Shown: positions 1-64,000 of the stretch, piece by piece
Layout: each line of letters starts with the position of its first letter
Numbering within the stretch: the stretch's first letter is position 1
NCBI GenBank assembly: GCA_030156945.1
Contig: JASGLT010000001.1
Location: forward strand, 113,677 to 177,676
Direction of reading: 5' to 3'
Source of the DNA: Thermococcaceae archaeon
GTDB lineage: Archaea; Methanobacteriota_B; Thermococci; Thermococcales; Thermococcaceae
Length of the DNA: 64,000 nt
The notes under the pieces: generated by a model
What the model was told of the DNA's origin: nothing
Database searches by the model: none
The model's input: the letters and a program-made list of their open reading frames with translations, nothing else
Position numbers and translations under genes: made by a program

Positions 1-886
1 TACCGACGACGACCTTAAGCTGATCGACGAGATAACCGCTCAAGTGGCAGGAATGGATGGTGTCAAGGTAGTTTATTCGCCGACCAGACCCTACGGTGAC
101 CCCATCAGCAATCTAACTCTCTCAGCCATGAAGGCCTTCGGCGGAGACAGGTTCATCTCAAAGGGCGGCAACATGGTCATGATACAGATCGACCCAGTCT
201 ACGCTCCGACCGACGAGAGGGCCAAGGAGCTCGTCAAGAGTCTCAGAAGCTATATGGCAGAGCTTGAGAAGGAAGGCAAAATAAAGGAGGGCCTCATCGG
301 CGGCGGGGCAGCTCTTTCAATGGACCTCACGGACAGAATCAACGACATCTTCTGGCACAGGATAATCCCAGTGGCGCTGGTCCTCATGTTCCTGTCCCTC
401 ATACCGACGCTCAAGGGACTCCCAGCGGTCGTCTCGACGATGATCACCATCTTCATGGGCGTCATGACGAGCATCTGGGTCTCAACGTGGCTCTTCGGCA
501 AGGTCTTCAACCAGGAAGTCATGTGGTTCCTGCCGCTGATGGTCTTCGTCGTTCTCATGGGGGTCGGCATCGACTACAACAGCTTCTACCTCGTGAAGGC
601 CAGGGACGAGTTCGAGCGCAGGAAGCCCGAGGAAGCGCTGATAGTCGCGGCAGGAACGATGGACATGCTCGTTATAGGGCTGGCAGTAGTCCTCGCAAGC
701 ACATATGGAGCTCTGATGCTCAGTTCGACGTGGGGAACGAGGGAGATGGGCTTTGCCCTCTCAGCGGGAATCCTCCTGACGGCAACGATGGCAGTGTACT
801 TCATTGGGCCAGCCTTCATGAGCCTCTTCGGGGAGAAGGCCTGGTGGCCGCTGTTCAAGAACCAGAAGGATGCAAAGAAGGAGTAA
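1..886 (+). CDS. RND/MMPL-family exporter, C-terminal part (5' truncated)
   Basis: The reading frame is open from base 2, so the gene starts upstream of the window; the listed ORF start is only an internal Met. The visible 294 residues hold a periplasm-like segment and then at least five membrane segments. These include 'GVGIDYNSFYLVKARDEFERR', which matches the conserved TM4 region of MMPL/RND proteins with its intramembrane Asp. These proton-driven transporters move lipids, sterol-like molecules or drugs, and archaeal members are mostly uncharacterised. The end is a normal TAA after a basic tail (NQKDAKKE). The substrate cannot be inferred. Confidence 0.85.
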   Translation, partial: TDDDLKLIDEITAQVAGMDGVKVVYSPTRPYGDPISNLTLSAMKAFGGDRFISKGGNMVMIQIDPVYAPTDERAKELVKSLRSYMAELEKEGKIKEGLIGGGAALSMDLTDRINDIFWHRIIPVALVLMFLSLIPTLKGLPAVVSTMITIFMGVMTSIWVSTWLFGKVFNQEVMWFLPLMVFVVLMGVGIDYNSFYLVKARDEFERRKPEEALIVAAGTMDMLVIGLAVVLASTYGALMLSSTWGTREMGFALSAGILLTATMAVYFIGPAFMSLFGEKAWWPLFKNQKDAKKE

Positions 887-922
887 CCTGCTATCCCTAT
901 GAGTATCCCCACTTTTTATGTT

Positions 923-1418
923 TTAAACTCTCCATTTGTATTTTTCCCTTAAGTGCTCCAAGAATTCTGAATCCTTGAGGATGTAAAACCAATGGCGCTT
1001 TAAGCTGAACTTGAGGGTCTTTGGATCCCTCAGCTTTATCAAGTGTTTTGTGTTCATACTAACCAAGTATCGAGCCTTTGAAGAGTAAACCACGTCGAGG
1101 AATTTTAACATCATCCTCATGACCGACCTCTTTAACAAGGTTCGCATCATCCCCAAACTTCACTCTCGGAGATACCTCCTTAGTGCGATTCAGAACGAGG
1201 TTGTAAATAGCCCTCGCCTTCTGGGTTTTCCCAGTTAGTAATCCGATGATCGCCAAGGTCTCTTTCATCTCCTTGAGAGTTTCCTTGGAACCGTAATTCA
1301 CAAGCTTGTCTTCTCTGAGAAGACCGAGAATCTTAACCGCAGGACTCCTCTTAGAGTTCCTGGATTTCAGAGCGCTTATTAGAATAGAAGTGTCCAGTAC
1401 CACCTTTATTTTACCCAT
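923..1418 (-). pseudogene. PIN-domain toxin-like nuclease, frameshifted
   Basis: Two overlapping minus-strand frames make one PIN protein. The first (from 1418) gives 'KVVLDTSILISAL', the first acidic strand of a PIN domain, and runs to 'GHEDDVK'. The second frame then continues 'FLDVVYSSKARYLVSMNTKHL', which is the expected second half ('D..fl..a....a.ylvs.d..hl'). The switch falls at a run of four A near 1104-1107; removing one A restores a protein of about 165 aa. Related PIN proteins cut RNA as VapC-type toxins. The start ATG directly follows the stop of the upstream gene (TGAATG), as in a toxin-antitoxin pair. It could be a true pseudogene, a sequencing error or a programmed shift. Confidence 0.7.
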
Positions 1419-1700
1419 TCAAATCACTCCAAGCTTTTTGAGCTTCCCCTCGATCCTCCTGAACTTCTTAAGCTCTGCACGAGCAATTTCCATTAGCCGG
1501 GGGGTACTTAGTTTAACGGACTTTTTGTCCTCTATGATGACCTTCCAGGCCTCATCATCACTCATGGGATTATCCATGCTTGCCATAACTTCCCTAACCT
1601 GGAAGAACCAAATGACATCTTCAGGTTTCTCTCCAATGGCCCTTGCAACGCCATCCACGATGGATTCAAACACTTTCACATCAGAACTTTTTACGGCCAC
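1419..1700 (-). CDS. small helical protein, putative antitoxin partner of the PIN protein
   Basis: This protein of about 93 aa lies immediately upstream of the PIN gene and shares a stop/start junction with it, which suggests translational coupling. I chose a GTG start at 1700 because GGTGGG lies just before it; the ORF-track start at 1709 has no ribosome site. It is predicted to be all-helical, acidic in the middle and basic at the C-terminus ('RAELKKFRRIEGKLKKLGVI'). No classical AbrB or RHH antitoxin motif is obvious. The antitoxin role is inferred only from position and size. Confidence 0.55.
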   Translation of the reverse strand: MAVKSSDVKVFESIVDGVARAIGEKPEDVIWFFQVREVMASMDNPMSDDEAWKVIIEDKKSVKLSTPRLMEIARAELKKFRRIEGKLKKLGVI

Positions 1701-1860
1701 TCTTCCCACCGTTTTCTACTTCGTCTTTTTGCTCTTAAGATTAACTCTAGCACACGTTGCAACCTCCCAAAATCATTGTTCTTCAGGGTGGAGGCCTTTT
1801 CCCATTTTTGTTCCAAAAGGGTTATATCTTCCGGACACTGCTTTTCTGTGGAGGGTGAGA

Positions 1861-1917
1861 ATGGAACGAAAAAGGCTCAAGATTTACATTCCGGGCACCA
1901 AATTCCCCTCGCAGGAC
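1861..1917 (+). pseudogene. 5' remnant of a second radical-SAM gene
   Basis: After a ribosome site (GGAGGGTGAGA) an ATG encodes 'MERKRLKIYIPGTKFPS'. This is nearly the same as the start of the intact gene at 2351 ('KKLKIYIPGIKFPS'). Similarity stops after about 18 codons at 'CAGGACCGG' and the frame enters hairpin-rich DNA. It looks like the beginning of a tandem paralogue or duplicate whose body was deleted or replaced. The conserved Cys cluster is absent, so no enzyme can be made. Confidence 0.7.
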
Positions 1918-2340
1918 CGGGGGGTTTCACCCCCCACGTCCTTGCTAACCCCCTCCCCCCAAGGAAACTTTTCTAGCGAAAAGTTTCATCAAAGTTCCTA
2001 CGTGCTTATTAGGAATTCCCGTTCCAAATGGGCTTTAGAGTCCAAGTTGCTTTTCCAGGGGGAGTTTACTTTTAATAGCGCCCAATGGGCGCAAACGAGA
2101 AAAAACTCAAAGGGAACTGGTAAAATTCTCACCAAAGCCCATCCTATAAAATCCAAATTTGAAAAGCACGTAGAAACTCATGTCCACGATTTTGCACATC
2201 TAAACACTTTTGATCAACCTTTGCTTCAGCAAAGGTTGTTAGGGGGCTTCGCCCCACATAAACCGGGAAACTGCGTTTCCCAGACCCTTCCTTCTTTTTT
2301 GAACGCCGGAGGGGGCTCCGCCCCCTGCAAACCCTTCTGA
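1918..2340. repeat. hairpin-rich non-coding patch
   Basis: This stretch contains a series of short perfect inverted repeats with tiny loops: 'ggggggtttcacccccc', 'aaacttttctagcgaaaagttt', 'gcgcccaatgggcgc', 'aacctttgcttcagcaaaggtt', 'ggggcttcgcccc', 'gggaaactgcgtttccc' and 'gggggctccgccccc'. The 344-aa ORF drawn across it is compositionally odd and has no family resemblance. Similar hairpins occur near 31.15 and 33.2 kb. It replaces the body of the truncated radical-SAM copy. Confidence 0.6.
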
Positions 2341-2350
2341 GGTGAGCTAA

Positions 2351-3190
2351 ATGGTAGAGACAAGAAAAAAGCTCAAAATCTACATCCCCGGTATCAAGTT
2401 CCCTTCAATCTCGCTCACGGGCAACGCCTGTGCTCTGAACTGTGCCCACTGCGGGAGGCACTACCTCCAGGGAATGAGGAAGCCGGAGCGCGGGGAGCTT
2501 TTGAACTACTGTCTCAAGCTCGCCGAAGAGGGTTACAGCGGTTGCCTCCTCAGCGGCGGCATGGATGGCCGTCTAAAGGTTCCGCTCGACTTCTACGCCG
2601 ACGAGATAAGGGAGATTAAGAGGAGGACTAACCTCAAGCTCAACGCCCACGTGGGTTTTATTGATGAGAGCGACCTGGAGTGGGTGAAGTACGTTGACGC
2701 GGTCTCCCTTGACTTCGTGGGCGATGATGACGTTATAAGGCGCGTTTACAAGATAGACAAGACCCTGGAGGACTATCTGAGAGTCCTGGACCTACTCACC
2801 GAAACCGGCTTGAGGGTTGCTCCCCACATAACAATCGGCCTCGATTTCGGAAAGATCTGGTGGGAGTATAAAGCCATAGACCTGCTGGTGGAATACCCTA
2901 TAGACGTAATCGTTCTCGACGTCCTGATCCCGACGAAGGGGACTGAGATGGAGAACGTACCAAAGCCGAGCGTTGAAGAGAGCCTTGAAGTAGTTAAGTA
3001 TGCGCGCGAGAAGTTTGACGGCGAGCTGAGCGTAGGCTGTATGAGACCCCTTGGGAAGTGGAGGCTGGAGTTCGACAGGGGTGCGGTTTTGGCAGGCGTT
3101 GATAGGCTTACAAACCCCCCAAGGAAAATCATCGAATGGGCAAAAAGAGTAAGGGACGTTGAAATAATCTACGAGTGCTGCGTTATGTAG
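2351..3190 (+). CDS. radical SAM protein, biotin-synthase-like (COG1856 type)
   Basis: The 279-aa protein carries a CX3CX2C iron-sulfur/SAM motif ('CALNCAHC') near residue 27, followed by 'LLSGGMDG', the GGE-like SAM-binding loop, on a partial TIM barrel. The C-terminus ends with a Cys pair ('YECCVM'), which might bind another cofactor. The family is described as an uncharacterised homologue of biotin synthase. Archaeal lipoate synthase LipS1/LipS2 are radical-SAM proteins of similar kind, so sulfur insertion is possible but not shown here. The start has GAGGTGAG upstream. A truncated copy of its 5' end lies about 490 bp upstream. Confidence 0.8.
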   Translation: MVETRKKLKIYIPGIKFPSISLTGNACALNCAHCGRHYLQGMRKPERGELLNYCLKLAEEGYSGCLLSGGMDGRLKVPLDFYADEIREIKRRTNLKLNAHVGFIDESDLEWVKYVDAVSLDFVGDDDVIRRVYKIDKTLEDYLRVLDLLTETGLRVAPHITIGLDFGKIWWEYKAIDLLVEYPIDVIVLDVLIPTKGTEMENVPKPSVEESLEVVKYAREKFDGELSVGCMRPLGKWRLEFDRGAVLAGVDRLTNPPRKIIEWAKRVRDVEIIYECCVM

Positions 3191-3252
3191 GGCTCACCTA
3201 ACCTCGCATCATCACAAATCAGGAAGGAGAACGCCGATCATCGCCCCGCCCA
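3191..3252 (-). ncRNA. candidate C/D box guide sRNA
   Basis: The gap between two convergent genes, read on the minus strand, shows GATGATCGG (C-like), a guide-size spacer, CTGA (D'), about 4 nt, GTGATGA (perfect C'), about 12 nt, and GTGA (D-like), inside a short GGGC/GCCC stem. D' and C' are canonical. The C and D boxes each differ at the position where C-box G5 normally pairs with D-box C1; here the pair would be C-G, so the kink-turn pairing is kept. Spacing fits archaeal 2'-O-methylation guides. Targets were not determined. Confidence 0.4.
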
Positions 3253-3702
3253 TTAAAGCTCCTCTTTAACGGTCACGAAGGATACCATGGTAACCGTCTG
3301 TCCGATGCCCTTTATCTCCCTGAGTTTATCAACGACTATCCTGCCGACCTCTTCCGCATTGGGGGCGCGCACTTTTATCAGGATGTCCCACTCACCGGAG
3401 ATTATATGGACTTCATAAACTCCATCAAGTGAGGCAACCCTTCTAGCCACCTCTTTCTGGCTCATCCCAGAATCTGGCTCGTAGCGGGCGAGTATGAATG
3501 CCGTTGTCCCAAGATCAAGCTTCTTGTAGTTCGGTTTTACCGTGAATTTCTCTATAATACCCTCTTCAACAAGCTTCTTTATCCTGTAGTGAACAGTGGT
3601 ACGGGGTATGCCCAGCTTCTTGCTGAGGGATGCTATGTTCTCCCTCGCGTTCTCCTTAAGTTCCTTCAACAGCGCCGCATCTATCGCATCCAATCCCGGC
3701 AT
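3253..3702 (-). CDS. Lrp/AsnC family transcription regulator
   Basis: The 149-aa protein has the standard Lrp layout. An N-terminal winged helix-turn-helix (residues ~5-55, 'LSKKLGIPRTTVHYRIKKLVEEGII') is followed by an alpha/beta RAM effector domain ending 'TVTMVSFVTVKEEL'. I moved the start to the ATG at 3702 because AGGGGATCACC lies just upstream; the longer ORF adds 12 unlikely residues. Such regulators act as dimers or octamers that sense amino acids. No target is evident. The gene is convergent with the radical-SAM gene and lies downstream of the ITPase gene on the same strand. Confidence 0.88.
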   Translation of the reverse strand: MPGLDAIDAALLKELKENARENIASLSKKLGIPRTTVHYRIKKLVEEGIIEKFTVKPNYKKLDLGTTAFILARYEPDSGMSQKEVARRVASLDGVYEVHIISGEWDILIKVRAPNAEEVGRIVVDKLREIKGIGQTVTMVSFVTVKEEL

Positions 3703-3754
3703 GGTGATCCCCTTTGTCATTAATTCAAGATAAACCATATCGTTTGAAACTATT

Positions 3755-4312
3755 TCAGTATTTAAGGTTTTCTTTCAACCAATTTGAAAACGCTCTAAGT
3801 GCGTTTCCCCTATGAGATATTTCGTTCTTTTCCTCTGTTGTCATTTCGGCAAAGGTCTTATCGAAACCATCGGGTACGAATATCGGGTCAAAGCCAAAGC
3901 CACCCGTTCCCCTCGGCTCATTCGTTATTCTCCCGTGAACCTCACCGGTGAACAGGTGAAGCTTTCCGTCCCAGTAAGCAACCACACTCTTGAAGAAGGC
4001 CCTCCTGTTGGACTCCCCCGCCAGGAGCTTCAGAATGCCCCAGTAACCAATAGTCCTGTACACGTAGGCCGAATAGACCCCTGGAAAGCCGCCTAAGGCT
4101 TCCACGAAAAGGCCAGAGTCATCAAGGAAGAAGGGACCCTCAACTCTCTCAGAGAGCCATTCAACAGCGTATTTTGCAACTTCTTCAAGGGTATCGGCCT
4201 GAATCTCGGGATAACTCATCTTAAGCTGGTAGACCCTAACCCCAAAGCCCTCAAAGTACCTCCTCGCCTCCTCGACTTTTCCAGGGTTAGAAGTTACAAA
4301 GGCAAGCTCCAT
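3755..4312 (-). CDS. XTP/dITP pyrophosphatase (RdgB/HAM1 family)
   Basis: This 185-aa protein matches the family in length and motifs: N-terminal '[12 protein letters not shown]' (substrate-binding SNxxK) and '[21 protein letters not shown]' (catalytic acidic loop). Near the C-terminus are 'GFGFDPIF' and '[10 protein letters not shown]', the base-recognition elements. It hydrolyses non-canonical purine nucleotides such as ITP and XTP to monophosphates and so keeps deaminated bases out of DNA and RNA, which matters at high temperature. The start ATG follows GGTGGTCTC. Confidence 0.95.
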
Positions 4313-4354
4313 GAGACCACCTTAGAAAAATGTAATGAGTGTCTAAAAAGTTTG

Positions 4355-4843
4355 TCACTCTATCCTGTAGCCTATCCTTTCAACGAGCTCCCTGCGCTCT
4401 TTCCTCTGCTCCTCTGTCTCAATCTTGTTCGCGGCCTTGCCGTCAACAACCCCCAGAACGCTCCTCCCGAGGTCCGTCTCTGCCACTATGACCTGGAAGG
4501 GGTTCTCGCTGGCACCGTAGACCATGGCAACTGCTGGATGGTTCTTTACCGTGTTCAAGACGTTTATTGGGAAGGCGTTCTTCATGAGGATTACAAAAAC
4601 ATGGCCGGCCCCTATTTTGACGGCGTTCTTCGCGGCAAGCTCTTCAAGCTCTTTGTCGTTTCCAGTGTAACGTGTGAGCTGTGGTTTCGCCTCATTCATG
4701 GCAATGCCAAATTTTATTCCCGGCACGGCCGTTAAGAGGGCTCTGGCAAGGTCGTCTACCGTGAATATCGAGAAGTTGCCCTGACCGATTATGACTTCAA
4801 CGCCCTCCGGTTTTTCGATCTCAACTACCTCTATCTTAACCAT
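4355..4843 (-). CDS. adenosine-specific kinase family protein (COG1839)
   Basis: The 162-aa protein is typical of the small archaeal/bacterial COG1839 family, with 'IIGQGNFSIFTVDDLARAL', 'KFGIAMNEAKPQLTRYTGND' and 'GAGHVFVILM'. Members are annotated as adenosine-specific kinases, although the biochemical role is weakly established. The ATG at 4843 follows GGTGGTGGGTG. The gene is transcribed away from the HTH gene at 4906; the shared gap contains TTTATAA/TAAATATAA elements that could serve as divergent TATA boxes. Confidence 0.85.
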   Translation of the reverse strand: MVKIEVVEIEKPEGVEVIIGQGNFSIFTVDDLARALLTAVPGIKFGIAMNEAKPQLTRYTGNDKELEELAAKNAVKIGAGHVFVILMKNAFPINVLNTVKNHPAVAMVYGASENPFQVIVAETDLGRSVLGVVDGKAANKIETEEQRKERRELVERIGYRIE

Positions 4844-4846
4844 CAC

Positions 4847-4905
4847 CCACCACCGGTAAGGTTTATAATCGGTCTAAATATAATCTTTTCGCGGGCTGGT
4901 GAGTG
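4847..4905. promoter_or_regulatory. divergent promoter region
   Basis: Fifty-nine bases separate the divergent kinase and HTH genes. They contain 'gtttataatcggtctaaatataatc', an AT-rich double TATA-like stretch readable in both directions, and GGTGAG just before the rightward start. The right gene may regulate this region, which is common for Lrp-type proteins, but no clear palindrome was seen. Confidence 0.45.
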
Positions 4906-5832
4906 ATGAGCAGGTTTTCAATGGAAGAGCTGGAATTTCTTACGAATATCCTGCAAAAGCATCCCCTCGACAGCCTCAGAAAAATCTCAAAGGAGGAGAG
5001 GGTGGATTATTACAAGCTCAAACGGCTTTACGACAAGTACTACGGGAAACACGTCACAGTAAGCGCAATCTACAACCCAAGGAAACTCGGGCTAAAGAGC
5101 TATGTAACATTTCTAAGCGTCCCCTCCGATTCGATTCTTGAAGTGGCTAAAAAAATGTCTTCAAACCCCTACGTATCATACCTCAATCCTGCATTTGGGT
5201 TCAAAAACGGTCTCACAGCTTTCATGGCAGTTCCCAAGGATCAAGTCAACCTTATCGATGAGTTCCTTTCAAGGTACTCTGACGATTACGAGTGGTATGA
5301 AATGCAACCGTATTCTTACTCCATAGACGACTCTGAGGATGGAGGCTGGAAATTCAGCTACGACTACGCCATCCTGATGGATATTCTAAAGGAGGACGCC
5401 CGAACTCCCATATCCGAGATAGCAAACAAACTCGGAAAGACGGGACCCACCGTCAGGTACATGATAGAGAGGCTAAAAAAAGAAGGCGTAATCCTCGCGT
5501 TCGAGGCCGTAGTGGATATGACAACCCACGACAGGGGAGTAATCGGGATAACCCGCGAGCTGAAAGAGGAAGTTATCCAAAAGTTCCAAGATTACGAGAT
5601 GTTGATAGCAGTGCTGCCCGGCCATGGCTACATGATCGAGTGGTACTTCTCATCAAGTGAAGATTTGGGGCTGAAAGTGATGGAATTCAGCCGATACGTG
5701 GATAAGCTCCTGATTGAATACTTCGATGAAACCTTCAAGAAGATGAACGACGAGAGAATGAAAAGAAGGTTCAGGATGATAGTAAAAAAGGACGGGAGTG
5801 GCTACAGGTCCCTTCTGGATTTCATGGGCTAA
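4906..5832 (+). CDS. two-module Lrp/AsnC-like winged-helix regulator
   Basis: The 308-aa protein repeats an Lrp-like plan. A first helical DNA-binding-like segment (residues ~5-45, 'SLRKISKEERVDYYKLKRL') is followed by a RAM-like alpha/beta module. A second, clearer winged HTH lies at ~150-195 ('DARTPISEIANKLGKTGPTVRYMIERLKKEGVI'), with another alpha/beta module after it. I preferred the ATG at 4906 to the GTG at 4903 because of GGTGAG spacing. The last codons overlap the convergent SPASM gene by 4 bp. Control of the neighbouring SPASM gene or the shared promoter motif is possible but unproven. Confidence 0.75.
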   Translation: MSRFSMEELEFLTNILQKHPLDSLRKISKEERVDYYKLKRLYDKYYGKHVTVSAIYNPRKLGLKSYVTFLSVPSDSILEVAKKMSSNPYVSYLNPAFGFKNGLTAFMAVPKDQVNLIDEFLSRYSDDYEWYEMQPYSYSIDDSEDGGWKFSYDYAILMDILKEDARTPISEIANKLGKTGPTVRYMIERLKKEGVILAFEAVVDMTTHDRGVIGITRELKEEVIQKFQDYEMLIAVLPGHGYMIEWYFSSSEDLGLKVMEFSRYVDKLLIEYFDETFKKMNDERMKRRFRMIVKKDGSGYRSLLDFMG

Positions 5833-6761
5833 AAAACTATTGGGCAGTACTCAACTCCCCCCAGGTCTCCCGTGGCCTGGAACTCGAGTGCCCTGCAGTC
5901 GTGGCATATGTATTTGAAGGGGCATTTAGAGCAGGTTCCTATTCTGTCCTTTGTCAGCGTCCAGAAATCGTTGACCGCCTTTCTCCTGAGAATGTCCCTC
6001 AGCTTTCCGGTTTTTAAATCCCCAAGCACGAACCCCCGCAGGAGGGGACAGGGGAGTACGTAACCATCGGCAGTTACCGCCAGAGTGTCGGCGAGGCACG
6101 GGCTGTATTTTTCCAGGTTTGGGCTGAAGACCCTCCTGAGCTCAACGACATTGAAGTCGAGCTTTCTGTAGGAGCCGGGGAAGAGCACGTCCACGTATAC
6201 TTCTCCCTCAAAACCTATATTCATGCCCAAAAGTTCGTCAAGGTCCTTCCCCCTAACCGTCACCAACGCGCCGTGAAGCCAGTCAAAAACCTCAAGCTCC
6301 TTGATGTTGTCCCGATAGTAATCCACCTCGGCCACGAACTTAACACCTTCTACGGGAGAAGCCTTTTTCACATCCTCGAGAAGTGCCACTGCGTAAACTT
6401 CGGGAATTCCCAGCTCCACGGCGTAGGAAGACACCATGAGGAGCTGTTCAAGAGTGTCGTAATTGGTGAGCCAGAGCTCCTTTCCCCCCATTTTAGCGAA
6501 CTCCCTTAAAATCTCCTGGATTTCCTCAACGCTCATTGGCTCACGGCGCAGGATGAATCTGTTGTTGCCGATGCATCCTATAGAACGAGGTATACCCTCG
6601 GTTTCCGAAAATCTCCCCTTTCCCTCACCCAGCTGCACTATAAGCCTCTCAAGCTTCCCTTTTTTGGGTTTGACTGTCCACGGAGGTTTTGCCACCGATA
6701 CAACCCTCAGCTTAGAGTTGCCTCTCAAACTAATTACGGCACTTTCAACTGCCTCTTCCAT
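5829..6761 (-). CDS. SPASM-domain protein, degenerate radical-SAM-like
   Basis: The 310-aa protein has a C-terminal SPASM-type Cys array: 'YSPCLADTLAVTADGYVLPC' and 'GTCSKCPFKYICHDCRALEF', then a final Cys in 'VEYCPIVF'. SPASM domains bind auxiliary Fe-S clusters in peptide-modifying and other radical-SAM enzymes. The N-terminal CX3CX2C motif is missing; only 'GCIGNNRF' is present. It may be a catalytically dead or repurposed relative, or it may need a partner. The start follows GGGGGAGGCAGC. A 17-bp motif about 56 bp upstream of the start is identical to one upstream of the large surface-protein gene at 20365. Confidence 0.7.
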   Translation of the reverse strand: MEEAVESAVISLRGNSKLRVVSVAKPPWTVKPKKGKLERLIVQLGEGKGRFSETEGIPRSIGCIGNNRFILRREPMSVEEIQEILREFAKMGGKELWLTNYDTLEQLLMVSSYAVELGIPEVYAVALLEDVKKASPVEGVKFVAEVDYYRDNIKELEVFDWLHGALVTVRGKDLDELLGMNIGFEGEVYVDVLFPGSYRKLDFNVVELRRVFSPNLEKYSPCLADTLAVTADGYVLPCPLLRGFVLGDLKTGKLRDILRRKAVNDFWTLTKDRIGTCSKCPFKYICHDCRALEFQATGDLGGVEYCPIVF

Positions 6762-6789
6762 GCTGCCTCCCCCAGGAGGGGATGGAAGG

Positions 6790-6837
6790 GAACCTATAAA
6801 TACTTTTTCTATTCATATTTTGCATACTATCAAAAAT
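6790..6837 (-). promoter_or_regulatory. promoter of the SPASM gene with shared upstream motif
   Basis: On the minus strand 'ttgatagtatgcaaaat' (6833-6817) lies upstream of a TATA-like 'tatttatagg' and the gene start at 6761. The same 17 bases occur at 20435-20419 upstream of the surface-protein gene. The placement just upstream of BRE/TATA would suit an activator site. Confidence 0.5.
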
Positions 6838-6861
6838 AGTTAGCAAAAAATGAAGAACCCC

Positions 6862-7287
6862 TTAACCCCTGACAACCCTATCCCCCTCGATCCAGAACTC
6901 CCCTTCCTCCGTCACCTCTTTCTTCCAAACGGGGACGCGCCTTTTTACCTCATCAACTATCCACGAACAGGCCTCAAAAGCCTCCTTTCTGTGGGCAGAA
7001 CTTACTACGACCAAAATAGTGTCCTCTCCAACCGGTAAATCTCCATATCGGTGCCATATTACGGCGTCAAATATGGGGAACTTCCTCAGAGCCTCTTCCC
7101 TGATTTTTGCCATCTCAGAAACAGCCATCTCCCCATAGACCTCGTAGATGAGCCTTTCAACTTTCCTGCCCCGGTTGTGCGCCCTGACCTTACCCAGAAA
7201 GACAACGTAAGCTCCAGACTCGGGATTACTAATGAGCTCAATTGCCCTATTAACGTCAAACGACTCCTGGGTCACCATGACCTTCAT
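6862..7287 (-). CDS. moaE: molybdopterin (tungstopterin) synthase catalytic subunit MoaE
   Basis: The 141-aa protein carries MoaE hallmarks: 'GAYVVFLGKVRAHNRGRKVERLIYE', 'AVIWHRYGDLPVGEDTILVVVSSAHRKEAFEAC' and the basic 'RVPVWKKEV' with the catalytic lysines. With MoaD it inserts two sulfurs into precursor Z to make molybdopterin, used for tungsten enzymes in Thermococcales. The ATG at 7287 follows GGTGAGG; the ORF-track extension upstream is not supported. MoaD and MoeB lie 1 kb away on the same strand, separated by an opposite-strand lipoprotein gene. Confidence 0.93.
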   Translation of the reverse strand: MKVMVTQESFDVNRAIELISNPESGAYVVFLGKVRAHNRGRKVERLIYEVYGEMAVSEMAKIREEALRKFPIFDAVIWHRYGDLPVGEDTILVVVSSAHRKEAFEACSWIVDEVKRRVPVWKKEVTEEGEFWIEGDRVVRG

Positions 7288-7379
7288 AACCCTCACCAAA
7301 AAGCCCTGAGATTCAGACCTATTAAAACCTGCCGCCCAAAACTTCAAAAGGTCTCGGACTATCAGAGGATGGTGGTAGG

Positions 7380-8207
7380 ATGAAAAGGCTGGGCATAATC
7401 CTCGTGATCATCCTCCTGACTGCAAGCTTAAGCGGATGCATCGGAAATAGTCACGAAGAGACTCAAACGCCGCCTTCTCCAAGCACTACAAGCACCACAG
7501 GGGCGTCCCATACCAGTACGTCGAGCACTGAAAGGCCGATTAACGATATTGAAGGGGCAAAATCCTCGCTGGAATCAGTAAAACAGTTCACATATGAGCT
7601 CAAAACTGCCTTAAGCATGAACATAAGCCTCCAAACTTCCGGGATAAGTCAAAACTCCTCAATAAAACTCATCGTTCTTGAGAAGGGGTATCTGGACTTT
7701 GAATCGAAAGAGGCGTGGATAAACACGACAACCGTAAGCCTTCCAGACAACGTCTCAGTAAGCCTTACTCAGGTCGTTAAGGGAGGGAAAACTTACATAA
7801 AAACCAATCTTGGCATCCTCAACGTTTCAAACGAGGAAAATCCGGTATGGGAGTACAACGCCGTTTCCCTTGCCAGAAAATACCTACAGCAGGTGCCCCT
7901 GGAGAGCGAGAGCGGGGAGGAGCTAAAAATAACCTACATACTCGATCGGGAGGATGTTAAGGGCCTCGCAACCCCCTACATTGCCATCGACAATGGCACG
8001 GGAATCGAAGTCAAGAAAGGAAGGATAACATTCTTTTTCAGAGACGGAAGTTTGTCGGAGGTGGAGATAGAGTACATCCTCGTGACTCGGACCCCCATAG
8101 AAGACCCCGTTCTCGGAAGCGGAGAAATAATCCAGGAAGTGGAAGGGAGGAGCACGATAAAAATCACTTCCTTCAACAAAAAGGTTGAAGTCAGCCCACC
8201 TACTTGA
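7380..8207 (+). CDS. secreted lipoprotein with Ser/Thr-rich linker
   Basis: The 275-aa protein starts with a lipoprotein signal ('ILVIILLTASLSGC', lipobox LSGC). An S/T/P-rich spacer (residues ~25-50) typical of archaeal surface-anchored proteins follows, then a beta-rich domain of about 220 aa. The domain resembles LppX/LolA-like half-barrel lipoproteins only in general composition, and no enzyme motif is visible. It is probably anchored to the membrane by an N-terminal lipid. The 3' end overlaps the convergent moeB-like gene by 8 bp. Confidence 0.75.
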   Translation: MKRLGIILVIILLTASLSGCIGNSHEETQTPPSPSTTSTTGASHTSTSSTERPINDIEGAKSSLESVKQFTYELKTALSMNISLQTSGISQNSSIKLIVLEKGYLDFESKEAWINTTTVSLPDNVSVSLTQVVKGGKTYIKTNLGILNVSNEENPVWEYNAVSLARKYLQQVPLESESGEELKITYILDREDVKGLATPYIAIDNGTGIEVKKGRITFFFRDGSLSEVEIEYILVTRTPIEDPVLGSGEIIQEVEGRSTIKITSFNKKVEVSPPT

Positions 8208-8898
8208 GCTCCACGACGTCAAAGATGTTCAGAGCGAGGTCTATCAGGAGGAGCTTGTTAATCAAAGGCTCCCCAATGCCAGTGAGCAGTTTAATAACCT
8301 CCATGGCCTGTATTGAGCCAACAACTCCGGCAGTTGCCCCGATTATCGGGAATTTTTCCTCCTTTTCTTTAACTTTCGGGAAGAGCTCCTTTAGGCTCTT
8401 GGTGAGACCCGGTACTATCGTTGTGATCTGCCCGTGCATCCCCTCAACCGCCCCGTGAACGAGGGGAATTTTCTTCCTGTGCACGTAGTCATCGAGCAGG
8501 TAGCGGGTCTCGAAGTTGTCGAGACAATCGACCACGACATCAACGCCTTTAAGGACTTCTTCAACGTTCTCCTCCGTGAGTCTGCCACTGAAGGTTTCTA
8601 TTTTTATGTCGGAGTTGAAGCGCTCAAGCTTCCATCTGGCGGACTCTGGCTTTGGTCTCTCCCCCACGTCTTCCTCCCAGTGGAGTATCTGTCTGTTGAG
8701 GTTGCTCAGCTCGGGCCTCTGCTCGTCAACAAGCAGGAGAGTTCCCACACCAGCGGCTGCAAGGTAGTAAGCAACGGGGCTACCCAACCCACCAACACCC
8801 ACCACGGCAACCTTTGCACCCTTGAGCTTCTCCTGACCCTCCTTCCCGAAGATCATTATCTGCCGGTCATACCTTTCAATTTCCCTTTCACTCAACAT
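8200..8898 (-). CDS. MoeB/ThiF/HesA-family E1-like adenylyltransferase
   Basis: The 232-aa protein has the Rossmann ATP site 'VAVVGVGGLGSPVAYYLAAAG', the adenylation motif 'LSNLNRQILH' and 'DCLDNFETRYLL'. It activates the C-terminal Gly-Gly of ubiquitin-like sulfur carriers such as MoaD or SAMPs. The paired zinc-binding cysteines (CxxC) seen in many MoeB proteins are not evident, so this is a zinc-less variant. The start at 8898 follows GTGGTGGTTGAT and sits one base from the moaD stop, so the two are co-transcribed. Confidence 0.9.
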   Translation of the reverse strand: MLSEREIERYDRQIMIFGKEGQEKLKGAKVAVVGVGGLGSPVAYYLAAAGVGTLLLVDEQRPELSNLNRQILHWEEDVGERPKPESARWKLERFNSDIKIETFSGRLTEENVEEVLKGVDVVVDCLDNFETRYLLDDYVHRKKIPLVHGAVEGMHGQITTIVPGLTKSLKELFPKVKEKEEKFPIIGATAGVVGSIQAMEVIKLLTGIGEPLINKLLLIDLALNIFDVVELK

Positions 8899-8899
8899 A

Positions 8900-9166
8900 T
8901 CAACCACCACTCACAGGCGGGAATATCGCCACCACATCCCCATCCTGAAGAGCCTCATCAAACTTAACGTAGCGACCGTTTCTTGAGACGTTTACATCAG
9001 CCAAATCATCCTCCTCAGCAAAGACCTCATTCTTCAGTTCAGGATGCCTCTCCTTCAGGAATTCAATCAGCTCCCCCACAGTTATCCCATCGGGCACTTC
9101 AAGCTCTTCCTCACTCTTGCCCACTAGAGAGCGGTAACGGGCGAAGTATCTGACCCTTATTTTCAT
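8900..9166 (-). CDS. moaD: MoaD/SAMP-like ubiquitin-fold sulfur carrier
   Basis: The 88-aa protein has a beta-grasp pattern and ends in the required 'PPVSGG' di-glycine, which is adenylated and thiocarboxylated. It begins 'MKIRVRYFARYRSLVGKSEEEL', typical of MoaD. It is encoded directly upstream of its presumed activating E1-like enzyme and near MoaE, so molybdopterin synthesis is the likely role. Archaeal relatives can also act as protein modifiers. The ATG follows GGGGGAATTCA. Confidence 0.92.
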   Translation of the reverse strand: MKIRVRYFARYRSLVGKSEEELEVPDGITVGELIEFLKERHPELKNEVFAEEDDLADVNVSRNGRYVKFDEALQDGDVVAIFPPVSGG

Positions 9167-9185
9167 TGAATTCCCCCAAAGGAAA

Positions 9186-9353
9186 CTAATACGCGAGAGT
9201 TAAAAAATATTGCTCGATGTAATCAACCCACGAGAAATCACGCCCAACTTCTGAGAGCTTCAAGGCATTGTTGCCAAAGATATTGCTACTAACTTCCCCT
9301 ATCCACTACTTTTGTTTTTCCAAGTCTGTCCAAACCCAGTTGGCCCCCAATAC
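9186..9353 (-). pseudogene. possible decayed coding stretch
   Basis: On the minus strand, in frame with and downstream of the 82-aa membrane ORF, about 55 codons read with a protein-like composition around one TAG: '..GANWVWTDLEKQK*WIGEVSSNIF..' to '..SWVDYIEQYFLTLAY*'. No family is recognised. It may be the lost C-terminal part of the upstream gene or of another cassette. The call rests on composition only. Confidence 0.25.
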
Positions 9354-9362
9354 TTGGGATTT

Positions 9363-9611
9363 TTAAGCCTCCCCCAGCATCTTTGATTCACTTCCCACCC
9401 TTTTCACAAGTTCTTCCGGAGTCATGTATTCGACTCTACCGTGCTCTCCTATGATGTAGGGCTCTTTCTTAGTCCTGTTCTTTTTCTGATCCGCCATGAA
9501 CGCGATTACAAGAACCCCAAAGCCCACGAGATCCCATGTACTAACTGCCTCCTGAACGATCAGGGCGAGAATATAGAAAACAAAAATGAGAATCCAATAT
9601 TTGACTTTCAT
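9363..9611 (-). CDS. small membrane protein, last member of the cassette array
   Basis: The 82-aa protein has two hydrophobic segments near the N-terminus and a soluble tail 'KKEPYIIGEHGRVEYMTPEEL'. The tail matches that of the 107-aa neighbour ('REPYIIGDSKEIEYLTEEEL'), so the two are paralogues. The ATG follows GGGGTGATACTCAG. It lies directly downstream of a toxin-less homology remnant, consistent with an immunity gene whose toxin module was lost. Function is inferred only from position. Confidence 0.6.
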   Translation of the reverse strand: MKVKYWILIFVFYILALIVQEAVSTWDLVGFGVLVIAFMADQKKNRTKKEPYIIGEHGRVEYMTPEELVKRVGSESKMLGEA

Positions 9612-9660
9612 CTGAGTATCACCCCTCTGTTGTTTTCATGCTCCTCTTTCACGCTTAAAT

Positions 9661-9786
9661 TACAACCACGTAAAACCTAACCTCGTACGAGTGCTCACCC
9701 TCACTCGCCAACCATTGAAGGGTGAAGCTTTTAGTGGAGCCAGCACTAACGCTCCCGCTCAATGGGTCATCCTCCTGATCTTCAAT
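9661..9786 (-). pseudogene. cassette remnant: homology block without effector tail
   Basis: The minus strand encodes 'LSGSVSAGSTKSFTLQW' and 'EGEHSYEVRFYVV' and then a stop. This matches the block found inside the 1032-aa surface protein and at the start of the downstream cassettes. The unique C-terminal domain that normally follows is missing. It sits between two putative immunity genes, so it probably marks a cassette whose effector part was deleted. Confidence 0.7.
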
Positions 9787-10110
9787 TCATGACTCTCCAG
9801 TTTTTCCATGCTTAAGACGTTGTTCCAGCTCTTCTTCTGTAAGATACTCAATTTCCTTTGAATCACCAATGATGTAGGGTTCTCGTGGAACTTTCTTACA
9901 TCGCTCATAATGTTTCATATCGCAAAGTACCCAGAGTACGAACAGCGGCCAAGTGGGCAAGATTGCAATTAAGATACTCCACGGAATAGATCCAATTACG
10001 TAAACAGCCAATAGAAAGATAAAGACAAAAGGGACGACAAACTCTGCAAAACGTTTACTCATACTCGCCTCTTGCAATCTAGTTGTTAAGTATAATTCAA
10101 CATCATTCAT
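9787..10110 (-). CDS. small membrane protein, putative immunity protein
   Basis: The 107-aa protein has two transmembrane segments at ~25-70, separated by a tight Pro turn, and a cytosolic-like acidic tail with 'REPYIIGDSKEIEYLTEEEL'. I start it at the ATG at 10110, where GGTGAGGAAA is well placed. The start overlaps the end of the 172-aa gene, so the two are translationally coupled. It shares its tail motif with the 82-aa protein downstream. It belongs to the membrane-protein part of a cassette. Confidence 0.65.
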   Translation of the reverse strand: MNDVELYLTTRLQEASMSKRFAEFVVPFVFIFLLAVYVIGSIPWSILIAILPTWPLFVLWVLCDMKHYERCKKVPREPYIIGDSKEIEYLTEEELEQRLKHGKTGES

Positions 10111-10621
10111 TTTCCTCACCTTGGTTTTTGAATTCTAGGGTGAAGTCTAGTATGTGTAGTCCTAGTAGTGCTAGAGCTTGAAGCCCATAAATTGTGCGAT
10201 AGTAGAGGACGAGAGTGAGGGGGAGGATAATCATTAAGAGCACGGGTCTCTTAAGATCCTCCTTCAGCTTAAAATCATAAGCTAAATCACTAATAAACCT
10301 CAACACCCTATCCATGTAAAACAAAGGCAAAAACATCCACAAAAACCACAAAAGTGCAAAAGACTTTCCCAAAACTAAGATCAACGCGGCTATTGCGAGC
10401 CATATTGGGAAGAATAGTTTTGCCTCGAACTTGAACTTCTCTTTTTCAATCTCTTTATTAAACCACGCGCTCATAAGAGTGAATACTACAGAATAATACA
10501 AGTTAAGATGAACTATAGGGTATGCATTCGAAGAATAATTATCCCCCGTAATGAACACTAAAATAAGAGAAACAAGACCAGCCAGAGTCATGGCAATTCG
10601 AAGTACTTCTCTAACCTGCAT
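10103..10621 (-). CDS. polytopic membrane protein, putative immunity protein of cassette 4
   Basis: The 172-aa protein has about five hydrophobic segments, a charged loop 'KEIEKEKFKFEAK' and an acidic tail 'FKNQGEENE'. The ATG follows GGAGGGTAGTGCC, four bases after the stop of the cassette-4 gene. Tight coupling to an upstream toxin-like gene and strong hydrophobicity are typical of membrane immunity proteins against pore-forming effectors. No named family was recognised. Confidence 0.65.
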   Translation of the reverse strand: MQVREVLRIAMTLAGLVSLILVFITGDNYSSNAYPIVHLNLYYSVVFTLMSAWFNKEIEKEKFKFEAKLFFPIWLAIAALILVLGKSFALLWFLWMFLPLFYMDRVLRFISDLAYDFKLKEDLKRPVLLMIILPLTLVLYYRTIYGLQALALLGLHILDFTLEFKNQGEENE

Positions 10622-10625
10622 GGCA

Positions 10626-11522
10626 CTACCCTCCTACGACATCATTATTGTCAAATCCTGAGTCTGGATCTGGAGCAAAAAGCCAGTCGTAGATGTCCAC
10701 TCCTATCAATAAGACAGTAAACGCTATGCCCCCAAATTTTGCTACTTTACTCCCAGCCTTTAACATGAGTAACCCTGCTGCCACATATTTCTCTGCCTCA
10801 ATGTCGTTTTTAATATAACTAACGAAAGCTTTAGCCTCTTCCACGACTCCTTTATCTTTAACCACAAGATCCTCACTTATCACGTCATCTTCAAAGACGA
10901 ACTTAATTTTATATATGTAACCCCCAAGTTGCTCCTTATATGAGGCATCTAATGGATCCAACGGATCCTTTCCAAAGTACCAGTTGGCGAAATCGTCATA
11001 AAGTATAATCCTCACTTGGATTGTGTCTGAGGGAGTTAAAGTATAACTTTTGCTATCCATGATAACACTTTTCACGCTGGATGTTCCTTCTTCCCAAACC
11101 TTCTTTCCACCGAACCATATCTGACGAAGTTCAAGGGAATTAACAGAAATTTGAGGATTCCACGAAGCAACACACGTAATGGGCTCCCCGGGATACACCT
11201 CTTTTGTGCAGTCTAAATTCGGAGAAACAATCTTTCCAACAACTTCCACAGTCACTTCCGCCCAGTGTTCTTCTCCTGCACCGTTCGGTTCACCATCATA
11301 ATTGTCGAGGAAGAGTTTGAACGTGTGGTTGCCAACACCCTGGATAGTGTAACTGAAACTAACGTTCCTCCCGCCATTCGCTGGAACTCTACCCTCAAAA
11401 CCATCAAAATTCCGAACCTGTGAGGTTGAGTATACCATCACATCTCCCTCAAAAACCGAGTTGAGAGAACTGAGGGCAACACTCTTATTCGGACTGTCAG
11501 CAGGGGATATCCGATGATACAT
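10626..11522 (-). CDS. orphan C-terminal cassette 4 of the modular surface protein
   Basis: From an ATG at 11522 (GGTGAGG upstream) the protein has about 298 aa and no signal peptide. Residues ~33-100 copy the surface protein almost exactly ('RVPANGGRNVSFSYTI', 'FKLFLDNYDGEPNGAGEEHW'). The sequence just before them is joined across an apparent internal deletion of about 20 codons relative to the parent. A two-Cys module ('LDCTKE..ITCVASWNP') follows, then a variable tail with a helical stretch and a hydrophobic segment 'GGIAFTVLLIGVDIYDWLF'. Without a signal it is probably a silent donor or an intracellular protein. Confidence 0.7.
   Translation of the reverse strand: MYHRISPADSPNKSVALSSLNSVFEGDVMVYSTSQVRNFDGFEGRVPANGGRNVSFSYTIQGVGNHTFKLFLDNYDGEPNGAGEEHWAEVTVEVVGKIVSPNLDCTKEVYPGEPITCVASWNPQISVNSLELRQIWFGGKKVWEEGTSSVKSVIMDSKSYTLTPSDTIQVRIILYDDFANWYFGKDPLDPLDASYKEQLGGYIYKIKFVFEDDVISEDLVVKDKGVVEEAKAFVSYIKNDIEAEKYVAAGLLMLKAGSKVAKFGGIAFTVLLIGVDIYDWLFAPDPDSGFDNNDVVGG
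11266..11410 (-). repeat. recombination-size homology block, copy in cassette 4
   Basis: About 145 bp encoding 'RVPANGGRNVSFSYTI' to 'GEEHWAEVTV' is almost identical to 17872-18016 in the full-length gene; I count about four differences by eye. Such identity, including silent sites, points to recent gene conversion or duplication. Confidence 0.8.
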
Positions 11523-11889
11523 CCACAATATCCTCACCCCTCTCATCTCCCCCAGAGACACCGCCCCTTGCCCACTTCATATAATAACTCCTGAGAAGGT
11601 AAGCATAAACCCCAGCCCAGATGATATTGTCCAAATAAGTCCTGAGACCGGGATTCATGCTGTCGACAACAAGGCCCAAATACATGATGATAAACGCTGA
11701 AGCCACCACTGGGGCAGGCATCTGTCTGGTTTTAAACACCCACCACACAGTAAAACTCCAAAGCAAAAGCAGAGAAATCTGAAGAACAAAAGAAAAATCA
11801 AAGTACCAATAGTAGATATTAACGAAACTCTCCCATGATAATAACAAAAGGGGGAGCAAGAGGAGCACTTTAAATGTGAAGCTACCCAT
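11497..11889 (-). CDS. membrane protein, putative immunity protein of cassette 3
   Basis: The 130-aa protein has about four transmembrane segments ('FKVLLLLPLLLLSW', 'FVLQISLLLLWSFTVWWVF', 'VVASAFIIMYLGLVV', 'IIWAGVYAYLL') and a polar tail that overlaps the start of cassette 4. The ATG follows GGGGGTGATGCCTA a few bases after the cassette-3 stop. The toxin-then-membrane gene order is kept across the whole array, which is the main basis for the proposed role. Confidence 0.65.
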   Translation of the reverse strand: MGSFTFKVLLLLPLLLLSWESFVNIYYWYFDFSFVLQISLLLLWSFTVWWVFKTRQMPAPVVASAFIIMYLGLVVDSMNPGLRTYLDNIIWAGVYAYLLRSYYMKWARGGVSGGDERGEDIVDVSSDIPC

Positions 11890-11895
11890 TAGGCA

Positions 11896-12687
11896 TCACC
11901 CCCAGAAGCTCTTTACGAATTCCCACAGCTTGTCTCCTGACTTAGATATCAATATTATTGTCACTATGATTTTTATTACGTTTTTGCCAAAGTTTTTCAG
12001 CCTTTGAACTCTCATGTCATGGTCGTATTTCTCCTGAGCACTTCCAGTGTAGAATAACGTTGTAGACGCTTTTAGAGCTTTATTGTTAAAGATAACGCCG
12101 TCGTTCTCATCAAAAACATCAAACCTGAGAATGATGCTGTATTCTGTATCCCAATAAGCAATCTGATATATTGTGTACGTATTGATATTGCCCCGGACTG
12201 TCGAGGACAATAAGTCATGATTGTCGGAGAGGCCAAAATGGGAAGCAAACCCATCATCCACCTTGCCGAGGTTTATCGGAATTTCCCGGGACGAGTGTGG
12301 GGGCACTTCTTTAAATGTGCTTAGATAGAAGATTCCCTCCAAGTTTTCAAAACGTTTGTAATTGATATCCGCCTCCTCATACGTCACTTCACCACAGAGA
12401 GTAATGTTGTTCAATTGCACTTTTACGGCAGTGGGATTATTGTTCACGACATGAACGATGCATGCGAAGCCCTCACCCAGACCAACCCGTGAAGGACACT
12501 CCAGCCTCATTTTCATCCCACTGCTTGGATTTGCAGCAACACTCACCCCTCCGCTCCAACCATCCACTTCCAACTCCTGCCCACCAACGACCTCGTAAAG
12601 CCTAACCCCGTACGAATGCTCACCCTGAACAGCAGTCCACTGAAGGGTGAAACTTTTAGTGGAGCTTGCGGGAACACTACCCCTCAC
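11896..12687 (-). CDS. orphan C-terminal cassette 3
   Basis: The protein of about 263 aa starts at a GTG (GGAGG 8 nt upstream) inside a copy of the surface-protein block ('GSVPASSTKSFTLQW', 'GEHSYGVRLYEV'). The upstream copy reads 'LIDG' and then hits a TAG, so it is a 5'-truncated duplicate. A two-Cys module ('LECPSRVGLGEGFAC', 'NNNPTAVKV') and a unique beta-rich region follow. The tail has a hydrophobic, partly amphipathic stretch 'NVIKIIVTIILISKSGDKLW'. It lacks a secretion signal. It could be expressed or act as a recombination donor. Confidence 0.7.
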   Translation of the reverse strand: MRGSVPASSTKSFTLQWTAVQGEHSYGVRLYEVVGGQELEVDGWSGGVSVAANPSSGMKMRLECPSRVGLGEGFACIVHVVNNNPTAVKVQLNNITLCGEVTYEEADINYKRFENLEGIFYLSTFKEVPPHSSREIPINLGKVDDGFASHFGLSDNHDLLSSTVRGNINTYTIYQIAYWDTEYSIILRFDVFDENDGVIFNNKALKASTTLFYTGSAQEKYDHDMRVQRLKNFGKNVIKIIVTIILISKSGDKLWEFVKSFWG

Positions 12688-12690
12688 CGA
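12552..12690 (-). repeat. shared homology block, copy in cassette 3
   Basis: About 139 bp encoding 'GSVPASSTKSFTLQW' to 'GGQELEVDGWSG' closely matches 18196-18335 of the full-length gene. Related copies lie at about 13707-13825, 16459-16560 and 9681-9745. Each copy sits at the junction where a different C-terminal module begins. Confidence 0.8.
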
Positions 12691-12770
12691 ACCAGCCTCC
12701 TAACCGTCTATGAGGAATATAGGAAATTAGTTACTGATTAAAAAGAAAAACAAAAAGTGGGAGTTCACTA

Positions 12771-13073
12771 TTATGAATCTTTTCGGGAATGTTCTGGTTT
12801 GGGGTACAGTTTTGTTAACACTAATATGTATATCAAGCTCGATAATGTGACTAGAAGGAAAACAATGATGTAAATTGAGGAGTGCAGTGCCCAAGGTGCC
12901 CATGTTCGGAACCATGCCCAATACGCCAGGAACATTGGCAGTCCAAGTACCGTCCTTTGTACCAGATGATAGTTTCCTCGCCTTAAATGAACGAGTAAGG
13001 CTATTGAGACTATCACCATCGTTGCAGGGTATAATACAATATTGAGTACAGACAAAGCATCGTCCAGAGTCAT
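12771..13073 (-). CDS. membrane protein, putative immunity protein of cassette 2
   Basis: The protein has about 100 aa and three transmembrane segments ('VLYPATMVIVSIALLVHL', 'LGLPMFLAYWAWF', 'SSIYIIVFLLVTLSSLIYIL'). I prefer the ATG at 13073, six bases after GGGGGTG, although an ATG at 13079 overlaps the stop of cassette 2. It is co-directional and coupled to the toxin-like gene. No family was recognised. Confidence 0.65.
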   Translation of the reverse strand: MTLDDALSVLNIVLYPATMVIVSIALLVHLRRGNYHLVQRTVLGLPMFLAYWAWFRTWAPWALHSSIYIIVFLLVTLSSLIYILVLTKLYPKPEHSRKDS

Positions 13074-13078
13074 TCCCA

Positions 13079-13849
13079 TCACCCCCGTATCGATAAGTCC
13101 ACTACAATGAATGTGACAATTACACCCACTATAGCCGCTCCAACTGGACCCAATCCAAGAGATGCTGCTATTAATGCTGTTGTAAGCCCAACACCCCCAC
13201 CAATTAGTAGCTCTTTTCCAATTTTCTCACTCTCCTTTTTCATGAGAGGGCTTCCGAAGTAGTAGAGTGTTATGGTCTTAGTGATGGTCGCATCCTCCTG
13301 CGGGTACGGCATGTCTATTTGTATAGTGAGAGTGTAGACCGTATCCGTCCAGTCAAACGAATATGACCCTATCGCAGGGTCATGTATGTATCTGTAGTCC
13401 AGTAGTTTTTTGTCCTCTGGGATTTCAATGGGAGCCACTAGCAGAACCTCAGTATGATTAGGGTCTATATTGATGGAATTCTGAATAGGGTACTCAATGC
13501 TCACTGTTCTAGTCTCGTGAAGATACTCATTGTAAGGATGGCCAGTTAAAATGACTTCTTTAGTGTTTATGCCAACCCTCTCGTTTAAAGTATTCTTTAA
13601 GTAGATTTTGCATTCGATAGTCTCACCAAGGCCAGCCCGCGGAGGACAGTCCACGTTTAATATTTCGACGCCCTTAATTTCATTTTTTTCTGAGATGCTA
13701 ATGCTTCCACTCTCACTGTCAACCTGCAACTCCTGCTCACCAACGACCTCGAAAAACTTCACCCCGTACGAATGCTCCCCAGCCTCAGCAGTCCATTGAA
13801 GGGTGAAGCTTTTAGCGGAGCTTGCTGGAGCTGGCGGAACGGGATTCAT
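13079..13849 (-). CDS. orphan C-terminal cassette 2
   Basis: The 256-aa protein begins with the shared block ('PASSAKSFTLQW', 'GEHSYGVKFFEVVGEQELQVD'). It continues with the two-Cys module ('VDCPPRAGLGETIECKIYLKN') and a beta-rich domain. It ends in a glycine-rich hydrophobic tail 'GGGVGLTTALIAASLGLGPV', of the sort seen in pore-forming bacteriocin-like peptides. The ATG at 13849 lies after GGGAGGGTG; the upstream membrane gene ends 19 bp before it. There is no signal peptide. The array context suggests a donor module for the large surface gene. Confidence 0.7.
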   Translation of the reverse strand: MNPVPPAPASSAKSFTLQWTAEAGEHSYGVKFFEVVGEQELQVDSESGSISISEKNEIKGVEILNVDCPPRAGLGETIECKIYLKNTLNERVGINTKEVILTGHPYNEYLHETRTVSIEYPIQNSINIDPNHTEVLLVAPIEIPEDKKLLDYRYIHDPAIGSYSFDWTDTVYTLTIQIDMPYPQEDATITKTITLYYFGSPLMKKESEKIGKELLIGGGVGLTTALIAASLGLGPVGAAIVGVIVTFIVVDLSIRG

Positions 13850-13866
13850 TATACTCACACCCTCCC

Positions 13867-14355
13867 TCAATCTTTTCTCAAATCTTCAAACATTATATAT
13901 CCAGCAAACACGAGCATTATCGCGGCAATGGCTTCACTCCAATTAGATGTTGAAACGCCTTCAATAAGGGGATTCAACGAGAAGAACCCCAAGAGCAGTA
14001 CCCCAAACCATCTAAGCCTCACTTCGGCGTTCTTTGCTGGAGGTTCTTTTCTAAGGCCGTACTGAGCCAGCAGTATAAATCCAGAGAGGGCGAGAAGAAT
14101 TGCCAATAACAAAGCCGCGAGAGTAACGCCAACAATAAGGGCACCTGTAAGAATTATAGTGATATTTGTCACAAGAAAGACATTTGACGGTCTCTCTGAA
14201 ATTTTCTTTTTTCCTCGTATCATCCATAGGATTGTTGTCCAGACGTATATAACCGAGAGGGTTACACTGGCAAGGGTTAACGTTACCCTCAAGTCTGTGG
14301 CAATATATACGAAGAGAAGCGAGAGAACATAAGTGAGAATACCCCAGTATCTCAT
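13867..14355 (-). CDS. polytopic membrane protein (third immunity-like gene after cassette 1)
   Basis: The 162-aa protein has about six hydrophobic segments. Its C-terminal part ('VRLRWFGVLLLGFFSLNPLI') follows the same pattern as the 164- and 172-aa proteins upstream (basic loop, aromatic, long helix, then another helix). It starts within an ATGA overlap with the preceding gene. Three such genes in a row suggest accumulation of immunity genes after loss of their toxins. Confidence 0.6.
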   Translation of the reverse strand: MRYWGILTYVLSLLFVYIATDLRVTLTLASVTLSVIYVWTTILWMIRGKKKISERPSNVFLVTNITIILTGALIVGVTLAALLLAILLALSGFILLAQYGLRKEPPAKNAEVRLRWFGVLLLGFFSLNPLIEGVSTSNWSEAIAAIMLVFAGYIMFEDLRKD

Positions 14356-14846
14356 GGCCCCGCCCCCATCAGTGCTTCGACGATTAGATACCCTATTATG
14401 GCTGGAAACGGATAGATCAAGGTCTCCAGGGTCTGTTCAGGTTTAAATGCAAGGATCAGGGCGTTAACTAGCTGAAAGGGCCAAAAGCGTTTGAACTTGC
14501 GTAGTGGGCCTACTGTTGATAAGTGCAAGAGGCCTAAGTACCCGAACCAGATCAAAAACACCACCACTAGTTTAAGAACAATTTTATGCTCCTCATAAAT
14601 GTATGCGATTGCCAGCAGTAGTGCCAAGAATAGGGTGAAGGTTAGATATAAAACGCCCTTGACTTTATGTGTTTTTGTATCTGATCCTCTGAATAGTATA
14701 ACCAGAAAAGCCAAGATTTGGATGAAGATTAAATTGGCTGCTAGTACTACCATCCCCAAGAGAGATCCTTCTGCCCAGCCTATAAGGGCGGAAGATAGAA
14801 CAAAAAATAAAAGGCCTGTAGAAAGTTTTAGGATACTGCTCTCCAT
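14352..14846 (-). CDS. polytopic membrane protein (second immunity-like gene after cassette 1)
   Basis: The 164-aa protein has about six transmembrane segments. It aligns by eye with the 172-aa protein upstream: 'GLLFFVLSSALIGWAEGS' with 'GFFLITLSIILIGEVRGI', and 'FKRFWPFQLVNALILAFK' with 'VKYFWAYQWIVMVVLAIK'. The two are therefore paralogues. The start follows GGGGGGTGCATAA. A 13-codon ORF resembling a cassette fragment lies just upstream. Confidence 0.65.
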   Translation of the reverse strand: MESSILKLSTGLLFFVLSSALIGWAEGSLLGMVVLAANLIFIQILAFLVILFRGSDTKTHKVKGVLYLTFTLFLALLLAIAYIYEEHKIVLKLVVVFLIWFGYLGLLHLSTVGPLRKFKRFWPFQLVNALILAFKPEQTLETLIYPFPAIIGYLIVEALMGAGP

Positions 14847-14873
14847 TTATGCACCCCCCTAAGGGAATAGTTC

Positions 14874-14915
14874 TCAAATCTTAACTGGAATTGTAACGTT
14901 GTTACCAACACACAT
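14874..14915 (-). other. 13-codon ORF, possible cassette scar
   Basis: A strong ribosome site (GGAGGGGGTCTA) precedes ATG and 'MCVGNNVTIPVKI' then a stop. The peptide resembles 'EAGNNVTVYITVKN' of cassette 1. It lies between two paralogous membrane genes, exactly where a toxin module would be expected. It may be the scar of a deleted effector; the match is short, so this is tentative. Confidence 0.3.
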
Positions 14916-14943
14916 TAGACCCCCTCCTTTGCACCTGTTTTTG

Positions 14944-15462
14944 TTACCACTCTTTTTTGAGCTGGATAAGCCCTTTGATTATTAAGTATCCCCCAATCAG
15001 CCCAAATAATAATAACAGGAACACTTTTATCGGCTCGTTAGATTTAATGGCAAGAACTACCATAACAATCCACTGATATGCCCAGAAATACTTGACTTCC
15101 CCCGATGGATAAGTAAGTTGGTCCCTACTACGTTTGGCTAAATACAACGGAAATATGAACAATAAAACCAAAATTGTAAAAACAGCCACTATCCCCATAA
15201 TTCTACCTAAATCGTGGGATACTACCGCAATTATTCCCAAGATGCCCAAGAACAAGGCGAAAGAAGTTTGAATGATGTGCCATATTCTTTTGTCTCCCCC
15301 TGACGGCCTTGACCAGAGAACAATCGTCCCCCATAACGGGACAAACATTAGATTTATTGCGAGTACGTATAAACCACTTTCAATTCCCCGAACTTCTCCA
15401 ATCAAAATAATGGAGAGTGTAATAAGAAAGAACCCCATGAGGAAACTTCTCTTGAATCCCAT
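14944..15462 (-). CDS. polytopic membrane protein, putative immunity protein of cassette 1
   Basis: I start this at the ATG at 15462 (AGGGGGGCTTGAT upstream), giving 172 aa and removing 39 unlikely residues that overlap cassette 1. It has about six hydrophobic segments and a basic end 'QLKKEW'. It begins 12 bases after the cassette-1 stop, so coupling is tight. It is a paralogue of the next gene downstream. The immunity role is inferred from gene order and topology. Confidence 0.68.
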   Translation of the reverse strand: MGFKRSFLMGFFLITLSIILIGEVRGIESGLYVLAINLMFVPLWGTIVLWSRPSGGDKRIWHIIQTSFALFLGILGIIAVVSHDLGRIMGIVAVFTILVLLFIFPLYLAKRSRDQLTYPSGEVKYFWAYQWIVMVVLAIKSNEPIKVFLLLLFGLIGGYLIIKGLIQLKKEW

Positions 15463-15473
15463 ATCAAGCCCCC

Positions 15474-16625
15474 CTAAGGTAACCCTAGTACCTTGTAAGT
15501 TATAAACCCAACTGCAGCTCCGATCAACGTTCCCCCTCCGGGTACAGCCGAACCTATGGTGGCCCCAATCTTGGTGCATTTAAGTATGTATGCAGTTGCA
15601 ACTCCAGCACCAAATCCAACGGCCATTGAAATTACAAGATGTTCTATCACTTTGTCTGAATCTACCCTTATTGTCACATATTTAGTGGCTTCATAACTTA
15701 AACCCCATATCTTTCCTTTTGAATCAATTACATAGGGCTGCCCATTAACAAGTACCGTGAAATTCACTTGAACTGGAACTGTGACGCCTGATAGTTTCTT
15801 TATCTCGATCCCACTCTCAATAATTCCCTTCTCAGGCAGAACATCGTGGAATTTTAGTTCAAACTCTCCAACACCCCCCGCTGGAACTGTTTTTGTGAGT
15901 ATCGTTGGTGGAGTAAATTCGGGAGTTAAATCCTTTGTATATCTTGTCTTAAGGATATGTGCGTTGGCATTAATGCTGGTTATCTCCCACTGCACATCAG
16001 TGGGATTTGTAAAGTACACAACGCACTCCATGTCTAAAACCAAATTTCCTTCCTTTGCCAATAACTGTAAATCACTACAGTCCATGACTGCCTTTTGCAC
16101 TTTTGTTTGAGTTACTTCAATGTACTCGCTTGCCATCGAGTACTCTCCAATTTTCAGTTTTAGAGTCGTGTTCTGAGTTATGGGTCCTATGGTTGCGATT
16201 ATTCTTGCAGTCTTGTTAGCATAGATTGTCAAATAGCCATCCGAGATTGAATAGCCCACTCCATGATAACCTTCCTTAGGCCACCAAACGTTCCCAGTAT
16301 CGTCAACTAACTCGATGGGCAATGTTTGCTTGTAGTTCTCCGAGTTCTTCACAGTGATGTAAACAGTCACATTATTACCCGCTTCAACCGGGTTTGGAAC
16401 AACCTCCAGCCAGGCAGAGAGACCATTCAACACGCGCGCAACACTCACCTCCCCGCTCCACTCATCCACTTCCAACTCTTGCCCACCAAGGACCTCGAAA
16501 AGCCTAACCTCGTATGAGTGCTCACCCTGAACAGCAACCCAGTGCAGAGCCACCGAAGCACCGGAAGTGCTGACATTAACTGGCTTCGAATCAACCAACA
16601 GACTATCCACAAGCAGTTCCACCAT
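15474..16625 (-). CDS. orphan C-terminal cassette 1, glycine-rich hydrophobic tail
   Basis: From the ATG at 16625 the protein has 383 aa. It starts within a diverged copy of the CARDB-like block ('VELLVDSLLVDSKPVN', 'GEHSYEVRLFEVLGGQELEVD'). An extra beta domain ('PVEAGNNVTVYITVKN') and the two-Cys module ('MDCSDL..DMECVVYFTNPTD') follow. It ends with 'KIGATIGSAVPGGGTLIGAA' and 'VGFITYKVLGLP', a glycine-zipper-like hydrophobic tail resembling pore-forming peptides. The ORF-track start adds a non-homologous leader and has no ribosome site. No genuine signal peptide is present. Confidence 0.7.
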   Translation of the reverse strand: MVELLVDSLLVDSKPVNVSTSGASVALHWVAVQGEHSYEVRLFEVLGGQELEVDEWSGEVSVARVLNGLSAWLEVVPNPVEAGNNVTVYITVKNSENYKQTLPIELVDDTGNVWWPKEGYHGVGYSISDGYLTIYANKTARIIATIGPITQNTTLKLKIGEYSMASEYIEVTQTKVQKAVMDCSDLQLLAKEGNLVLDMECVVYFTNPTDVQWEITSINANAHILKTRYTKDLTPEFTPPTILTKTVPAGGVGEFELKFHDVLPEKGIIESGIEIKKLSGVTVPVQVNFTVLVNGQPYVIDSKGKIWGLSYEATKYVTIRVDSDKVIEHLVISMAVGFGAGVATAYILKCTKIGATIGSAVPGGGTLIGAAVGFITYKVLGLP

Positions 16626-16744
16626 AGAAATCAGAAAGGTGAAGATAAAAGTCAAAGGTCATGAACTCGAAATTCATTCATGATATCACCTGCAAGACGC
16701 CATTGTTATCATTTTCCTATGCGGATTACTCTGGCAGTGACATT

Positions 16745-17263
16745 TCATGTCAACCCCTCCTTATATAACTGGGCAACGTATAACACCACAGCTATTCCAC
16801 CTAAAAGTATAATAGCGTAGTCTTTGATTATCCAGATTAATGCCCAAAGTGCCAACAATGTTAGCGCCACATAAGTTTTTCCGAGCTTTTGGCCCAATGA
16901 GATTATTCCAATCCCATTTAGCAGGCTTATTGAGACTATTTTAAGAAGGATTGAAAAGTTCTCGATACCTTTTTTGACTACCAAATAAATCACCACAGCA
17001 ACCCATATAATGAGCACAATACTGCCTCCACTTGAAAACTCCTTGTCCTTTTTGGTCTGATTTGTAATTAGAGAATATGGTATCCCAAACGAAAAAATTC
17101 CAAATCCCAAGCCAAGGACAGGATTCTCAAAGGCCTTGCTAAGTGTCAGCAATTCCAGAGACAGCAGTGAAAAAGCAAAAGAAAGCTGAAGTACCCTCTT
17201 CCAGTTAGGATACGCAATAAGACCCAAAAAGGGAAGGAGGGAGACTATATACACTAGCTCCAT
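16745..17263 (-). CDS. polytopic membrane protein, immunity candidate for the full-length effector
   Basis: The 172-aa protein has six to seven hydrophobic segments and starts after GGGGGAGTAAAAG, three bases past the stop of the 1032-aa protein. It is the only membrane gene directly coupled to the complete secreted protein, so by the array logic it should protect against the currently expressed C-terminal domain. The sequence is otherwise unfamiliar. Confidence 0.7.
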   Translation of the reverse strand: MELVYIVSLLPFLGLIAYPNWKRVLQLSFAFSLLSLELLTLSKAFENPVLGLGFGIFSFGIPYSLITNQTKKDKEFSSGGSIVLIIWVAVVIYLVVKKGIENFSILLKIVSISLLNGIGIISLGQKLGKTYVALTLLALWALIWIIKDYAIILLGGIAVVLYVAQLYKEGLT

Positions 17264-17266
17264 CTT

Positions 17267-20200
17267 TTACTCCCCCGTGAAATAGTCGAGATAACCAAAT
17301 ACCCTCCGCGAGTATTCAATCGCATTTCTCGCCCATACTATCACTTTGTTTGACCCCTTGAGGAATATCAGCGTAACGGCAATATCCACAGTAACAACTT
17401 TGTTATTCTGAGTTATTCTGCCACTACCGTAACCTTTGAATTTAAATGTTCCATGAGAAGTATTAAGGTTATACGGTAACTCCACGTAGTATGTACTTCC
17501 CCAGAGACCCCCCTCCAATACTGCGAGAGGAACCTCTGCAATTGACATAAACTGAATGGTAATATAACTCTGAGGAACTATTATATCAGATGAAATCTTA
17601 CCCTTAAACTTTTTCAGTCCAACATTCAATGCAGTTGGAGCGGCAGTAGCGTCTCCAATATCCAATCCATCAATTTTTATTTTTTCATCCGTGGGGTTGT
17701 ATATAATAGCAACACATTCAACTTCCGCTTGATAGTTTATGAGAACGTTCTTGATGGACTCTAGATTTACACCCGTGACTAGCTTAGTGAAATACAAATC
17801 ACTGCACTCAAACCCCACCTGCTTTAATTCAGTCCCATTCACAGGTTTCACTTTCACCGTCACTTCTGCCCAATGTTCTTCTCCTGCACCGTTCGGTTCA
17901 CCATCATAATTGTCGAGGAAGAGTTTGAACGCGTGGTTGCCAACACCATGGATAGTGTAACTGAAACTAACGTTCCTCCCGCCATTCGCTGGAACTCCAC
18001 CCTCAAAACCATCAATCCTCTTTATTATCGCCCCACTCTCATCCTCCACGAAACCCCTAACGGAGATGGCACTAGAGTCAAAATTCCAAATCCTAACAGT
18101 AAAGAACACTGTTCCGCCGCCTTCAAGTTCTGTTGGGAATGCCTCCAAAGAGACTGCAAACTGCTGATACTGAGAAGCAACACTCACCTCTCCACTCCAA
18201 CCATCCACTTCCAACTCCTGCCCACCAAGGACCTCGAAAAGCCTAACCTCGTATGAGTGCTCACCCTGAACAGCAGTCCACTGAAGGGTGAAGCTTTTGG
18301 TGGAGCTTGCTGGAACACTACCGCTCACCGAATCAACCACCTTGCCATCAATGAGGAGCTTCAGCTTAACAGTTTTGCTCTGGGTGTATGAGTTCTCAAC
18401 ATTAACCTTGAACGTGAGCTGTTCGCCGCTCTTTACCGTCTCCGGGCTCCTGGTAACACCCACAATTTGCAGTGAGCCGCTTGATGTAGAACCCTTGGAA
18501 ACCACAAAATACCCGCTTAGAATCTTCGAATGCTGGCCAAAGCTGCATTTCATGGTATAGCTGTACGATCCGGAGTACGCATAGTGGGCCGAGCCAAGCG
18601 TTACGGTATCACTCCCACCGTTTCCTGGAGCATCGAAACCCCCAGATGGTCTATATATGCCCCTGCTTGTGCTCGTCTGTGGAACTTCAACTTCAAGCAT
18701 GCAAGAGCCGCTAATCGGCTCACTGTTGTAGTTTGTAACAACGGCTTTGAACGTTAAATCCTCTCCTTCTTCAAAACTCCCATCCCTGTCCGAATCCTGA
18801 ATTAAAAGCGATGCTTGAACTTTACCTGGATCTATCGGGTCTTCAAGAGTTATTGTCGCCGAATAAGAAACCTCAATCAGCCTAGTTGATGTTAGGGAAT
18901 ATTCGGAATCCGTTGAAAGGGGAGTGTCTCCCGAAGAGGGCTTGTATGTAATCTTGACCGTTCCACTAACCAAAACGCTTCCAGTTCCGTATACCCTCCC
19001 GCTATTAGTGCTCTCCACGGTCGTAATCTCATCTTTATACAAAAATCCAACGCTCTCCGAATCCTCGAGTTCGGTGCCACTGAACTCCACCTCGATGTTG
19101 GAAACTGCATTTTTCTCAGCCTTAATCTCAACCACGACTTTGTACGTGGCATAATCCGCAGTTGTCGTCACTGGAACTACATAAATCGATGTGACCACGA
19201 GCCTTCCTTCCTCTCCAGCAGCCAAGGCCTCTTCAACAAGAGGACCTCCCTCTCCAGCTACAGATATTGGACCTATTGGGCTTGGAAGGACTCCCATGCA
19301 TCCAGATGAACGTGTGTAGGTCTTTAGAGCATCTGCGAGTTGAGAAACCTTCTCGTTAAGCATATAGGTCAGCTCGGGATTTGAGTTTCCGGCTTTCTTG
19401 GCGAGAAGTATTGACTCAACCTGAAGTGTAAGGTTGTATGCTTTAAGGGCGTTCCATGTGTACTCTATCTTGCATGAGTTCAACGATTCCGAGGAGGACG
19501 TTGGTTTTATAATTGGCTTTATGGGCTTTATAGGAGTTGGTTCTGGTCTTGGCGGAGAGGGTGAAGGACCGCCTAAAAATTTGGTTATGACAATGTACCC
19601 CCCAGAAACACGAACCATTGATGTGTTTGAGTCCAATTTACCGGAGATTATGTTAAGCTCTTCCTGCTTCAGCTTTTGTATGGCATAAAGCTTATCATCA
19701 ACCCCCCCTGATCTGTATGCAGTGTAAAAGTTTACCCACCCCATTAATAGCTGAGGGAGAATTACGCGATTACCGGCAAGACTTGGATTTCCATCCGCCC
19801 CGCGCCAGTACTTCCATTCCAAACCCTTAGTTTCATACTCATTGTACCTGAATGCTACCCTTAGGAACGCAGTTGAAAAGTCGGAAAGGAATTTTTCCAT
19901 GTCAAAATCCCCATGAATGTAGTCGGCGTTTTGAACAATGTAGTCTTGAAGGGCCTGGATTTCCTCATCGCTCCATCCCTGCTCCTTAAGGGCATTAACA
20001 GTTTCCTGGGGAAGGCCCTTTCTTTTGATTTCCTGAGCCATTGCCCTGAGCTCACTTTCCGTATAGTGGAGTTTCACTCCGGAGGCCTTAAGCTCCGTGA
20101 GTGCCTCCCACACAAGGGCTGAAATTTGAGCCGCGTTCTCAGAGCCATCCCGAGAGTTTTTGATGAGCTCATTGATGGCACTCAAATTCCCTCTCTGAGC

Positions 20201-20365
20201 TTTGGGAACCAGTTCAGCCTCCCTGTTTAGTATCTCCCAAAAGGCATCGTAGACCGAGCTTTTAGTTCCTGAAGTTGCAGCTACCACATAACCCGAGAAA
20301 GTCGCTGAACTCACGCTGAAACCTACTATCAACATAGCCACCAGTAAGCTTAGTACTTTTCTCAT
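17267..20365 (-). CDS. large secreted modular surface protein, putative polymorphic toxin
   Basis: The 1032-aa protein has a signal peptide ('MRKVLSLLVAMLIVGFSVSS') and a helical domain (~35-265). A Pro-rich linker ('SPSPPRPEPTPIKPIKPIIK') and a helical segment containing Cys follow, then beta-sandwich domains of CARDB/Ig type (~380-870). One of these holds 'GSVPASSTKSFTLQW' and another 'VPANGGRNVSFSYTI'. The end is a two-Cys module ('FECSDL..EVECVAIIYNPTD') with a short hydrophobic tail ('VVTVDIAVTLIFLKGSNKV'). Downstream cassettes repeat its block plus different tails, so the C-terminus seems exchangeable. An adhesin or S-layer-associated role is an alternative. The start lies after GGTGATACC, with a TATA region upstream. 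Confidence 0.75.
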   Translation of the reverse strand: MRKVLSLLVAMLIVGFSVSSATFSGYVVAATSGTKSSVYDAFWEILNREAELVPKAQRGNLSAINELIKNSRDGSENAAQISALVWEALTELKASGVKLHYTESELRAMAQEIKRKGLPQETVNALKEQGWSDEEIQALQDYIVQNADYIHGDFDMEKFLSDFSTAFLRVAFRYNEYETKGLEWKYWRGADGNPSLAGNRVILPQLLMGWVNFYTAYRSGGVDDKLYAIQKLKQEELNIISGKLDSNTSMVRVSGGYIVITKFLGGPSPSPPRPEPTPIKPIKPIIKPTSSSESLNSCKIEYTWNALKAYNLTLQVESILLAKKAGNSNPELTYMLNEKVSQLADALKTYTRSSGCMGVLPSPIGPISVAGEGGPLVEEALAAGEEGRLVVTSIYVVPVTTTADYATYKVVVEIKAEKNAVSNIEVEFSGTELEDSESVGFLYKDEITTVESTNSGRVYGTGSVLVSGTVKITYKPSSGDTPLSTDSEYSLTSTRLIEVSYSATITLEDPIDPGKVQASLLIQDSDRDGSFEEGEDLTFKAVVTNYNSEPISGSCMLEVEVPQTSTSRGIYRPSGGFDAPGNGGSDTVTLGSAHYAYSGSYSYTMKCSFGQHSKILSGYFVVSKGSTSSGSLQIVGVTRSPETVKSGEQLTFKVNVENSYTQSKTVKLKLLIDGKVVDSVSGSVPASSTKSFTLQWTAVQGEHSYEVRLFEVLGGQELEVDGWSGEVSVASQYQQFAVSLEAFPTELEGGGTVFFTVRIWNFDSSAISVRGFVEDESGAIIKRIDGFEGGVPANGGRNVSFSYTIHGVGNHAFKLFLDNYDGEPNGAGEEHWAEVTVKVKPVNGTELKQVGFECSDLYFTKLVTGVNLESIKNVLINYQAEVECVAIIYNPTDEKIKIDGLDIGDATAAPTALNVGLKKFKGKISSDIIVPQSYITIQFMSIAEVPLAVLEGGLWGSTYYVELPYNLNTSHGTFKFKGYGSGRITQNNKVVTVDIAVTLIFLKGSNKVIVWARNAIEYSRRVFGYLDYFTGE
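17872..18340 (-). repeat. homology blocks of the full-length gene
   Basis: This segment of the surface-protein gene holds both blocks that recur in the cassettes: the 'VPANGGRNVSFSYTI' block and the 'SFTLQW..GEHSYEV' block. It lies just before the variable end, as expected for a recombination landing zone. Confidence 0.75.
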
Positions 20366-20440
20366 GGTATCACCAAAGCGATGTTTTATTGTAATGCAAT
20401 AAAAAATTTTATCTTTAAATTTTGCATACTATCAACCGGA
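20366..20440 (-). promoter_or_regulatory. promoter of the surface-protein gene with shared motif
   Basis: On the minus strand 'ttgatagtatgcaaaat' (20435-20419) is followed by AT-rich DNA with TTTAAAGATAAAATTTTTTATT and the GGTGATACC ribosome site. The 17-mer is identical to that upstream of the SPASM gene. Both sites lie about 55-70 bp before their start codons on the coding strand. Confidence 0.5.
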
Positions 20441-20479
20441 GTCATCAAAAAACGGATAGAAACATTTAGAACGTGCCAG

Positions 20480-20995
20480 TTACCACGGCACGCTCTTCCA
20501 GCCCATCCTGTAGGCAAAATAGTTGGCCCCCCAGTGCACGAAAGGGGAAACGATTAGCAGGAAGATTATCTGGGCGCTGGAGAGCGTTTTCACAGGATAG
20601 GCAAAGGCGAGGGCGCTTATGAGAAAGCCGAGCTGGTCGAGACCTATAGCCGGATAGCCCCTCGGAAGGTTGGCCCGCCTTTTTATGAAACTCCCGACGA
20701 GATCTCCGATGAGCGCACCAAAAGACAGTAGAAAGGCCAGCTTTAGGGCATTCTCAAGGCTTCCGTAAAATTGGGGGGTTATGAAATACTGGATTAGACC
20801 CACAGAGGTGCCGATGAGGACTCCGCCCAAAAAGCCCCTCCACGTCTTGCCGTCCCCCAAAAGCCTTCTTCCGTCCTTCCAAGTCCTGCCGCCGTCTATA
20901 GGCCTTCCCCCACCAACGATAACGGGTGAAGCGTTCGCAAAGTAAGCGGGGAGTATGTACCAGAAGGCCCAGAATACCGATGAGAGCCAGTCCAT
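20480..20995 (-). CDS. carS: CDP-archaeol synthase
   Basis: The 171-aa integral membrane protein matches the CarS (formerly DUF46) family. It has an N-terminal 'YFANASPVIVGGGRPIDGG', the signature 'LLGDGKTWRGFLGGVLIGT', and 'LGDLVGSFIKRR' in slightly varied form, with about five membrane segments. It transfers CMP from CTP to digeranylgeranylglyceryl phosphate, making CDP-archaeol for polar lipid synthesis. The ATG follows GGGTGGTTGA and the gene is divergent from the LEA14-like gene. Confidence 0.93.
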   Translation of the reverse strand: MDWLSSVFWAFWYILPAYFANASPVIVGGGRPIDGGRTWKDGRRLLGDGKTWRGFLGGVLIGTSVGLIQYFITPQFYGSLENALKLAFLLSFGALIGDLVGSFIKRRANLPRGYPAIGLDQLGFLISALAFAYPVKTLSSAQIIFLLIVSPFVHWGANYFAYRMGWKSVPW

Positions 20996-21067
20996 TCAAC
21001 CACCCTCATTATAGCGGAGGAAATCGCTTATAAGGATTAGGTAAATTTGAGCAACAAGGTGGCGGTG

Positions 21068-21982
21068 GTGAAAAAAGCGGTGGCAGTCTTTATTGCGGTG
21101 AGTCTGCTCATGAGCCTCTGGGGGGCTTACGTTGCATACGCGGTGATCAGCATGAACCCCAAGCTCGAAGCGAGCTGGGGCAACGTCAGCGAGGGAGAAG
21201 TCGAAATAGTAGTCGATGCGGAGCTTGGGAAGCCCCTGCTCGTTCCGGCTTCAGTTGAAAACCTATCAATAAAATTCAACGAGGTTGAAGTTGCCTCCCT
21301 TGAAGAATTCAAGTATTCTCCGACAAAACCGGATGCAGAACTCGTGATAGAGTTGGATACTAACAAGCTGGTAAAGGCCATCGAAAGCTACTTCAACAAC
21401 GGCCAACATGGAAAAGCTGACGTCAGGGTAAAACTCGGGCTTTTTGGATTGCTCCACCCAACGCTTAAGTTCTCCCAGGAATTCCATGAGGACATGCTGG
21501 GTCAGATGAATTTCAAAGCTGAGAGCAAACCGATTTTAGGCGGCCTCCTTCACACACCGTCGGTCGAGGGCACGAGAGTAGTGTGGATGGGAGGGGAGGA
21601 TGGGGTTTGGAAGTTAAAGGCGTACGTGACTCTCAAGAACCCTAATTCAATACCGATCCCGGTTTCCAACCTTGAGTTCGAGATTTCCGCGAACGGAATA
21701 ACGGTAGGAAAGGGAAAAACCAGCCAGGGGGTCACAATACCGGCCGGGGGCATTGCAACGGTTCCCATCGACGTAGAGATATACTCAGAGTACCTTCCGA
21801 AGGTGCTGGCCACCCACATTAAAAATGGTGAAGAAAGCACGGTGAGACTGAACATCTACATAACAGCTGATATGGGTGGCAAAAGTGTCAGAATAGGGCT
21901 AAAAAGCGAGGAGGTCGTAGTAAAAACCGACGTAATGGTCAGCATAAACGAAGCCCTTTCCAATGTTTCCCGGAGAGAATGA
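21068..21982 (+). CDS. LEA14/WHy-like membrane-anchored protein
   Basis: The protein of about 304 aa has one N-terminal transmembrane anchor ('VFIAVSLLMSLWGAYVAYAVIS') and a long beta-rich exterior. The C-terminal part ('YVTLKNPNSIPIPVSNLEFEI', 'TIPAGGIATVPIDV') is a typical LEA14/water-stress-and-hypersensitive-response domain. I chose the GTG at 21068, five bases after GGTGG; the TTG at 21047 lacks a ribosome site. The molecular role in archaea is unknown. Confidence 0.75.
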   Translation: MKKAVAVFIAVSLLMSLWGAYVAYAVISMNPKLEASWGNVSEGEVEIVVDAELGKPLLVPASVENLSIKFNEVEVASLEEFKYSPTKPDAELVIELDTNKLVKAIESYFNNGQHGKADVRVKLGLFGLLHPTLKFSQEFHEDMLGQMNFKAESKPILGGLLHTPSVEGTRVVWMGGEDGVWKLKAYVTLKNPNSIPIPVSNLEFEISANGITVGKGKTSQGVTIPAGGIATVPIDVEIYSEYLPKVLATHIKNGEESTVRLNIYITADMGGKSVRIGLKSEEVVVKTDVMVSINEALSNVSRRE

Positions 21983-22021
21983 CTTTTAAATCCCGGTTTC
22001 TTTTTCCCTTCTGGTGAGACC

Positions 22022-22552
22022 ATGATAGAGAAACCCGACGTGAGAGCAGTCCACGATTTTCTTAACAGGCTCTGGGAGGACATATTCACGCTCAATGATG
22101 AGCTCAGAGAAGAGCTCTCCGAGCTCGGATTTAAGGTTGAAAACGTTGAGGAGGTTTTTAGAGCCTACATCTTCCTTGACGGTGAGTGGCGGCAGATGAG
22201 CTATCCCCATCCAGCCTTTGAGATAAAGCCGCAGATCGAAGTCGGCGCAACTCCGGAAAGCTACTACTTCGTCGTTGCAGTTCCGAAGGAGAGGATAAAC
22301 GAGGACTTCCTTGAGGCGTTCCTTGAGAGCTTTCAAAAGAGCTTCATCTACGGAAGTGAGGACTTTCTCAACGACGTCTACAACTTCAGACGGGACGGTA
22401 AAGTGTCTCCAGAATACGTGCTGAACAAGATAAACGAGAGCGATGAAAAGGTCTTCCAGTTTGAAGCTGACTTCGAAAGCGTTCAAGAGCTTAAAAAAGG
22501 CCTTTTCAAGATGATAGAACTCGGAAAGCACTTCGAAATCTTCGAACTCTGA
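22022..22552 (+). CDS. conserved Thermococcales protein (DUF3201-like)
   Basis: The 176-aa acidic alpha/beta protein includes 'FLNRLWEDIFTLNDELREEL' and 'YPHPAFEIKPQIEVGATPESYYFVVAV'. The pattern resembles the archaeal DUF3201 family, but I am not certain of the assignment. It has no signal, membrane segment or catalytic motif. The ATG follows GGTGAGACC. Only 9 bases separate it from the Nsun6-like gene, so they are probably co-transcribed. Confidence 0.6.
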   Translation: MIEKPDVRAVHDFLNRLWEDIFTLNDELREELSELGFKVENVEEVFRAYIFLDGEWRQMSYPHPAFEIKPQIEVGATPESYYFVVAVPKERINEDFLEAFLESFQKSFIYGSEDFLNDVYNFRRDGKVSPEYVLNKINESDEKVFQFEADFESVQELKKGLFKMIELGKHFEIFEL

Positions 22553-22561
22553 GGTGTCCCC

Positions 22562-23713
22562 ATGGGTTACGAGGAGGCCTTCCCGCCTGAGCTCAGGGAT
22601 TACTACAGAAAGCTATTCGGGAGCGAGGCAGAGGAGATTATGGCATCGTTGAGAACTCCTGTGGAAAAGTACTACATCAGGGTGAACACCCTCAAGACGA
22701 GCCGCTCAAAGCTGATGAGGCGGCTGAGGAGAGAAGGTTTGAAGCCCAAGAGAAGCCCCTACCTTAAGGAGGGGATATACTTCGAGAGGGAGGGGCCGAA
22801 CTTCGACGATGATTACGAACCCGGACTTAAGAAAGTTGTAGCCAATAAGTTCGCAAGCGAGAGCGTCTATCAGGGAGCCATGCTCTACGCACCGGGAGTT
22901 CTGAAGGCTGATAAGAGTATAAAGCCCGGCGACGAAGTCGAAATTAGGGATCCGAGAGGACTTCTGGTCGGAATTGGCATCGCGAGAATGAGCGGGAAGG
23001 AGATGATAACCGCCACGAGGGGGCTGGCGGTTGAGGTAACCATGCCGAAGTTCAAGCTCCCAAGTTTGAGCGAGCTGGAGAGCTTCAAGGAGGGCCTCTT
23101 CTACGCTCAAAGTTTGCCCTCGATGGTAGCTTCAAGGGTTCTTGAGCCGAGCGAGGAAGACCTTATCATTGATATGGCCGCGGCCCCTGGAGGAAAGACC
23201 TCGCACATAGCCCAGCTCATGCAGAACAGAGGTGAGATAATAGCAATCGACAAGTCCAGGAACCGTCTTAGAAAGATGGAGGAGGAACTTAAGAGGCTCG
23301 GGGTGAAGAACGTCAAGCTAATCCACATGGACGCCAGGAGGCTTCCGGAGCTCGGAATCGAAGCCGATAAGATCCTCCTCGACGCTCCCTGCACCGCTTT
23401 GGGTATAAGGCCCAAGCTCTGGGAGACGCGGACGCCGAAGGAGGTAGAGGCAACTGCTCGCTACCAGAGGGCCTTTATCTGGGCCGCGATAAAGTCCCTA
23501 AGAAAGGGCGGAACACTTGTTTACTCAACCTGCACGATAAGCTACGAGGAGAACGAGGCCAACGTGAAGTACATGCTTGGGAAGGGCCTAAAGGTTGAGG
23601 AGCAGAGCGTTTTTATAGCCTCCCACGGAATTGATATGGAGAGTGTACAGAGGTTTTATCCGAACAGGCATCTGACTCAGGGATTCTTTATAGCGAAGCT
23701 CAGGAAGGTGTGA
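22562..23713 (+). CDS. tRNA m5C methyltransferase, Nsun6-like with PUA domain
   Basis: The 383-aa protein has an N-terminal RNA-binding part, a PUA domain (~100-165, 'PGDEVEIRDPRGLLVGIGIARM') inserted before the catalytic core, and a Rossmann methyltransferase. Motifs are 'DMAAAPGGKTSHIAQLM' (SAM), 'DAPCTALGIRPKLW' (motif IV Cys) and 'YSTCTISYEENE' (motif VI catalytic Cys). The archaeal Nsun6 homologue of Pyrococcus methylates C72 of tRNAs. The same activity is likely here, inferred from the architecture. Confidence 0.9.
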   Translation: MGYEEAFPPELRDYYRKLFGSEAEEIMASLRTPVEKYYIRVNTLKTSRSKLMRRLRREGLKPKRSPYLKEGIYFEREGPNFDDDYEPGLKKVVANKFASESVYQGAMLYAPGVLKADKSIKPGDEVEIRDPRGLLVGIGIARMSGKEMITATRGLAVEVTMPKFKLPSLSELESFKEGLFYAQSLPSMVASRVLEPSEEDLIIDMAAAPGGKTSHIAQLMQNRGEIIAIDKSRNRLRKMEEELKRLGVKNVKLIHMDARRLPELGIEADKILLDAPCTALGIRPKLWETRTPKEVEATARYQRAFIWAAIKSLRKGGTLVYSTCTISYEENEANVKYMLGKGLKVEEQSVFIASHGIDMESVQRFYPNRHLTQGFFIAKLRKV

Positions 23714-23716
23714 GTG

Positions 23717-24802
23717 ATGGGATGGAAGAGGTACTCGCTCTTTCCCCTCAGCATTCTCCTTATCCTCCTGCTCCTCTGGTGGGCCGGAATTGGGGAGATC
23801 CGGGAAGTCCTGAAAAATGCCAACGCCAATTACTTTCTCCTAGCGGTTCTCGTCTGCATAGCCTCCCTAATCACGTGGGCCCTGCGGTGGGACGTCCTGC
23901 TTAAGAGCCTTGGAATTCGCTCACCTTTCAAAAACGTCCTCGCGGGCCTTTTGATAGGGGTCTTTGTCAACAACGTAACCCCCGGTGCCAGGGGCGGCGG
24001 GGAGCCCGTTAGGATGTACTACATCTCCAAAAAGACGGGCGAGCCCTACGGCCACGTTTTTGCAACCGTGATGATGGACAGGGTTTCGGACGTTATTCCC
24101 GTGGTCATCATGCTCCTCCTCGCAACCATCCACGTTTATTACCTCGGCTCCCTCACGCTGAGTGCGGTCATATTCCTCATCGACTTCGTCTTTGCGGTTC
24201 TGCTCCTTTCCCTGCTCGGGATCTTCCTCAGCGAGAGAAGAACAAAAAACCTCCTCTACTGGTTTTACAGACGCTTCAAAAAACTGATGCCAAAAAAGGC
24301 CCTAAAATACGAGAGCAAATTCTTCCACGCCGTTGAGGTCAGTGTGCCCCAGTTTCAGGAGAACTTCAGGCGCCTTCTTAGACACAGAAGAGCGTTTTTA
24401 ATGGCCCTAATATACTCCGGAATCTCCTGGAGCCTCATAGTGCTCCGCTCATACTTTATATTCCTTAGCCTGAACCACAGGATACCCCTTATGAGCGTCC
24501 TCGTTGTGCAGGTTGTGGGAACTGTGCTGGGGATGATGTCGGTGGTTCCAGGGGGAGCGGGGATAACGGAGGCCATAAACTCGGCAGTGTACATCTTCCT
24601 CGGAATCGACAAGGAGCTCGCAGTTACCGCCACCGTTCTGGACAGGCTCGTTTCCTACTGGGTACCCACAGTTATCGGGGCAGTACTTACGGCACACTTT
24701 GGAATATCCATTGAGGGAACCGCCCAGAGTGCATCCATAAAAAACGACAACGATATAAACGATGATGTAGAAGGAGAGGTTCACCGGGAGGGGAGTCCAT
24801 GA
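23717..24802 (+). CDS. flippase-like integral membrane protein (UPF0104/AglD-LPG synthase TM family)
   Basis: The protein of about 361 aa has eight or more membrane segments with the family motifs '[21 protein letters not shown]' and '[12 protein letters not shown]'. This fold is shared by the membrane domain of lysylphosphatidylglycerol synthase and by archaeal AglD-like proteins, and roles in lipid or glycolipid transfer are suspected. The start overlaps the methyltransferase stop region (GTGTGAGTGATG). Its last codons overlap the NAD kinase start by 4 bp, so this is an operon. Confidence 0.85.
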
Positions 24803-25635
24803 AGTTCGGCCTGGTTGCAAGACGGGACAAAGCAGAAGCTCTAAAGCTTGCCTACAGAGTCTATGATTTCCTGAAAATCAACGGCTATGACGTCGTAGTG
24901 GACTCCGAAACCTATTCTCACCTCGGGGAGTTCGACGAGGGTGATGTTATCCCCCTCGAAGAGTTCGACGTCGATTTCATAATAGCCATAGGCGGCGACG
25001 GAACTATCCTGAGGATAGAACACAAAACGAAGAAAGAGATACCCATTCTGGGAGTTAACATGGGTACACTTGGCTTTTTAACAGAAATAGAGCCCGATGA
25101 AACTTTTTTCGCACTCACGAAGCTTCTGGACGGCGAATATTTTATCGAAGAGAGGATGAAACTGCGCCCCCTCCTCCAGTCGGGAAAACCCGTTCCCGAT
25201 GCCCTCAACGAGGTTGCCATACTCACTGGGATCCCCGGAAAAATAATCCACGTGAAGTACTACATAGACGGAGGGCTCGGGGATGAGGTTAGGGCCGATG
25301 GGGTAATATTCTCCACGCCAACCGGCTCTACCGGCTATGCACTGAGCGCCGGAGGGCCCTTTGTGGATCCAAGACTCGACGTTGTTGGAATAATCCCCCT
25401 GGCACCGGTTGCCCTGAGTTCCAGACCCATGATAGTGCCTGCTGACAGCGTTATAGACGTCAAAAACCTCTCCACATCCAGAAAAACCATAATGGCAGTT
25501 GACGGACAGTTCTACTGCTACATAAAACCGGAAGTGGAAATCAGAATAAAGAAATCGCCAAGAAAAGCCAAGTTCGTGCGCTTCACGCGGGAGATATACC
25601 CGAAATACACCATGAAGCTCAAGAAGAGGTTCTGA
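24799..25635 (+). CDS. nadK: NAD kinase
   Basis: The 278-aa protein has the NAD kinase signatures '[15 protein letters not shown]', '[18 protein letters not shown]' and '[17 protein letters not shown]'. It phosphorylates NAD to NADP using ATP or polyphosphate and sets the NADP pool for biosynthesis. Length and motif spacing are normal. The ATG follows GGGAGGGGAGTCC and overlaps the upstream gene by 4 bp. Confidence 0.96.
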
Positions 25636-25642
25636 GGAAGAG

Positions 25643-27216
<1,574 letters not shown>

Positions 27217-27237
27217 TTAAAAAGCATGAAGTTCCGA

Positions 27238-28554
27238 TCACCTTAGGGAGAGCCACCTCAGAGCCCGAGCGGCCCTTTCAGGCGTTGGGAAGTTTTTGAC
27301 CCCATTTTCTTCGAGAACTTCAACCCCCCTTCTTACGAGCTCGCCCGCCATGAAGTTGACCACAATCGGCTTGTTGCAGTCCGCATCAACCACCGCCCTC
27401 GCTATCTCCTCGCTGGGGATGAATATGGGCGGAACGCAGATTACGAGTATGGAATCAACGTTTTCATCCCCGCATACGACCTCGATTGTTCTCCTATAGC
27501 GCTCGTAGTCAGCATCGGCTATCAGGTCCACGGGATTCTTCACGGAGCACTGTGGCGGGAGGAACGAACGGAGCTCCTCAACGGTTTTCTCACCCAGCTT
27601 TGCAATCTCAAGACCAAGCCTCTCGAGCTTGTCCGTCGCCAGGACGCCAGGTCCCCCGGAGTTGGTAACAACGACCACTCGCTTTCCAGCTTTCTCATAC
27701 ATTTCAAAGGCCTTCGCTGCATCGAAGAGCTCCTCCATCTCCTCGACCTCTATGGCCCTGGCCTGTTTGAATGCCGCCCTGTAAATCTCATAGCTCCCAG
27801 CAAGGGAGCCTGTGTGAGAGGCAGCAGCTTTAGCACCGCTCGCGCTCTTTCCGGCCTTGAGAACTATGACGGGCTTTTTGGATGATGCGTATCTGAGCGC
27901 CTCCAAAAACCTCCTTCCATCCCTAACACCCTCAATGTAGAGGGCTATTGCCCTGGTATTTTTGTCATCGGCAAAATATTCCAGAAAGTCGCTCTCGTTC
28001 AGGTCCGCGGCGTTTCCATAGGAAACGAAGGCGGAGAACCCAATTCCCTCGTCGTTGCCCATTGCGAGGGCTGCGCCCCCGAAGGCACCGCTCTGGCTGA
28101 TGAGGGCAAGCCCACCGGGTTTGACCCTAACCTCAAACGACCCAAAGAACTTCCCGTGAACTCCGAAGACCCCGGCACAGTTCGGGCCGATGACCCTTAC
28201 TCCGTGCTTTCGGGCCTTTTCAACCAGTTCTCTCTCAAGCTCTTCGTTGCCAACCTCCGAAAAGCCTGCGGAGATAACTACCGCACCCTTGATGAGCGGC
28301 CCTATCTCGTCAATTAGCTCAGGGACGAGCCTGGCGGGAATTGCTATTATTGCCGTATCCACGGACTCCTCAAGACGCTCCCTGATTTCAAAGCTCCTCC
28401 CGGCTATTTCAACCCTTCCTCCTTTCGGATTAACGGGGATTATTTTCCCCTCAAAGCCGCCCTCGACAATGTTCTGGAGGATCTCATAGGCTATGGCACC
28501 TTTCTTGAAGGAGCCGAAAACCGCGACTTTTTGGGGATAAAAAAAGAAATCCAT
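27238..28554 (-). CDS. ADP-forming acetyl/acyl-CoA synthetase, alpha subunit
   Basis: The 438-aa protein has an N-terminal CoA-binding domain ('KVAVFGSFKKGAIAYEILQNI', 'VIGPNCAGVFG'), a succinyl-CoA-ligase-like flavodoxin domain and the region with the phosphorylated His ('AKAAASHTGSLAGSYEIY'). These enzymes conserve energy by making ATP from acyl-CoA during amino-acid or sugar fermentation. Thermococcales encode several alpha paralogues with different substrate ranges, and which one this is cannot be told. The beta subunit is not nearby. The ATG abuts the upstream stop (TGAATG). Confidence 0.9.
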   Translation of the reverse strand: MDFFFYPQKVAVFGSFKKGAIAYEILQNIVEGGFEGKIIPVNPKGGRVEIAGRSFEIRERLEESVDTAIIAIPARLVPELIDEIGPLIKGAVVISAGFSEVGNEELERELVEKARKHGVRVIGPNCAGVFGVHGKFFGSFEVRVKPGGLALISQSGAFGGAALAMGNDEGIGFSAFVSYGNAADLNESDFLEYFADDKNTRAIALYIEGVRDGRRFLEALRYASSKKPVIVLKAGKSASGAKAAASHTGSLAGSYEIYRAAFKQARAIEVEEMEELFDAAKAFEMYEKAGKRVVVVTNSGGPGVLATDKLERLGLEIAKLGEKTVEELRSFLPPQCSVKNPVDLIADADYERYRRTIEVVCGDENVDSILVICVPPIFIPSEEIARAVVDADCNKPIVVNFMAGELVRRGVEVLEENGVKNFPTPERAARALRWLSLR

Positions 28555-29724
28555 TCACTCACCCCCGGATTCTTCCTCACCTTCACTCCCATCCATCTCT
28601 TTTACCGATCTCACTGCAGGCTCCTCTGGAGGCTTTTTCCCTCTCCTACGGGACGCCCCAACGCCAACTATCAAAGCCCCAGCCGCCCCAATTATGAGGA
28701 GCAGGTTTTTCACCCTCACTTCCTTGGTCCTGAGAACCAGGGTTGAACCCTTTAACTCGTAGTCCGCCCCCTCCACCTCAACCCTGGAAAACGGGAAGGG
28801 GAGTGTGATGTAGGCCTCCCTCTGAATCCACAGAAAACTCTCTTTTTCAACTGCAGGAGGGTGCAGAACTCCAACGACCTTAAAGCTGCTCCCCTGGTCG
28901 ATAAAGTCTATGTTGATCGGATCCATCGCCTCCTTGAAAACGTAGAGCATGGCATCCCTAACCGGAGACGAGGGCTTCTCCGGAAAGACGGCCTCGAAGT
29001 AAGCCCTTCCGTCGGAGGCAGTGTAATGCACCTTAAGCCCCCGTTCTCCTTCAGTCTCGTTCAAAAACTTCACGAAGGAATATCCGGGGCTGTAAAGCAC
29101 TATCTCGGGTATGTAGCTCCCGTTTTTCCACACCATTAAGTTTTGGTGCACCTCGGCCGGTTTGGGGTTGAGCTCCTCCACCTCGTAACCCTCTGGGATG
29201 ATGAGAACGAAGCTCCTCCAATTGAACTCGTAGGACTGGTTGGCCATCCAAAGGGTTAAGTTCCCCGATAGTGGGGACACGAGGTAGTGGCCTTCAAGTA
29301 CAAGGGCATCTGTAACTCCCAGGTCAACGGTGGCGCTCCAGTTCTCCCCAAGCTTTATCGGACCGTCCTCGGGCACTATGAAAGCGGGCCTCAGACCCCT
29401 CTCAGCGTACCTTTGGATTATGTTGTACCTGAGGCTCGCGTAAACGGTGTTGTTTATCACCATGAAGAAAACCTGCTTCGCGGCCTCGCTGTTGTTTTTT
29501 GCGATTTCATTGAGGGATTCCACGTACTCGGGGTCCTTAAGCGTCACCTCAAGCCGGAACTTCCCTATCCACGAGGTGCCGTTCCCGACCTTGGCCGGCT
29601 CTATCTGGAGTATCACGTCTACATCAAAAACGTTCTGAGGCCGATTGGCCGCAGCGACGGACTTAAAAGCCCAGGATGAAGTCATGAGCATCAGCATCAG
29701 CAATACTGCAAGGGACCTTCTCAT
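28555..29724 (-). CDS. membrane-anchored extracellular protein
   Basis: The protein of about 389 aa has an N-terminal signal ('SLAVLLMLMLMTSSWAFKSVAAA') and a beta-rich extracellular part with several N-x-S/T sites. One C-terminal transmembrane segment ('LLLIIGAAGALIVGVGASRRRGKK') precedes a charged cytosolic tail ending in 'EEESGGE'. I use the ATG at 29724, five bases after GGTGG. No enzyme motif is seen. It is coupled to the acyl-CoA synthetase gene but the two need not be related in function. Confidence 0.75.
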   Translation of the reverse strand: MRRSLAVLLMLMLMTSSWAFKSVAAANRPQNVFDVDVILQIEPAKVGNGTSWIGKFRLEVTLKDPEYVESLNEIAKNNSEAAKQVFFMVINNTVYASLRYNIIQRYAERGLRPAFIVPEDGPIKLGENWSATVDLGVTDALVLEGHYLVSPLSGNLTLWMANQSYEFNWRSFVLIIPEGYEVEELNPKPAEVHQNLMVWKNGSYIPEIVLYSPGYSFVKFLNETEGERGLKVHYTASDGRAYFEAVFPEKPSSPVRDAMLYVFKEAMDPINIDFIDQGSSFKVVGVLHPPAVEKESFLWIQREAYITLPFPFSRVEVEGADYELKGSTLVLRTKEVRVKNLLLIIGAAGALIVGVGASRRRGKKPPEEPAVRSVKEMDGSEGEEESGGE

Positions 29725-29792
29725 TTCAACCACCACACGAAACTGGCCCGGGACATAAAAAAGCTTATTGGTTCGTCGGTGTATGTTTTCCC

Positions 29793-30987
<1,195 letters not shown>

Positions 30988-31030
30988 ACTCTTTTTTCAA
31001 ACTTTTGGGCCCACTTGTACAGTCTTAAAG

Positions 31031-31060
31031 TTTATAAGCCAGTAGTTTGGTCTCTCTATC
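31031..31060 (+). promoter_or_regulatory. promoter of tRNA-Gln
   Basis: 'tttataag' at 31031 lies about 34 bases before the tRNA 5' end, the usual TATA distance for archaeal stable RNA genes, with 'cttaaag' upstream as a BRE-like element. Confidence 0.6.
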
Positions 31061-31064
31061 GGGC

Positions 31065-31140
31065 AGCCCCGTGGTGTAGCGGCCAAGCATGCGGGACTTT
31101 GGATCCCGCGACCCGGGTTCGAATCCCGGCGGGGCTACCA
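31065..31140 (+). tRNA. tRNA-Gln (anticodon TTG)
   Basis: The acceptor arms AGCCCCG and CGGGGCT pair fully, and the T arm is 'cccgggttcgaatcccgg'. The anticodon stem CGGGA/TCCCG encloses the loop CTTTGGA, so the anticodon is TTG. The 3' CCA is encoded. No intron is present. Accessory, repeat-bearing DNA starts directly after the CCA, as often seen at tRNA integration sites. Confidence 0.95.
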
Positions 31141-31671
31141 TAGAAACTTTGCATTGCAAAGTTTCATCAAAGGTGGAATGTCTTTTTATGTGCCCTGCTT
31201 TTTAGGTGATTCTCCATCAACGGGACAATTCTCAAGGGGTTTGCTCCGGAGTATAACGCCCTTTGGGCGTTAAAAAGGAAGAAAACCCACATCTCTCTGC
31301 TCTCTATCAAGAGAATCTAACCCCATCAAGCCAATTCTCGATGACATTCAAATTTTTGGTGAAGCTTTTTCTAAAAGCGGGACGACAGCCCCATTGAGTT
31401 TTTATCAAAGCTTGCGGTTCCTTCTGAAATTGCTTTTCTGCAAGGATTTTCCAATAAAGTAGCTAAAAAGTGAGGTAATTCTTCAAACATGGAAATGGGA
31501 AAGAAGTTTATCTCGCTTTGGTGCCCTTCGAGCGTTGATTTAAAAAGCTGACTCATAGGAGCCAAACCTGAAAAACAAACTTTAAAAATGAAAATTTTTA
31601 GTTTTTATTTTGAAGTATATCTAACAAAAAACTTATAAACTCTCGTGATCTAGTTCTATACTGATGAGGTA
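31141..31671. other. gene-poor accessory DNA after tRNA-Gln
   Basis: I see no convincing gene here. The stretch holds hairpins ('gaaactttgcattgcaaagtttc', 'aacgccctttgggcgtt') of the same style as those at 1.9-2.3 kb, plus the first copy of a direct repeat at 31366. The 64-aa minus ORF across that repeat is not recognisable. Confidence 0.55.
31366..31433 (+). repeat. 68-bp direct repeat, copy A
   Basis: The stretch starting 'tttttctaaaagcgggacga' and ending 'ccttctgaaattgc' is perfectly repeated at 33253-33320. Similarity extends a further 20 bp or so on the right with a few mismatches. The two copies, in the same orientation, flank the secreted-protein genes. Confidence 0.9.
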
Positions 31672-32049
31672 ATGATAAGGAAAACTTATTTGATACCCAT
31701 ATTGTTTGTGTTAAGCGTAAGCGCTAGTTTAGTAACAGCAGATGTAAAGACACCAATAACCCCCTCAGGAACATATGAAAAAGGCTCATACCTGCCTGAC
31801 ACAGGGTATGTCTGGATAGATGATGCTGGAGTTATAGTATCTTCATTTAAATGGACAAATCCCCAATTTGGCAATTACTTGCCAGGAACTTACTACGAAC
31901 ACGAGTTTAGAGTTGAAATGGACCCAAACAAAGATAAAATTTCTTATGGGGGACACTATATAACAAATCTGCCAGATGGTTACGTTGATCCGGATGATCT
32001 AGGGGTGGGGGGCAATGCAAAAAAGATTACAGGTAGAAGGTGGTATTAG
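31672..32049 (+). CDS. small secreted protein, unknown
   Basis: The 125-aa protein has a clear signal peptide ('YLIPILFVLSVSASLVTA') and a mature part with many aromatic residues ('SYLPDTGYVWIDDAGVIVSSF'). It has no known motif. Its end overlaps the next small ORF by 10 bp in a different frame, so the two could be one gene split by a frameshift. It is AT-richer than the housekeeping genes nearby and enclosed by direct repeats. Confidence 0.55.
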   Translation: MIRKTYLIPILFVLSVSASLVTADVKTPITPSGTYEKGSYLPDTGYVWIDDAGVIVSSFKWTNPQFGNYLPGTYYEHEFRVEMDPNKDKISYGGHYITNLPDGYVDPDDLGVGGNAKKITGRRWY

Positions 32050-32237
32050 ACAAAAATGAAAAGGCCCACTTGGAGTTCTTAAGAACTGCAAAAGAGCAAA
32101 TGTTAGAAAAGTTTGAGAATCCAAAAGGTGCTCATATACGATTTAAAATCATCGTAAGAGACGCTGAGTACACAGAACTACAAAAGCTAAAAAGTGATAA
32201 TGAGGTCGTGGAATATATTGGAGGGATTTGGAAATGA
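32040..32237 (+). CDS. small ORF, possibly the continuation of the upstream secreted protein
   Basis: These 65 codons read from a GTG and are rich in Lys and Glu ('EKAHLEFLRTAKEQMLEKFE'), ending 'EVVEYIGGIWK'. The ribosome site is weak (AGGTAGAAG). A one-base shift near 32036 would join it to the 125-aa protein. The stop overlaps the next start as ATGA, so translation coupling to the following gene is likely. No family was recognised. Confidence 0.45.
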   Translation: MVLDKNEKAHLEFLRTAKEQMLEKFENPKGAHIRFKIIVRDAEYTELQKLKSDNEVVEYIGGIWK

Positions 32238-32812
32238 GAAGGAAAGTGAAGGCTCTGTTGCTATTATTCTTTCTTTTGCCAGTTGTACCCCTAAAAGTTA
32301 GCTATCTGAGGCTTGAATATTACGATTATAAATACACCACGCCGATTCAAGAGGGCAAATTGCCTAACGAAGTACTTGACAGTTCGCTGAATGGGAACTC
32401 GGATTGTCCTGTTGAAGTAAAGAATGGTTTTATAATGTTGATGAAAAATGAGGACGTCATTAAGAGCATTCAAGTTAATCTGAGCAGAGACTTCAGTGGT
32501 GAAGGTCAGTGTTTAATTCACAATGAAACTCTTTATGTGGCGGTGGTTGGTGAGATTGGAATAGTTGGGATTGAAGGATTCTACCAAGATATTGATACAG
32601 TTTACCATCTGCAAAACCGCTATGTCTGGGCATTTGATTTAGGGAGTGGAAAGTTGGATTGGTATTATCATGAAATTAAAGGCTGTAGAACTGGAGGCGG
32701 TTGCTATCCATTTGATCCGCAAGTAAAACTTCAAAACGGAAAGTTATATGTTAGTTTTTCCCCTTACGAAGGCAGGACTCTGGTATTTAACCCATACCCC
32801 AAAAAGAAATAA
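32234..32812 (+). CDS. secreted or membrane-anchored protein with PQQ-like repeat
   Basis: The protein of about 192 aa starts with a basic, hydrophobic segment ('KVKALLLLFFLLPVVPLKV') that may be an uncleaved signal anchor. Further on 'YVWAFDLGSGKLDWYYHEIKG' looks like one blade of a PQQ/quinoprotein-type beta-propeller, and 'VKLQNGKLYVSF' like the next strand pair. It is too short for a full propeller, so it may be truncated. It is the third gene of a small coupled set. Confidence 0.5.
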   Translation: MRRKVKALLLLFFLLPVVPLKVSYLRLEYYDYKYTTPIQEGKLPNEVLDSSLNGNSDCPVEVKNGFIMLMKNEDVIKSIQVNLSRDFSGEGQCLIHNETLYVAVVGEIGIVGIEGFYQDIDTVYHLQNRYVWAFDLGSGKLDWYYHEIKGCRTGGGCYPFDPQVKLQNGKLYVSFSPYEGRTLVFNPYPKKK

Positions 32813-33466
32813 TGCCAGGTGCATTTCTCCTTATATCCGCCACTTTATCTATGGTTTTCTTCAAACTATTCTCACACCAACTATAGTAGAATTGCATTTT
32901 CAGGATAGACAAATACAAGGTTCAAACTCAGGCCCTGCACCATATCAGCCCTTGCTTGTGCAATCATAGCTTTCAACCCCGTTCAAACTTCCTTGAGGGA
33001 TGGAGGAAAGGGTATCCTTTTCTGAAAATACAAACCTGGGAGGAATTTGCTCCTCATTTGCTCTTATAAAGTGTTTGTTGTCAACAAAGCATCCAAAGGA
33101 CGCCAGAAAAAAGCAAACTTCATAAAACTACCTCGGGAGTTAAACCCATCTTAGAGATCGGGAGAAGAAGAGTGCACGATTAACACCCAGCATTTTTATG
33201 GAAAGTGCCTTTTGGGTGGAACTTTTCGTGAGAAAAGTTTCTTTGGCCAAGTTTTTTCTAAAAGCGGGACGACAGCCCCATTGAGTTTTTATCAAAGCTT
33301 GCGGTTCCTTCTGAAATTGCCCTTCTACAAGGATTTCACAACCACGACAGTATTCAAAAGGAAAATCCTCTCAAAATAGCCCGTCAAACAAGAACCACGA
33401 ATTTTGATGAAACTCTGCTTCCAGAGTTTTATCTACGGTTTTCAAGATTACATTCAAACAACAAAG
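32813..33466. other. gene-poor accessory DNA with second repeat copy
   Basis: I find no supportable gene in these 650 bp. They hold AT-rich sequence, a hairpin 'aacttttcgtgagaaaagtt' and the second copy of the 68-bp repeat. The ORFs listed here have poor composition and no ribosome sites. Confidence 0.55.
33253..33320 (+). repeat. 68-bp direct repeat, copy B
   Basis: This is identical to 31366-31433 and in the same orientation, 1887 bp apart. The copies may be remnants of a duplicated small mobile sequence or the target of a recombination that captured the genes between them. Confidence 0.9.
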
Positions 33467-33925
33467 CTAAAGGCGGCCACTACAAAAATGAATCAAAGGC
33501 AAGCTTTTAATAAGCTTGTAATCCTCTTCGGGGATTTCCCTCATTGCCTTGCCCATCAGGTGGCCGCTCCACTTCTTCTTGTTCGTGATGAACTTCAGCT
33601 TTGGAATGAGCGGCTTGAAATCAACCTCTCCAAGCTTGACCGGCTTGATTCTCACCCTCAGCGGGTAAGTCTCGTTGAGATGCGGTGGACTCTTGAAAAT
33701 TCTCGTTGAGTCTTCGTAAGGCTCGCTGACAACCTCAAAAATGCCCACGATTTTTGGTTCGAGGACTTCTTTGTTCTCCCGCTCCTGCTTTAGGTAGATA
33801 ACGAGCTCATCACCGGGTTTGACCTTGGCGATTGTGTTCCTGTGTCTTCTCGGCACGCCCCAGACTTTCTTCTCCTTAATCACCTTCCAGTTCGCACGAT
33901 TGGTAATGCAGAGCCAGTGGGTCAT
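33467..33925 (-). CDS. EVE-domain protein (PUA-like fold)
   Basis: From the ATG at 33925 (GGTGAACCTT upstream) the protein has about 152 aa and strong EVE signatures: '[24 protein letters not shown]', '[14 protein letters not shown]', '[27 protein letters not shown]' and '[18 protein letters not shown]'. EVE domains bind modified bases and are often linked to restriction systems. It opens the defence cluster that follows. The C-terminus is slightly longer than usual. Confidence 0.88.
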
Positions 33926-34000
33926 AAGGTTCACCGAGTAAATGTTAAAACCTAAACAACTTAAATACTTGCCCCACATCAAATACCATAGGTGACGCTC

Positions 34001-34450
34001 ATGTTCGAAGAAATTATAAAAAAGCTTCTCGAAACTAACGCTCCTACTACTTCCAAACTCAAAATCCCGTTAGCAGGAATTAAAGCTTTTGAAACAATTA
34101 TTAAGTCAAAGGAATCAATTGATCCTGATATCGCAGTCAAAATAGCAGTAGCCGAATTCACTAAATATTCGACAGGAGACCCTGAAGTGATAACTAATTT
34201 CAAGAAGATTGTCAAAAGAGAATTTTCTAAACTTAACAACCCTAAACTATTGAAGAAAAAAGCGAGAGCTCTCAAGGAAATATGGGAAACCGAAGCTAGA
34301 ACTTTGACAGCCCAAAGCAAACGAAATAAATGGTTATCAATCAGGGTTACAGAAACAGAGTACGAAGCCATTCTCCAACAGGCACAAATGGAAGGGCTTA
34401 GTTTATCTGCCTATATCCGAAAGAAATTAGGTTTAAAATACAATTCGTAA
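34001..34450 (+). CDS. ribbon-helix-helix protein, putative R-M controller
   Basis: The 149-aa protein has a helical N-terminal part and a C-terminal ribbon-helix-helix-like segment '[20 protein letters not shown]', '[14 protein letters not shown]'. The ATG at 34001 follows GGTGACGCTC. It lies directly before the Dam methyltransferase and a promoter with repeated TGTTGCAC boxes. It could be the regulator of the R-M genes; a MobC/relaxosome-like accessory role is an alternative. Confidence 0.6.
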
Positions 34451-34525
34451 ATATCGTGTTGCACCAAAAAATTTATATTTATGTTGCACGTAATATTATC
34501 GAATGTCTTATTAAGACATTCTTTG
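34451..34525 (+). promoter_or_regulatory. operator/promoter of the dam-like gene
   Basis: Two direct copies of TGTTGCAC (34457-34464 and 34482-34489) flank the TATA-like 'tttatattt'. Twelve bases on, 'gaatgtcttattaagacattc' (34501-34521) is a perfect 10-bp inverted repeat with a one-base centre. The layout suggests repressor control of the methyltransferase. Confidence 0.6.
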
Positions 34526-34548
34526 AGTAACCCTTAGGAGGCGTGATT

Positions 34549-35502
34549 ATGGTAGAACCGGTATTAAAATGGGCAGGAGGAAAACGGCAGATATTACATG
34601 AAATCGTCGCTTTAATGCCTAAAGACTTTAGGGATAGAACATTCCACGAACCATTCTTTGGAGGAGGGGCAGTAACTTTCTGGATGGAACCCGAAAGAGG
34701 AACTATAAATGACATAAACCCCAAGCTGATAAACTTCTATGTGGTAGTCAGGGATCATGTGGATGAGCTCATTGAGGATGCAAAAACACACAAAAACGAA
34801 AAAGAATATTTCTACAAGGCCCGAAAAGAGTTTAACGAGATTGTCAGAAACGGATTCGAGATACCGAATGTCAGACTCGCTAGCCTCCTTCTGTATCTCA
34901 ACAAAACGGCGTTTAATGGACTGTACCGCGAAAATAAGAAGGGAGAATTTAACGTTCCCTTTGGAAGATATAAAAATCCAAAAATAGTTGATGAAGAACG
35001 CCTTAGAAAAGCCAGCGAAGTCCTCAAGAAGCTGGAGATATATAATGAGGACTTCACATACATAGTGAAAGTTGCCAAACCTGGTGATCTAGTGTATTTC
35101 GATCCACCTTACCACCCCATTTCCGAAACCTCTAGTTTTACCAGTTACTCTAAGGAGGACTTTAGTAAAGAAGACCAAGAGCGCCTTAGAGATGTCTGCC
35201 TTGAACTTCATGAAAAGGGGGTTTACTTTATTTTGAGCAACTCATATGTAAAACCAGTTCGCGAATTGTACGAGGGGATAGATGGAATTGAAATGTTCAA
35301 AATCTACGCAAAGAGAGCCATAAACTCAAAAGCCGACCGTAGAGGCACAGTTCCAGAGATGTTAGTCACGAACATCCCTACGACGCTGAGGATAGGCAAA
35401 AACAAAGCACAGGTACTAGTGAACAATAATGGAAACCAATCTATGTCCAAAAAAGCTAAGGAAAATATCATTAGTCAGAAAGTACTTGTAGAGTTTCTAT
35501 AG
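34549..35502 (+). CDS. DNA adenine methyltransferase, D12 class (GATC type)
   Basis: The 317-aa protein has 'PVLKWAGGKRQIL' (SAM motif), 'FHEPFFGGGAVTFW', 'INDINPKLINFY', 'YLNKTAFNGLYREN' and the catalytic 'VYFDPPYHPIS'. These are typical of alpha-class Dam/M.DpnII enzymes that methylate the A of GATC. GGAGGCGTGATT precedes the ATG at 34549. Its 3' end overlaps by 6 bp the convergent DpnII-type endonuclease gene, so the two form a complete type II system. The DNA is AT-richer than neighbouring operons. Confidence 0.93.
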   Translation: MVEPVLKWAGGKRQILHEIVALMPKDFRDRTFHEPFFGGGAVTFWMEPERGTINDINPKLINFYVVVRDHVDELIEDAKTHKNEKEYFYKARKEFNEIVRNGFEIPNVRLASLLLYLNKTAFNGLYRENKKGEFNVPFGRYKNPKIVDEERLRKASEVLKKLEIYNEDFTYIVKVAKPGDLVYFDPPYHPISETSSFTSYSKEDFSKEDQERLRDVCLELHEKGVYFILSNSYVKPVRELYEGIDGIEMFKIYAKRAINSKADRRGTVPEMLVTNIPTTLRIGKNKAQVLVNNNGNQSMSKKAKENIISQKVLVEFL

Positions 35503-36408
35503 CCTCGTCATCTCCCACTTTATTGAACTAAAATAAGCAAGCAATCTAGGAAGTTGAGAGTAATTAACAACCCAATCTATCTCTTTCATTCCTCTTTTGA
35601 GAGGTTCTTTCATCTTCTTCCATGCAGGACCATCTGTTATCCATACAAAAGTCACTCCTTTTTCTTTAGCGACTCGATTTAATGTGATGTAACTTCCAAC
35701 AATTTCGGTAGGTTTGCTTCCCGTTGTATTATAAAAATTCACTTCGATCGCAACTATTGGTTCATTATCTTTGTATATTACGAGATCGTGTCTCTTTGCT
35801 TTCCCCCGAGTTTTTCCAATATTTTCATATAAGGAAAAGTTATGATCTTGAGGAACAACTTTGACATAATCTGGGACATTTCCCTCTATGACACTTTTAA
35901 CCATGTTTTCAAATAATAATCCACTACGTCCTTTCCTAGAATTTGTATCCATCCCTACCTCAACTCCTAATAGATATTCATGGAGATTTTTAACACTTGT
36001 CAAAATATCTAGCACCCCACTCTTCTCACAAAATTCAATAATGGCATCTGCTTCCGAATCTGATACCATGTGTGGTCTAAAGTTAAACTCTAAAAATTTC
36101 ATTTTGGATGGATCATACACATCTATTTTCCCCCTGACAGCCCTTTCTGCTATAAGAGAAGGAATAACTTGAAGGACAGAAGGATGTTTTTCTATTGTTC
36201 TTTTTAATATCGACTTGGCAGTATCTCTATCAACTCCATAAAGTTCCTTTAGGAAGTCTAACTCTGCTGTATATCTATTAGCGAAGCTTCTCACCTTTTC
36301 CCAATCCACGAAGTATTCGTAAGTCTTATTGGTCGGGAGTAGAGTTTTCATGAAGTCTTCAAAGTAGTCTTCAAAGGTAGAGTATCCTAAAGTATTGTAT
36401 TTTACCAT
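35497..36408 (-). CDS. type II restriction endonuclease, DpnII/MboI family
   Basis: The 303-aa protein shows the DpnII family core 'GVEVGMDTNSRKGRSGLLFE' and 'KRHDLVIYKDNEPIVAIEVNFYNTTGSKPTEI'. The second contains the PD-(D/E)xK-like D..ExN catalytic array. It is expected to cut unmethylated GATC. The gene is convergent with the D12 methyltransferase, an order that lets the two be controlled separately. The start at 36408 lacks an obvious ribosome site, so a leaderless mRNA is possible. Confidence 0.92.
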   Translation of the reverse strand: MVKYNTLGYSTFEDYFEDFMKTLLPTNKTYEYFVDWEKVRSFANRYTAELDFLKELYGVDRDTAKSILKRTIEKHPSVLQVIPSLIAERAVRGKIDVYDPSKMKFLEFNFRPHMVSDSEADAIIEFCEKSGVLDILTSVKNLHEYLLGVEVGMDTNSRKGRSGLLFENMVKSVIEGNVPDYVKVVPQDHNFSLYENIGKTRGKAKRHDLVIYKDNEPIVAIEVNFYNTTGSKPTEIVGSYITLNRVAKEKGVTFVWITDGPAWKKMKEPLKRGMKEIDWVVNYSQLPRLLAYFSSIKWEMTRL

Positions 36409-36484
36409 TCAGTTATCACCCAAGTTACCTAAGGTCGAAAGTTTTAAATATTTTATCTCCCGAAAGAAATGCTAGTGATGCCTA

Positions 36485-38404
36485 ATGGAGTCAGAACGAA
36501 AAGAACTCTTTATTCAGAGTCATGACAAAACTATAAGAGAGATACTAAATACTGGTTCCTATCATTATGTAGTTCCAGAATTTCAAAGACCATACTCGTG
36601 GAATACTACCGGATCACATAGACAACAGGTAGTTGATCTATGGGAAGACCTTATGGACATCATAGAAAATAAAAATAGAGATTTTCACTTTATGGGAGCC
36701 ATGATATTTGCAAAGAAACCAGGGGACGCTAAAACTCGGATAATAATTGATGGCCAGCAAAGATTGCTCACTCTTACTATAATCTTCGCAGCTATGCGTG
36801 ACGTCATATTTGAAATTATATCCACGAATAAAAGAGCAGATCCTGCAGTCAAAGCTTACTTAGAACGGTTAGCACTTAGTTCTATTCATGAGAGAGTTAT
36901 TGCAGGATTTGACGAGAATACAGGGGATGAAATTCCCCTGATTGATCCACATCCTGATGATAGGAGATTCTTTTTAGATTTCATAGTCCGTTACAGAAAA
37001 GTGGATGGTAGCTACCTCCTATTTAAAGAAAAAAAAGAAGAATGGAAAAAAATACGTAATTTGGGCGAAGTTATGCCTTCCCACATTAAAATGTGGAAGG
37101 CTTATGAATATTCATATAGGCAAATACAAAAGTTATTATTTCATGGCGATCGGCGAAAGATACAGGATCTTAATGAAGTGAAAGATAGACTTCAAAACTT
37201 GTTTTCCAGCTTAATGGATAGCCTACAAGTGATAGCAACTCAAGCTAAAAACGAAGAAGATGCCCACGTAATCTTTGAAACCCTTAATGATAGGGGTGTT
37301 GAATTAACAGTAACTGATCTTATCAGAAACTACATATTCTCAAAGGCTACTACCCCCGAACTGAGAACCTATATTCGAGATCAATGGGATCAGATTAGGA
37401 ACAATACTTTAAGAAAGATGGATACATTCCTTAGATACTACTACATGATTTTTAACGGAAAAGCCCGAAAGAAAGGACTATATAAACAATTAAAGGACCT
37501 GCTAGAGTCAAAAATACAAAAACAGGGAATAAGAAGTACATTAAACGAGCTGTTATGGTATTCTAAAGTTTACAAAATATTGGTTAATCCCCCTGAGAGA
37601 GCATCGAAAAAGAGCAAAATGGAGGCAAAAATTGTCCAGTTCTTGCTGGAACATAAACTTTTCGGAGTTCAACAAGACTTTCCCCTCTTAATGGTTGCAT
37701 ATAAACTTTATGAAAAAGATCAGAAGGAGGAGTTCGCAAAGATCCTAGAGTTTACAAACTCTGTTATTGTTAGATATTTAAAATTACTAAATAACAGCCC
37801 CAGTAGTTTAGAGAAGATCTATGGCAGTCTAGCTTATGAACTTAATATTCTAATTGAGTCGGGTAAATACCAAAGTTTTGAGAGTTTTCTCATGCAGCAG
37901 ATCTCTGAAAAGGAAAGCCTCAAGGAATTCTTAGATACCCTCCAAAATGATGACTTAATTAGATCACAGCTAATACAATCTCCAATCACTCCCGAAAGGG
38001 CAAAAGAGATACTAATAGCTCTCACTAATAGGGAAAAAGGAATCATTGCAGATCCCAATGAAGTCTCCATAGAGCACATTTTACCCCAGAATATCTCTGA
38101 AAAATGGATTAAATCAATCTTTGGAAGTAAACTAACTACAGAGGAGATATCCAAAAAAAGAAAAGAACTAGAACAATACATAAACAACATCGGAAATCTT
38201 ACACTAATCTCTCTTGAAGACAATGAGCGTATTCGTAATTTACCCTATGATAAGAAGGTTGAATATTATCGCAAATCAATGTACCCACTGACCAAGGAAA
38301 TTCCACTAAAATATTCAAAATGGAACACAAATTCAATAACAAAAAGGGCTGAGGAGTTATCAGAAAAAATACTTTCCACATGGAAAATAGAACTTCATGG
38401 CTAG
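36485..38404 (+). CDS. GmrSD-like DUF262/DUF1524 nuclease
   Basis: The 639-aa protein has an N-terminal DUF262 domain ('YVVPEFQRPYSWN', 'IIIDGQQRLLTLTIIF'), a ParB/Srx-like NTPase region. A long helical middle and a C-terminal DUF1524 HNH-type nuclease ('VSIEHILPQNISEKW', 'YINNIGNLTLI') follow. Fused proteins of this kind form type IV restriction enzymes (GmrSD) that cut modified phage DNA. Length and order are standard. A GTGATG sits upstream of the start. It lies between two restriction/modification genes. Confidence 0.9.
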   Translation: MESERKELFIQSHDKTIREILNTGSYHYVVPEFQRPYSWNTTGSHRQQVVDLWEDLMDIIENKNRDFHFMGAMIFAKKPGDAKTRIIIDGQQRLLTLTIIFAAMRDVIFEIISTNKRADPAVKAYLERLALSSIHERVIAGFDENTGDEIPLIDPHPDDRRFFLDFIVRYRKVDGSYLLFKEKKEEWKKIRNLGEVMPSHIKMWKAYEYSYRQIQKLLFHGDRRKIQDLNEVKDRLQNLFSSLMDSLQVIATQAKNEEDAHVIFETLNDRGVELTVTDLIRNYIFSKATTPELRTYIRDQWDQIRNNTLRKMDTFLRYYYMIFNGKARKKGLYKQLKDLLESKIQKQGIRSTLNELLWYSKVYKILVNPPERASKKSKMEAKIVQFLLEHKLFGVQQDFPLLMVAYKLYEKDQKEEFAKILEFTNSVIVRYLKLLNNSPSSLEKIYGSLAYELNILIESGKYQSFESFLMQQISEKESLKEFLDTLQNDDLIRSQLIQSPITPERAKEILIALTNREKGIIADPNEVSIEHILPQNISEKWIKSIFGSKLTTEEISKKRKELEQYINNIGNLTLISLEDNERIRNLPYDKKVEYYRKSMYPLTKEIPLKYSKWNTNSITKRAEELSEKILSTWKIELHG

Positions 38405-38405
38405 A

Positions 38406-39362
38406 CTATACATTAAAGCTTTCATTAAATTTTTCAAGTTTCTCCTTTTTGTTTGGCTTTCGGAATACAAACAAGTGCTCATGTGCTATCAAGTAAAAGT
38501 CCCTTTTCCGGGCCTTCCAGGGTTCAGTTCCCCTCATGTTATGTTGAATCTTGATAATGTCCTCTTTCAGTATGAATCCAACTTCTAAGAATGCTTTCAT
38601 TACCCTGAATGCTATTGGAACATAGTGCCTATGTCGTCTAGTGTCCCCCATTAAAATTGCTGCATATTTTCCAGGCTTGAGCACTCGGTAGAACTCCTCA
38701 GCAACTTTTTTCATCTCTTGAATGAACTCATCAATTGATTTCACTTTAGATAAATCACCTTCTACCTGAGAACTCGCCCTTTTAGTATACCCAATGATGT
38801 TTGCATAAGGGGGATGAGTCGCTATTAAGTCAATGCTCTCATCTTCAATCTTATCTAAATTTCTAGCATCCCCGTGATAAAGATGTATTTCAGGTTTAAC
38901 CCATTCTATTTCCTCTTTTAATCCTAAATAAGAATCCAACGTGGATGTTTTATCAGATAGAGGATCATACTTAAAATTCAACCGATCCCATGCCACCATA
39001 AGTGCGTCATAATTTATATCAACACCAATTCCATGCCGCCCTAGCAACTTACACTCTATCAAAGTTGTCCCACTCCCCAGAAATGCATCAAGAACAACAT
39101 CTCCAGGTTTTGTGTATCGAAGAATCAAGTTTCGAGGAACTTGAGGTGCCCAGTTACCCCTATATTTAGCATTTGCATAATGAGTGGCCCATTTTCCTCT
39201 CTCAGGAAAACTCCAAACAGTAGTGGTTTCCAGCCTAAAGTTTTGGGGCTGGAATGTTTTGATCGGGATAGGTCTGCCGATTTCTATCTTTTGATTCTCG
39301 ATGATGACGTAAGAATGAGATTTAATAAAATCAAGATATTCCTCAAACGTAACCTCTCTCAT
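38406..39362 (-). CDS. DNA methyltransferase, N4-cytosine/N6-adenine beta class
   Basis: The protein of about 318 aa has the permuted order. The catalytic-like 'DLIATHPPYANIIGYTK' motif is present in the centre, and 'KPGDVVLDAFLGSGTTLIECKLLGR' is the SAM-binding motif. The usual [S/N/D]PPY reads HPPY here, a variant that may alter specificity. The ATG at 39362 follows GGTGGGCAGGCCT. No dedicated endonuclease gene is adjacent, so it may be an orphan modifier or partner of the DUF262 protein. Confidence 0.85.
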   Translation of the reverse strand: MREVTFEEYLDFIKSHSYVIIENQKIEIGRPIPIKTFQPQNFRLETTTVWSFPERGKWATHYANAKYRGNWAPQVPRNLILRYTKPGDVVLDAFLGSGTTLIECKLLGRHGIGVDINYDALMVAWDRLNFKYDPLSDKTSTLDSYLGLKEEIEWVKPEIHLYHGDARNLDKIEDESIDLIATHPPYANIIGYTKRASSQVEGDLSKVKSIDEFIQEMKKVAEEFYRVLKPGKYAAILMGDTRRHRHYVPIAFRVMKAFLEVGFILKEDIIKIQHNMRGTEPWKARKRDFYLIAHEHLFVFRKPNKKEKLEKFNESFNV

Positions 39363-39387
39363 AGGCCTGCCCACCTTATTCTAGTGT

Positions 39388-40071
39388 TTAAAACGCAAAC
39401 TCCTCCACCGAGAACTCCTCCATAACCCTCTCGAAGTCGTGCTCAGGAGCGTAGGTGAAACCGCACTTGGAGCACTTCAAGATGCCCCTCTCCTCATGGA
39501 GTGGCGAGAAACAGACGGGACAGCGGTACTCCTCGCGGGAGAGGGAGTCAAAGACCTCATCGCGCATGACAACGAGGTTCATCTCGCTCTCCCAGTCCTC
39601 GTGGAGCATGCCCCAGTAGGGCGTCTCGACCGGGTAGAAGTCCTCCAGTATGAGGGCCTTTATCCCTATACCCCTAACTCCCGGCGGGAGCTTTCCAACG
39701 GGCTCGATGGAAACCACGTACTGGTCGTAGAAGTCTATATACTCGGTTCTTATGGTTAGACCCTTTGAAAGCTTTGAACGGAGGGGTATGAGCTGGAAAA
39801 AGAGGGATTCTCTTTCAACGTCCCAGCTCGCGCTTATGGAAACACCCTTCTTCGTGAAGAACTGGGTTATGAAGCGGTCGTCCCTCTCCTCACCCGCAGA
39901 ATAGAAGCCAAGCTTTGCCATGGCCTTTGAGAGAAAATTGGGCCTCGGGAGCTTCCCGTAGTTTATCAGATACTCCCCTACCCAGCCCGCCAAAGGCATG
40001 GAATAACCCACAAACGCCTGCCTCTGAACTCGAAGATAGGCCACGCTGGGTAGGAGCTTGAACTGGGACAT
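39388..40071 (-). CDS. conserved protein with C-terminal zinc ribbon
   Basis: The 227-aa protein has an N-terminal alpha/beta region of unknown type and a four-Cys ribbon near the C-terminus ('YRCPVCFSPLHEERGILKCSKCGF'). It has no membrane segment. It lies just downstream of DP2 on the same strand with a 40-bp gap, so it may be co-transcribed with the replication operon. I do not recognise the family. Confidence 0.65.
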   Translation of the reverse strand: MSQFKLLPSVAYLRVQRQAFVGYSMPLAGWVGEYLINYGKLPRPNFLSKAMAKLGFYSAGEERDDRFITQFFTKKGVSISASWDVERESLFFQLIPLRSKLSKGLTIRTEYIDFYDQYVVSIEPVGKLPPGVRGIGIKALILEDFYPVETPYWGMLHEDWESEMNLVVMRDEVFDSLSREEYRCPVCFSPLHEERGILKCSKCGFTYAPEHDFERVMEEFSVEEFAF

Positions 40072-40111
40072 CAGGTTAATTTTGAGGCAAAGAGGTATAA
40101 ATGCCTATCGC

Positions 40112-43100
40112 TCACGAGCCGAAGAACTCGTCGAGACTTATGCCCTTCCTCCTCTTCTTTGCCTTAGATTTCTCCTTTCTTACTGCCTCGCGGACATCAG
40201 CTCCATTCTGACCCCCTTTCTTGCCAACGAGACCGTTCTTAAGGTCGTCGAGGTAGCCGTTGTTTCCGTTGGACTGCCCTGTACGAGCTCTCACCATCTT
40301 TTCACACACATCCGCTGAAAAGCCCATCAGCGTCCTCTGCTTCTCGGGAAGAACGTTCTCAAAGAGCGTCTTTATGTCCTTCTCGGTTATGCATATCCTC
40401 TGCCTGGTGTAGTCAAGGACGTTGTATTTCGTGACCAGCATCTTTGCAGTTGGAAGGTACTTCTCTATTGCACCCTTGCTGACGGTCAGGACTATCTTGC
40501 CGCCGCACTTGGGGCACTTTCCAATGAGGGGCGGTCTCCGGTACTTTGTGTTACACTTGACACACCTGAACTCCTGCCTCGTGAAACTCCTCAGGTTGCC
40601 CCTCAGGTCCGGAACGAGGTGGGAGTTTATTATCGTCTCGGCAACGTGGTGCTCGTCAACGGCCCTTATGCGCTCCGCCAAGGCCAGCTGCCTCGCAACC
40701 TTATCCACCATGTCGCCGAGCTGTTTGTACAGGCTCATCTTCGGGCCGAGCGCTATGTTGTCCGTGTCGTGGGTGAACTTTATGCCCTCGTACATCTCGG
40801 GCTTTCCTAAGCGGTCCTCAACCCTCTCGATGACCTTCACTTCCTTTGGAGACTTGAGCTCGTAGGTCGCTTTATAGAACTCGAGCGGATAGTAGCGGAC
40901 AACGTCCATGTTGTGGACCTCGCTGTCAACCTCCCTCGGGTCGAGCCTCGTGGTAACGACCAGCGGGGCGTCCATCTTGCCGCCGCGCTTTTCTGGGAGG
41001 TAGTATCTGCTGAAATTGAGTAGAGCATCGAGGAGGAGCATTACGGCGTCCTCGTCGCCGTCGCATTGGTGTGTTACGATATTTTCGTTAATGACCACAC
41101 TATGGTACTTTTTAGCGTTTAAAGAGAACACAAAGTCATCTTTTGGTGTGATGTATTCAATGCGTTTCACCGAGGATGTTATGACCCCCTCCCCCTCGAC
41201 GACTGCCATTTGCTCTCCTTCCCTGACCTCAAAGGCCCTCTTCTCAACGAACTTACCGTTTTCATAGACGAGCACCGGATGGTCAACCGTCGTTTCAAAG
41301 CTCCTGCCGAGCTCAAGTTCGAACCTTATCAGGTGATCAGTTGATGGCGCCTTTATTACGTCCTCTACCTCAGTAAGGACGACCTTTCCGCTCTCCGGGT
41401 CAAATGAATAGACCTTAACGTCCACTTTCGGCTTCTTCCTCACGTAGACCATGTTTTCGTACTCCTCGTCTTCAAAGAGGTCGTAGAGTTCCCTGAGGGT
41501 TATCCTCTGAGGTAGGCCGTTGATCTGGACGAGTATTCTCGTGTCGGCAGGGAAGCAGTTCCTCCTCTTAGCCGCATGGAAGTACGGGTGCGCATAGCCC
41601 ACCAAGACGTCGGCGAAGCCTATTATCCTCCCGATGATGCCAGCCGAGGTGTGGGGGGCGAGGCCTATCACGAGGTGGCCGACCAAATCCTCCATCTTCT
41701 CGGCGTTGTAGAAGCGCGGGAGGCCGTAGAACTTCTCGAGCAGGTCGTCTATGAAGCGGGCGACCTTGAGGAGGTATCTCCCGGCCTCATAGGGAAGTAT
41801 AACGTCCTGAACCTTCAGCTCGAGTATCTGGTCGTCCCTCTCGAGCGGCTTGCCCTCAAAGTCGTGGGTGTAGCCGAGTTCCCTAAGCTTCTCGACGCTC
41901 GTTCCTATTTCCTTCGGCTTGAAGTGGGTTATCGGAGCGTCGGTCGCGTCGAAACGGATTGTACCGTCTTTAAAGACGTATACATCGTTCTTAGCCCTCA
42001 GAAGCCCTTTTTCGAGGGGTTCGGCCATTTTATGGCTTGAAGTCATTCCCTGGACGCCCTTAAGCCGGTCTACCCCATAGACCTTTACGTTCTCCATTGC
42101 CTGCCTCAGAAGCTCGGAGGGTTTTATGTTCCTCCTCGCGTAGGGCTTGAGCTCAACCTCACACTTCGGGCAGTGGAAGTTGAAGTCCTTAGCCTGGTTC
42201 TCAGGATAATCGGCGTTGCACTTAGGACAGTGCCAGAGGAGCTCCTTCCTCGTGCTACACACGGGACAGAGATGCTCAGGGCCTACGTGGCCGCATTCCG
42301 GGCACTTGAAGAAGGCAATCTCAACGCTCGCAACCTTTCCTTCCTCTGCAGCTTTCTTAATGTCTCTACTCGGGCCGCCGGCGAGTCCTATTGGAAACAG
42401 AACCTGGACCGGAGGCTTCATCTTCCTCTCCTTGGCCTTCTCGGGCCTCCCCATCCTCGCACCGATCCAGCTTATTCCCCTATCGCGGAGCTTTATCCTG
42501 TTGTTCTCGTTTATGATGTCTATGACAGTGTAGAAGGGCTTCGCCTTAAACTCCCACTCCAGATTGCCGAGCGGCGTTAAGAGGGCCGCGCTCCACGGGT
42601 ACTCAACCACTATTACCTTTCTCTTCTTCTCGACCCTCTCAAGCCTGTGAGGGATACCGAGAAGCTCAAGGTAGCGTTTGATAGTTTTATCGTTATCAAG
42701 GACGACCTTCTTCGCGAAGCGGTTCTTCCTGAACTCAGCCCACTCTATCTGAGCACCCAGAAGGGCCTTCTGAAGCTCTTCAACTTCTTCCGGCTTGAGG
42801 GTGTTCCAGTAGAGGGTGTAGTACGGGTGGAAAGGTATGTCGAGGACGGTTGAAAGGTGAATGGCAGTCTCCACATCGGGCTTTACTCTGAGCGGATCCC
42901 TTAAGAGGTCCCACAGGAAATCTGGCTCGACCTCAAGATACTCAGCCGCTTCCTCTACGGCTTCCCTACCGTTCTCCGCAAAAGGCTGGAGCTCGACCTC
43001 GTAAAGGTCTTTGACGGCCTGGACGAGCTCCTGAATCCACCACTCCTCAACGTAGTTGGCCGGAAGGAGGGTCTGGTTGTTCTCGACGAAGTCGCCGAAG

Positions 43101-44437
43101 TTTACGAGGGCGTCACCAACGTAGAGTATCTCCTCTATTTCGTTTCTCACCTTCAGAGCCGTCTCGTAGTCATCAACCCTTACCACACTTCCGTTCTTGA
43201 GTTTGACTATCGGACCCTCCACAGTGGTCGCCGGCGTGACGATACAGCCCTTGCCAGGCCTTTCCGTTTTCATCTGGGTTCCAACGGCTATGAACTCATC
43301 GAGGACAAGCATCGTGGCCGGGTTAACGCTCCACGTGGCAAAGCCAGAAACCCTCGAACGCCCGTAACGCAGCCTAAAGCCTCCGTTGGCCGAGGGTTCA
43401 GCGAAGAGGGGCCTACCTCCGATTATCTCCTTTGTGTACTTGTTGTTTGGAGCTATGTTCGCCCTGAACTTTTCGTAGAGCTCGTAGTAGAAGCCCTTCT
43501 CGACCTTCTCTTTCTTTTCAGCGAGGCTCTCAGTTCCGGTGTCTTCGGCCTTCGATTCCTCTTTCTTCTCCTCGCCGCCACTCTCTTTAGCCTCGACGAA
43601 CTCCTTTATCCAGTCCCAGCCGTCGATCCCCATCTTGTCTATGTACTTCACAAGCTTTTTGGCCTTCTGAAGAACGCCCTCAGCGAGAACAAGGATGGCA
43701 CCGCCACGGAGGTGGTTGGTCTCAACGCCGGGGACGTCCCTGTGGGAGACCTCTACCTTGTCGGTTTCCTCACCGGTTATCTCTATGGGAATGTTCCTCA
43801 TTGCCAAGCGCACTTCATCAGGTTCTGGATGGTACTGGAGACGAGTAACCGCCCTGTGATAGAGGTCAACCTCCTCGACCATCCTCTCAATGTGCTTTTC
43901 GCTCGGCTTGAACCTGTCGAGGCCAAGCTTTTTCCTCACGTAGTCGCCAACGAGGACGCTCAAAGCCTGAGCCGTTCCACCGGAACTTCTGATCGGGCCG
44001 GCGTAGTAGAGGGCAAGGTACTCGCTCCCGTCGGCCCACTCATTGCGCTTTATTTTGACGTCAGCGATACCTTCCAGTGGAGCGGAGACTATACCCTCTG
44101 TAAGAATTGCCAGGGCAGTCCTCACCGCCTGCTCTGCGTACTTCTCCTTGCTACCGAGATCACCGAACTTGCCCCCGATTATCTCATCAACAACTTTAAG
44201 GGCCGCTATCTCCTTGCCGTACTCCTTGACCAGCTCCCTAATTCTCTCAGCCACACCTGGTGGCCCGACGAGACTCTCGACACGGCCTGCCATGTCAGTG
44301 GCCTGCGGAACCTCTACCTCAAGGCTCGGGTCTTTACCCTGTGCGCGGGCCTTCCTCGCTATCTCATAGGCCCTGTCTATCTCGCGCTGGAGTGATTCAA
44401 AGTAAGCCTTCATTTCATCGGAATAGAGTTCAGTCAT
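40112..44437 (-). CDS. polC: DNA polymerase D large subunit (DP2), contains an intein
   Basis: The precursor has about 1441 aa from the ATG at 44437 (GGGGTGGTCGTCC upstream). Family sequences include 'KYAEQAVRTALAILTEG', 'YAGPIRSSGGTAQALSVLVGDYVR', zinc-binding Cys clusters ('FKCPECGHVGPEHLCPVC' and 'FRCVKCNTKYRR') and the catalytic 'CDGDEDAVMLLLDALLNFSRYYLP'. With DP1 it forms the archaeal replicative polymerase. The C-terminal tail 'KGISLDEFFGS' looks like a PCNA-binding motif. An unrelated gene separates it from DP1, and it has its own TATA-like sequence. Confidence 0.96.
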   Translation of the reverse strand: MTELYSDEMKAYFESLQREIDRAYEIARKARAQGKDPSLEVEVPQATDMAGRVESLVGPPGVAERIRELVKEYGKEIAALKVVDEIIGGKFGDLGSKEKYAEQAVRTALAILTEGIVSAPLEGIADVKIKRNEWADGSEYLALYYAGPIRSSGGTAQALSVLVGDYVRKKLGLDRFKPSEKHIERMVEEVDLYHRAVTRLQYHPEPDEVRLAMRNIPIEITGEETDKVEVSHRDVPGVETNHLRGGAILVLAEGVLQKAKKLVKYIDKMGIDGWDWIKEFVEAKESGGEEKKEESKAEDTGTESLAEKKEKVEKGFYYELYEKFRANIAPNNKYTKEIIGGRPLFAEPSANGGFRLRYGRSRVSGFATWSVNPATMLVLDEFIAVGTQMKTERPGKGCIVTPATTVEGPIVKLKNGSVVRVDDYETALKVRNEIEEILYVGDALVNFGDFVENNQTLLPANYVEEWWIQELVQAVKDLYEVELQPFAENGREAVEEAAEYLEVEPDFLWDLLRDPLRVKPDVETAIHLSTVLDIPFHPYYTLYWNTLKPEEVEELQKALLGAQIEWAEFRKNRFAKKVVLDNDKTIKRYLELLGIPHRLERVEKKRKVIVVEYPWSAALLTPLGNLEWEFKAKPFYTVIDIINENNRIKLRDRGISWIGARMGRPEKAKERKMKPPVQVLFPIGLAGGPSRDIKKAAEEGKVASVEIAFFKCPECGHVGPEHLCPVCSTRKELLWHCPKCNADYPENQAKDFNFHCPKCEVELKPYARRNIKPSELLRQAMENVKVYGVDRLKGVQGMTSSHKMAEPLEKGLLRAKNDVYVFKDGTIRFDATDAPITHFKPKEIGTSVEKLRELGYTHDFEGKPLERDDQILELKVQDVILPYEAGRYLLKVARFIDDLLEKFYGLPRFYNAEKMEDLVGHLVIGLAPHTSAGIIGRIIGFADVLVGYAHPYFHAAKRRNCFPADTRILVQINGLPQRITLRELYDLFEDEEYENMVYVRKKPKVDVKVYSFDPESGKVVLTEVEDVIKAPSTDHLIRFELELGRSFETTVDHPVLVYENGKFVEKRAFEVREGEQMAVVEGEGVITSSVKRIEYITPKDDFVFSLNAKKYHSVVINENIVTHQCDGDEDAVMLLLDALLNFSRYYLPEKRGGKMDAPLVVTTRLDPREVDSEVHNMDVVRYYPLEFYKATYELKSPKEVKVIERVEDRLGKPEMYEGIKFTHDTDNIALGPKMSLYKQLGDMVDKVARQLALAERIRAVDEHHVAETIINSHLVPDLRGNLRSFTRQEFRCVKCNTKYRRPPLIGKCPKCGGKIVLTVSKGAIEKYLPTAKMLVTKYNVLDYTRQRICITEKDIKTLFENVLPEKQRTLMGFSADVCEKMVRARTGQSNGNNGYLDDLKNGLVGKKGGQNGADVREAVRKEKSKAKKRRKGISLDEFFGS
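41066..41557 (-). mobile_element. mini-intein in DP2 (164 aa)
   Basis: Residues from 'CFPADTRILVQI' to 'VVINENIVTHQ' interrupt the catalytic motif, between 'KRRN' and 'CDGDEDAV'. Block A starts with Cys, block B has 'TTVDHPVLV', and block G ends 'VTHQ' before a Cys +1. The terminal residue is Gln instead of the usual Asn, a known variant for this insertion point in Pyrococcus PolII inteins. At 164 residues there is no room for a homing endonuclease, so it is a mini-intein. Confidence 0.92.
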
Positions 44438-44544
44438 GGACGACCACCCCTGTTCCAAGAAGAGAAGCGGAAGTATATCTAGTAAAATCAAGTAACAAAA
44501 GGTAAAAATTTAGAATTGAAGTCCATTTATAGGTCGATATTAAA

Positions 44545-44570
44545 GGATACCGCCTAGTCTGGCGGTATCC
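44545..44570 (-). terminator. stem-loop between the inserted gene and DP2
   Basis: 'ggataccgcc' and 'ggcggtatcc' form a perfect 10-bp stem around a 6-base loop. On the minus strand the stem is followed by TTTAATAT. It may terminate the upstream transcript. A TATA-like 'cctataaatgg' then follows for DP2. Confidence 0.5.
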
Positions 44571-44621
44571 CCATTTACATACTGGCAATAATGTTATATA
44601 AAGATTTCGCATCATCTCAAC

Positions 44622-45701
44622 TCAACCTCCATATTTGGAAATAAGCTCTGATATTTTCATATGGGTTATCGGGAAGCCCAAAGACGTGAGATATTCTCCG
44701 ATTCCATGTCCATACGGCCCCACAGAGACTACAATACCACCATTTCTGCGGAGGTCATCGATGTCCCCACCTACCCCCTTCTGAAGTGAGAGGAACTTTA
44801 TAGACCCGCCGACTTCGGACGCATGTCTTAAGACGTACTCGAATGCAGGAGATTTTTCAATCAAACGCTGTTCTTCATCCTTCTGGAGCAGCCCTTCCTT
44901 GATAACGTAGATTATGGGGCGTGAATACCAGTATTGTGGAAGAACACGATTTTCAGCCGATAGAGGCACTATTTTGGACAGACTCTTACTCCCAACATGG
45001 TACACCTTCAACAGATCAGGAGGAAATCCCAAAGAGGGTAGATTCCTAAGAAGAAAACGTACGTCGAGCCTCCATTTTGAGAGTAAAATGCTCTCCTTGA
45101 TGTACCTGAGGATGAGATCAGCAGTGGAAACTAGGGGATCAACTTTGTCCCCGTTGGGGATCACTCTAAGTTCACTGGCTCGTTTTGAAAGTTCATCCCA
45201 CGCCACCGTTTGAGGGGAAGGATTGAAGTTGTCAATATGAACCTTAGACATTGTGTGATTGAGCTTGGATACCACCAGCCACGCGGGAACGTACGCAAAG
45301 TAAGATTTCAAAACATTTTTCAGGAAGGCCATAACACTCTTAGGGGGACCATTTGGCATATAAATTTGCCTAATACCAAAGGAGGCAAAAACAAAGTTTG
45401 TAATAACATCATTAGGAATGACAACGTCGTCAACGAATTCCTTCATGAAAAGCAGATATTCAGTAGGATCTCCGTCCTCCCCGATAAGATACCCCCTCAG
45501 GTCTGAAGAGGAAAACACCCATCTAGGAGTTTGTATCCCCATGCTATCTTTAAACTGCTCAAAAAACTCTCTGTATGAGTTAAGATAGTTACTAAAATTG
45601 GAATCCCTAACACTGACTGCAACCCCAATTCGTGCAATAAAAGTCCCATTCTGCCCAGCGAATTTGATATCGCCCTCATCGGAGCCAATAATTAAACCCA
45701 T
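44622..45701 (-). CDS. unknown protein inserted between DP1 and DP2
   Basis: The protein of about 359 aa from the ATG at 45701 begins 'MGLIIGSDEGDIKFAGQNG'. It has no signal or membrane segment. The early 'GSDEGD..FIARIGVAVSV' and later 'LVSTADLILRYIKESILLSK' vaguely recall RNase-H-like DUF3800 proteins, but I am not confident. Codon use looks more AT-rich than in the polymerase genes. Its start overlaps the DP1 end region (GAGGGGATGTGACC), while a stem-loop follows its end. In Pyrococcus and T. kodakarensis, as I recall, DP1 and DP2 are adjacent, so this is an insertion. Confidence 0.6.
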   Translation of the reverse strand: MGLIIGSDEGDIKFAGQNGTFIARIGVAVSVRDSNFSNYLNSYREFFEQFKDSMGIQTPRWVFSSSDLRGYLIGEDGDPTEYLLFMKEFVDDVVIPNDVITNFVFASFGIRQIYMPNGPPKSVMAFLKNVLKSYFAYVPAWLVVSKLNHTMSKVHIDNFNPSPQTVAWDELSKRASELRVIPNGDKVDPLVSTADLILRYIKESILLSKWRLDVRFLLRNLPSLGFPPDLLKVYHVGSKSLSKIVPLSAENRVLPQYWYSRPIIYVIKEGLLQKDEEQRLIEKSPAFEYVLRHASEVGGSIKFLSLQKGVGGDIDDLRRNGGIVVSVGPYGHGIGEYLTSLGFPITHMKISELISKYGG

Positions 45702-45703
45702 GG

Positions 45704-47773
45704 TCACATCCCCTCGCAGAACTGGTCAAACCTAACCACAGCCCTCAGGCGGGCGGTTTCAACGTCTATTATCGGGACACGGGCCGGAGTCGGCACGATG
45801 TTAACCATCTTCTGGAACTCAGTCTGAGCCTGCCATGTGCCTGTGTTTATCACGAAAACCCCGTTGTAAATCCTGTAGTCCATGACGTGCACGTGGCCGG
45901 CCTGGAACAGGTCAGGAACGGATTCAATTACGAGAGTGTCCTCGGGGTCCGGTGCTATCGGAACCTTCCCGCCAAAGGTCGGGGCGAGGTGACGGAGCTT
46001 GAGGAGATCCACCATGGCCTCAGCGGGCCTGTGGTGACTCCTGTTCGGTATAAAGCTAACCACGTCCTCTATGCCCCTGCCGTGAGCAATCAGAAAATCC
46101 CTGCCATGAAGCCTCAACACGGCTGGGTTGCTTATTATTACGGCATTTTTAAGCTTGTAGAGGGGTTTGGCATATTCCTCATAAAAGCCCGGCTGAGGAA
46201 TAGCTGTTCTCGCGGCGTCGTGGTTTCCGGGACCGATGAACATCGTTATGTGGTCGGGAACGTTCCTGAGCAGGTTGGCGAGGGCCTCGTACTGGTCAAA
46301 GATGTCCGGAATCTCGAGCTCATTGTACTGGCCGGGGTAAATGCCTATCCCATCCACAACATCCCCTGCTATCACGAGGTACTTAACCCTGCTTACGAAC
46401 TCCTCCTCGCGCTTGTTTGCAACCTCCCCGTTCAGCCATTCAAGGAAGCGCTCAAAGGCCTTCTCACAGAACTTGTTAGAGCCCACGTGAATGTCGCTGA
46501 GGAGGATTGCATACACCTTCTCCTCGAGCGGCGGTTTCTCGCGCTTAAACTTCGGAACGTCCGGAAGAAAGATTTTGTCCGCGAAGAATATGTTTCTGCC
46601 CGAATACCTCCCCCTGAAGGCAACGACAGAATCCGGCATTATCTGGAAGAACTTTTTGCTCTCTTCGTTTTCCCTGTTGACAAAAACCTTTATAGTTCCG
46701 CTCCCATCCTCAACCTCAAACATGTACCCCTTGCGCGTCTCCCTCTTGGAATCCACGATCCCGATGATCGTTACGTCTTCATCGGAGTTAACGTATGAGA
46801 GCTTGGCTATATCAATGACCCCACCAACCTCAGGGTTCTCGCGGAGTATTTTCCTCATTTTCTTCAGTCTGCTCTTGAAGTAGTTGGAGTACACCTTGAC
46901 TATTAGTTCCCCTTCCTTTCCAGAGGCGTTCTTCACCTTGGGGGGTGTGAACTTCACGTTCTTCACATCGAATATGAGGGCCCAATCTCCCTCAATTGAG
47001 GCAGCCCTGTAGCTGAAACCTGGCTTTGGAGTTATAACAACGTCCGAATAAGTTGAGTAGGACTTCTCCTCCAGAACCTCTTCCTCGACATAGCCAACTG
47101 GAACGCCGTACTCATCATAAAGGACTTTTGGTATGCCCCCATTCTCACCATTGTACTCCCCAGAGCTTTCCGAATCTTCAATCTCCTGATCGGGTGGAGT
47201 CATTGTTTCATCAACAGCATTATCCTCGAATCCACCATAACCGTTCTCAAAATCCACCTCGGGGGTTTCGGAAGTTTCAGCTTCAGATGCTCCAGTGGAA
47301 ACAAAACTCTCCCCCTCAGAAAAATTGGCTTTTTCCCCCCTATTTTCAAAAACAGGGATATCGGGGGCTTCATTGTAGGGGGCTTCTCCAGTGGAAACAT
47401 AACTATCCAAAACCTCGGAAGAAGATTCAATTTCAGCTTCGTTTTCAGCTGTAGAATCTATTGGATTGGCTAAAATTTCATTTTCAACTTCCTCATGCTC
47501 CAAAGATGATAAAGATGCATCCTCATGAGAGATTGATTCCCCCGATTCATCACTTTTACCGGCAGAGGTTGCAAGTGGAACTTCCGTTACAAGCCCCAGA
47601 GTGGAGAGGAACTCCTCAGCAATCTCGAGGTCAACGACGAAGGCCCCCTTTGATTTGACGAACTTGATGAGCTGGGCCAAAGTAAACTTCTCAGGATAGT
47701 GTTCGCGAAGAAGAAAGAAGGCAGATGGGGTTATGAGGTAGTTGTTGCCCAAGAGGTCCTCTATGAGGCCCAT
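45704..47773 (-). CDS. polB: DNA polymerase D small subunit (DP1), exonuclease
   Basis: The protein of about 689 aa has an N-terminal helical domain, then an acidic Ser/Glu-rich linker (~75-235). An OB-fold ('VTIIGIVDSKRETRKGYMFEVEDGSG') and a Mre11-like phosphoesterase follow: 'LLSDIHVGSNKFCE', 'VIAGDVVDGIG', 'IGPGNHDAARTA', 'LIAHGRG', 'QAGHVHVMDY'. It supplies 3'-5' proofreading to PolD. The ATG at 47773 overlaps the cdc6 stop. The linker DNA contains two matches to the origin recognition box. Confidence 0.96.
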   Translation of the reverse strand: MGLIEDLLGNNYLITPSAFFLLREHYPEKFTLAQLIKFVKSKGAFVVDLEIAEEFLSTLGLVTEVPLATSAGKSDESGESISHEDASLSSLEHEEVENEILANPIDSTAENEAEIESSSEVLDSYVSTGEAPYNEAPDIPVFENRGEKANFSEGESFVSTGASEAETSETPEVDFENGYGGFEDNAVDETMTPPDQEIEDSESSGEYNGENGGIPKVLYDEYGVPVGYVEEEVLEEKSYSTYSDVVITPKPGFSYRAASIEGDWALIFDVKNVKFTPPKVKNASGKEGELIVKVYSNYFKSRLKKMRKILRENPEVGGVIDIAKLSYVNSDEDVTIIGIVDSKRETRKGYMFEVEDGSGTIKVFVNRENEESKKFFQIMPDSVVAFRGRYSGRNIFFADKIFLPDVPKFKREKPPLEEKVYAILLSDIHVGSNKFCEKAFERFLEWLNGEVANKREEEFVSRVKYLVIAGDVVDGIGIYPGQYNELEIPDIFDQYEALANLLRNVPDHITMFIGPGNHDAARTAIPQPGFYEEYAKPLYKLKNAVIISNPAVLRLHGRDFLIAHGRGIEDVVSFIPNRSHHRPAEAMVDLLKLRHLAPTFGGKVPIAPDPEDTLVIESVPDLFQAGHVHVMDYRIYNGVFVINTGTWQAQTEFQKMVNIVPTPARVPIIDVETARLRAVVRFDQFCEGM

Positions 47774-49020
47774 CAAACCAGCCTCCTCTGGGAGGACATG
47801 CTGATGGTTAGGAGGGGCTGGAGCTGAATATCGTGCCGGTAGATGTTTTTAACCTTATAGGGAGTCACGTTGAGCCTTATCTCCTTAGTCCTCCCGTAAC
47901 GCCCTTTGCTGACAACTTTGGCGTTGATGATGCCGAGCATGTCCAGTTCGTTTATGAGGTCGCTTATGCGCCTCTGGGTAAGAGGATCGAGGTCAATGTG
48001 CTCACACAGTGATTTGTAAACTGCATAGACATCGCCAGTATTTGCCGGGAGCTCACCATTTTCGTCGAGGAGCACTATAGAGTAGAGAAGCACTTTCGAG
48101 TGGAGGGGAAGGGTCTTGATGACCTCCTCCATGGTGTCCTGCTCTATCTTCTCCTGAGCACTCCATACGTGCCTCTCGGTTACTTTGCTGGCACCCTCGC
48201 GCTCGGCTATTTCACCTGCAACGCGCAGAAGATCAAGGGCCCTTCTGGCATCACCGTGCTCCCTCGCAGCGAGGGCAGCACAGAGCGGAACCACAGCATC
48301 GTCAAGAACACCCTCGTGGAAAGCCACGACCGCACGTTGCATGAGAATGTCCTTGAGCTGGTTAGCATCATAGGGCGGGAACACGACTTCCTCCTCACTT
48401 AGACTCGAGAGGACACGGGCATCGAGGTACTCTTTGAACTTCAGGTCGTTCGAAATTCCGATTATGCTGACCTTGGCCCGTGAGAGCTCAGTGTTTATTC
48501 TCGTGAGGGAATAGAGAATATCGTCACCACTCTTCTTCACCAGCTTGTCTATCTCGTCGAGAACGATTATAACGAAGCGCTCCCTGGCATCTATTATCTC
48601 CTTAAGCTTGGCGTAGACCTCATCGGTGGGCCATCCGACCAGGGGCACTTCGAACCCGCTCTCATTTCTGAAGTAGTTCACAATGTTGGCCAAAACCCTG
48701 TACTGGGTGTCGACTATCTCACAGTTTATGTATATGACTTCCACTGGAACCTGATACTTCTCAGAGATCCTCTTGAGCTCTTCAGTGACGAACTTCACCG
48801 TAACAGTTTTACCCGTCCCAGTCTTCCCATAGACGAATATGTTCGATGGAGTTTCACCCTTCAGCACGGGGACGAGGATATGGGCCAGGTTTTCAATTTG
48901 CTCCCGCCTGTGGGGAAGTTCCTTTGGAGTATAACTATGTCTGAGCACCTCCTTGTTTTTGAAGATCTTTTTTGCATGCAGGTATTTCTCAAAGATGGAA
49001 CCGAGGTAATCATCGTTCAC
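47773..49020 (-). CDS. cdc6: Orc1/Cdc6 origin-binding initiator
   Basis: The protein of about 415 aa has 'IFVYGKTGTGKTVTVKFV' (Walker A), 'VIIVLDEIDKL' (Walker B), a sensor region 'IIGISNDLKFKEYLDARVLSSL' and a C-terminal winged helix that binds origin DNA ('LTQRRISDLINELDMLGII'). I use the GTG at 49020, after GGAGGTGGGTGCT. The ATG in the ORF track adds eight residues that overlap an origin-box-like sequence. It recognises ORB elements and loads MCM. It is next to the likely origin and first in an operon with DP1. Confidence 0.96.
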   Translation of the reverse strand: MNDDYLGSIFEKYLHAKKIFKNKEVLRHSYTPKELPHRREQIENLAHILVPVLKGETPSNIFVYGKTGTGKTVTVKFVTEELKRISEKYQVPVEVIYINCEIVDTQYRVLANIVNYFRNESGFEVPLVGWPTDEVYAKLKEIIDARERFVIIVLDEIDKLVKKSGDDILYSLTRINTELSRAKVSIIGISNDLKFKEYLDARVLSSLSEEEVVFPPYDANQLKDILMQRAVVAFHEGVLDDAVVPLCAALAAREHGDARRALDLLRVAGEIAEREGASKVTERHVWSAQEKIEQDTMEEVIKTLPLHSKVLLYSIVLLDENGELPANTGDVYAVYKSLCEHIDLDPLTQRRISDLINELDMLGIINAKVVSKGRYGRTKEIRLNVTPYKVKNIYRHDIQLQPLLTISMSSQRRLV

Positions 49021-49170
49021 AGCACCCACCTCCACCGGAAACATTGCTCTCCACCTGTCATTTTATGGGTTATTGAATCACATATTTGATATTTTAACCC
49101 CCATATAGGCAAATTATTGAGCGTCATCCAATAAAGCCCCAGCTGGTTTGAATGAACGTGAACACCTCCA

Positions 49171-49381
49171 ATGGAACCACTCGATCCAGAGGAAGCACTG
49201 ATTCTTGAGCTCAGGGGTTTATATTGCTTGCTGAACAAGAAATTGTCAAAAGGCATTCTTGGAAAAACGAGCTCCAACGGAGCAAATAAAGGAATTAAAA
49301 GGAAAATTTGACAAAATAGGCAATTATAAGGAATTTATTGACGTTTTGAGGGCAATCGTAGATTATAGCCAAGGAGCGTGA
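49171..49381 (+). pseudogene. small ORF in the origin region, frameshifted
   Basis: An ATG reads 'MEPLDPEEALILELRGLYCL' and on to 'SKGILGK', then loses coherence. The +1 frame continues 'EQIKELKGKFDKIGNYKEFIDVL' to a TGA at 49381. The two join at a run of five A (about 49263-49267) into a protein-like chain of about 69 aa. No ribosome site is clear. Function is unknown; it may be a decayed gene or carry a sequencing error. Confidence 0.4.
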
Positions 49382-49662
49382 ATTCCACTGGAAAACTAGT
49401 CATCATCATATTAATTAAATTTCATGCATATTTTTTCCACAGGAAACTCAAAGTCAACTCAAGAGGTCGAACCCCAAAATCTCCTCTGGATGAACACTGG
49501 AAAGATGTTTCCACTGGATGCCCCAACCATCGGGGGAATTTCCTCTGAAAGGTTAATGAACAATGACGTACATAGAATTTTGAGTAAAAATACCCAATTA
49601 TGTTTATTTTGGTTAAGCGCTATAGTTTATAAAAAATAAAATTTTAAACTATCTTGTGACCT

Positions 49663-49692
49663 GAGGGAGTTTTGTTTCCACTGGAACCTCTG
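49663..49692 (-). other. origin recognition box (long ORB)
   Basis: The minus strand reads 'ttccagtggaaacaaaactc' followed by CCTC, the same core and extension as the plus-strand box at 49952. Cdc6/Orc1 winged-helix binding is expected. Confidence 0.75.
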
Positions 49693-49951
49693 AATAAAGC
49701 TTCGCGATGTTGAATGTTGATTATGATGAGAATAAAATCTCCCGTTATATTTTCAATTAATAGTATTTAAACTTTTTCATGAACAATGTTCATAATTTTT
49801 AAATCAATTTAAATAGTCAAAGAACACAAGTCCATCAGACTTCCAGTAAAATTTCCAGTAGAGACAAGTTCATAGAAAGCACTCAGAAACAACCTAGAGG
49901 CCTTATAAGCAGCAATTTTTCGACGATTTTTTCGGCACCTTCATCACAGGA

Positions 49952-49981
49952 GTTCCAGTGGAAACAAAACTCTGGGGGATC
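49952..49981 (+). other. origin recognition box (long ORB)
   Basis: 'gttccagtggaaacaaaact' followed by CTGGGGG is a full ORB with the G-rich end seen in archaeal origins. It is inverted relative to the box at 49663. Confidence 0.8.
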
Positions 49982-50111
49982 CATTTCGATGTTCATCGAA
50001 ATAGAGTTATATTTCCACTGGAACATCTGTGTAATTTAGACTTTTTATGTGCTTCCACGTACTTAAACGTTCATCCACTACTTTTTTAAATAGGGGCTCG
50101 AAGGGGTTAAC

Positions 50112-51116
50112 ATGCTCCCGGTAAACGTAGTGAGAAGACTCCTGAAGATTAGGTATCACGTTAAACGGAATAGGCTGTTCCAACTTTCTCTCTTCGTTCT
50201 GGCTTTGGTGGTGGTCTTTGCGATCCTGTTCATGTGGTTTGAGGGAGTGGACTTCTTCACCGCGGTTTACTGGGCAGTGATAACAATGTCGACAATAGGG
50301 TATGGGGATGTAACCCCAGGCACCTATTGGGGGAGATTGGTGGCGATGATTGCGGCTTTTGCAGGTATTGCGAGCTTCACCGCCCTTGTTTCATTGATAG
50401 CTGAGTTTTTCATTTCGGCATCAATTAGGAGGATGATGGGGATGCATAGGGTTAGGTATTCTGGACACTACGTTGTGATTGGGACCGGCAGCAGTGTTTC
50501 AAACTTCGTCTCTGAATTGTTGGGAGCAATTTCCATTGGAGACGCTGAGGAGAGGCCCATCGTGGTGGTGCTGCCCAACGATGACGAGAGACGAAAGGCC
50601 GATCTTCCCGAAGGCGTTGAGGTTTTGGTGGGGGAGCCAACAAACAGGGAGACTCTCGAAAGGGCGGGAGTTCCTCGCGCTTCTTACGTTGTTCTCGCCC
50701 TTGGCGATGATTCGACTTCGGTCTTTACCACTCTCCTCGTCAGGCAAATTTCGAAGGCTAAGGTGCTCGTGGAGGCCATTGATGCCGGTAACGTGCCCCT
50801 CCTCAAGGGTGCGGGGGCTGAAAGGGTGGTCGTCAGTAGGGGGCTCGCAGGGAGGCTTCTCGCAAGCGCCATATCCGAACCGGAAGTAGTTGACGTGCTT
50901 GAAGACCTGACGAGTGCTACTGAGGGGCATGATATCGGCGTAATTGACTATCCTGCTGCTTGGGGCAGGAAGTACTCTGAGGTTCTTTCTGAACTCGCAG
51001 GTGAAAAGAAAGTCTTCCCAATCGGTTACGTTCTGGAGTCTCCGGTTCTGGGGCCGGGCCTCGATGAGGTTATTCCCAAGGGTGCAAGGCTTATCGTTAT
51101 TAGGAGGGTAAGGTAA
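50112..51116 (+). CDS. RCK-domain potassium channel (MthK-like)
   Basis: The 334-aa protein has two membrane helices around a pore loop with the K+ filter 'ITMSTIGYGDVTPG'. An RCK/TrkA-N Rossmann domain ('YVVIGTGSSVSNFVSELL') and a TrkA-C-like end ('PIGYVLESPVLGPGLDEVIP') follow. The P-loop signature is exact. Such channels form tetramers gated by ligands bound to the RCK ring. The gene starts right after the origin region, and the ATG has a weak ribosome site (GGGGTTAAC). Confidence 0.93.
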   Translation: MLPVNVVRRLLKIRYHVKRNRLFQLSLFVLALVVVFAILFMWFEGVDFFTAVYWAVITMSTIGYGDVTPGTYWGRLVAMIAAFAGIASFTALVSLIAEFFISASIRRMMGMHRVRYSGHYVVIGTGSSVSNFVSELLGAISIGDAEERPIVVVLPNDDERRKADLPEGVEVLVGEPTNRETLERAGVPRASYVVLALGDDSTSVFTTLLVRQISKAKVLVEAIDAGNVPLLKGAGAERVVVSRGLAGRLLASAISEPEVVDVLEDLTSATEGHDIGVIDYPAAWGRKYSEVLSELAGEKKVFPIGYVLESPVLGPGLDEVIPKGARLIVIRRVR

Positions 51117-51292
51117 CTTGTTTTAAATTTTTTGAAAATTTCAGTTGTTTATAGTAATTTTGGAGTTTTAGGAACAACTTTCTGCCAAAATAGGCAAAAA
51201 TCTTAAAAGTTCTTGCTCTCAGATTTTCGGGAGGATAAAGTATATTAACGGGTATGTTTTACCCTCTTCAAGGGTATTTGTGGGTGAGGTTA

Positions 51293-52354
51293 ATGGCGAG
51301 AAAAAAGAAGGCCGAAGAGGAAGTCAGGGAGCTTGATGAGTTTGAGGAGCTCGAGATAATCGAAGGGGAGAATTCAAACTCAACTAAGTCTAACTGGAAA
51401 GAGATTAAGAACCTTGAAGATCTCCCTGGCGTGGGTCCTGCCACTGCTGAGAAGCTCAGGGAAGCTGGTTATGACACGATAGAGGCTATTGCCGTTGCAT
51501 CTCCACTGGAACTCAAGGAAGTGGCCGGGATAAGCGAGGGGGCCGCACTAAAGATAATCCAAGCCGCGAGGGAAGCCGCCAATATTGGAACATTCATGCG
51601 CGCGGACGAGTACATGGAAAGAAGGAGGACTGTGGGCAGGATTTCCACTGGAAGCAAGAGCCTCGACAAGCTCATCGGCGGCGGCGTCGAAACTCAGGCT
51701 GTCACGGAAGTTTTCGGAGAATTTGGGAGCGGTAAGACCCAGCTTGCCCACACTCTTGCCGTAATGGTTCAGCTGCCCCCTGAAGAGGGGGGGCTCGGGG
51801 GCTCTGTGATCTGGATAGACACGGAGAACACTTTCAGGCCCGAGAGAATCAGGCAGATTGCAGAGGCCCGGGGACTTGACCCGGACGAGGTTCTCAAGAA
51901 CATATACGTTGCTAGGGCTTTCAACAGCAACCATCAGATGCTTCTTGTCGAGAAGGCTGAGGAGATAATCAAGGAAAAGGCCGAGACCGAGAGGCCTGTG
52001 AAGCTCCTTGTGGTCGATTCTCTGATGGCCCACTTCAGGAGTGAGTACGTCGGAAGGGGTACCTTGGCTGAGAGGCAGCAGAAGCTGGCCAAACACCTTT
52101 CGGACCTCCACAGGTTAGCTGACCTCTACGACATCGCGGTCTTCGTTACCAATCAGGTCCAGGCAAAGCCAGATGCATTCTTCGGCGACCCGACCAGACC
52201 CGTTGGCGGCCACATTCTGGCTCACAGTGCCACGTTGAGGATATATCTGAGAAAGGGCAAGGCTGGAAAGAGGGTGGCGAGACTCATAGACAGTCCACAT
52301 CTGCCGGAGGGTGAGGCCATATTCAGGATAACTGAAAAGGGCGTCGAGGATTAG
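51293..52354 (+). CDS. radA: RadA recombinase
   Basis: The protein of about 353 aa has an N-terminal HhH domain ('[21 protein letters not shown]'), the polymerisation motif region ('[13 protein letters not shown]'), Walker A '[15 protein letters not shown]', Walker B '[12 protein letters not shown]' and 'TNQVQAKPD'. It forms filaments on ssDNA and drives homologous recombination. No intein is present. I start at the ATG at 51293, after GGGTGAGGTTA. Two origin-box-like TCCACTGGAA sequences lie inside the gene. Confidence 0.97.
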
Positions 52355-52422
52355 TCTCTTTTTCCCGTTTTTACGTTGATTTCTGCCTTTAGTTTTATAA
52401 AGCGGGTTTCCAACTCACAACC

Positions 52423-53175
52423 ATGGGGAAGGTTGAAGCCATAGAAAGGCCCAGTAGGGAAGAAATTTTGAGGATAATAAACTCCGCACTCTCGTCTAAG
52501 TCAATGCTCGTGATCTTTGCTCGTTGTCGTGTTCACTATGATGGAAGGGCGAAGAGCGAGCTCGGTTCTGGGGACAGGATAATAATGGTCAAACCGGATG
52601 GGGCTTTTCTCATCCACCAGAGCAAAAAGCGGGAACCCGTTAACTGGCAGCCTCCCGGAAGCTTCGTGAGCGTTGAGGGGCGGGAGGAGGTTGTGGTTCT
52701 CCGTTCCATACGGCGCAGACCAAAGGAAGTTCTCGAAGTAGAGCTTGAGGAAGTTTATCTTGCCTCCCTGTTCAGGGCCGAGGACTATGAAGAGCTTTCT
52801 CTGACTGGAAGCGAGGCGGAAATGGCTGAGATGTTGTTCCAGAATCCCGAACTTATAGAACCAGGGTTTAAGCCACTTTTCAGGGAGAAGCAGATTGCGG
52901 AGGGTATAATCGACATAATGGGTAAAGATCGTGACGGGAACCTGGTCATTCTCGAGTTGAAGCGCAGAAAAGCCGATCTCCACGCTGTTAGTCAGCTGAA
53001 GAGGTACGTTGAGGCGCTTTCAAAACAACACGGGAAAGTTAGAGGCATACTGGTTGCCCCCGGAATCACCTCCGGTGCCAAGAAGCTGCTGGAGAAGGAG
53101 GGCTTAGAGTTCAGGAAGTTTAAGCCGCCAAAAAGGCAAAGAAAAAGCAGCGGGCGTCAGAAGACCCTGTTTTAG
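52423..53175 (+). CDS. nucS: NucS/EndoMS mismatch endonuclease
   Basis: The 250-aa protein has an N-terminal beta-sandwich DNA-binding domain and a RecB-like nuclease core 'QIAEGIIDIMGKDRDGNLVILELKRRKA' with the D..E-x-K active site. It ends in a PCNA-interacting 'GRQKTLF'. In Thermococcus the enzyme makes double-strand cuts at mismatched bases. It lies next to radA on the same strand, fitting mismatch-provoked recombinational repair. The 3' end overlaps DUF473 by 4 bp. Confidence 0.96.
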   Translation: MGKVEAIERPSREEILRIINSALSSKSMLVIFARCRVHYDGRAKSELGSGDRIIMVKPDGAFLIHQSKKREPVNWQPPGSFVSVEGREEVVVLRSIRRRPKEVLEVELEEVYLASLFRAEDYEELSLTGSEAEMAEMLFQNPELIEPGFKPLFREKQIAEGIIDIMGKDRDGNLVILELKRRKADLHAVSQLKRYVEALSKQHGKVRGILVAPGITSGAKKLLEKEGLEFRKFKPPKRQRKSSGRQKTLF

Positions 53176-53555
53176 CCCATCTGCATCTCCTGTGGGATCA
53201 TCTCTCTGACCTTCACAACGACTACTAGTCCTTTTTCCTCAATGCTCACGACCCTTCCGAGGCCCAGTAGCTTAACCTTTGCCCTGCAGACGGTTATCTC
53301 CCTCTCGTCGCTCTCCTCCCAGGGAATCCTCATGTTGAGCTCATTTGCATCTATAAGCTCAGTTATTAGACCTTCTGTCCCGATTTCCACGTCTTCAAAG
53401 GGCTCGTAAGTCATGAAAAGCCTCCTTAAACCTTCCATCGCTCTCTCAATTGCCAGAACGTTCCTGGCGCTCCTAAGTTCCACCGTTCGATAGGGGCTCC
53501 TCAAAAGCTCGTCGAGGAGTCTCCTTGTGATTCCGGCTATCAGTACTGCCTCCAT
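53172..53555 (-). CDS. DUF473 family protein
   Basis: The protein of about 127 aa matches the small archaeal DUF473 family ('IAGITRRLLDELLRSPYRTVELRSARNV' at the start, 'KVKLLGLGRVVSIEEKGLVVVVKVREM' at the end). It is a predicted beta-rich soluble protein of unknown function. The ATG at 53555 follows GAGGTGGCC. It lies 10 bases after the PAC2 gene stop and is likely co-transcribed with it. Confidence 0.8.
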   Translation of the reverse strand: MEAVLIAGITRRLLDELLRSPYRTVELRSARNVLAIERAMEGLRRLFMTYEPFEDVEIGTEGLITELIDANELNMRIPWEESDEREITVCRAKVKLLGLGRVVSIEEKGLVVVVKVREMIPQEMQMG

Positions 53556-53565
53556 GGCCACCACC

Positions 53566-54294
53566 TCACAGGTATATGCTCTCGTACTGCTTCTCTGCCC
53601 TCTGCCTCGCCTGCTCCATCTGTTCGTGCATCTTCCTCAACTGCTCCTCTATCATCCTGGCCTCTTGGAGGAGCGGCTCCGTGCTGAAGTCGAGGCTGGT
53701 GAGCTTCTTGACGACTTCAAGAACGTTTGCTGCAGCCCTCGGGTCTGGTCTGTCCCCGAAGGTCTCACCCATCAGCGCGTATGCCTTCAGACCCTTTCTG
53801 CTTGCCTCCCACAGGAGCTTTCCGCTCATCCCCATTATCGAGCCGTACTGGAGTATCTTAACTCCTTTCTCTTCAAGCTCCTTATTGAGTTCATCGCTGG
53901 ATCCAACTCCCCAGACGTCGAGCTGTTCCCTGAAGAAGCCTATTCCTATGCCGCCCATGGATATTACCTTCTCGGCATTCATATCGCTGAGATAGTTAAC
54001 CAACTCCTTCGCTATCTCGTTGACGAGCGTGGGCGGGACGTAAATGTCAGCTATTGCAACTATGATGTTGTCCTTTCCGTAGAACCTCAGCGGCGGGTTG
54101 GGCTTTCCCTCAAGGATCAGGGCCATCGGCGGCAAAAACGGGCTTTCCACGTAGCCTATCATGTCCATCTTCAGCTCCTTTGCCAGGAAGTTCGCCGCTA
54201 TGTGTCCCACGAGCCCTATTCCTGGATAGCCCTCTATGAAGATTGGGTTCTTAACCTCGGGCAGGACGAGCTTGACCGGCTTCCCGTTCTCCAT
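53566..54294 (-). CDS. PAC2-family proteasome assembly chaperone/activator (PbaB-like)
   Basis: I take the ATG at 54294 (GGGGGTGAGAGT upstream), giving about 242 aa. The PAC2 fold is shown by '[23 protein letters not shown]', '[21 protein letters not shown]' and '[11 protein letters not shown]'. A C-terminal coiled-coil-like tail ends in 'ESIYL', which fits the HbYX motif (hydrophobic-Tyr-any) that docks into the 20S proteasome. Archaeal PbaB acts as a proteasome assembly factor and activator; that role is likely here. Confidence 0.88.
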
Positions 54295-54348
54295 ACTCTC
54301 ACCCCCACCAACATTTAGTTTCCAAAGGTTATTAAACTTTCGGAGTTC

Positions 54349-54365
54349 CCTTTCCACTGGAAAGG
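54349..54365. promoter_or_regulatory. perfect palindrome with origin-box core
   Basis: 'cctttccactggaaagg' has 8-bp arms around one base and lies between the divergent PAC2 and MTA phosphorylase genes, just before 'cttatatttcc', a TATA-like element. It could be an operator, or one of several ORB-like boxes in this area. Confidence 0.4.
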
Positions 54366-54409
54366 CAACCCTTATATTTCCCGAGCGCCCAATCAACACG
54401 GTGATGACC

Positions 54410-55183
54410 ATGCCGAAGATAGGTATCATCGGCGGTTCTGGAGTTTACGGCGTCTTCGAACCGAAGGAGACGGTGAAGGTGCACACCCCCTACGGAAGGC
54501 CGTCCGCTCCGGTAGAAATCGGCGAAATAGAGGGCGTTGAGGTTGCCTTCATCCCGCGCCACGGGAAGCACCACGAGTTCCCGCCGCATGAGGTTCCTTA
54601 TAGAGCTAACATCTGGGCTCTCAAGGAGCTCGGAGTCGAGAGGGTTATAGGTGTTACCGCCGTCGGTTCGCTCCGTGAGGAGTACAAGCCCGGCGATATT
54701 GTAATAACGGACCAGTTCATCGACTTCACCAAGAAGCGCGACTACACCTTCTACAACGGGCCGCGCGTTGCCCACGTCTCCATGGCCGACCCCTTCTGCC
54801 CCGAGATGAGGAAGATATTCTACGAGACGGCCAAAGAGCTCGGCTTTCCCGTCCACGAGAAGGGCACCTACGTCTGCATTGAGGGGCCGCGCTTCTCCAC
54901 GAGGGCCGAGAGCTTCATGTTCCGCCAGTTCGCCCACATCATCGGAATGACCCTCGTTCCGGAGGTTAACTTAGCCAGGGAGCTTGGAATGTGCTACGCC
55001 AACATAGCAACGGTTACGGACTACGACGTCTGGGCCGACAAGCCGGTCGATGCGCAGGAGGTCCTCAAGGTCATGGCCGAGAACAACTACAAGGTCCAGG
55101 AGCTTCTCAAGAAGGGCATCCCGAGGATCCCGGAGGAGAGGCACTGCGGCTGCGCCGATGTTCTGAAGACGATGTTCGTTTGA
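54410..55183 (+). CDS. mtnP: 5'-methylthioadenosine phosphorylase
   Basis: The protein of about 257 aa starts '[20 protein letters not shown]' and contains '[20 protein letters not shown]', '[12 protein letters not shown]', '[15 protein letters not shown]' and the Cys-rich end '[14 protein letters not shown]'. It splits MTA with phosphate to adenine and methylthioribose-1-phosphate. The CGC motif forms stabilising disulfides in hyperthermophilic members. The ATG at 54410 lies after GGTGATGACC. Confidence 0.95.
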
Positions 55184-55338
55184 TTATTTAGTATCTTTAT
55201 TTTTGTTTGCTTATCATGTCTGCTAGTTGGTATTTTTTGGTATTTTATAATCAAACAATCGATCTTTTGTGCTTGATTAGCTCGCTATATCTTAAATAAT
55301 AGCAAGCCTTATATTGATGTTATGCGCTAATTATTGTG

Positions 55339-55356
55339 CCTCCCCTAACTGGGAGG
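55339..55356 (+). promoter_or_regulatory. hairpin that could mask the gntP ribosome site
   Basis: 'cctccc' and 'gggagg' pair around 'ctaact' and include the GGGAGG ribosome site of the following gene (ATG at 55367). Folding would hide the site. It may be a simple control element or chance; no riboswitch core was recognised. Confidence 0.35.
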
Positions 55357-55366
55357 GGGTGCAACT

Positions 55367-56716
55367 ATGGTTTCGGGTCCAATACTACTACTGTTGTTGG
55401 CCATTGCAGTGGCCTTGGTTATAGTATTTACGGGGAAGTACAGAGTGCATGCATTCTTGGTTCTGCTTGGAGCAGCGTACTTTGTTGGAGTATTCTCGGG
55501 CATGGGACTCTCTGAGACCGTTGATGCAATTGCTGCAGGGTTCGGTGGAACTCTCAAGTCGATAGGAATAGTCATAGCGGCAGGTACAATAATCGGCTAC
55601 ATACTCGAAAAATCCGGCGGCGCTATCTCTATGGCGGAGGCAGTTTTGAAAGTAGTTGGTAAAGACAGAGTTCCACATGCGATGAGCATAATCGGCTACA
55701 TAGTCTCGATCCCAGTTTTCTGCGACTCGGGCTTTGTAATTCTGTCTCCGCTTAACAAAGCCCTAACGAAGAGGGCCGGACTGTCCCTTGCAGTAACTGC
55801 GGTTGCATTGAGCACAGGCCTCTATGCGACCCACACCCTTGTTCCACCAACGCCAGGCCCAATAGCTGCTGCTGCAAACTTAGACGCTGACCTTGGGCTG
55901 GTAATAGTGCTCGGTCTGATAGCTTCCATACCCGCAGCTTTGGCGGGCCTCTACTATGCCTTGAAAGTAGGTAGTAAGGTTCACATTGAACCCGACATCG
56001 AGGAGAGTTATGAGGAGCTAATTCAGAAGCACGGCAAGCTTCCTCCAGCCAAGTGGGCATTTGCTCCGCTTGTAATCCCAATACTCCTGATAGTTCTCAA
56101 GTCCATTGCAGACTTCCCGTCCCACCCATTTGGTGAGGGAATGCTCAAGAGCTTCTTCGACTTCATAGGCCATCCCATAACGGCACTCTTGCTTGGAGTC
56201 CTGTTGTCGTTTAAGCTTGTTGACAAGCTTGATGAGCACGTATACGGTCCGCACGGATGGGTAGCGGAGGGGCTAAAGAACGCAGCGATAATTATCCTAA
56301 TCACTGGTGCAGGAGGTTCCTTTGGCTACGTGCTCAGACAGACTGGGATTGGAGACTACATTGGCACAACTCTGTCCTCCTACCACCTGGGACTTCTATT
56401 GCCGTTCCTAATCGCAGCACTCCTCAAAACGGCCCAGGGCTCCTCAACGGTGGCCATTATAACAACCTCTGCTTTGCTGTCACCCCTCCTGGACTCCCTT
56501 GGTCTCGCTTCCCCGTACGGAAGGGCATTAACTGTGCTCGCAATAGGGGCGGGTTCAATGGTGGTCAGTCATGCAAACGATAGCTACTTCTGGGTGGTAA
56601 CTCAGTTCTCAAACATGGACGTGACCCAAGGATACAAGCTTCAGACGATAGCAACGTTGGTGGAGGGTATTGTTGCAGCGGTCGTGATACTTATAATGGG
56701 GGCAATCCTTCTCTGA
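55367..56716 (+). CDS. GntP-family gluconate/glycerate permease
   Basis: The 449-aa protein has about 12 hydrophobic segments and GntP family signatures ('IPVFCDSGFVILSPL', 'PPTPGPIAAAANLDADLG', 'AQGSSTVAIITTSAL', 'SHANDSYFWVVTQF'). GntP permeases import sugar acids with protons. The next gene encodes glycerate kinase, so glycerate or a close acid is the likely substrate. GGGAGGGGGTG precedes the ATG. Confidence 0.93.
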   Translation: MVSGPILLLLLAIAVALVIVFTGKYRVHAFLVLLGAAYFVGVFSGMGLSETVDAIAAGFGGTLKSIGIVIAAGTIIGYILEKSGGAISMAEAVLKVVGKDRVPHAMSIIGYIVSIPVFCDSGFVILSPLNKALTKRAGLSLAVTAVALSTGLYATHTLVPPTPGPIAAAANLDADLGLVIVLGLIASIPAALAGLYYALKVGSKVHIEPDIEESYEELIQKHGKLPPAKWAFAPLVIPILLIVLKSIADFPSHPFGEGMLKSFFDFIGHPITALLLGVLLSFKLVDKLDEHVYGPHGWVAEGLKNAAIIILITGAGGSFGYVLRQTGIGDYIGTTLSSYHLGLLLPFLIAALLKTAQGSSTVAIITTSALLSPLLDSLGLASPYGRALTVLAIGAGSMVVSHANDSYFWVVTQFSNMDVTQGYKLQTIATLVEGIVAAVVILIMGAILL

Positions 56717-56768
56717 TCCCATCAACTTTTATATTTTCGTTTGAAAAGTCTTCTTGCTGGTGGTTGCG

Positions 56769-58106
56769 GTGAACAAAGCCGAACTCCTTTCTCAGGGTGA
56801 CATAAAAGCCAAAGAAATAGCCCTTGCTCTAATGGAAGAGGCAATAAGGAGTGCAGACCCCTATGAGGCAGTAAAGAAGGTTTTGAAGGTTGAGGACGGT
56901 AGACTCATCGTCAACGGGAAGGAGTTCCCGATACAGGGAAAAATCTACGTTCTTGCCTTCGGAAAGGCCGCTTGTCCAATGGCAAAGGCCGTTGAAAAGA
57001 CCCTGGGTGAGAAGATTGCCGAAGGAATAGCGATAACCAAGTACGGCTATTCGTTGCCCCTTAAACGGATCAAGGTAGTCGAAGCCGGACACCCGGTTCC
57101 CGACGAAAACTCCGTAAAAGGGGCCAGGCTCGGAGTGGAGCTTGCGAAAAAAGTGAGGGAGAACGACATTCTCATAGTTCTCATCTCCGGCGGTGGGAGT
57201 GCGCTTTTCACCCTTCCAGAGGATGGGATAAGCTTTGAGGACAAGATGAAAACGAACGAGCTCCTCCTCAAAAGCGGGGCGAGGATCTACGAGATAAACA
57301 CCGTGAGAAAGCAAATATCCAAGGTCAAGGGCGGCAAGCTGGCCAGGCTCGTTAAGGGGACTCTGATAAGCCTGATCGTCTCGGACGTCGTCGGCGACCC
57401 GCTCGAGGCGATAGCCTCCGGCCCAACCGTGAAAGATCCGACCACGTTCGAGGACGCTTACCGGATACTCAAGCTCTATAGCCTATGGCACAAGCTACCC
57501 GAGAGCGTAAAACGCCACGTAGAGCTCGGCCTGGAGGGAAAAGTGGAGGAGACCCTGAAGGAAGACCTCCCAAACGTCCATAACTTCCTCATAGCGAGCA
57601 ACTCCCTGGCCTGCGAAGCGGCCGCGAGAAAAGCTAAGGAGCTCGGTCTCAATGCCCACATCCTGACGACTACGCTTGAAGGGGAAGCCAGGGAAGTTGC
57701 GGTTGCTTTTGGTTCAGTCATTGAGGAAATCTACCGCAGGAACAGGCCCTTTGAGAGGCCCTGCGTTCTTATAGCCGGTGGGGAAACCACGGTGACGATA
57801 GAAGGGAAAGCGGGCCTCGGCGGGCCGAACCAGGAGTTCGCTTTGAGCATAGCGAGAAAGATCTCGGGCCTTAGGGGAGTTGCTGTTCTGGCGATGGACA
57901 CCGACGGAACGGACGGTCCAACCGATGCCGCCGGAGGACTTGTGGACAGCTACACCATGGAGGTCCTCAGAAACGAGGGAATAGATCCCGAGGAGTACCT
58001 GAGGGGCCACAACGCCTATGGGGCTTTGAAGAAGGCCAAGGCCCTTCTCGTGACTGGTCCGACGAGAACGAACGTTAACTCGATGGTCATTGGGGTGATT
58101 CTTTAA
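56769..58106 (+). CDS. glycerate 2-kinase (GckA/MOFRL family)
   Basis: The protein of about 445 aa has 'VLAFGKAACPMAKAVEK', 'LISGGGSALFTLP', 'VRKQISKVKGGKLARLV', 'SDVVGDPLEAIASGPTV' and 'GGETTVTIEGKAGLGGPNQEFAL', all typical of class II glycerate kinases. It makes 2-phosphoglycerate, which enters glycolysis or gluconeogenesis. The GTG at 56769 follows GGTGGTTGCG; the TTG in the ORF track lies within this site. A TATA-like TTTTATATTTT lies in the 50-bp gap after gntP. Confidence 0.92.
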   Translation: MNKAELLSQGDIKAKEIALALMEEAIRSADPYEAVKKVLKVEDGRLIVNGKEFPIQGKIYVLAFGKAACPMAKAVEKTLGEKIAEGIAITKYGYSLPLKRIKVVEAGHPVPDENSVKGARLGVELAKKVRENDILIVLISGGGSALFTLPEDGISFEDKMKTNELLLKSGARIYEINTVRKQISKVKGGKLARLVKGTLISLIVSDVVGDPLEAIASGPTVKDPTTFEDAYRILKLYSLWHKLPESVKRHVELGLEGKVEETLKEDLPNVHNFLIASNSLACEAAARKAKELGLNAHILTTTLEGEAREVAVAFGSVIEEIYRRNRPFERPCVLIAGGETTVTIEGKAGLGGPNQEFALSIARKISGLRGVAVLAMDTDGTDGPTDAAGGLVDSYTMEVLRNEGIDPEEYLRGHNAYGALKKAKALLVTGPTRTNVNSMVIGVIL

Positions 58107-58184
58107 CTCGGTAGTTTCGTGCCCCAACATCTTTTTAACTTCCATCAGAAACAGAACTTTTCAAAGGGTTAAAGGGTGGTCCTC

Positions 58185-59459
58185 ATGAGCATTCTCATCA
58201 AGAACGGCCACGTCATCTATGGTGAGAACCTCGACGTCCTTCGCGCAGACGTGCTCATCGAGGGAAACAGGATAGTTAAGGTCGGGAAGGGCATAAACGA
58301 GGCCGCTGACACCGTCATAGACGCCACCGGAAGGGTAGTTTCTCCCGGCTTCATAAACCTACACACCCACTCGCCCATGGGCCTCCTCAGGGGCCTCGCC
58401 GACGACCTGCCGCTGATGGACTGGCTCCAGAACCACATCTGGCCGAGGGAAGCTAAGCTCACTCCTAAATACATCAAGGTCGGTGCCTATCTGGGCGCTC
58501 TGGAGATGATTCGGAGTGGAACCACAACCTTCCTGGACATGTACTTTCACATGGACAAGGTGGCAGAGGCAGTTCTCGAAGCTGGCCTGAGGGGATACCT
58601 CTCCTACGGAATGATAGACCTCGGAGACCCGGATAAGACGGAGAAGGAGCTGAAGGAGGCCCTCCGCGAGATGGAGGCAATAGAGAAACTAAACTCCGAT
58701 AGGATTCACTTCGTCTTCGGGCCGCATGCACCGTACACCTGTTCCATAGCCCTTCTTAAGAGCGTCAGAAAGCTTGCCACCGAGCACGGCAAGCTGATAA
58801 CGATCCACGTTAGCGAGACCGTGAGTGAGGTCGGGAGAATCCAGGAGCGTTACGGAAAAAGTCCAGTTGTGCTCCTAGACGACATCGGCTTTTTTGGAAA
58901 CGACGTGATAATAGCCCACGGCGTCTGGCTGGACAGCAGGGACATTCAGATTCTTGCCAGGCACGGCGTCACCGTTGCCCACAACCCCGGAAGCAACATG
59001 AAGCTCGCGAGCGGTGTCATGCCCCTCGAAAAGCTCCTGAACGCCGGCGTCAACATCGGCCTCGGCACCGATGGAGCTGCGAGCAACAACAACCTCGACA
59101 TGCTGGAGGAGATGAAGTTAGCCGCTCTGCTCCACAAGGTTCACAACCTTGATCCCACCATAGCGGACGCCAGAACTGTCTTCAGGATGGCCACGCAGAA
59201 CGGAGCAAAAGCCCTCAGGCTCAACGCGGGCGTCATTAAGGAGGGCTATCTGGCCGATATAGCCATAATCAACTTCAACAGGCCGCACCTCAGGCCCATC
59301 AACGACGTGATAAGCCATCTCGTTTATTCGGCCAACGGAAACGACGTGGAAACGACGATAGTGGACGGAAAAATCCTGATGCTTGACGGGGAAGTTCTGA
59401 CCCTCGACGAGGAGAAGGTCATCAGCGAGGCCGAGAAAGTCTCAGAAAAGCTCGCCTGA
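58185..59459 (+). CDS. mtaD: 5'-methylthioadenosine/S-adenosylhomocysteine deaminase family amidohydrolase
   Basis: The protein of about 424 aa is an amidohydrolase with metal-binding 'GFINLHTHSPMGLLRGLADDLPLMDWL', 'IHVSETVSEV', 'IAHGVWLD', 'VAHNPGSNMKLASGV' and 'LGTDGAASNNNLDML'. Family members deaminate MTA, SAH or adenosine. In archaea some deaminate 5'-deoxyadenosine, a radical-SAM by-product, so the exact substrate is open. The ATG at 58185 follows GGGTGGTCCTC. Confidence 0.9.
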   Translation: MSILIKNGHVIYGENLDVLRADVLIEGNRIVKVGKGINEAADTVIDATGRVVSPGFINLHTHSPMGLLRGLADDLPLMDWLQNHIWPREAKLTPKYIKVGAYLGALEMIRSGTTTFLDMYFHMDKVAEAVLEAGLRGYLSYGMIDLGDPDKTEKELKEALREMEAIEKLNSDRIHFVFGPHAPYTCSIALLKSVRKLATEHGKLITIHVSETVSEVGRIQERYGKSPVVLLDDIGFFGNDVIIAHGVWLDSRDIQILARHGVTVAHNPGSNMKLASGVMPLEKLLNAGVNIGLGTDGAASNNNLDMLEEMKLAALLHKVHNLDPTIADARTVFRMATQNGAKALRLNAGVIKEGYLADIAIINFNRPHLRPINDVISHLVYSANGNDVETTIVDGKILMLDGEVLTLDEEKVISEAEKVSEKLA

Positions 59460-59504
59460 GTTAGCGTTAAATCCTCTTCTTCCCTATTTTCTCTGGTGGT
59501 AGTC

Positions 59505-60047
59505 GTGGTAGAGTTTGAGGTCGTTAAAGGAGATATAACCCGCTTTCCGGCCGAGGCGATAGTCAACGCGGCCAACAGGTACCTCGAGCACGGCGGCGGT
59601 GTTGCCTACGCCATTGCGAAAGCAGCGGCTGGCGATCCAGGGGAATATATCCGGATAAGCAAGGAAGCCATGCGCGAGCAGCTTGGAAAGGACCACATCG
59701 AGCACGGGGAAGTTGTTGTGACTCCTGCTATGAGGCTGGAGAAACACGGCATCCGCTACGTCATTCACACGGTCGGACCCTACTGCGGTGGAATCTGGGA
59801 CGAGGACAAGAAGGAGAAGCTGAGGAAGGCCATCCTCGGGGCGCTGAAGAAGGCCGAGGAGCTTGGAGTCAAAACGATAGCCTTCCCGGCGGTAAGCGCT
59901 GGCATCTACGGCTGTCCGCTTGAGAAGGTTGTGGAGACCTTCAAGGAGGTCGTTAAGGAGTTTGGGAAGGAAGCGAGGAGCGTCGAGAAGGTCTTCCTCG
60001 TGCTGTACTCGGAAAAGGATTATGAAAGGGCTCTGAGAGCTGTTTGA
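59505..60047 (+). CDS. macrodomain protein (ADP-ribose hydrolase-like)
   Basis: The protein of about 180 aa is a single macrodomain: 'VVKGDITRFPAEAIVNAANRYLEHGGGVAYAIAKAAAG', 'YVIHTVGPYCGG' and 'TIAFPAVSAGIYGCPLEKV'. Such proteins bind ADP-ribose and remove it from proteins, or act on O-acetyl-ADP-ribose. The GTG at 59505 follows GGTGGTAGTC. It sits 45 bp after the deaminase on the same strand, with no known functional link. Confidence 0.93.
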   Translation: MVEFEVVKGDITRFPAEAIVNAANRYLEHGGGVAYAIAKAAAGDPGEYIRISKEAMREQLGKDHIEHGEVVVTPAMRLEKHGIRYVIHTVGPYCGGIWDEDKKEKLRKAILGALKKAEELGVKTIAFPAVSAGIYGCPLEKVVETFKEVVKEFGKEARSVEKVFLVLYSEKDYERALRAV

Positions 60048-60114
60048 GGATGGGCCTGGAAACATAAGTAGGTGAAATGCCTCTGGTAGCCCTGTAGTGT
60101 ATGAGGTGAACGCT

Positions 60115-60517
60115 TTGAAAGAATAAGTCAGGCTTCTCTTCCTTCTCAGGCTCTTTCTGAGAGTTTTTGCCTTCGGCTATCCTTTTTTCTCACGGTGATG
60201 TACAACTTCTGGATTTTCACGAGAATTCCTTCCTGGGCGCTAGTGGTCTATATCGCCTTAATGGGTATGGTTGAGTTTACTGTCCTTATTTTCTCGGAGA
60301 AGCTATGGATAAGGTCTCTAACAAAGGTTTAAGTGGTGCTCGCGGTTGTCTTTGAGTTTCCTTTTTGATCGTGGAGCTCCTGGTAAGTGGCCGGGCTTAT
60401 GTGTATGCCCCATTTTTCGTATGGGGGCTGCTGTGGTATTTGCCGGTGTTCTTGATATTTATCTTTTCGTCTGGTTTGGGTAACGATACTATGAAGGCAA
60501 AACCGAATGATTTTTAA
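60115..60517 (+). pseudogene. decayed membrane-protein gene
   Basis: No open frame spans this gap, but three frames together read as a membrane protein. 'LLFLLRLFLRVFAFGYPFF' is in frame 1. 'TVMYNFWIFTRIPSWALVVY' to 'SEKLWIRSLTKV' follows a shift at a run of six T (60183-60188). 'RAYVYAPFFVWGLLWYLPVF' follows after another shift. A TAA lies four codons into the chain and another mid-way. Several lesions make real decay more likely than one sequencing error. A possible start is a TTG after GAGGTGAACGC. Confidence 0.55.
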
Positions 60518-60549
60518 GAGGTTCTGGTTGATTGTACGAAGGGAGAACT

Positions 60550-61812
60550 ATGTGCAGGATCCTTAAGCAAATCATGTTTTTGATTTTGTTCCTGCTGTTC
60601 TCTTCTCCTTTCGTCTCAGGCGGGAGATGCACCCCCTACGAGACCTACTCAATAACATCCGTGCTGCAGGGCGATGGCTATGCGTTTATCGTTATCCACC
60701 ATTCTGAATGGGTATGTGAGGAAATCGCCGGGGAGGAAACCCTTCGCCGCAATATGCCCGATGGGGAGTACGACCTCTACTACCTCTTCAACGGAAGCGA
60801 TCTGCTCTTTTTGGGGAAAAGCAATCCTTTGCTCGGTGAGCCATCGATAGGGACGAAAATCAACGGGACTTTCTATATCCTGCAGCTCAGGGAGGAAACT
60901 GTTCCCTACGGGAACGTTATGATGATCGTCAACGGTGAAGCCCGTAACTTCACGATTACCGCCAGTAAGACCGAGATGAGGGTTTACCGCTTTGATGGTT
61001 GTGCTGATTTGGTGTGGAACTGCACGAAAGCGGAGCTCCAGAACGGCACGGTGGTATCGGACTGCACGGAAAGCCCCGTTCTGGACTACTTCTTCAGGGA
61101 GGGTAATGAAAGTCTGGAGGGTATCAGAGGAGAAATTAATGATGGTTTCGTAACTTTTCCGAACCTAAACTACAAGATTCCCGTTTCCGAGTTTGAAAGG
61201 TATTTCTCAGACTTTTTTGATAACAAAGGGCTCTCCAAGGTCCTATCTGCTCTGTATGCACTGCCCGTTGATGGAGGAATTCTCATCTACTATCCTGGCG
61301 AGATTAGAGTTGAGAAAAGCGGTTTCCTTTCGGAGCTTCCGCTCGTGTTTTTCTACAACGGGAAAGGTCTGAGGCGTCTTGATTTGAGTACGGACATTCA
61401 AGAACTTCAGGAGTGCAGAGAAACTCTCAACCAGCCGGATCAAGAAAGGGCACGCAAAGGTGGGATATGCGGCATTGGCACCCTGCTTCTCCTGGCGCTC
61501 GTGCCTTTGGCATCAGGGAAGAAAAGCGCGGCGATGCTAAAACAGCAACATCACGGCGATCAAAAGGCCCACAAGAATCACCGGGCCAACGAGAAGCATC
61601 GCCACCGCGCTTTCTTCCGTCATCTTGTCTGGCCCGTATTTCTGGACGAGCCACAGGCCGATAAAGAAGCCCGAAGCGATGCCCATCAACCACCCGAGCA
61701 GACTGCCCCCGTGTTTGTAGCTCTCAAAGCGGAGCTTGAAGAAGAGCAACATCACCCCATAGAGCAGGAAAACTCCGAGAATAGCCTTGAGTGTACTTTT
61801 AGCCCTCGCTAA
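60550..61812 (+). CDS. secreted surface protein with CGP-CTERM-like end, probably frameshifted at 3' end
   Basis: The protein has a signal peptide ('IMFLILFLLFSSPFVSGG'), a Cys- and Asn-rich extracellular domain of about 280 aa with several N-glycosylation sites, and a C-terminal sorting-like segment 'GGICGIGTLLLLALVPLASG', close to the Thermococcales CGP-CTERM type. Normally a few basic residues and a stop follow. Here the frame continues for ~95 codons antisense to the next gene. In the neighbouring frame 'GRKARRC' and a stop at 61540 follow, which would meet the convergent gene end (61537) neatly. The real gene probably ends at 61540. Confidence 0.7.
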   Translation: MCRILKQIMFLILFLLFSSPFVSGGRCTPYETYSITSVLQGDGYAFIVIHHSEWVCEEIAGEETLRRNMPDGEYDLYYLFNGSDLLFLGKSNPLLGEPSIGTKINGTFYILQLREETVPYGNVMMIVNGEARNFTITASKTEMRVYRFDGCADLVWNCTKAELQNGTVVSDCTESPVLDYFFREGNESLEGIRGEINDGFVTFPNLNYKIPVSEFERYFSDFFDNKGLSKVLSALYALPVDGGILIYYPGEIRVEKSGFLSELPLVFFYNGKGLRRLDLSTDIQELQECRETLNQPDQERARKGGICGIGTLLLLALVPLASGKKSAAMLKQQHHGDQKAHKNHRANEKHRHRAFFRHLVWPVFLDEPQADKEARSDAHQPPEQTAPVFVALKAELEEEQHHPIEQENSENSLECTFSPR

Positions 61813-61869
61813 TGCAACATAAGAGAGCGCCCAGCCGAGCATGAACAGGAAGCCTGTCAACGACTCCAT
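61537..61869 (-). CDS. small integral membrane protein
   Basis: The protein of about 110 aa has four hydrophobic segments ('TGFLFMLGWALSYVALA', 'LKAILGVFLLYGVMLLFF', 'LLGWLMGIASGFFIGLWLV', 'VAMLLVGPVILVGLLIAVMLLF'). The ATG at 61869 follows GGGGTGATATGGTC. No family was recognised. It is convergent with the surface-protein gene, whose extended frame overlaps it. Confidence 0.7.
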   Translation of the reverse strand: MESLTGFLFMLGWALSYVALARAKSTLKAILGVFLLYGVMLLFFKLRFESYKHGGSLLGWLMGIASGFFIGLWLVQKYGPDKMTEESAVAMLLVGPVILVGLLIAVMLLF

Positions 61870-62168
61870 GACCATATCACCCCAACGGAGTGGTTACGAG
61901 GGTAGATCATAAAAAGCTTTTGCGCTGATGCTGAGTTGCACACACTCGATGAAATAAACATGCCTACTGCTCTTACTGATGTTCAGGCTAGCCTTTCGAT
62001 TCATCTCGGCGATGGACACTCTTTCGATTGTGCTCTTTTACAACGATCCCTAGACGAGGGACGTTGCTGCTTTTCTTCGGCAAGTACTTCGCCAAAATTC
62101 CTCATTAACTCTGCTAACTCATCACAAGCGTTAAATCTCAGCAAACCCTAAATCCTTGGGTGTTTGAA
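61870..62168. other. gap without a recognisable gene
   Basis: About 300 bp separate the membrane protein from the oxidoreductase. I see fragments of open frame on both strands but none with a good start or composition. Promoters for the two divergent genes must lie here. Confidence 0.4.
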
Positions 62169-63563
62169 ATGTACGACGTTGCTATAGTTGGTGCGGGCTT
62201 TACCGGCCTGCTTGCGGGTTCTCTCCTTGCGAAGGAAGGCTACCGTGTAGCGGTTTTCGAAAGGAACAGCTTCGTTGGCGGAAGGGCCGCCACGAGAACT
62301 CCGAAAAAGTGGGGATGGGCGGAGAGAGAGGACTACCGCGTTGACTTCGGTCACCACGTCTTCGCCACCAACAGCTACCTCGAGTTCATCCTCGACAGGG
62401 TGGGTGCGAAGAGGTACTTCAAGTTCGTGCCCCTCAACATGCCCTACTTCTACAAAAACGGGGGGCTCCACAAGCCGCCGGTTGGGTTTTTGGAACAGCT
62501 GAGGGCCTATCCGTAGATACCTCTAAGCTCAAAGCTCAGGCTCAGGAAGTTTCTTTCATATGTGGAGAAGGTGAGCTTTGGGGAGGTCATGGAAAAGTGG
62601 GCCTACAGGCCGCTGGAAGAGCTCTACGATGAGTTTGGGTTCGACGAGAACGCGAGAGAGCTCTTCACGGACGGCTTTGTTGCCGGCTACCAGACGATAA
62701 TAGACACCGAGAGGAACTCCGCGGGGGACCTCATACTCTGCATGAAGACCTACCTCCGGGGGATTAAGCGCTATAAGACGCCCCTCTTTTCCGCAGAGGG
62801 AGGAGTGGGGGCGATAGCGGAGGCCCTTAGGAAAACGATAGAGGAAAACGGCGGAGAGGTGCACCTCGGGACGAACGTGAGCGAGATAATAGTCGAAAAC
62901 GGGGAAGCCAGGGGGTTGAAGGTCGGCGAAAAGACCATCGAAGCGAAAAGGGTTCTCTTCGCGGCGCCAGTTTACTACCTCCTTCGCCTGATAAAGGAGG
63001 AAAACCTTCCCGAAGAGTTTGCGGAGAGGCTCAGAGAAGGGGAAAAAGAAGCGACAAAGCTCTTCCTCATCATAGGGGGCGCAAAGAGGCCCCTCACGGA
63101 GAAGCCGATAGGGACGTGGATAATGGTGCCCCGCTCGGAGGTCAAAAACGTTGATTCCTACTACCTCATCTACGAGGTGAGCTCCCGGCTCAAGCAGGCC
63201 CCCGAGGGGAAGTACCCCCTTAGCATGGCAGTTCTGGCGGATGGAAAAGCTAACAAGAAGGAGCTGGCGAAAAAGATGGTGGCGGATTTGGAGCCCCTCT
63301 TCCCAGACTTCGACTTTGAGAACGACTGGGACTGGAAGGCCGAGGTCATGTTCCCGATAGTGGACGGAATCGGGAGAACCATTGACTGGTACTGGGAGAA
63401 GAGACCCGGTCCGGAGACGCCAATAAAGAACCTCTACGTTGCCGGCGACTCGGCTCAGGAGCTTAGCTCCGGCGTTGATGGATGCGCGAGCTCCGCCCTC
63501 TTTGCCGTTGAGGCAATAATCGGGAGAAAGCTCCTGAACCTTGAGGAGTTCTACAGGCTCTGA
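62169..63563 (+). pseudogene. phytoene-desaturase-like FAD oxidoreductase interrupted by in-frame TAG
   Basis: The first part has the FAD-binding 'YDVAIVGAGFTGLLAGSLLAKEGYRVAVFERN' and 'VGGRAATRTPKKWGW'. After 'LEQLRAYP' a TAG (62514-62516) stops the frame, and the same frame goes on 'IPLSSKLRLRKFLSYVEKVSFGEV' to the end. The C-terminus has the family motif 'NLYVAGDSAQELSSGVDGCASSALFAVEAI'. There is no frameshift, only one stop, where AAG (Lys) would restore about 464 aa. Family members desaturate or saturate isoprenoid chains; a role in lipid saturation is possible. Thermococcales are not known to decode TAG. Confidence 0.85.
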
Positions 63564-63638
63564 AGAGGGCCGCTCCACATTTTTGAACTCTCCGGAAAAA
63601 AGTTAAGGTTGTGGGTCCAACTTCATATGGTGGTGCGC

Positions 63639-64000
63639 ATGAGAATCGAAGACGTTTACATCTGGGACATCAACGCGAAGTGGCTCGGCATAGCCCCTCA
63701 CCAGCTCATGGAGAACGCCGGCGCTGGAGTCGCGAGAGTTATCGAGGAGCGCTTCGGGAAAGGGCTTAAGATAGCGGTCTTCTCAGGAACGGGCAACAAC
63801 GGCGGTGATGGCTTTGTCGCGGCGAGGCACCTCAGCTTCGAGAACGACGTTACCCTCTTCCTGGTTGGCGACGAGGGGAAGATAAGGAGCGAAGAAGCGA
63901 AGCACAACTGGGAGATTCTCAAAAAGCTCGACTTCGTGAAGATCAGGGTTCTCAAAGATTCTTCCTACCTCAAGTCCCTCGACCTTTCCGGCTTTGACGT
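63639..64000 (+). CDS. NAD(P)HX epimerase domain, start of a bifunctional Nnr protein (3' truncated)
   Basis: The frame from the ATG at 63639 (GGTGGTGCGC upstream) runs off the window. It begins 'MRIEDVYIWDINAKWLGIAP' and contains 'LMENAGAGVARVIEERFG' and 'FSGTGNNGGDGFVAARHL', the signature of YjeF_N/NnrE epimerases. In archaea this domain is usually fused to the NnrD dehydratase, and together they repair hydrated NAD(P)H. The second domain would lie outside the window. Confidence 0.88.
   Translation, partial: MRIEDVYIWDINAKWLGIAPHQLMENAGAGVARVIEERFGKGLKIAVFSGTGNNGGDGFVAARHLSFENDVTLFLVGDEGKIRSEEAKHNWEILKKLDFVKIRVLKDSSYLKSLDLSGFD

Follow-up and report, generated by a model that had tools for sequence, protein, structure and literature searches.

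The junction between the genes for the small (DP1) and large (DP2) subunits of PolD in this Thermococcaceae archaeon holds a compact unit of one protein gene and one predicted small-RNA gene, which is kept as a pair, is mobile, occupies a fixed slot and is under purifying selection. From its parts and its relatives we infer, at a probability of roughly 0.6, that it is a mobile RNA-controlled nuclease cassette of the toxin or defence type, docked in the DP1-DP2 slot. Coordinates without a locus name refer to the window, the whole 64,000-nt stretch of DNA that was analysed.

Organization of the locus

The original prediction placed a 359-aa protein with comparatively AT-rich codons between DP1 and DP2, and an open reading frame of this kind is found there (Table 1). 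It starts 2 nt past the DP1 stop codon and ends 184 nt ahead of the DP2 ATG (44437), with an upstream GTG start that would give a protein of 361 aa. The gene has a GC content of 0.443 and a GC3 of 0.456, compared to 0.50 and 0.59 for DP1, and 0.54 and 0.70 for DP2. Pairwise dN/dS values of 0.04-0.15 between homologs show that the protein is under purifying selection, so the frame is not a chance one.

The flanking DP2 gene carries an intein, whose splicing domain covers about residues 979-1100 of the frame at 40112-44437; the intein content of DP2 is apparently highly variable among relatives, with open frames of about 1290 to 1800 aa. Nearby, downstream of DP2, lies a low-GC3 restriction island (35497-39374) encoding a DpnII-type endonuclease, a GmrSD-type enzyme and an N6/N4 methylase. 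A small NikA-like mobilization protein (33992-34450) adjoins this island and hints at an integrated mobile element there.

Table 1. Features of the cassette and its borders in the window
Feature	Position	Strand	Basis
DP1, PolD small subunit, left border	45704..47776	-	NF003117, PF22317, PF04042 (Pfam/NCBIfam)
Cassette protein gene	44622..45701	-	ORF, ATG start, 359 aa
RNase H-like N-terminal domain (predicted)	about residues 1-210		Foldseek to RNase HII
C-terminal alpha/beta domain	about residues 230-359		AF2 model
Spacer between cassette gene and DP2, 184 nt, in place of the empty-site gap of -4 to +11 bp	44438..44621	-	junction census
BRE/TATA promoter of small RNA (BRE CGAAAT 44609-44604; TATA TTTATATA 44602-44595)	44595..44609	-	conserved, 13/13 homologous loci
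Predicted small RNA, about 76 nt (~60-80): 5' hairpin, CGACCUAUA tail motif, T-rich end	44497..44572	-	alignment, folding, covariance model; ends inferred
Conserved hairpin, 12-bp stem, loop AGACTA	44543..44572	-	covariation over 14 loci
DP2, PolD large subunit with intein, right border	40112..44437	-	PF24846, PF03833, PF14890

The DP1-DP2 junction in Thermococcaceae

DP1 and DP2 were located in the 94 genomes of the family, and 87 DP1-DP2 junctions were read. The two genes were expected to be adjacent as a rule in Thermococcales, and 71 of the 87 Thermococcaceae junctions indeed have a gap of only -4 to +11 bp. The cassette gene occupies nine, where the gap widens to 1.24-1.34 kb, and one more (genome G003) holds a decayed copy, a truncated remnant of ~130 aa in a gap of 386 bp. 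The comparison of the locus across species that had been proposed as a check, with nine occupied and 71 empty junctions, thus identifies the gene as an insertion.

Six further junctions contain about 2.15 kb of DNA unrelated to the cassette, a type II restriction-modification (RM) pair of an N6/N4 DNA methylase and a TdeIII restriction endonuclease; a third kind of insert was not seen among the 87 junctions. All six TdeIII endonucleases of the 94 genomes lie in the DP1-DP2 junction. These RM loci come from six genomes of two genera (L059 1267-3364, L060 2006-4187, L061 2546-4643, L062 1584-3682, L063 2667-4770 and L065/L066), and that of G045 is split over two contigs. The RM pair resembles the cassette in its insertion point, its scatter and its character as selfish or defence cargo, but its proteins are unrelated to the cassette protein and no RNA partner was seen with it.

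Horizontal movement of the cassette

On a host tree built from DP1 and DP2, the nine cassette occurrences require nine changes, compared to a mean of 8.7 for shuffled occurrences, and at least seven of these changes are forced by well-supported branches. The cassette gene is therefore scattered over the tree without more clustering than expected by chance; the six RM occurrences require five changes. The sister genomes G045 and G049 have different tenants, the RM pair in the former and the cassette gene in the latter. Moreover, the window gene (G000) is 93.3% identical to the copy of G061, which belongs to another genus, while DP1 and DP2 of the two hosts share 75.1% identity; G011 and G028/G022 are ~98.7% identical as hosts, with cassettes of just 46-48% identity. 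The cassette has been transferred across genera, and the random-like scatter together with a 93%-identical copy in a ~75%-identical host marks the junction as a hot spot of horizontal exchange. Mobile genes, those of the RM pair included, repeatedly dock at the DP1-DP2 junction.

The borders of the exchanged unit are visible in the DNA. Between G000 and G061, identity goes from ~0.70 in DP1 to mostly 0.87-1.00 in the cassette, and returns to ~0.72 within DP2. When carriers are compared with their nearest empty relatives, identity in the close pairs is high as far as the DP1 stop codon, with the last codons forming the left border, and is lowered mainly in the first 30-60 nt of DP2; over the first 30 nt of DP2, carriers and nearest empty relatives share an identity of 0.57-0.80. 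These steps, at the DP1 stop and some tens of nucleotides inside DP2, indicate that the exchanged unit consists of the gene, the spacer and the very start of DP2. Like a homing-type selfish element, the cassette recurs at one site that is otherwise empty, and is transferred with replacement of its flank. No recognised integrase is present in the cassette, and homologous recombination through conserved flanks would be the simplest account of its replacement. The cassette may accordingly have spread between Thermococcaceae by homologous replacement through two conserved stretches, one at the end of DP1 and one at the start of DP2.

The original prediction suggested that the protein may be a selfish or replication-linked passenger. 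Its passenger-like, horizontally moving distribution agrees with the former term, whereas the latter finds no support, since related copies accompanied by an RNA of this kind occur at sites unconnected with PolD and a distant homolog is located on a haloarchaeal plasmid.

A promoter and a structured RNA downstream of the gene

A BRE/TATA element followed by a hairpin is found downstream of the cassette gene at all 13 homologous loci of the family, three of which are away from PolD (G080, G012 and G083), two of these adjoining glycosyltransferase-like genes. The hairpin lies 30 nt from the first T of the TATA element at every locus bar one (31 nt, G044), and the intervening sequence varies. Given the usual layout of archaeal promoters, transcription would begin at the hairpin's first G. 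The original prediction also had the two polymerase subunits transcribed separately; a strong archaeal promoter does lie between DP1 and DP2, but it is positioned to start at the hairpin RNA, and separate transcription is no more than a possibility. In an alignment made by hand and anchored on the loop, the stem is paired in 163 of 168 cells over 14 loci, with compensatory changes in seven of the 12 pairs. The hairpin sequence is near-identical beside proteins that share just 44% identity, and the folding z-score of the RNA is -3.7 for the window, within a range of -3.7 to -5.1. Downstream of the hairpin follow a tail motif (CGACCTATA, CGACTTATG or TGATCTTAT) and then a T-rich stretch.

A strong stem-loop with a TATA-like sequence behind it had been noticed earlier ahead of DP2. 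The stem-loop is real, and is conserved in sequence and position across homologs, but the conserved TATA lies upstream of it. The TATA-like sequence CCTATAAAT on its 3' side, probably the one first noticed, falls inside the predicted RNA, in the conserved tail motif. Judged from these sequence features, the stem-loop is predicted to be a separate small-RNA gene of the cassette, which the earlier reading had overlooked.

Comparison with Rfam by covariance model gave no matching family for the RNA, the DUF3800 RNA motifs included. A covariance-model search recovered the cassette loci and only one orphan copy, in G077, which was not in the training set of the model. This orphan (L209 about 5670-5833) has kept the promoter and the RNA but lost the protein gene, and lies near a gene resembling the one upstream of the G080 copy. 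Altogether, the RNA is retained in 3/3 decayed loci, with a truncated gene in G003, a frameshifted one in G012 and a deleted one in G077, two of the loci being related; at no homologous locus of the family was a cassette gene found without the RNA. In this small sample of three loci the gene was lost and the RNA stayed behind, in agreement with an RNA that keeps a costly protein in check. Candidate hairpin copies elsewhere, found with a pattern allowing two mismatches, were unlinked and about as frequent as in a reversed control, and were discarded.

Predicted fold of the cassette protein

The AlphaFold2 model of the cassette protein has a pLDDT of 86.8 and a pTM of 0.89. Structural similarity search using Foldseek matched the N-terminal part to Tk-RNase HII (2dff; probability 0.98), Pyrococcus horikoshii RNase HII (0.96) and human RNase H2 (0.87), with modest E-values of 0.003-0.06; no usable fold match was obtained for the C-terminal alpha/beta domain. 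The host has an RNase HII of its own, and a single-sequence hhalign comparison with this enzyme (E 0.018) aligns its catalytic-site region with D157 and D185 of the cassette protein, the columns around D105/D135 of archaeal RNase HII being those matched to D157/D185. The N-terminal domain is thus confidently predicted to be RNase H-like, and the distant RNase H-like homology that had been proposed for checking holds at the level of the fold.

Residues D8, D67, D157, D185 and D195 are invariant among the homologs, and E9 is not conserved. In RNase HII and DUF3800 this position is the second of the DE pair, so the active site would be either rearranged or inactive. Despite being the best fold match, archaeal RNase HII (PF01351) differs from the cassette protein, which has no conserved second catalytic Glu and hence no full D-E-D-D site, and possesses an additional domain and a linked RNA; the protein is not assigned to that family. 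Searches with the cassette protein gave no match to Pfam (E <= 1) or NCBIfam profiles, PF01351 and RuvC/TnpB included, no match to solved structures by sequence, and nothing significant in PHROGs; neither the protein nor its homologs matched the PADLOC profiles of anti-phage defence.

Similarity to DUF3800 and distant homologs

DUF3800 proteins adopt an RNaseH nuclease fold and are associated with putative ncRNAs (PMC10910872), the RNA motifs having been first reported by Weinberg et al. 2017 (as cited in PMC10910872). The cassette protein resembles DUF3800 (PF12686) in its predicted RNase H-like fold and in a similar acidic pattern, D...D/E...D...D-10/11 residues-AD, with GD-x9-AD in the cassette. 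Compared to the N-terminal D-E-[SA]-G motif of DUF3800 and its C-terminal D...Q-x-A-D motif, the cassette protein has invariant D8, D185 and D195 (the last in AD), whereas E9 and the Q are absent. The two systems also share a structured RNA directly beside the gene (RF02968, RF02969 and relatives for DUF3800) and a patchy distribution. However, the cassette protein has an extra C-terminal alpha/beta domain, its RNA belongs to no Rfam family, and the cassette sits in a fixed slot of the PolD operon. Neither the window protein nor two homologs tested had a Pfam match to DUF3800, and hhalign against the DUF3800 profile was not significant (probability 0.5%, P 0.11).

Canonical DUF3800 genes of three Thermococcaceae subfamilies have conserved GC-rich structured segments right past the stop codon (e.g. 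CGCGTACCTCARGGTACGCGGCGG), observed at L103-L108; L110, L113, L114, L116, L118 and L122; and L101, L109 and L112. These segments have no match in Rfam and are likely unannotated RNAs. It is mainly this parallel with canonical DUF3800 genes that leads us to read the cassette protein and its RNA as one functional pair. A DUF3800-like protein with a neighbouring structured RNA is of a kind already known from computation. What appears to be new is the family of the protein, its RNA and a docking slot that also takes RM genes, no paper describing them having been found in the literature searched.

Beyond the family, a homolog of 22% identity is encoded on the Halobacterium plasmid pGSL19_54.9 (L028 9604-12964). 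The region past its stop codon is strongly folded (z -4.1), contains two hairpins and shows no evident sequence similarity to the Thermococcaceae RNA. The homolog adjoins a 522-aa protein without a Pfam match, PD-(D/E)XK-like in the look of its sequence, and the plasmid also bears tail-like repeat proteins and a type I-B Cas operon. A pattern-based scan of genome contigs for homologs outside Thermococci returned only two known loci. A viral origin was considered and rejected, as phage records and two scans of viral-contig proteins gave no match; the hairpin sequence occurs in a single viral contig, which is unrelated, GC-rich and devoid of a homolog, and represents a chance match.

Alternative explanations

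The hairpin lies between the cassette gene and DP2, behind a strong promoter and ahead of a T-rich stretch that could be a terminator, and might thus be a leader or terminator that keeps DP2 expressed after its separation from DP1, rather than the partner of the protein. This is rather unlikely, because the unit of promoter, 30 nt and hairpin also follows the gene far from DP2 (G080, G083 and G012) and persists as an orphan away from DP2 in G077, and because the RM pair requires nothing comparable when it occupies this slot. Another alternative, an accessory protein of host replication that is expressed together with PolD and was lost in many lineages, would agree with the gap of about 2 nt that places the gene translationally close to DP1, and with the purifying selection. 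Nevertheless, this seems very improbable: most species are without the gene, including close sisters of carriers, the relationships of the genes conflict with those of the hosts, the gene swaps with the RM pair, and copies adjoin glycosyltransferase genes or, in one case, reside on a haloarchaeal plasmid. More generally, since cassette loci exist elsewhere, a role of the cassette for PolD is unlikely.

An RNase H-like fold, an adjacent structured RNA downstream of the gene, toward the flank, and a fixed insertion site recall RNA-guided homing elements of the OMEGA/TnpB/IscB kind, in which the RNA tail would guide the nuclease to the empty junction. Yet the longest match of the RNA to the empty junction is 7 nt, compared to an average of 7.6 nt for shuffles, the tail motif is common to copies outside PolD and therefore not guide-like, and no RuvC/TnpB profile match was found, all of which leaves little likelihood for such guidance. 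Inteins and homing endonuclease genes, such as the intein of DP2 in the window, are likewise selfish DNA at a fixed site of the replicative polymerase locus, but the cassette is inserted between genes instead of inside one, and no homing endonuclease domain was found in it. Closer to the favoured reading, and a specific form of it, is a toxin-antitoxin pair like those of type III (ToxIN/TenpIN), with a toxic ribonuclease that its RNA partner neutralises directly. The pairing of a protein with a structured RNA is shared, the RNA outlives the gene at every decayed locus, and the gene never occurs alone. By contrast, type III systems have an upstream RNA repeat array and a ToxN-like endoribonuclease, while the cassette has a single downstream hairpin with its own promoter and a different fold; this form is possible but on the doubtful side.

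Proposed model and implications

In the favoured reading of a mobile cassette whose nuclease is under RNA control, the predicted RNase H-like nuclease would be paired with a structured RNA of ~60-80 nt, transcribed from its own promoter just downstream of the gene. The protein would bind its cognate hairpin RNA, and its nuclease would be either restrained or activated by this RNA. The pair may then persist as a module for addiction or defence, in the manner of the RM genes that take its place, and the polymerase operon is probably a conserved, well-expressed safe haven and not a functional partner. In a wider sense, we tentatively consider, at somewhat less than even odds, that the cassette represents an unrecognised class of archaeal selfish modules, in which an RNase H-fold nuclease controlled by its own RNA, acting as toxin or antiviral effector, repeatedly re-invades the PolD slot in competition with RM genes.

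These findings turn an odd open reading frame into a testable protein-RNA system, and show that mobile cargo has repeatedly docked at the junction of the PolD subunit genes, where RM genes are the other tenant. So far, DUF3800 proteins and RNAs have been linked by computation; a compact pair delimited by its promoter, in a family that includes genetically tractable species, could reveal the role of the RNA.
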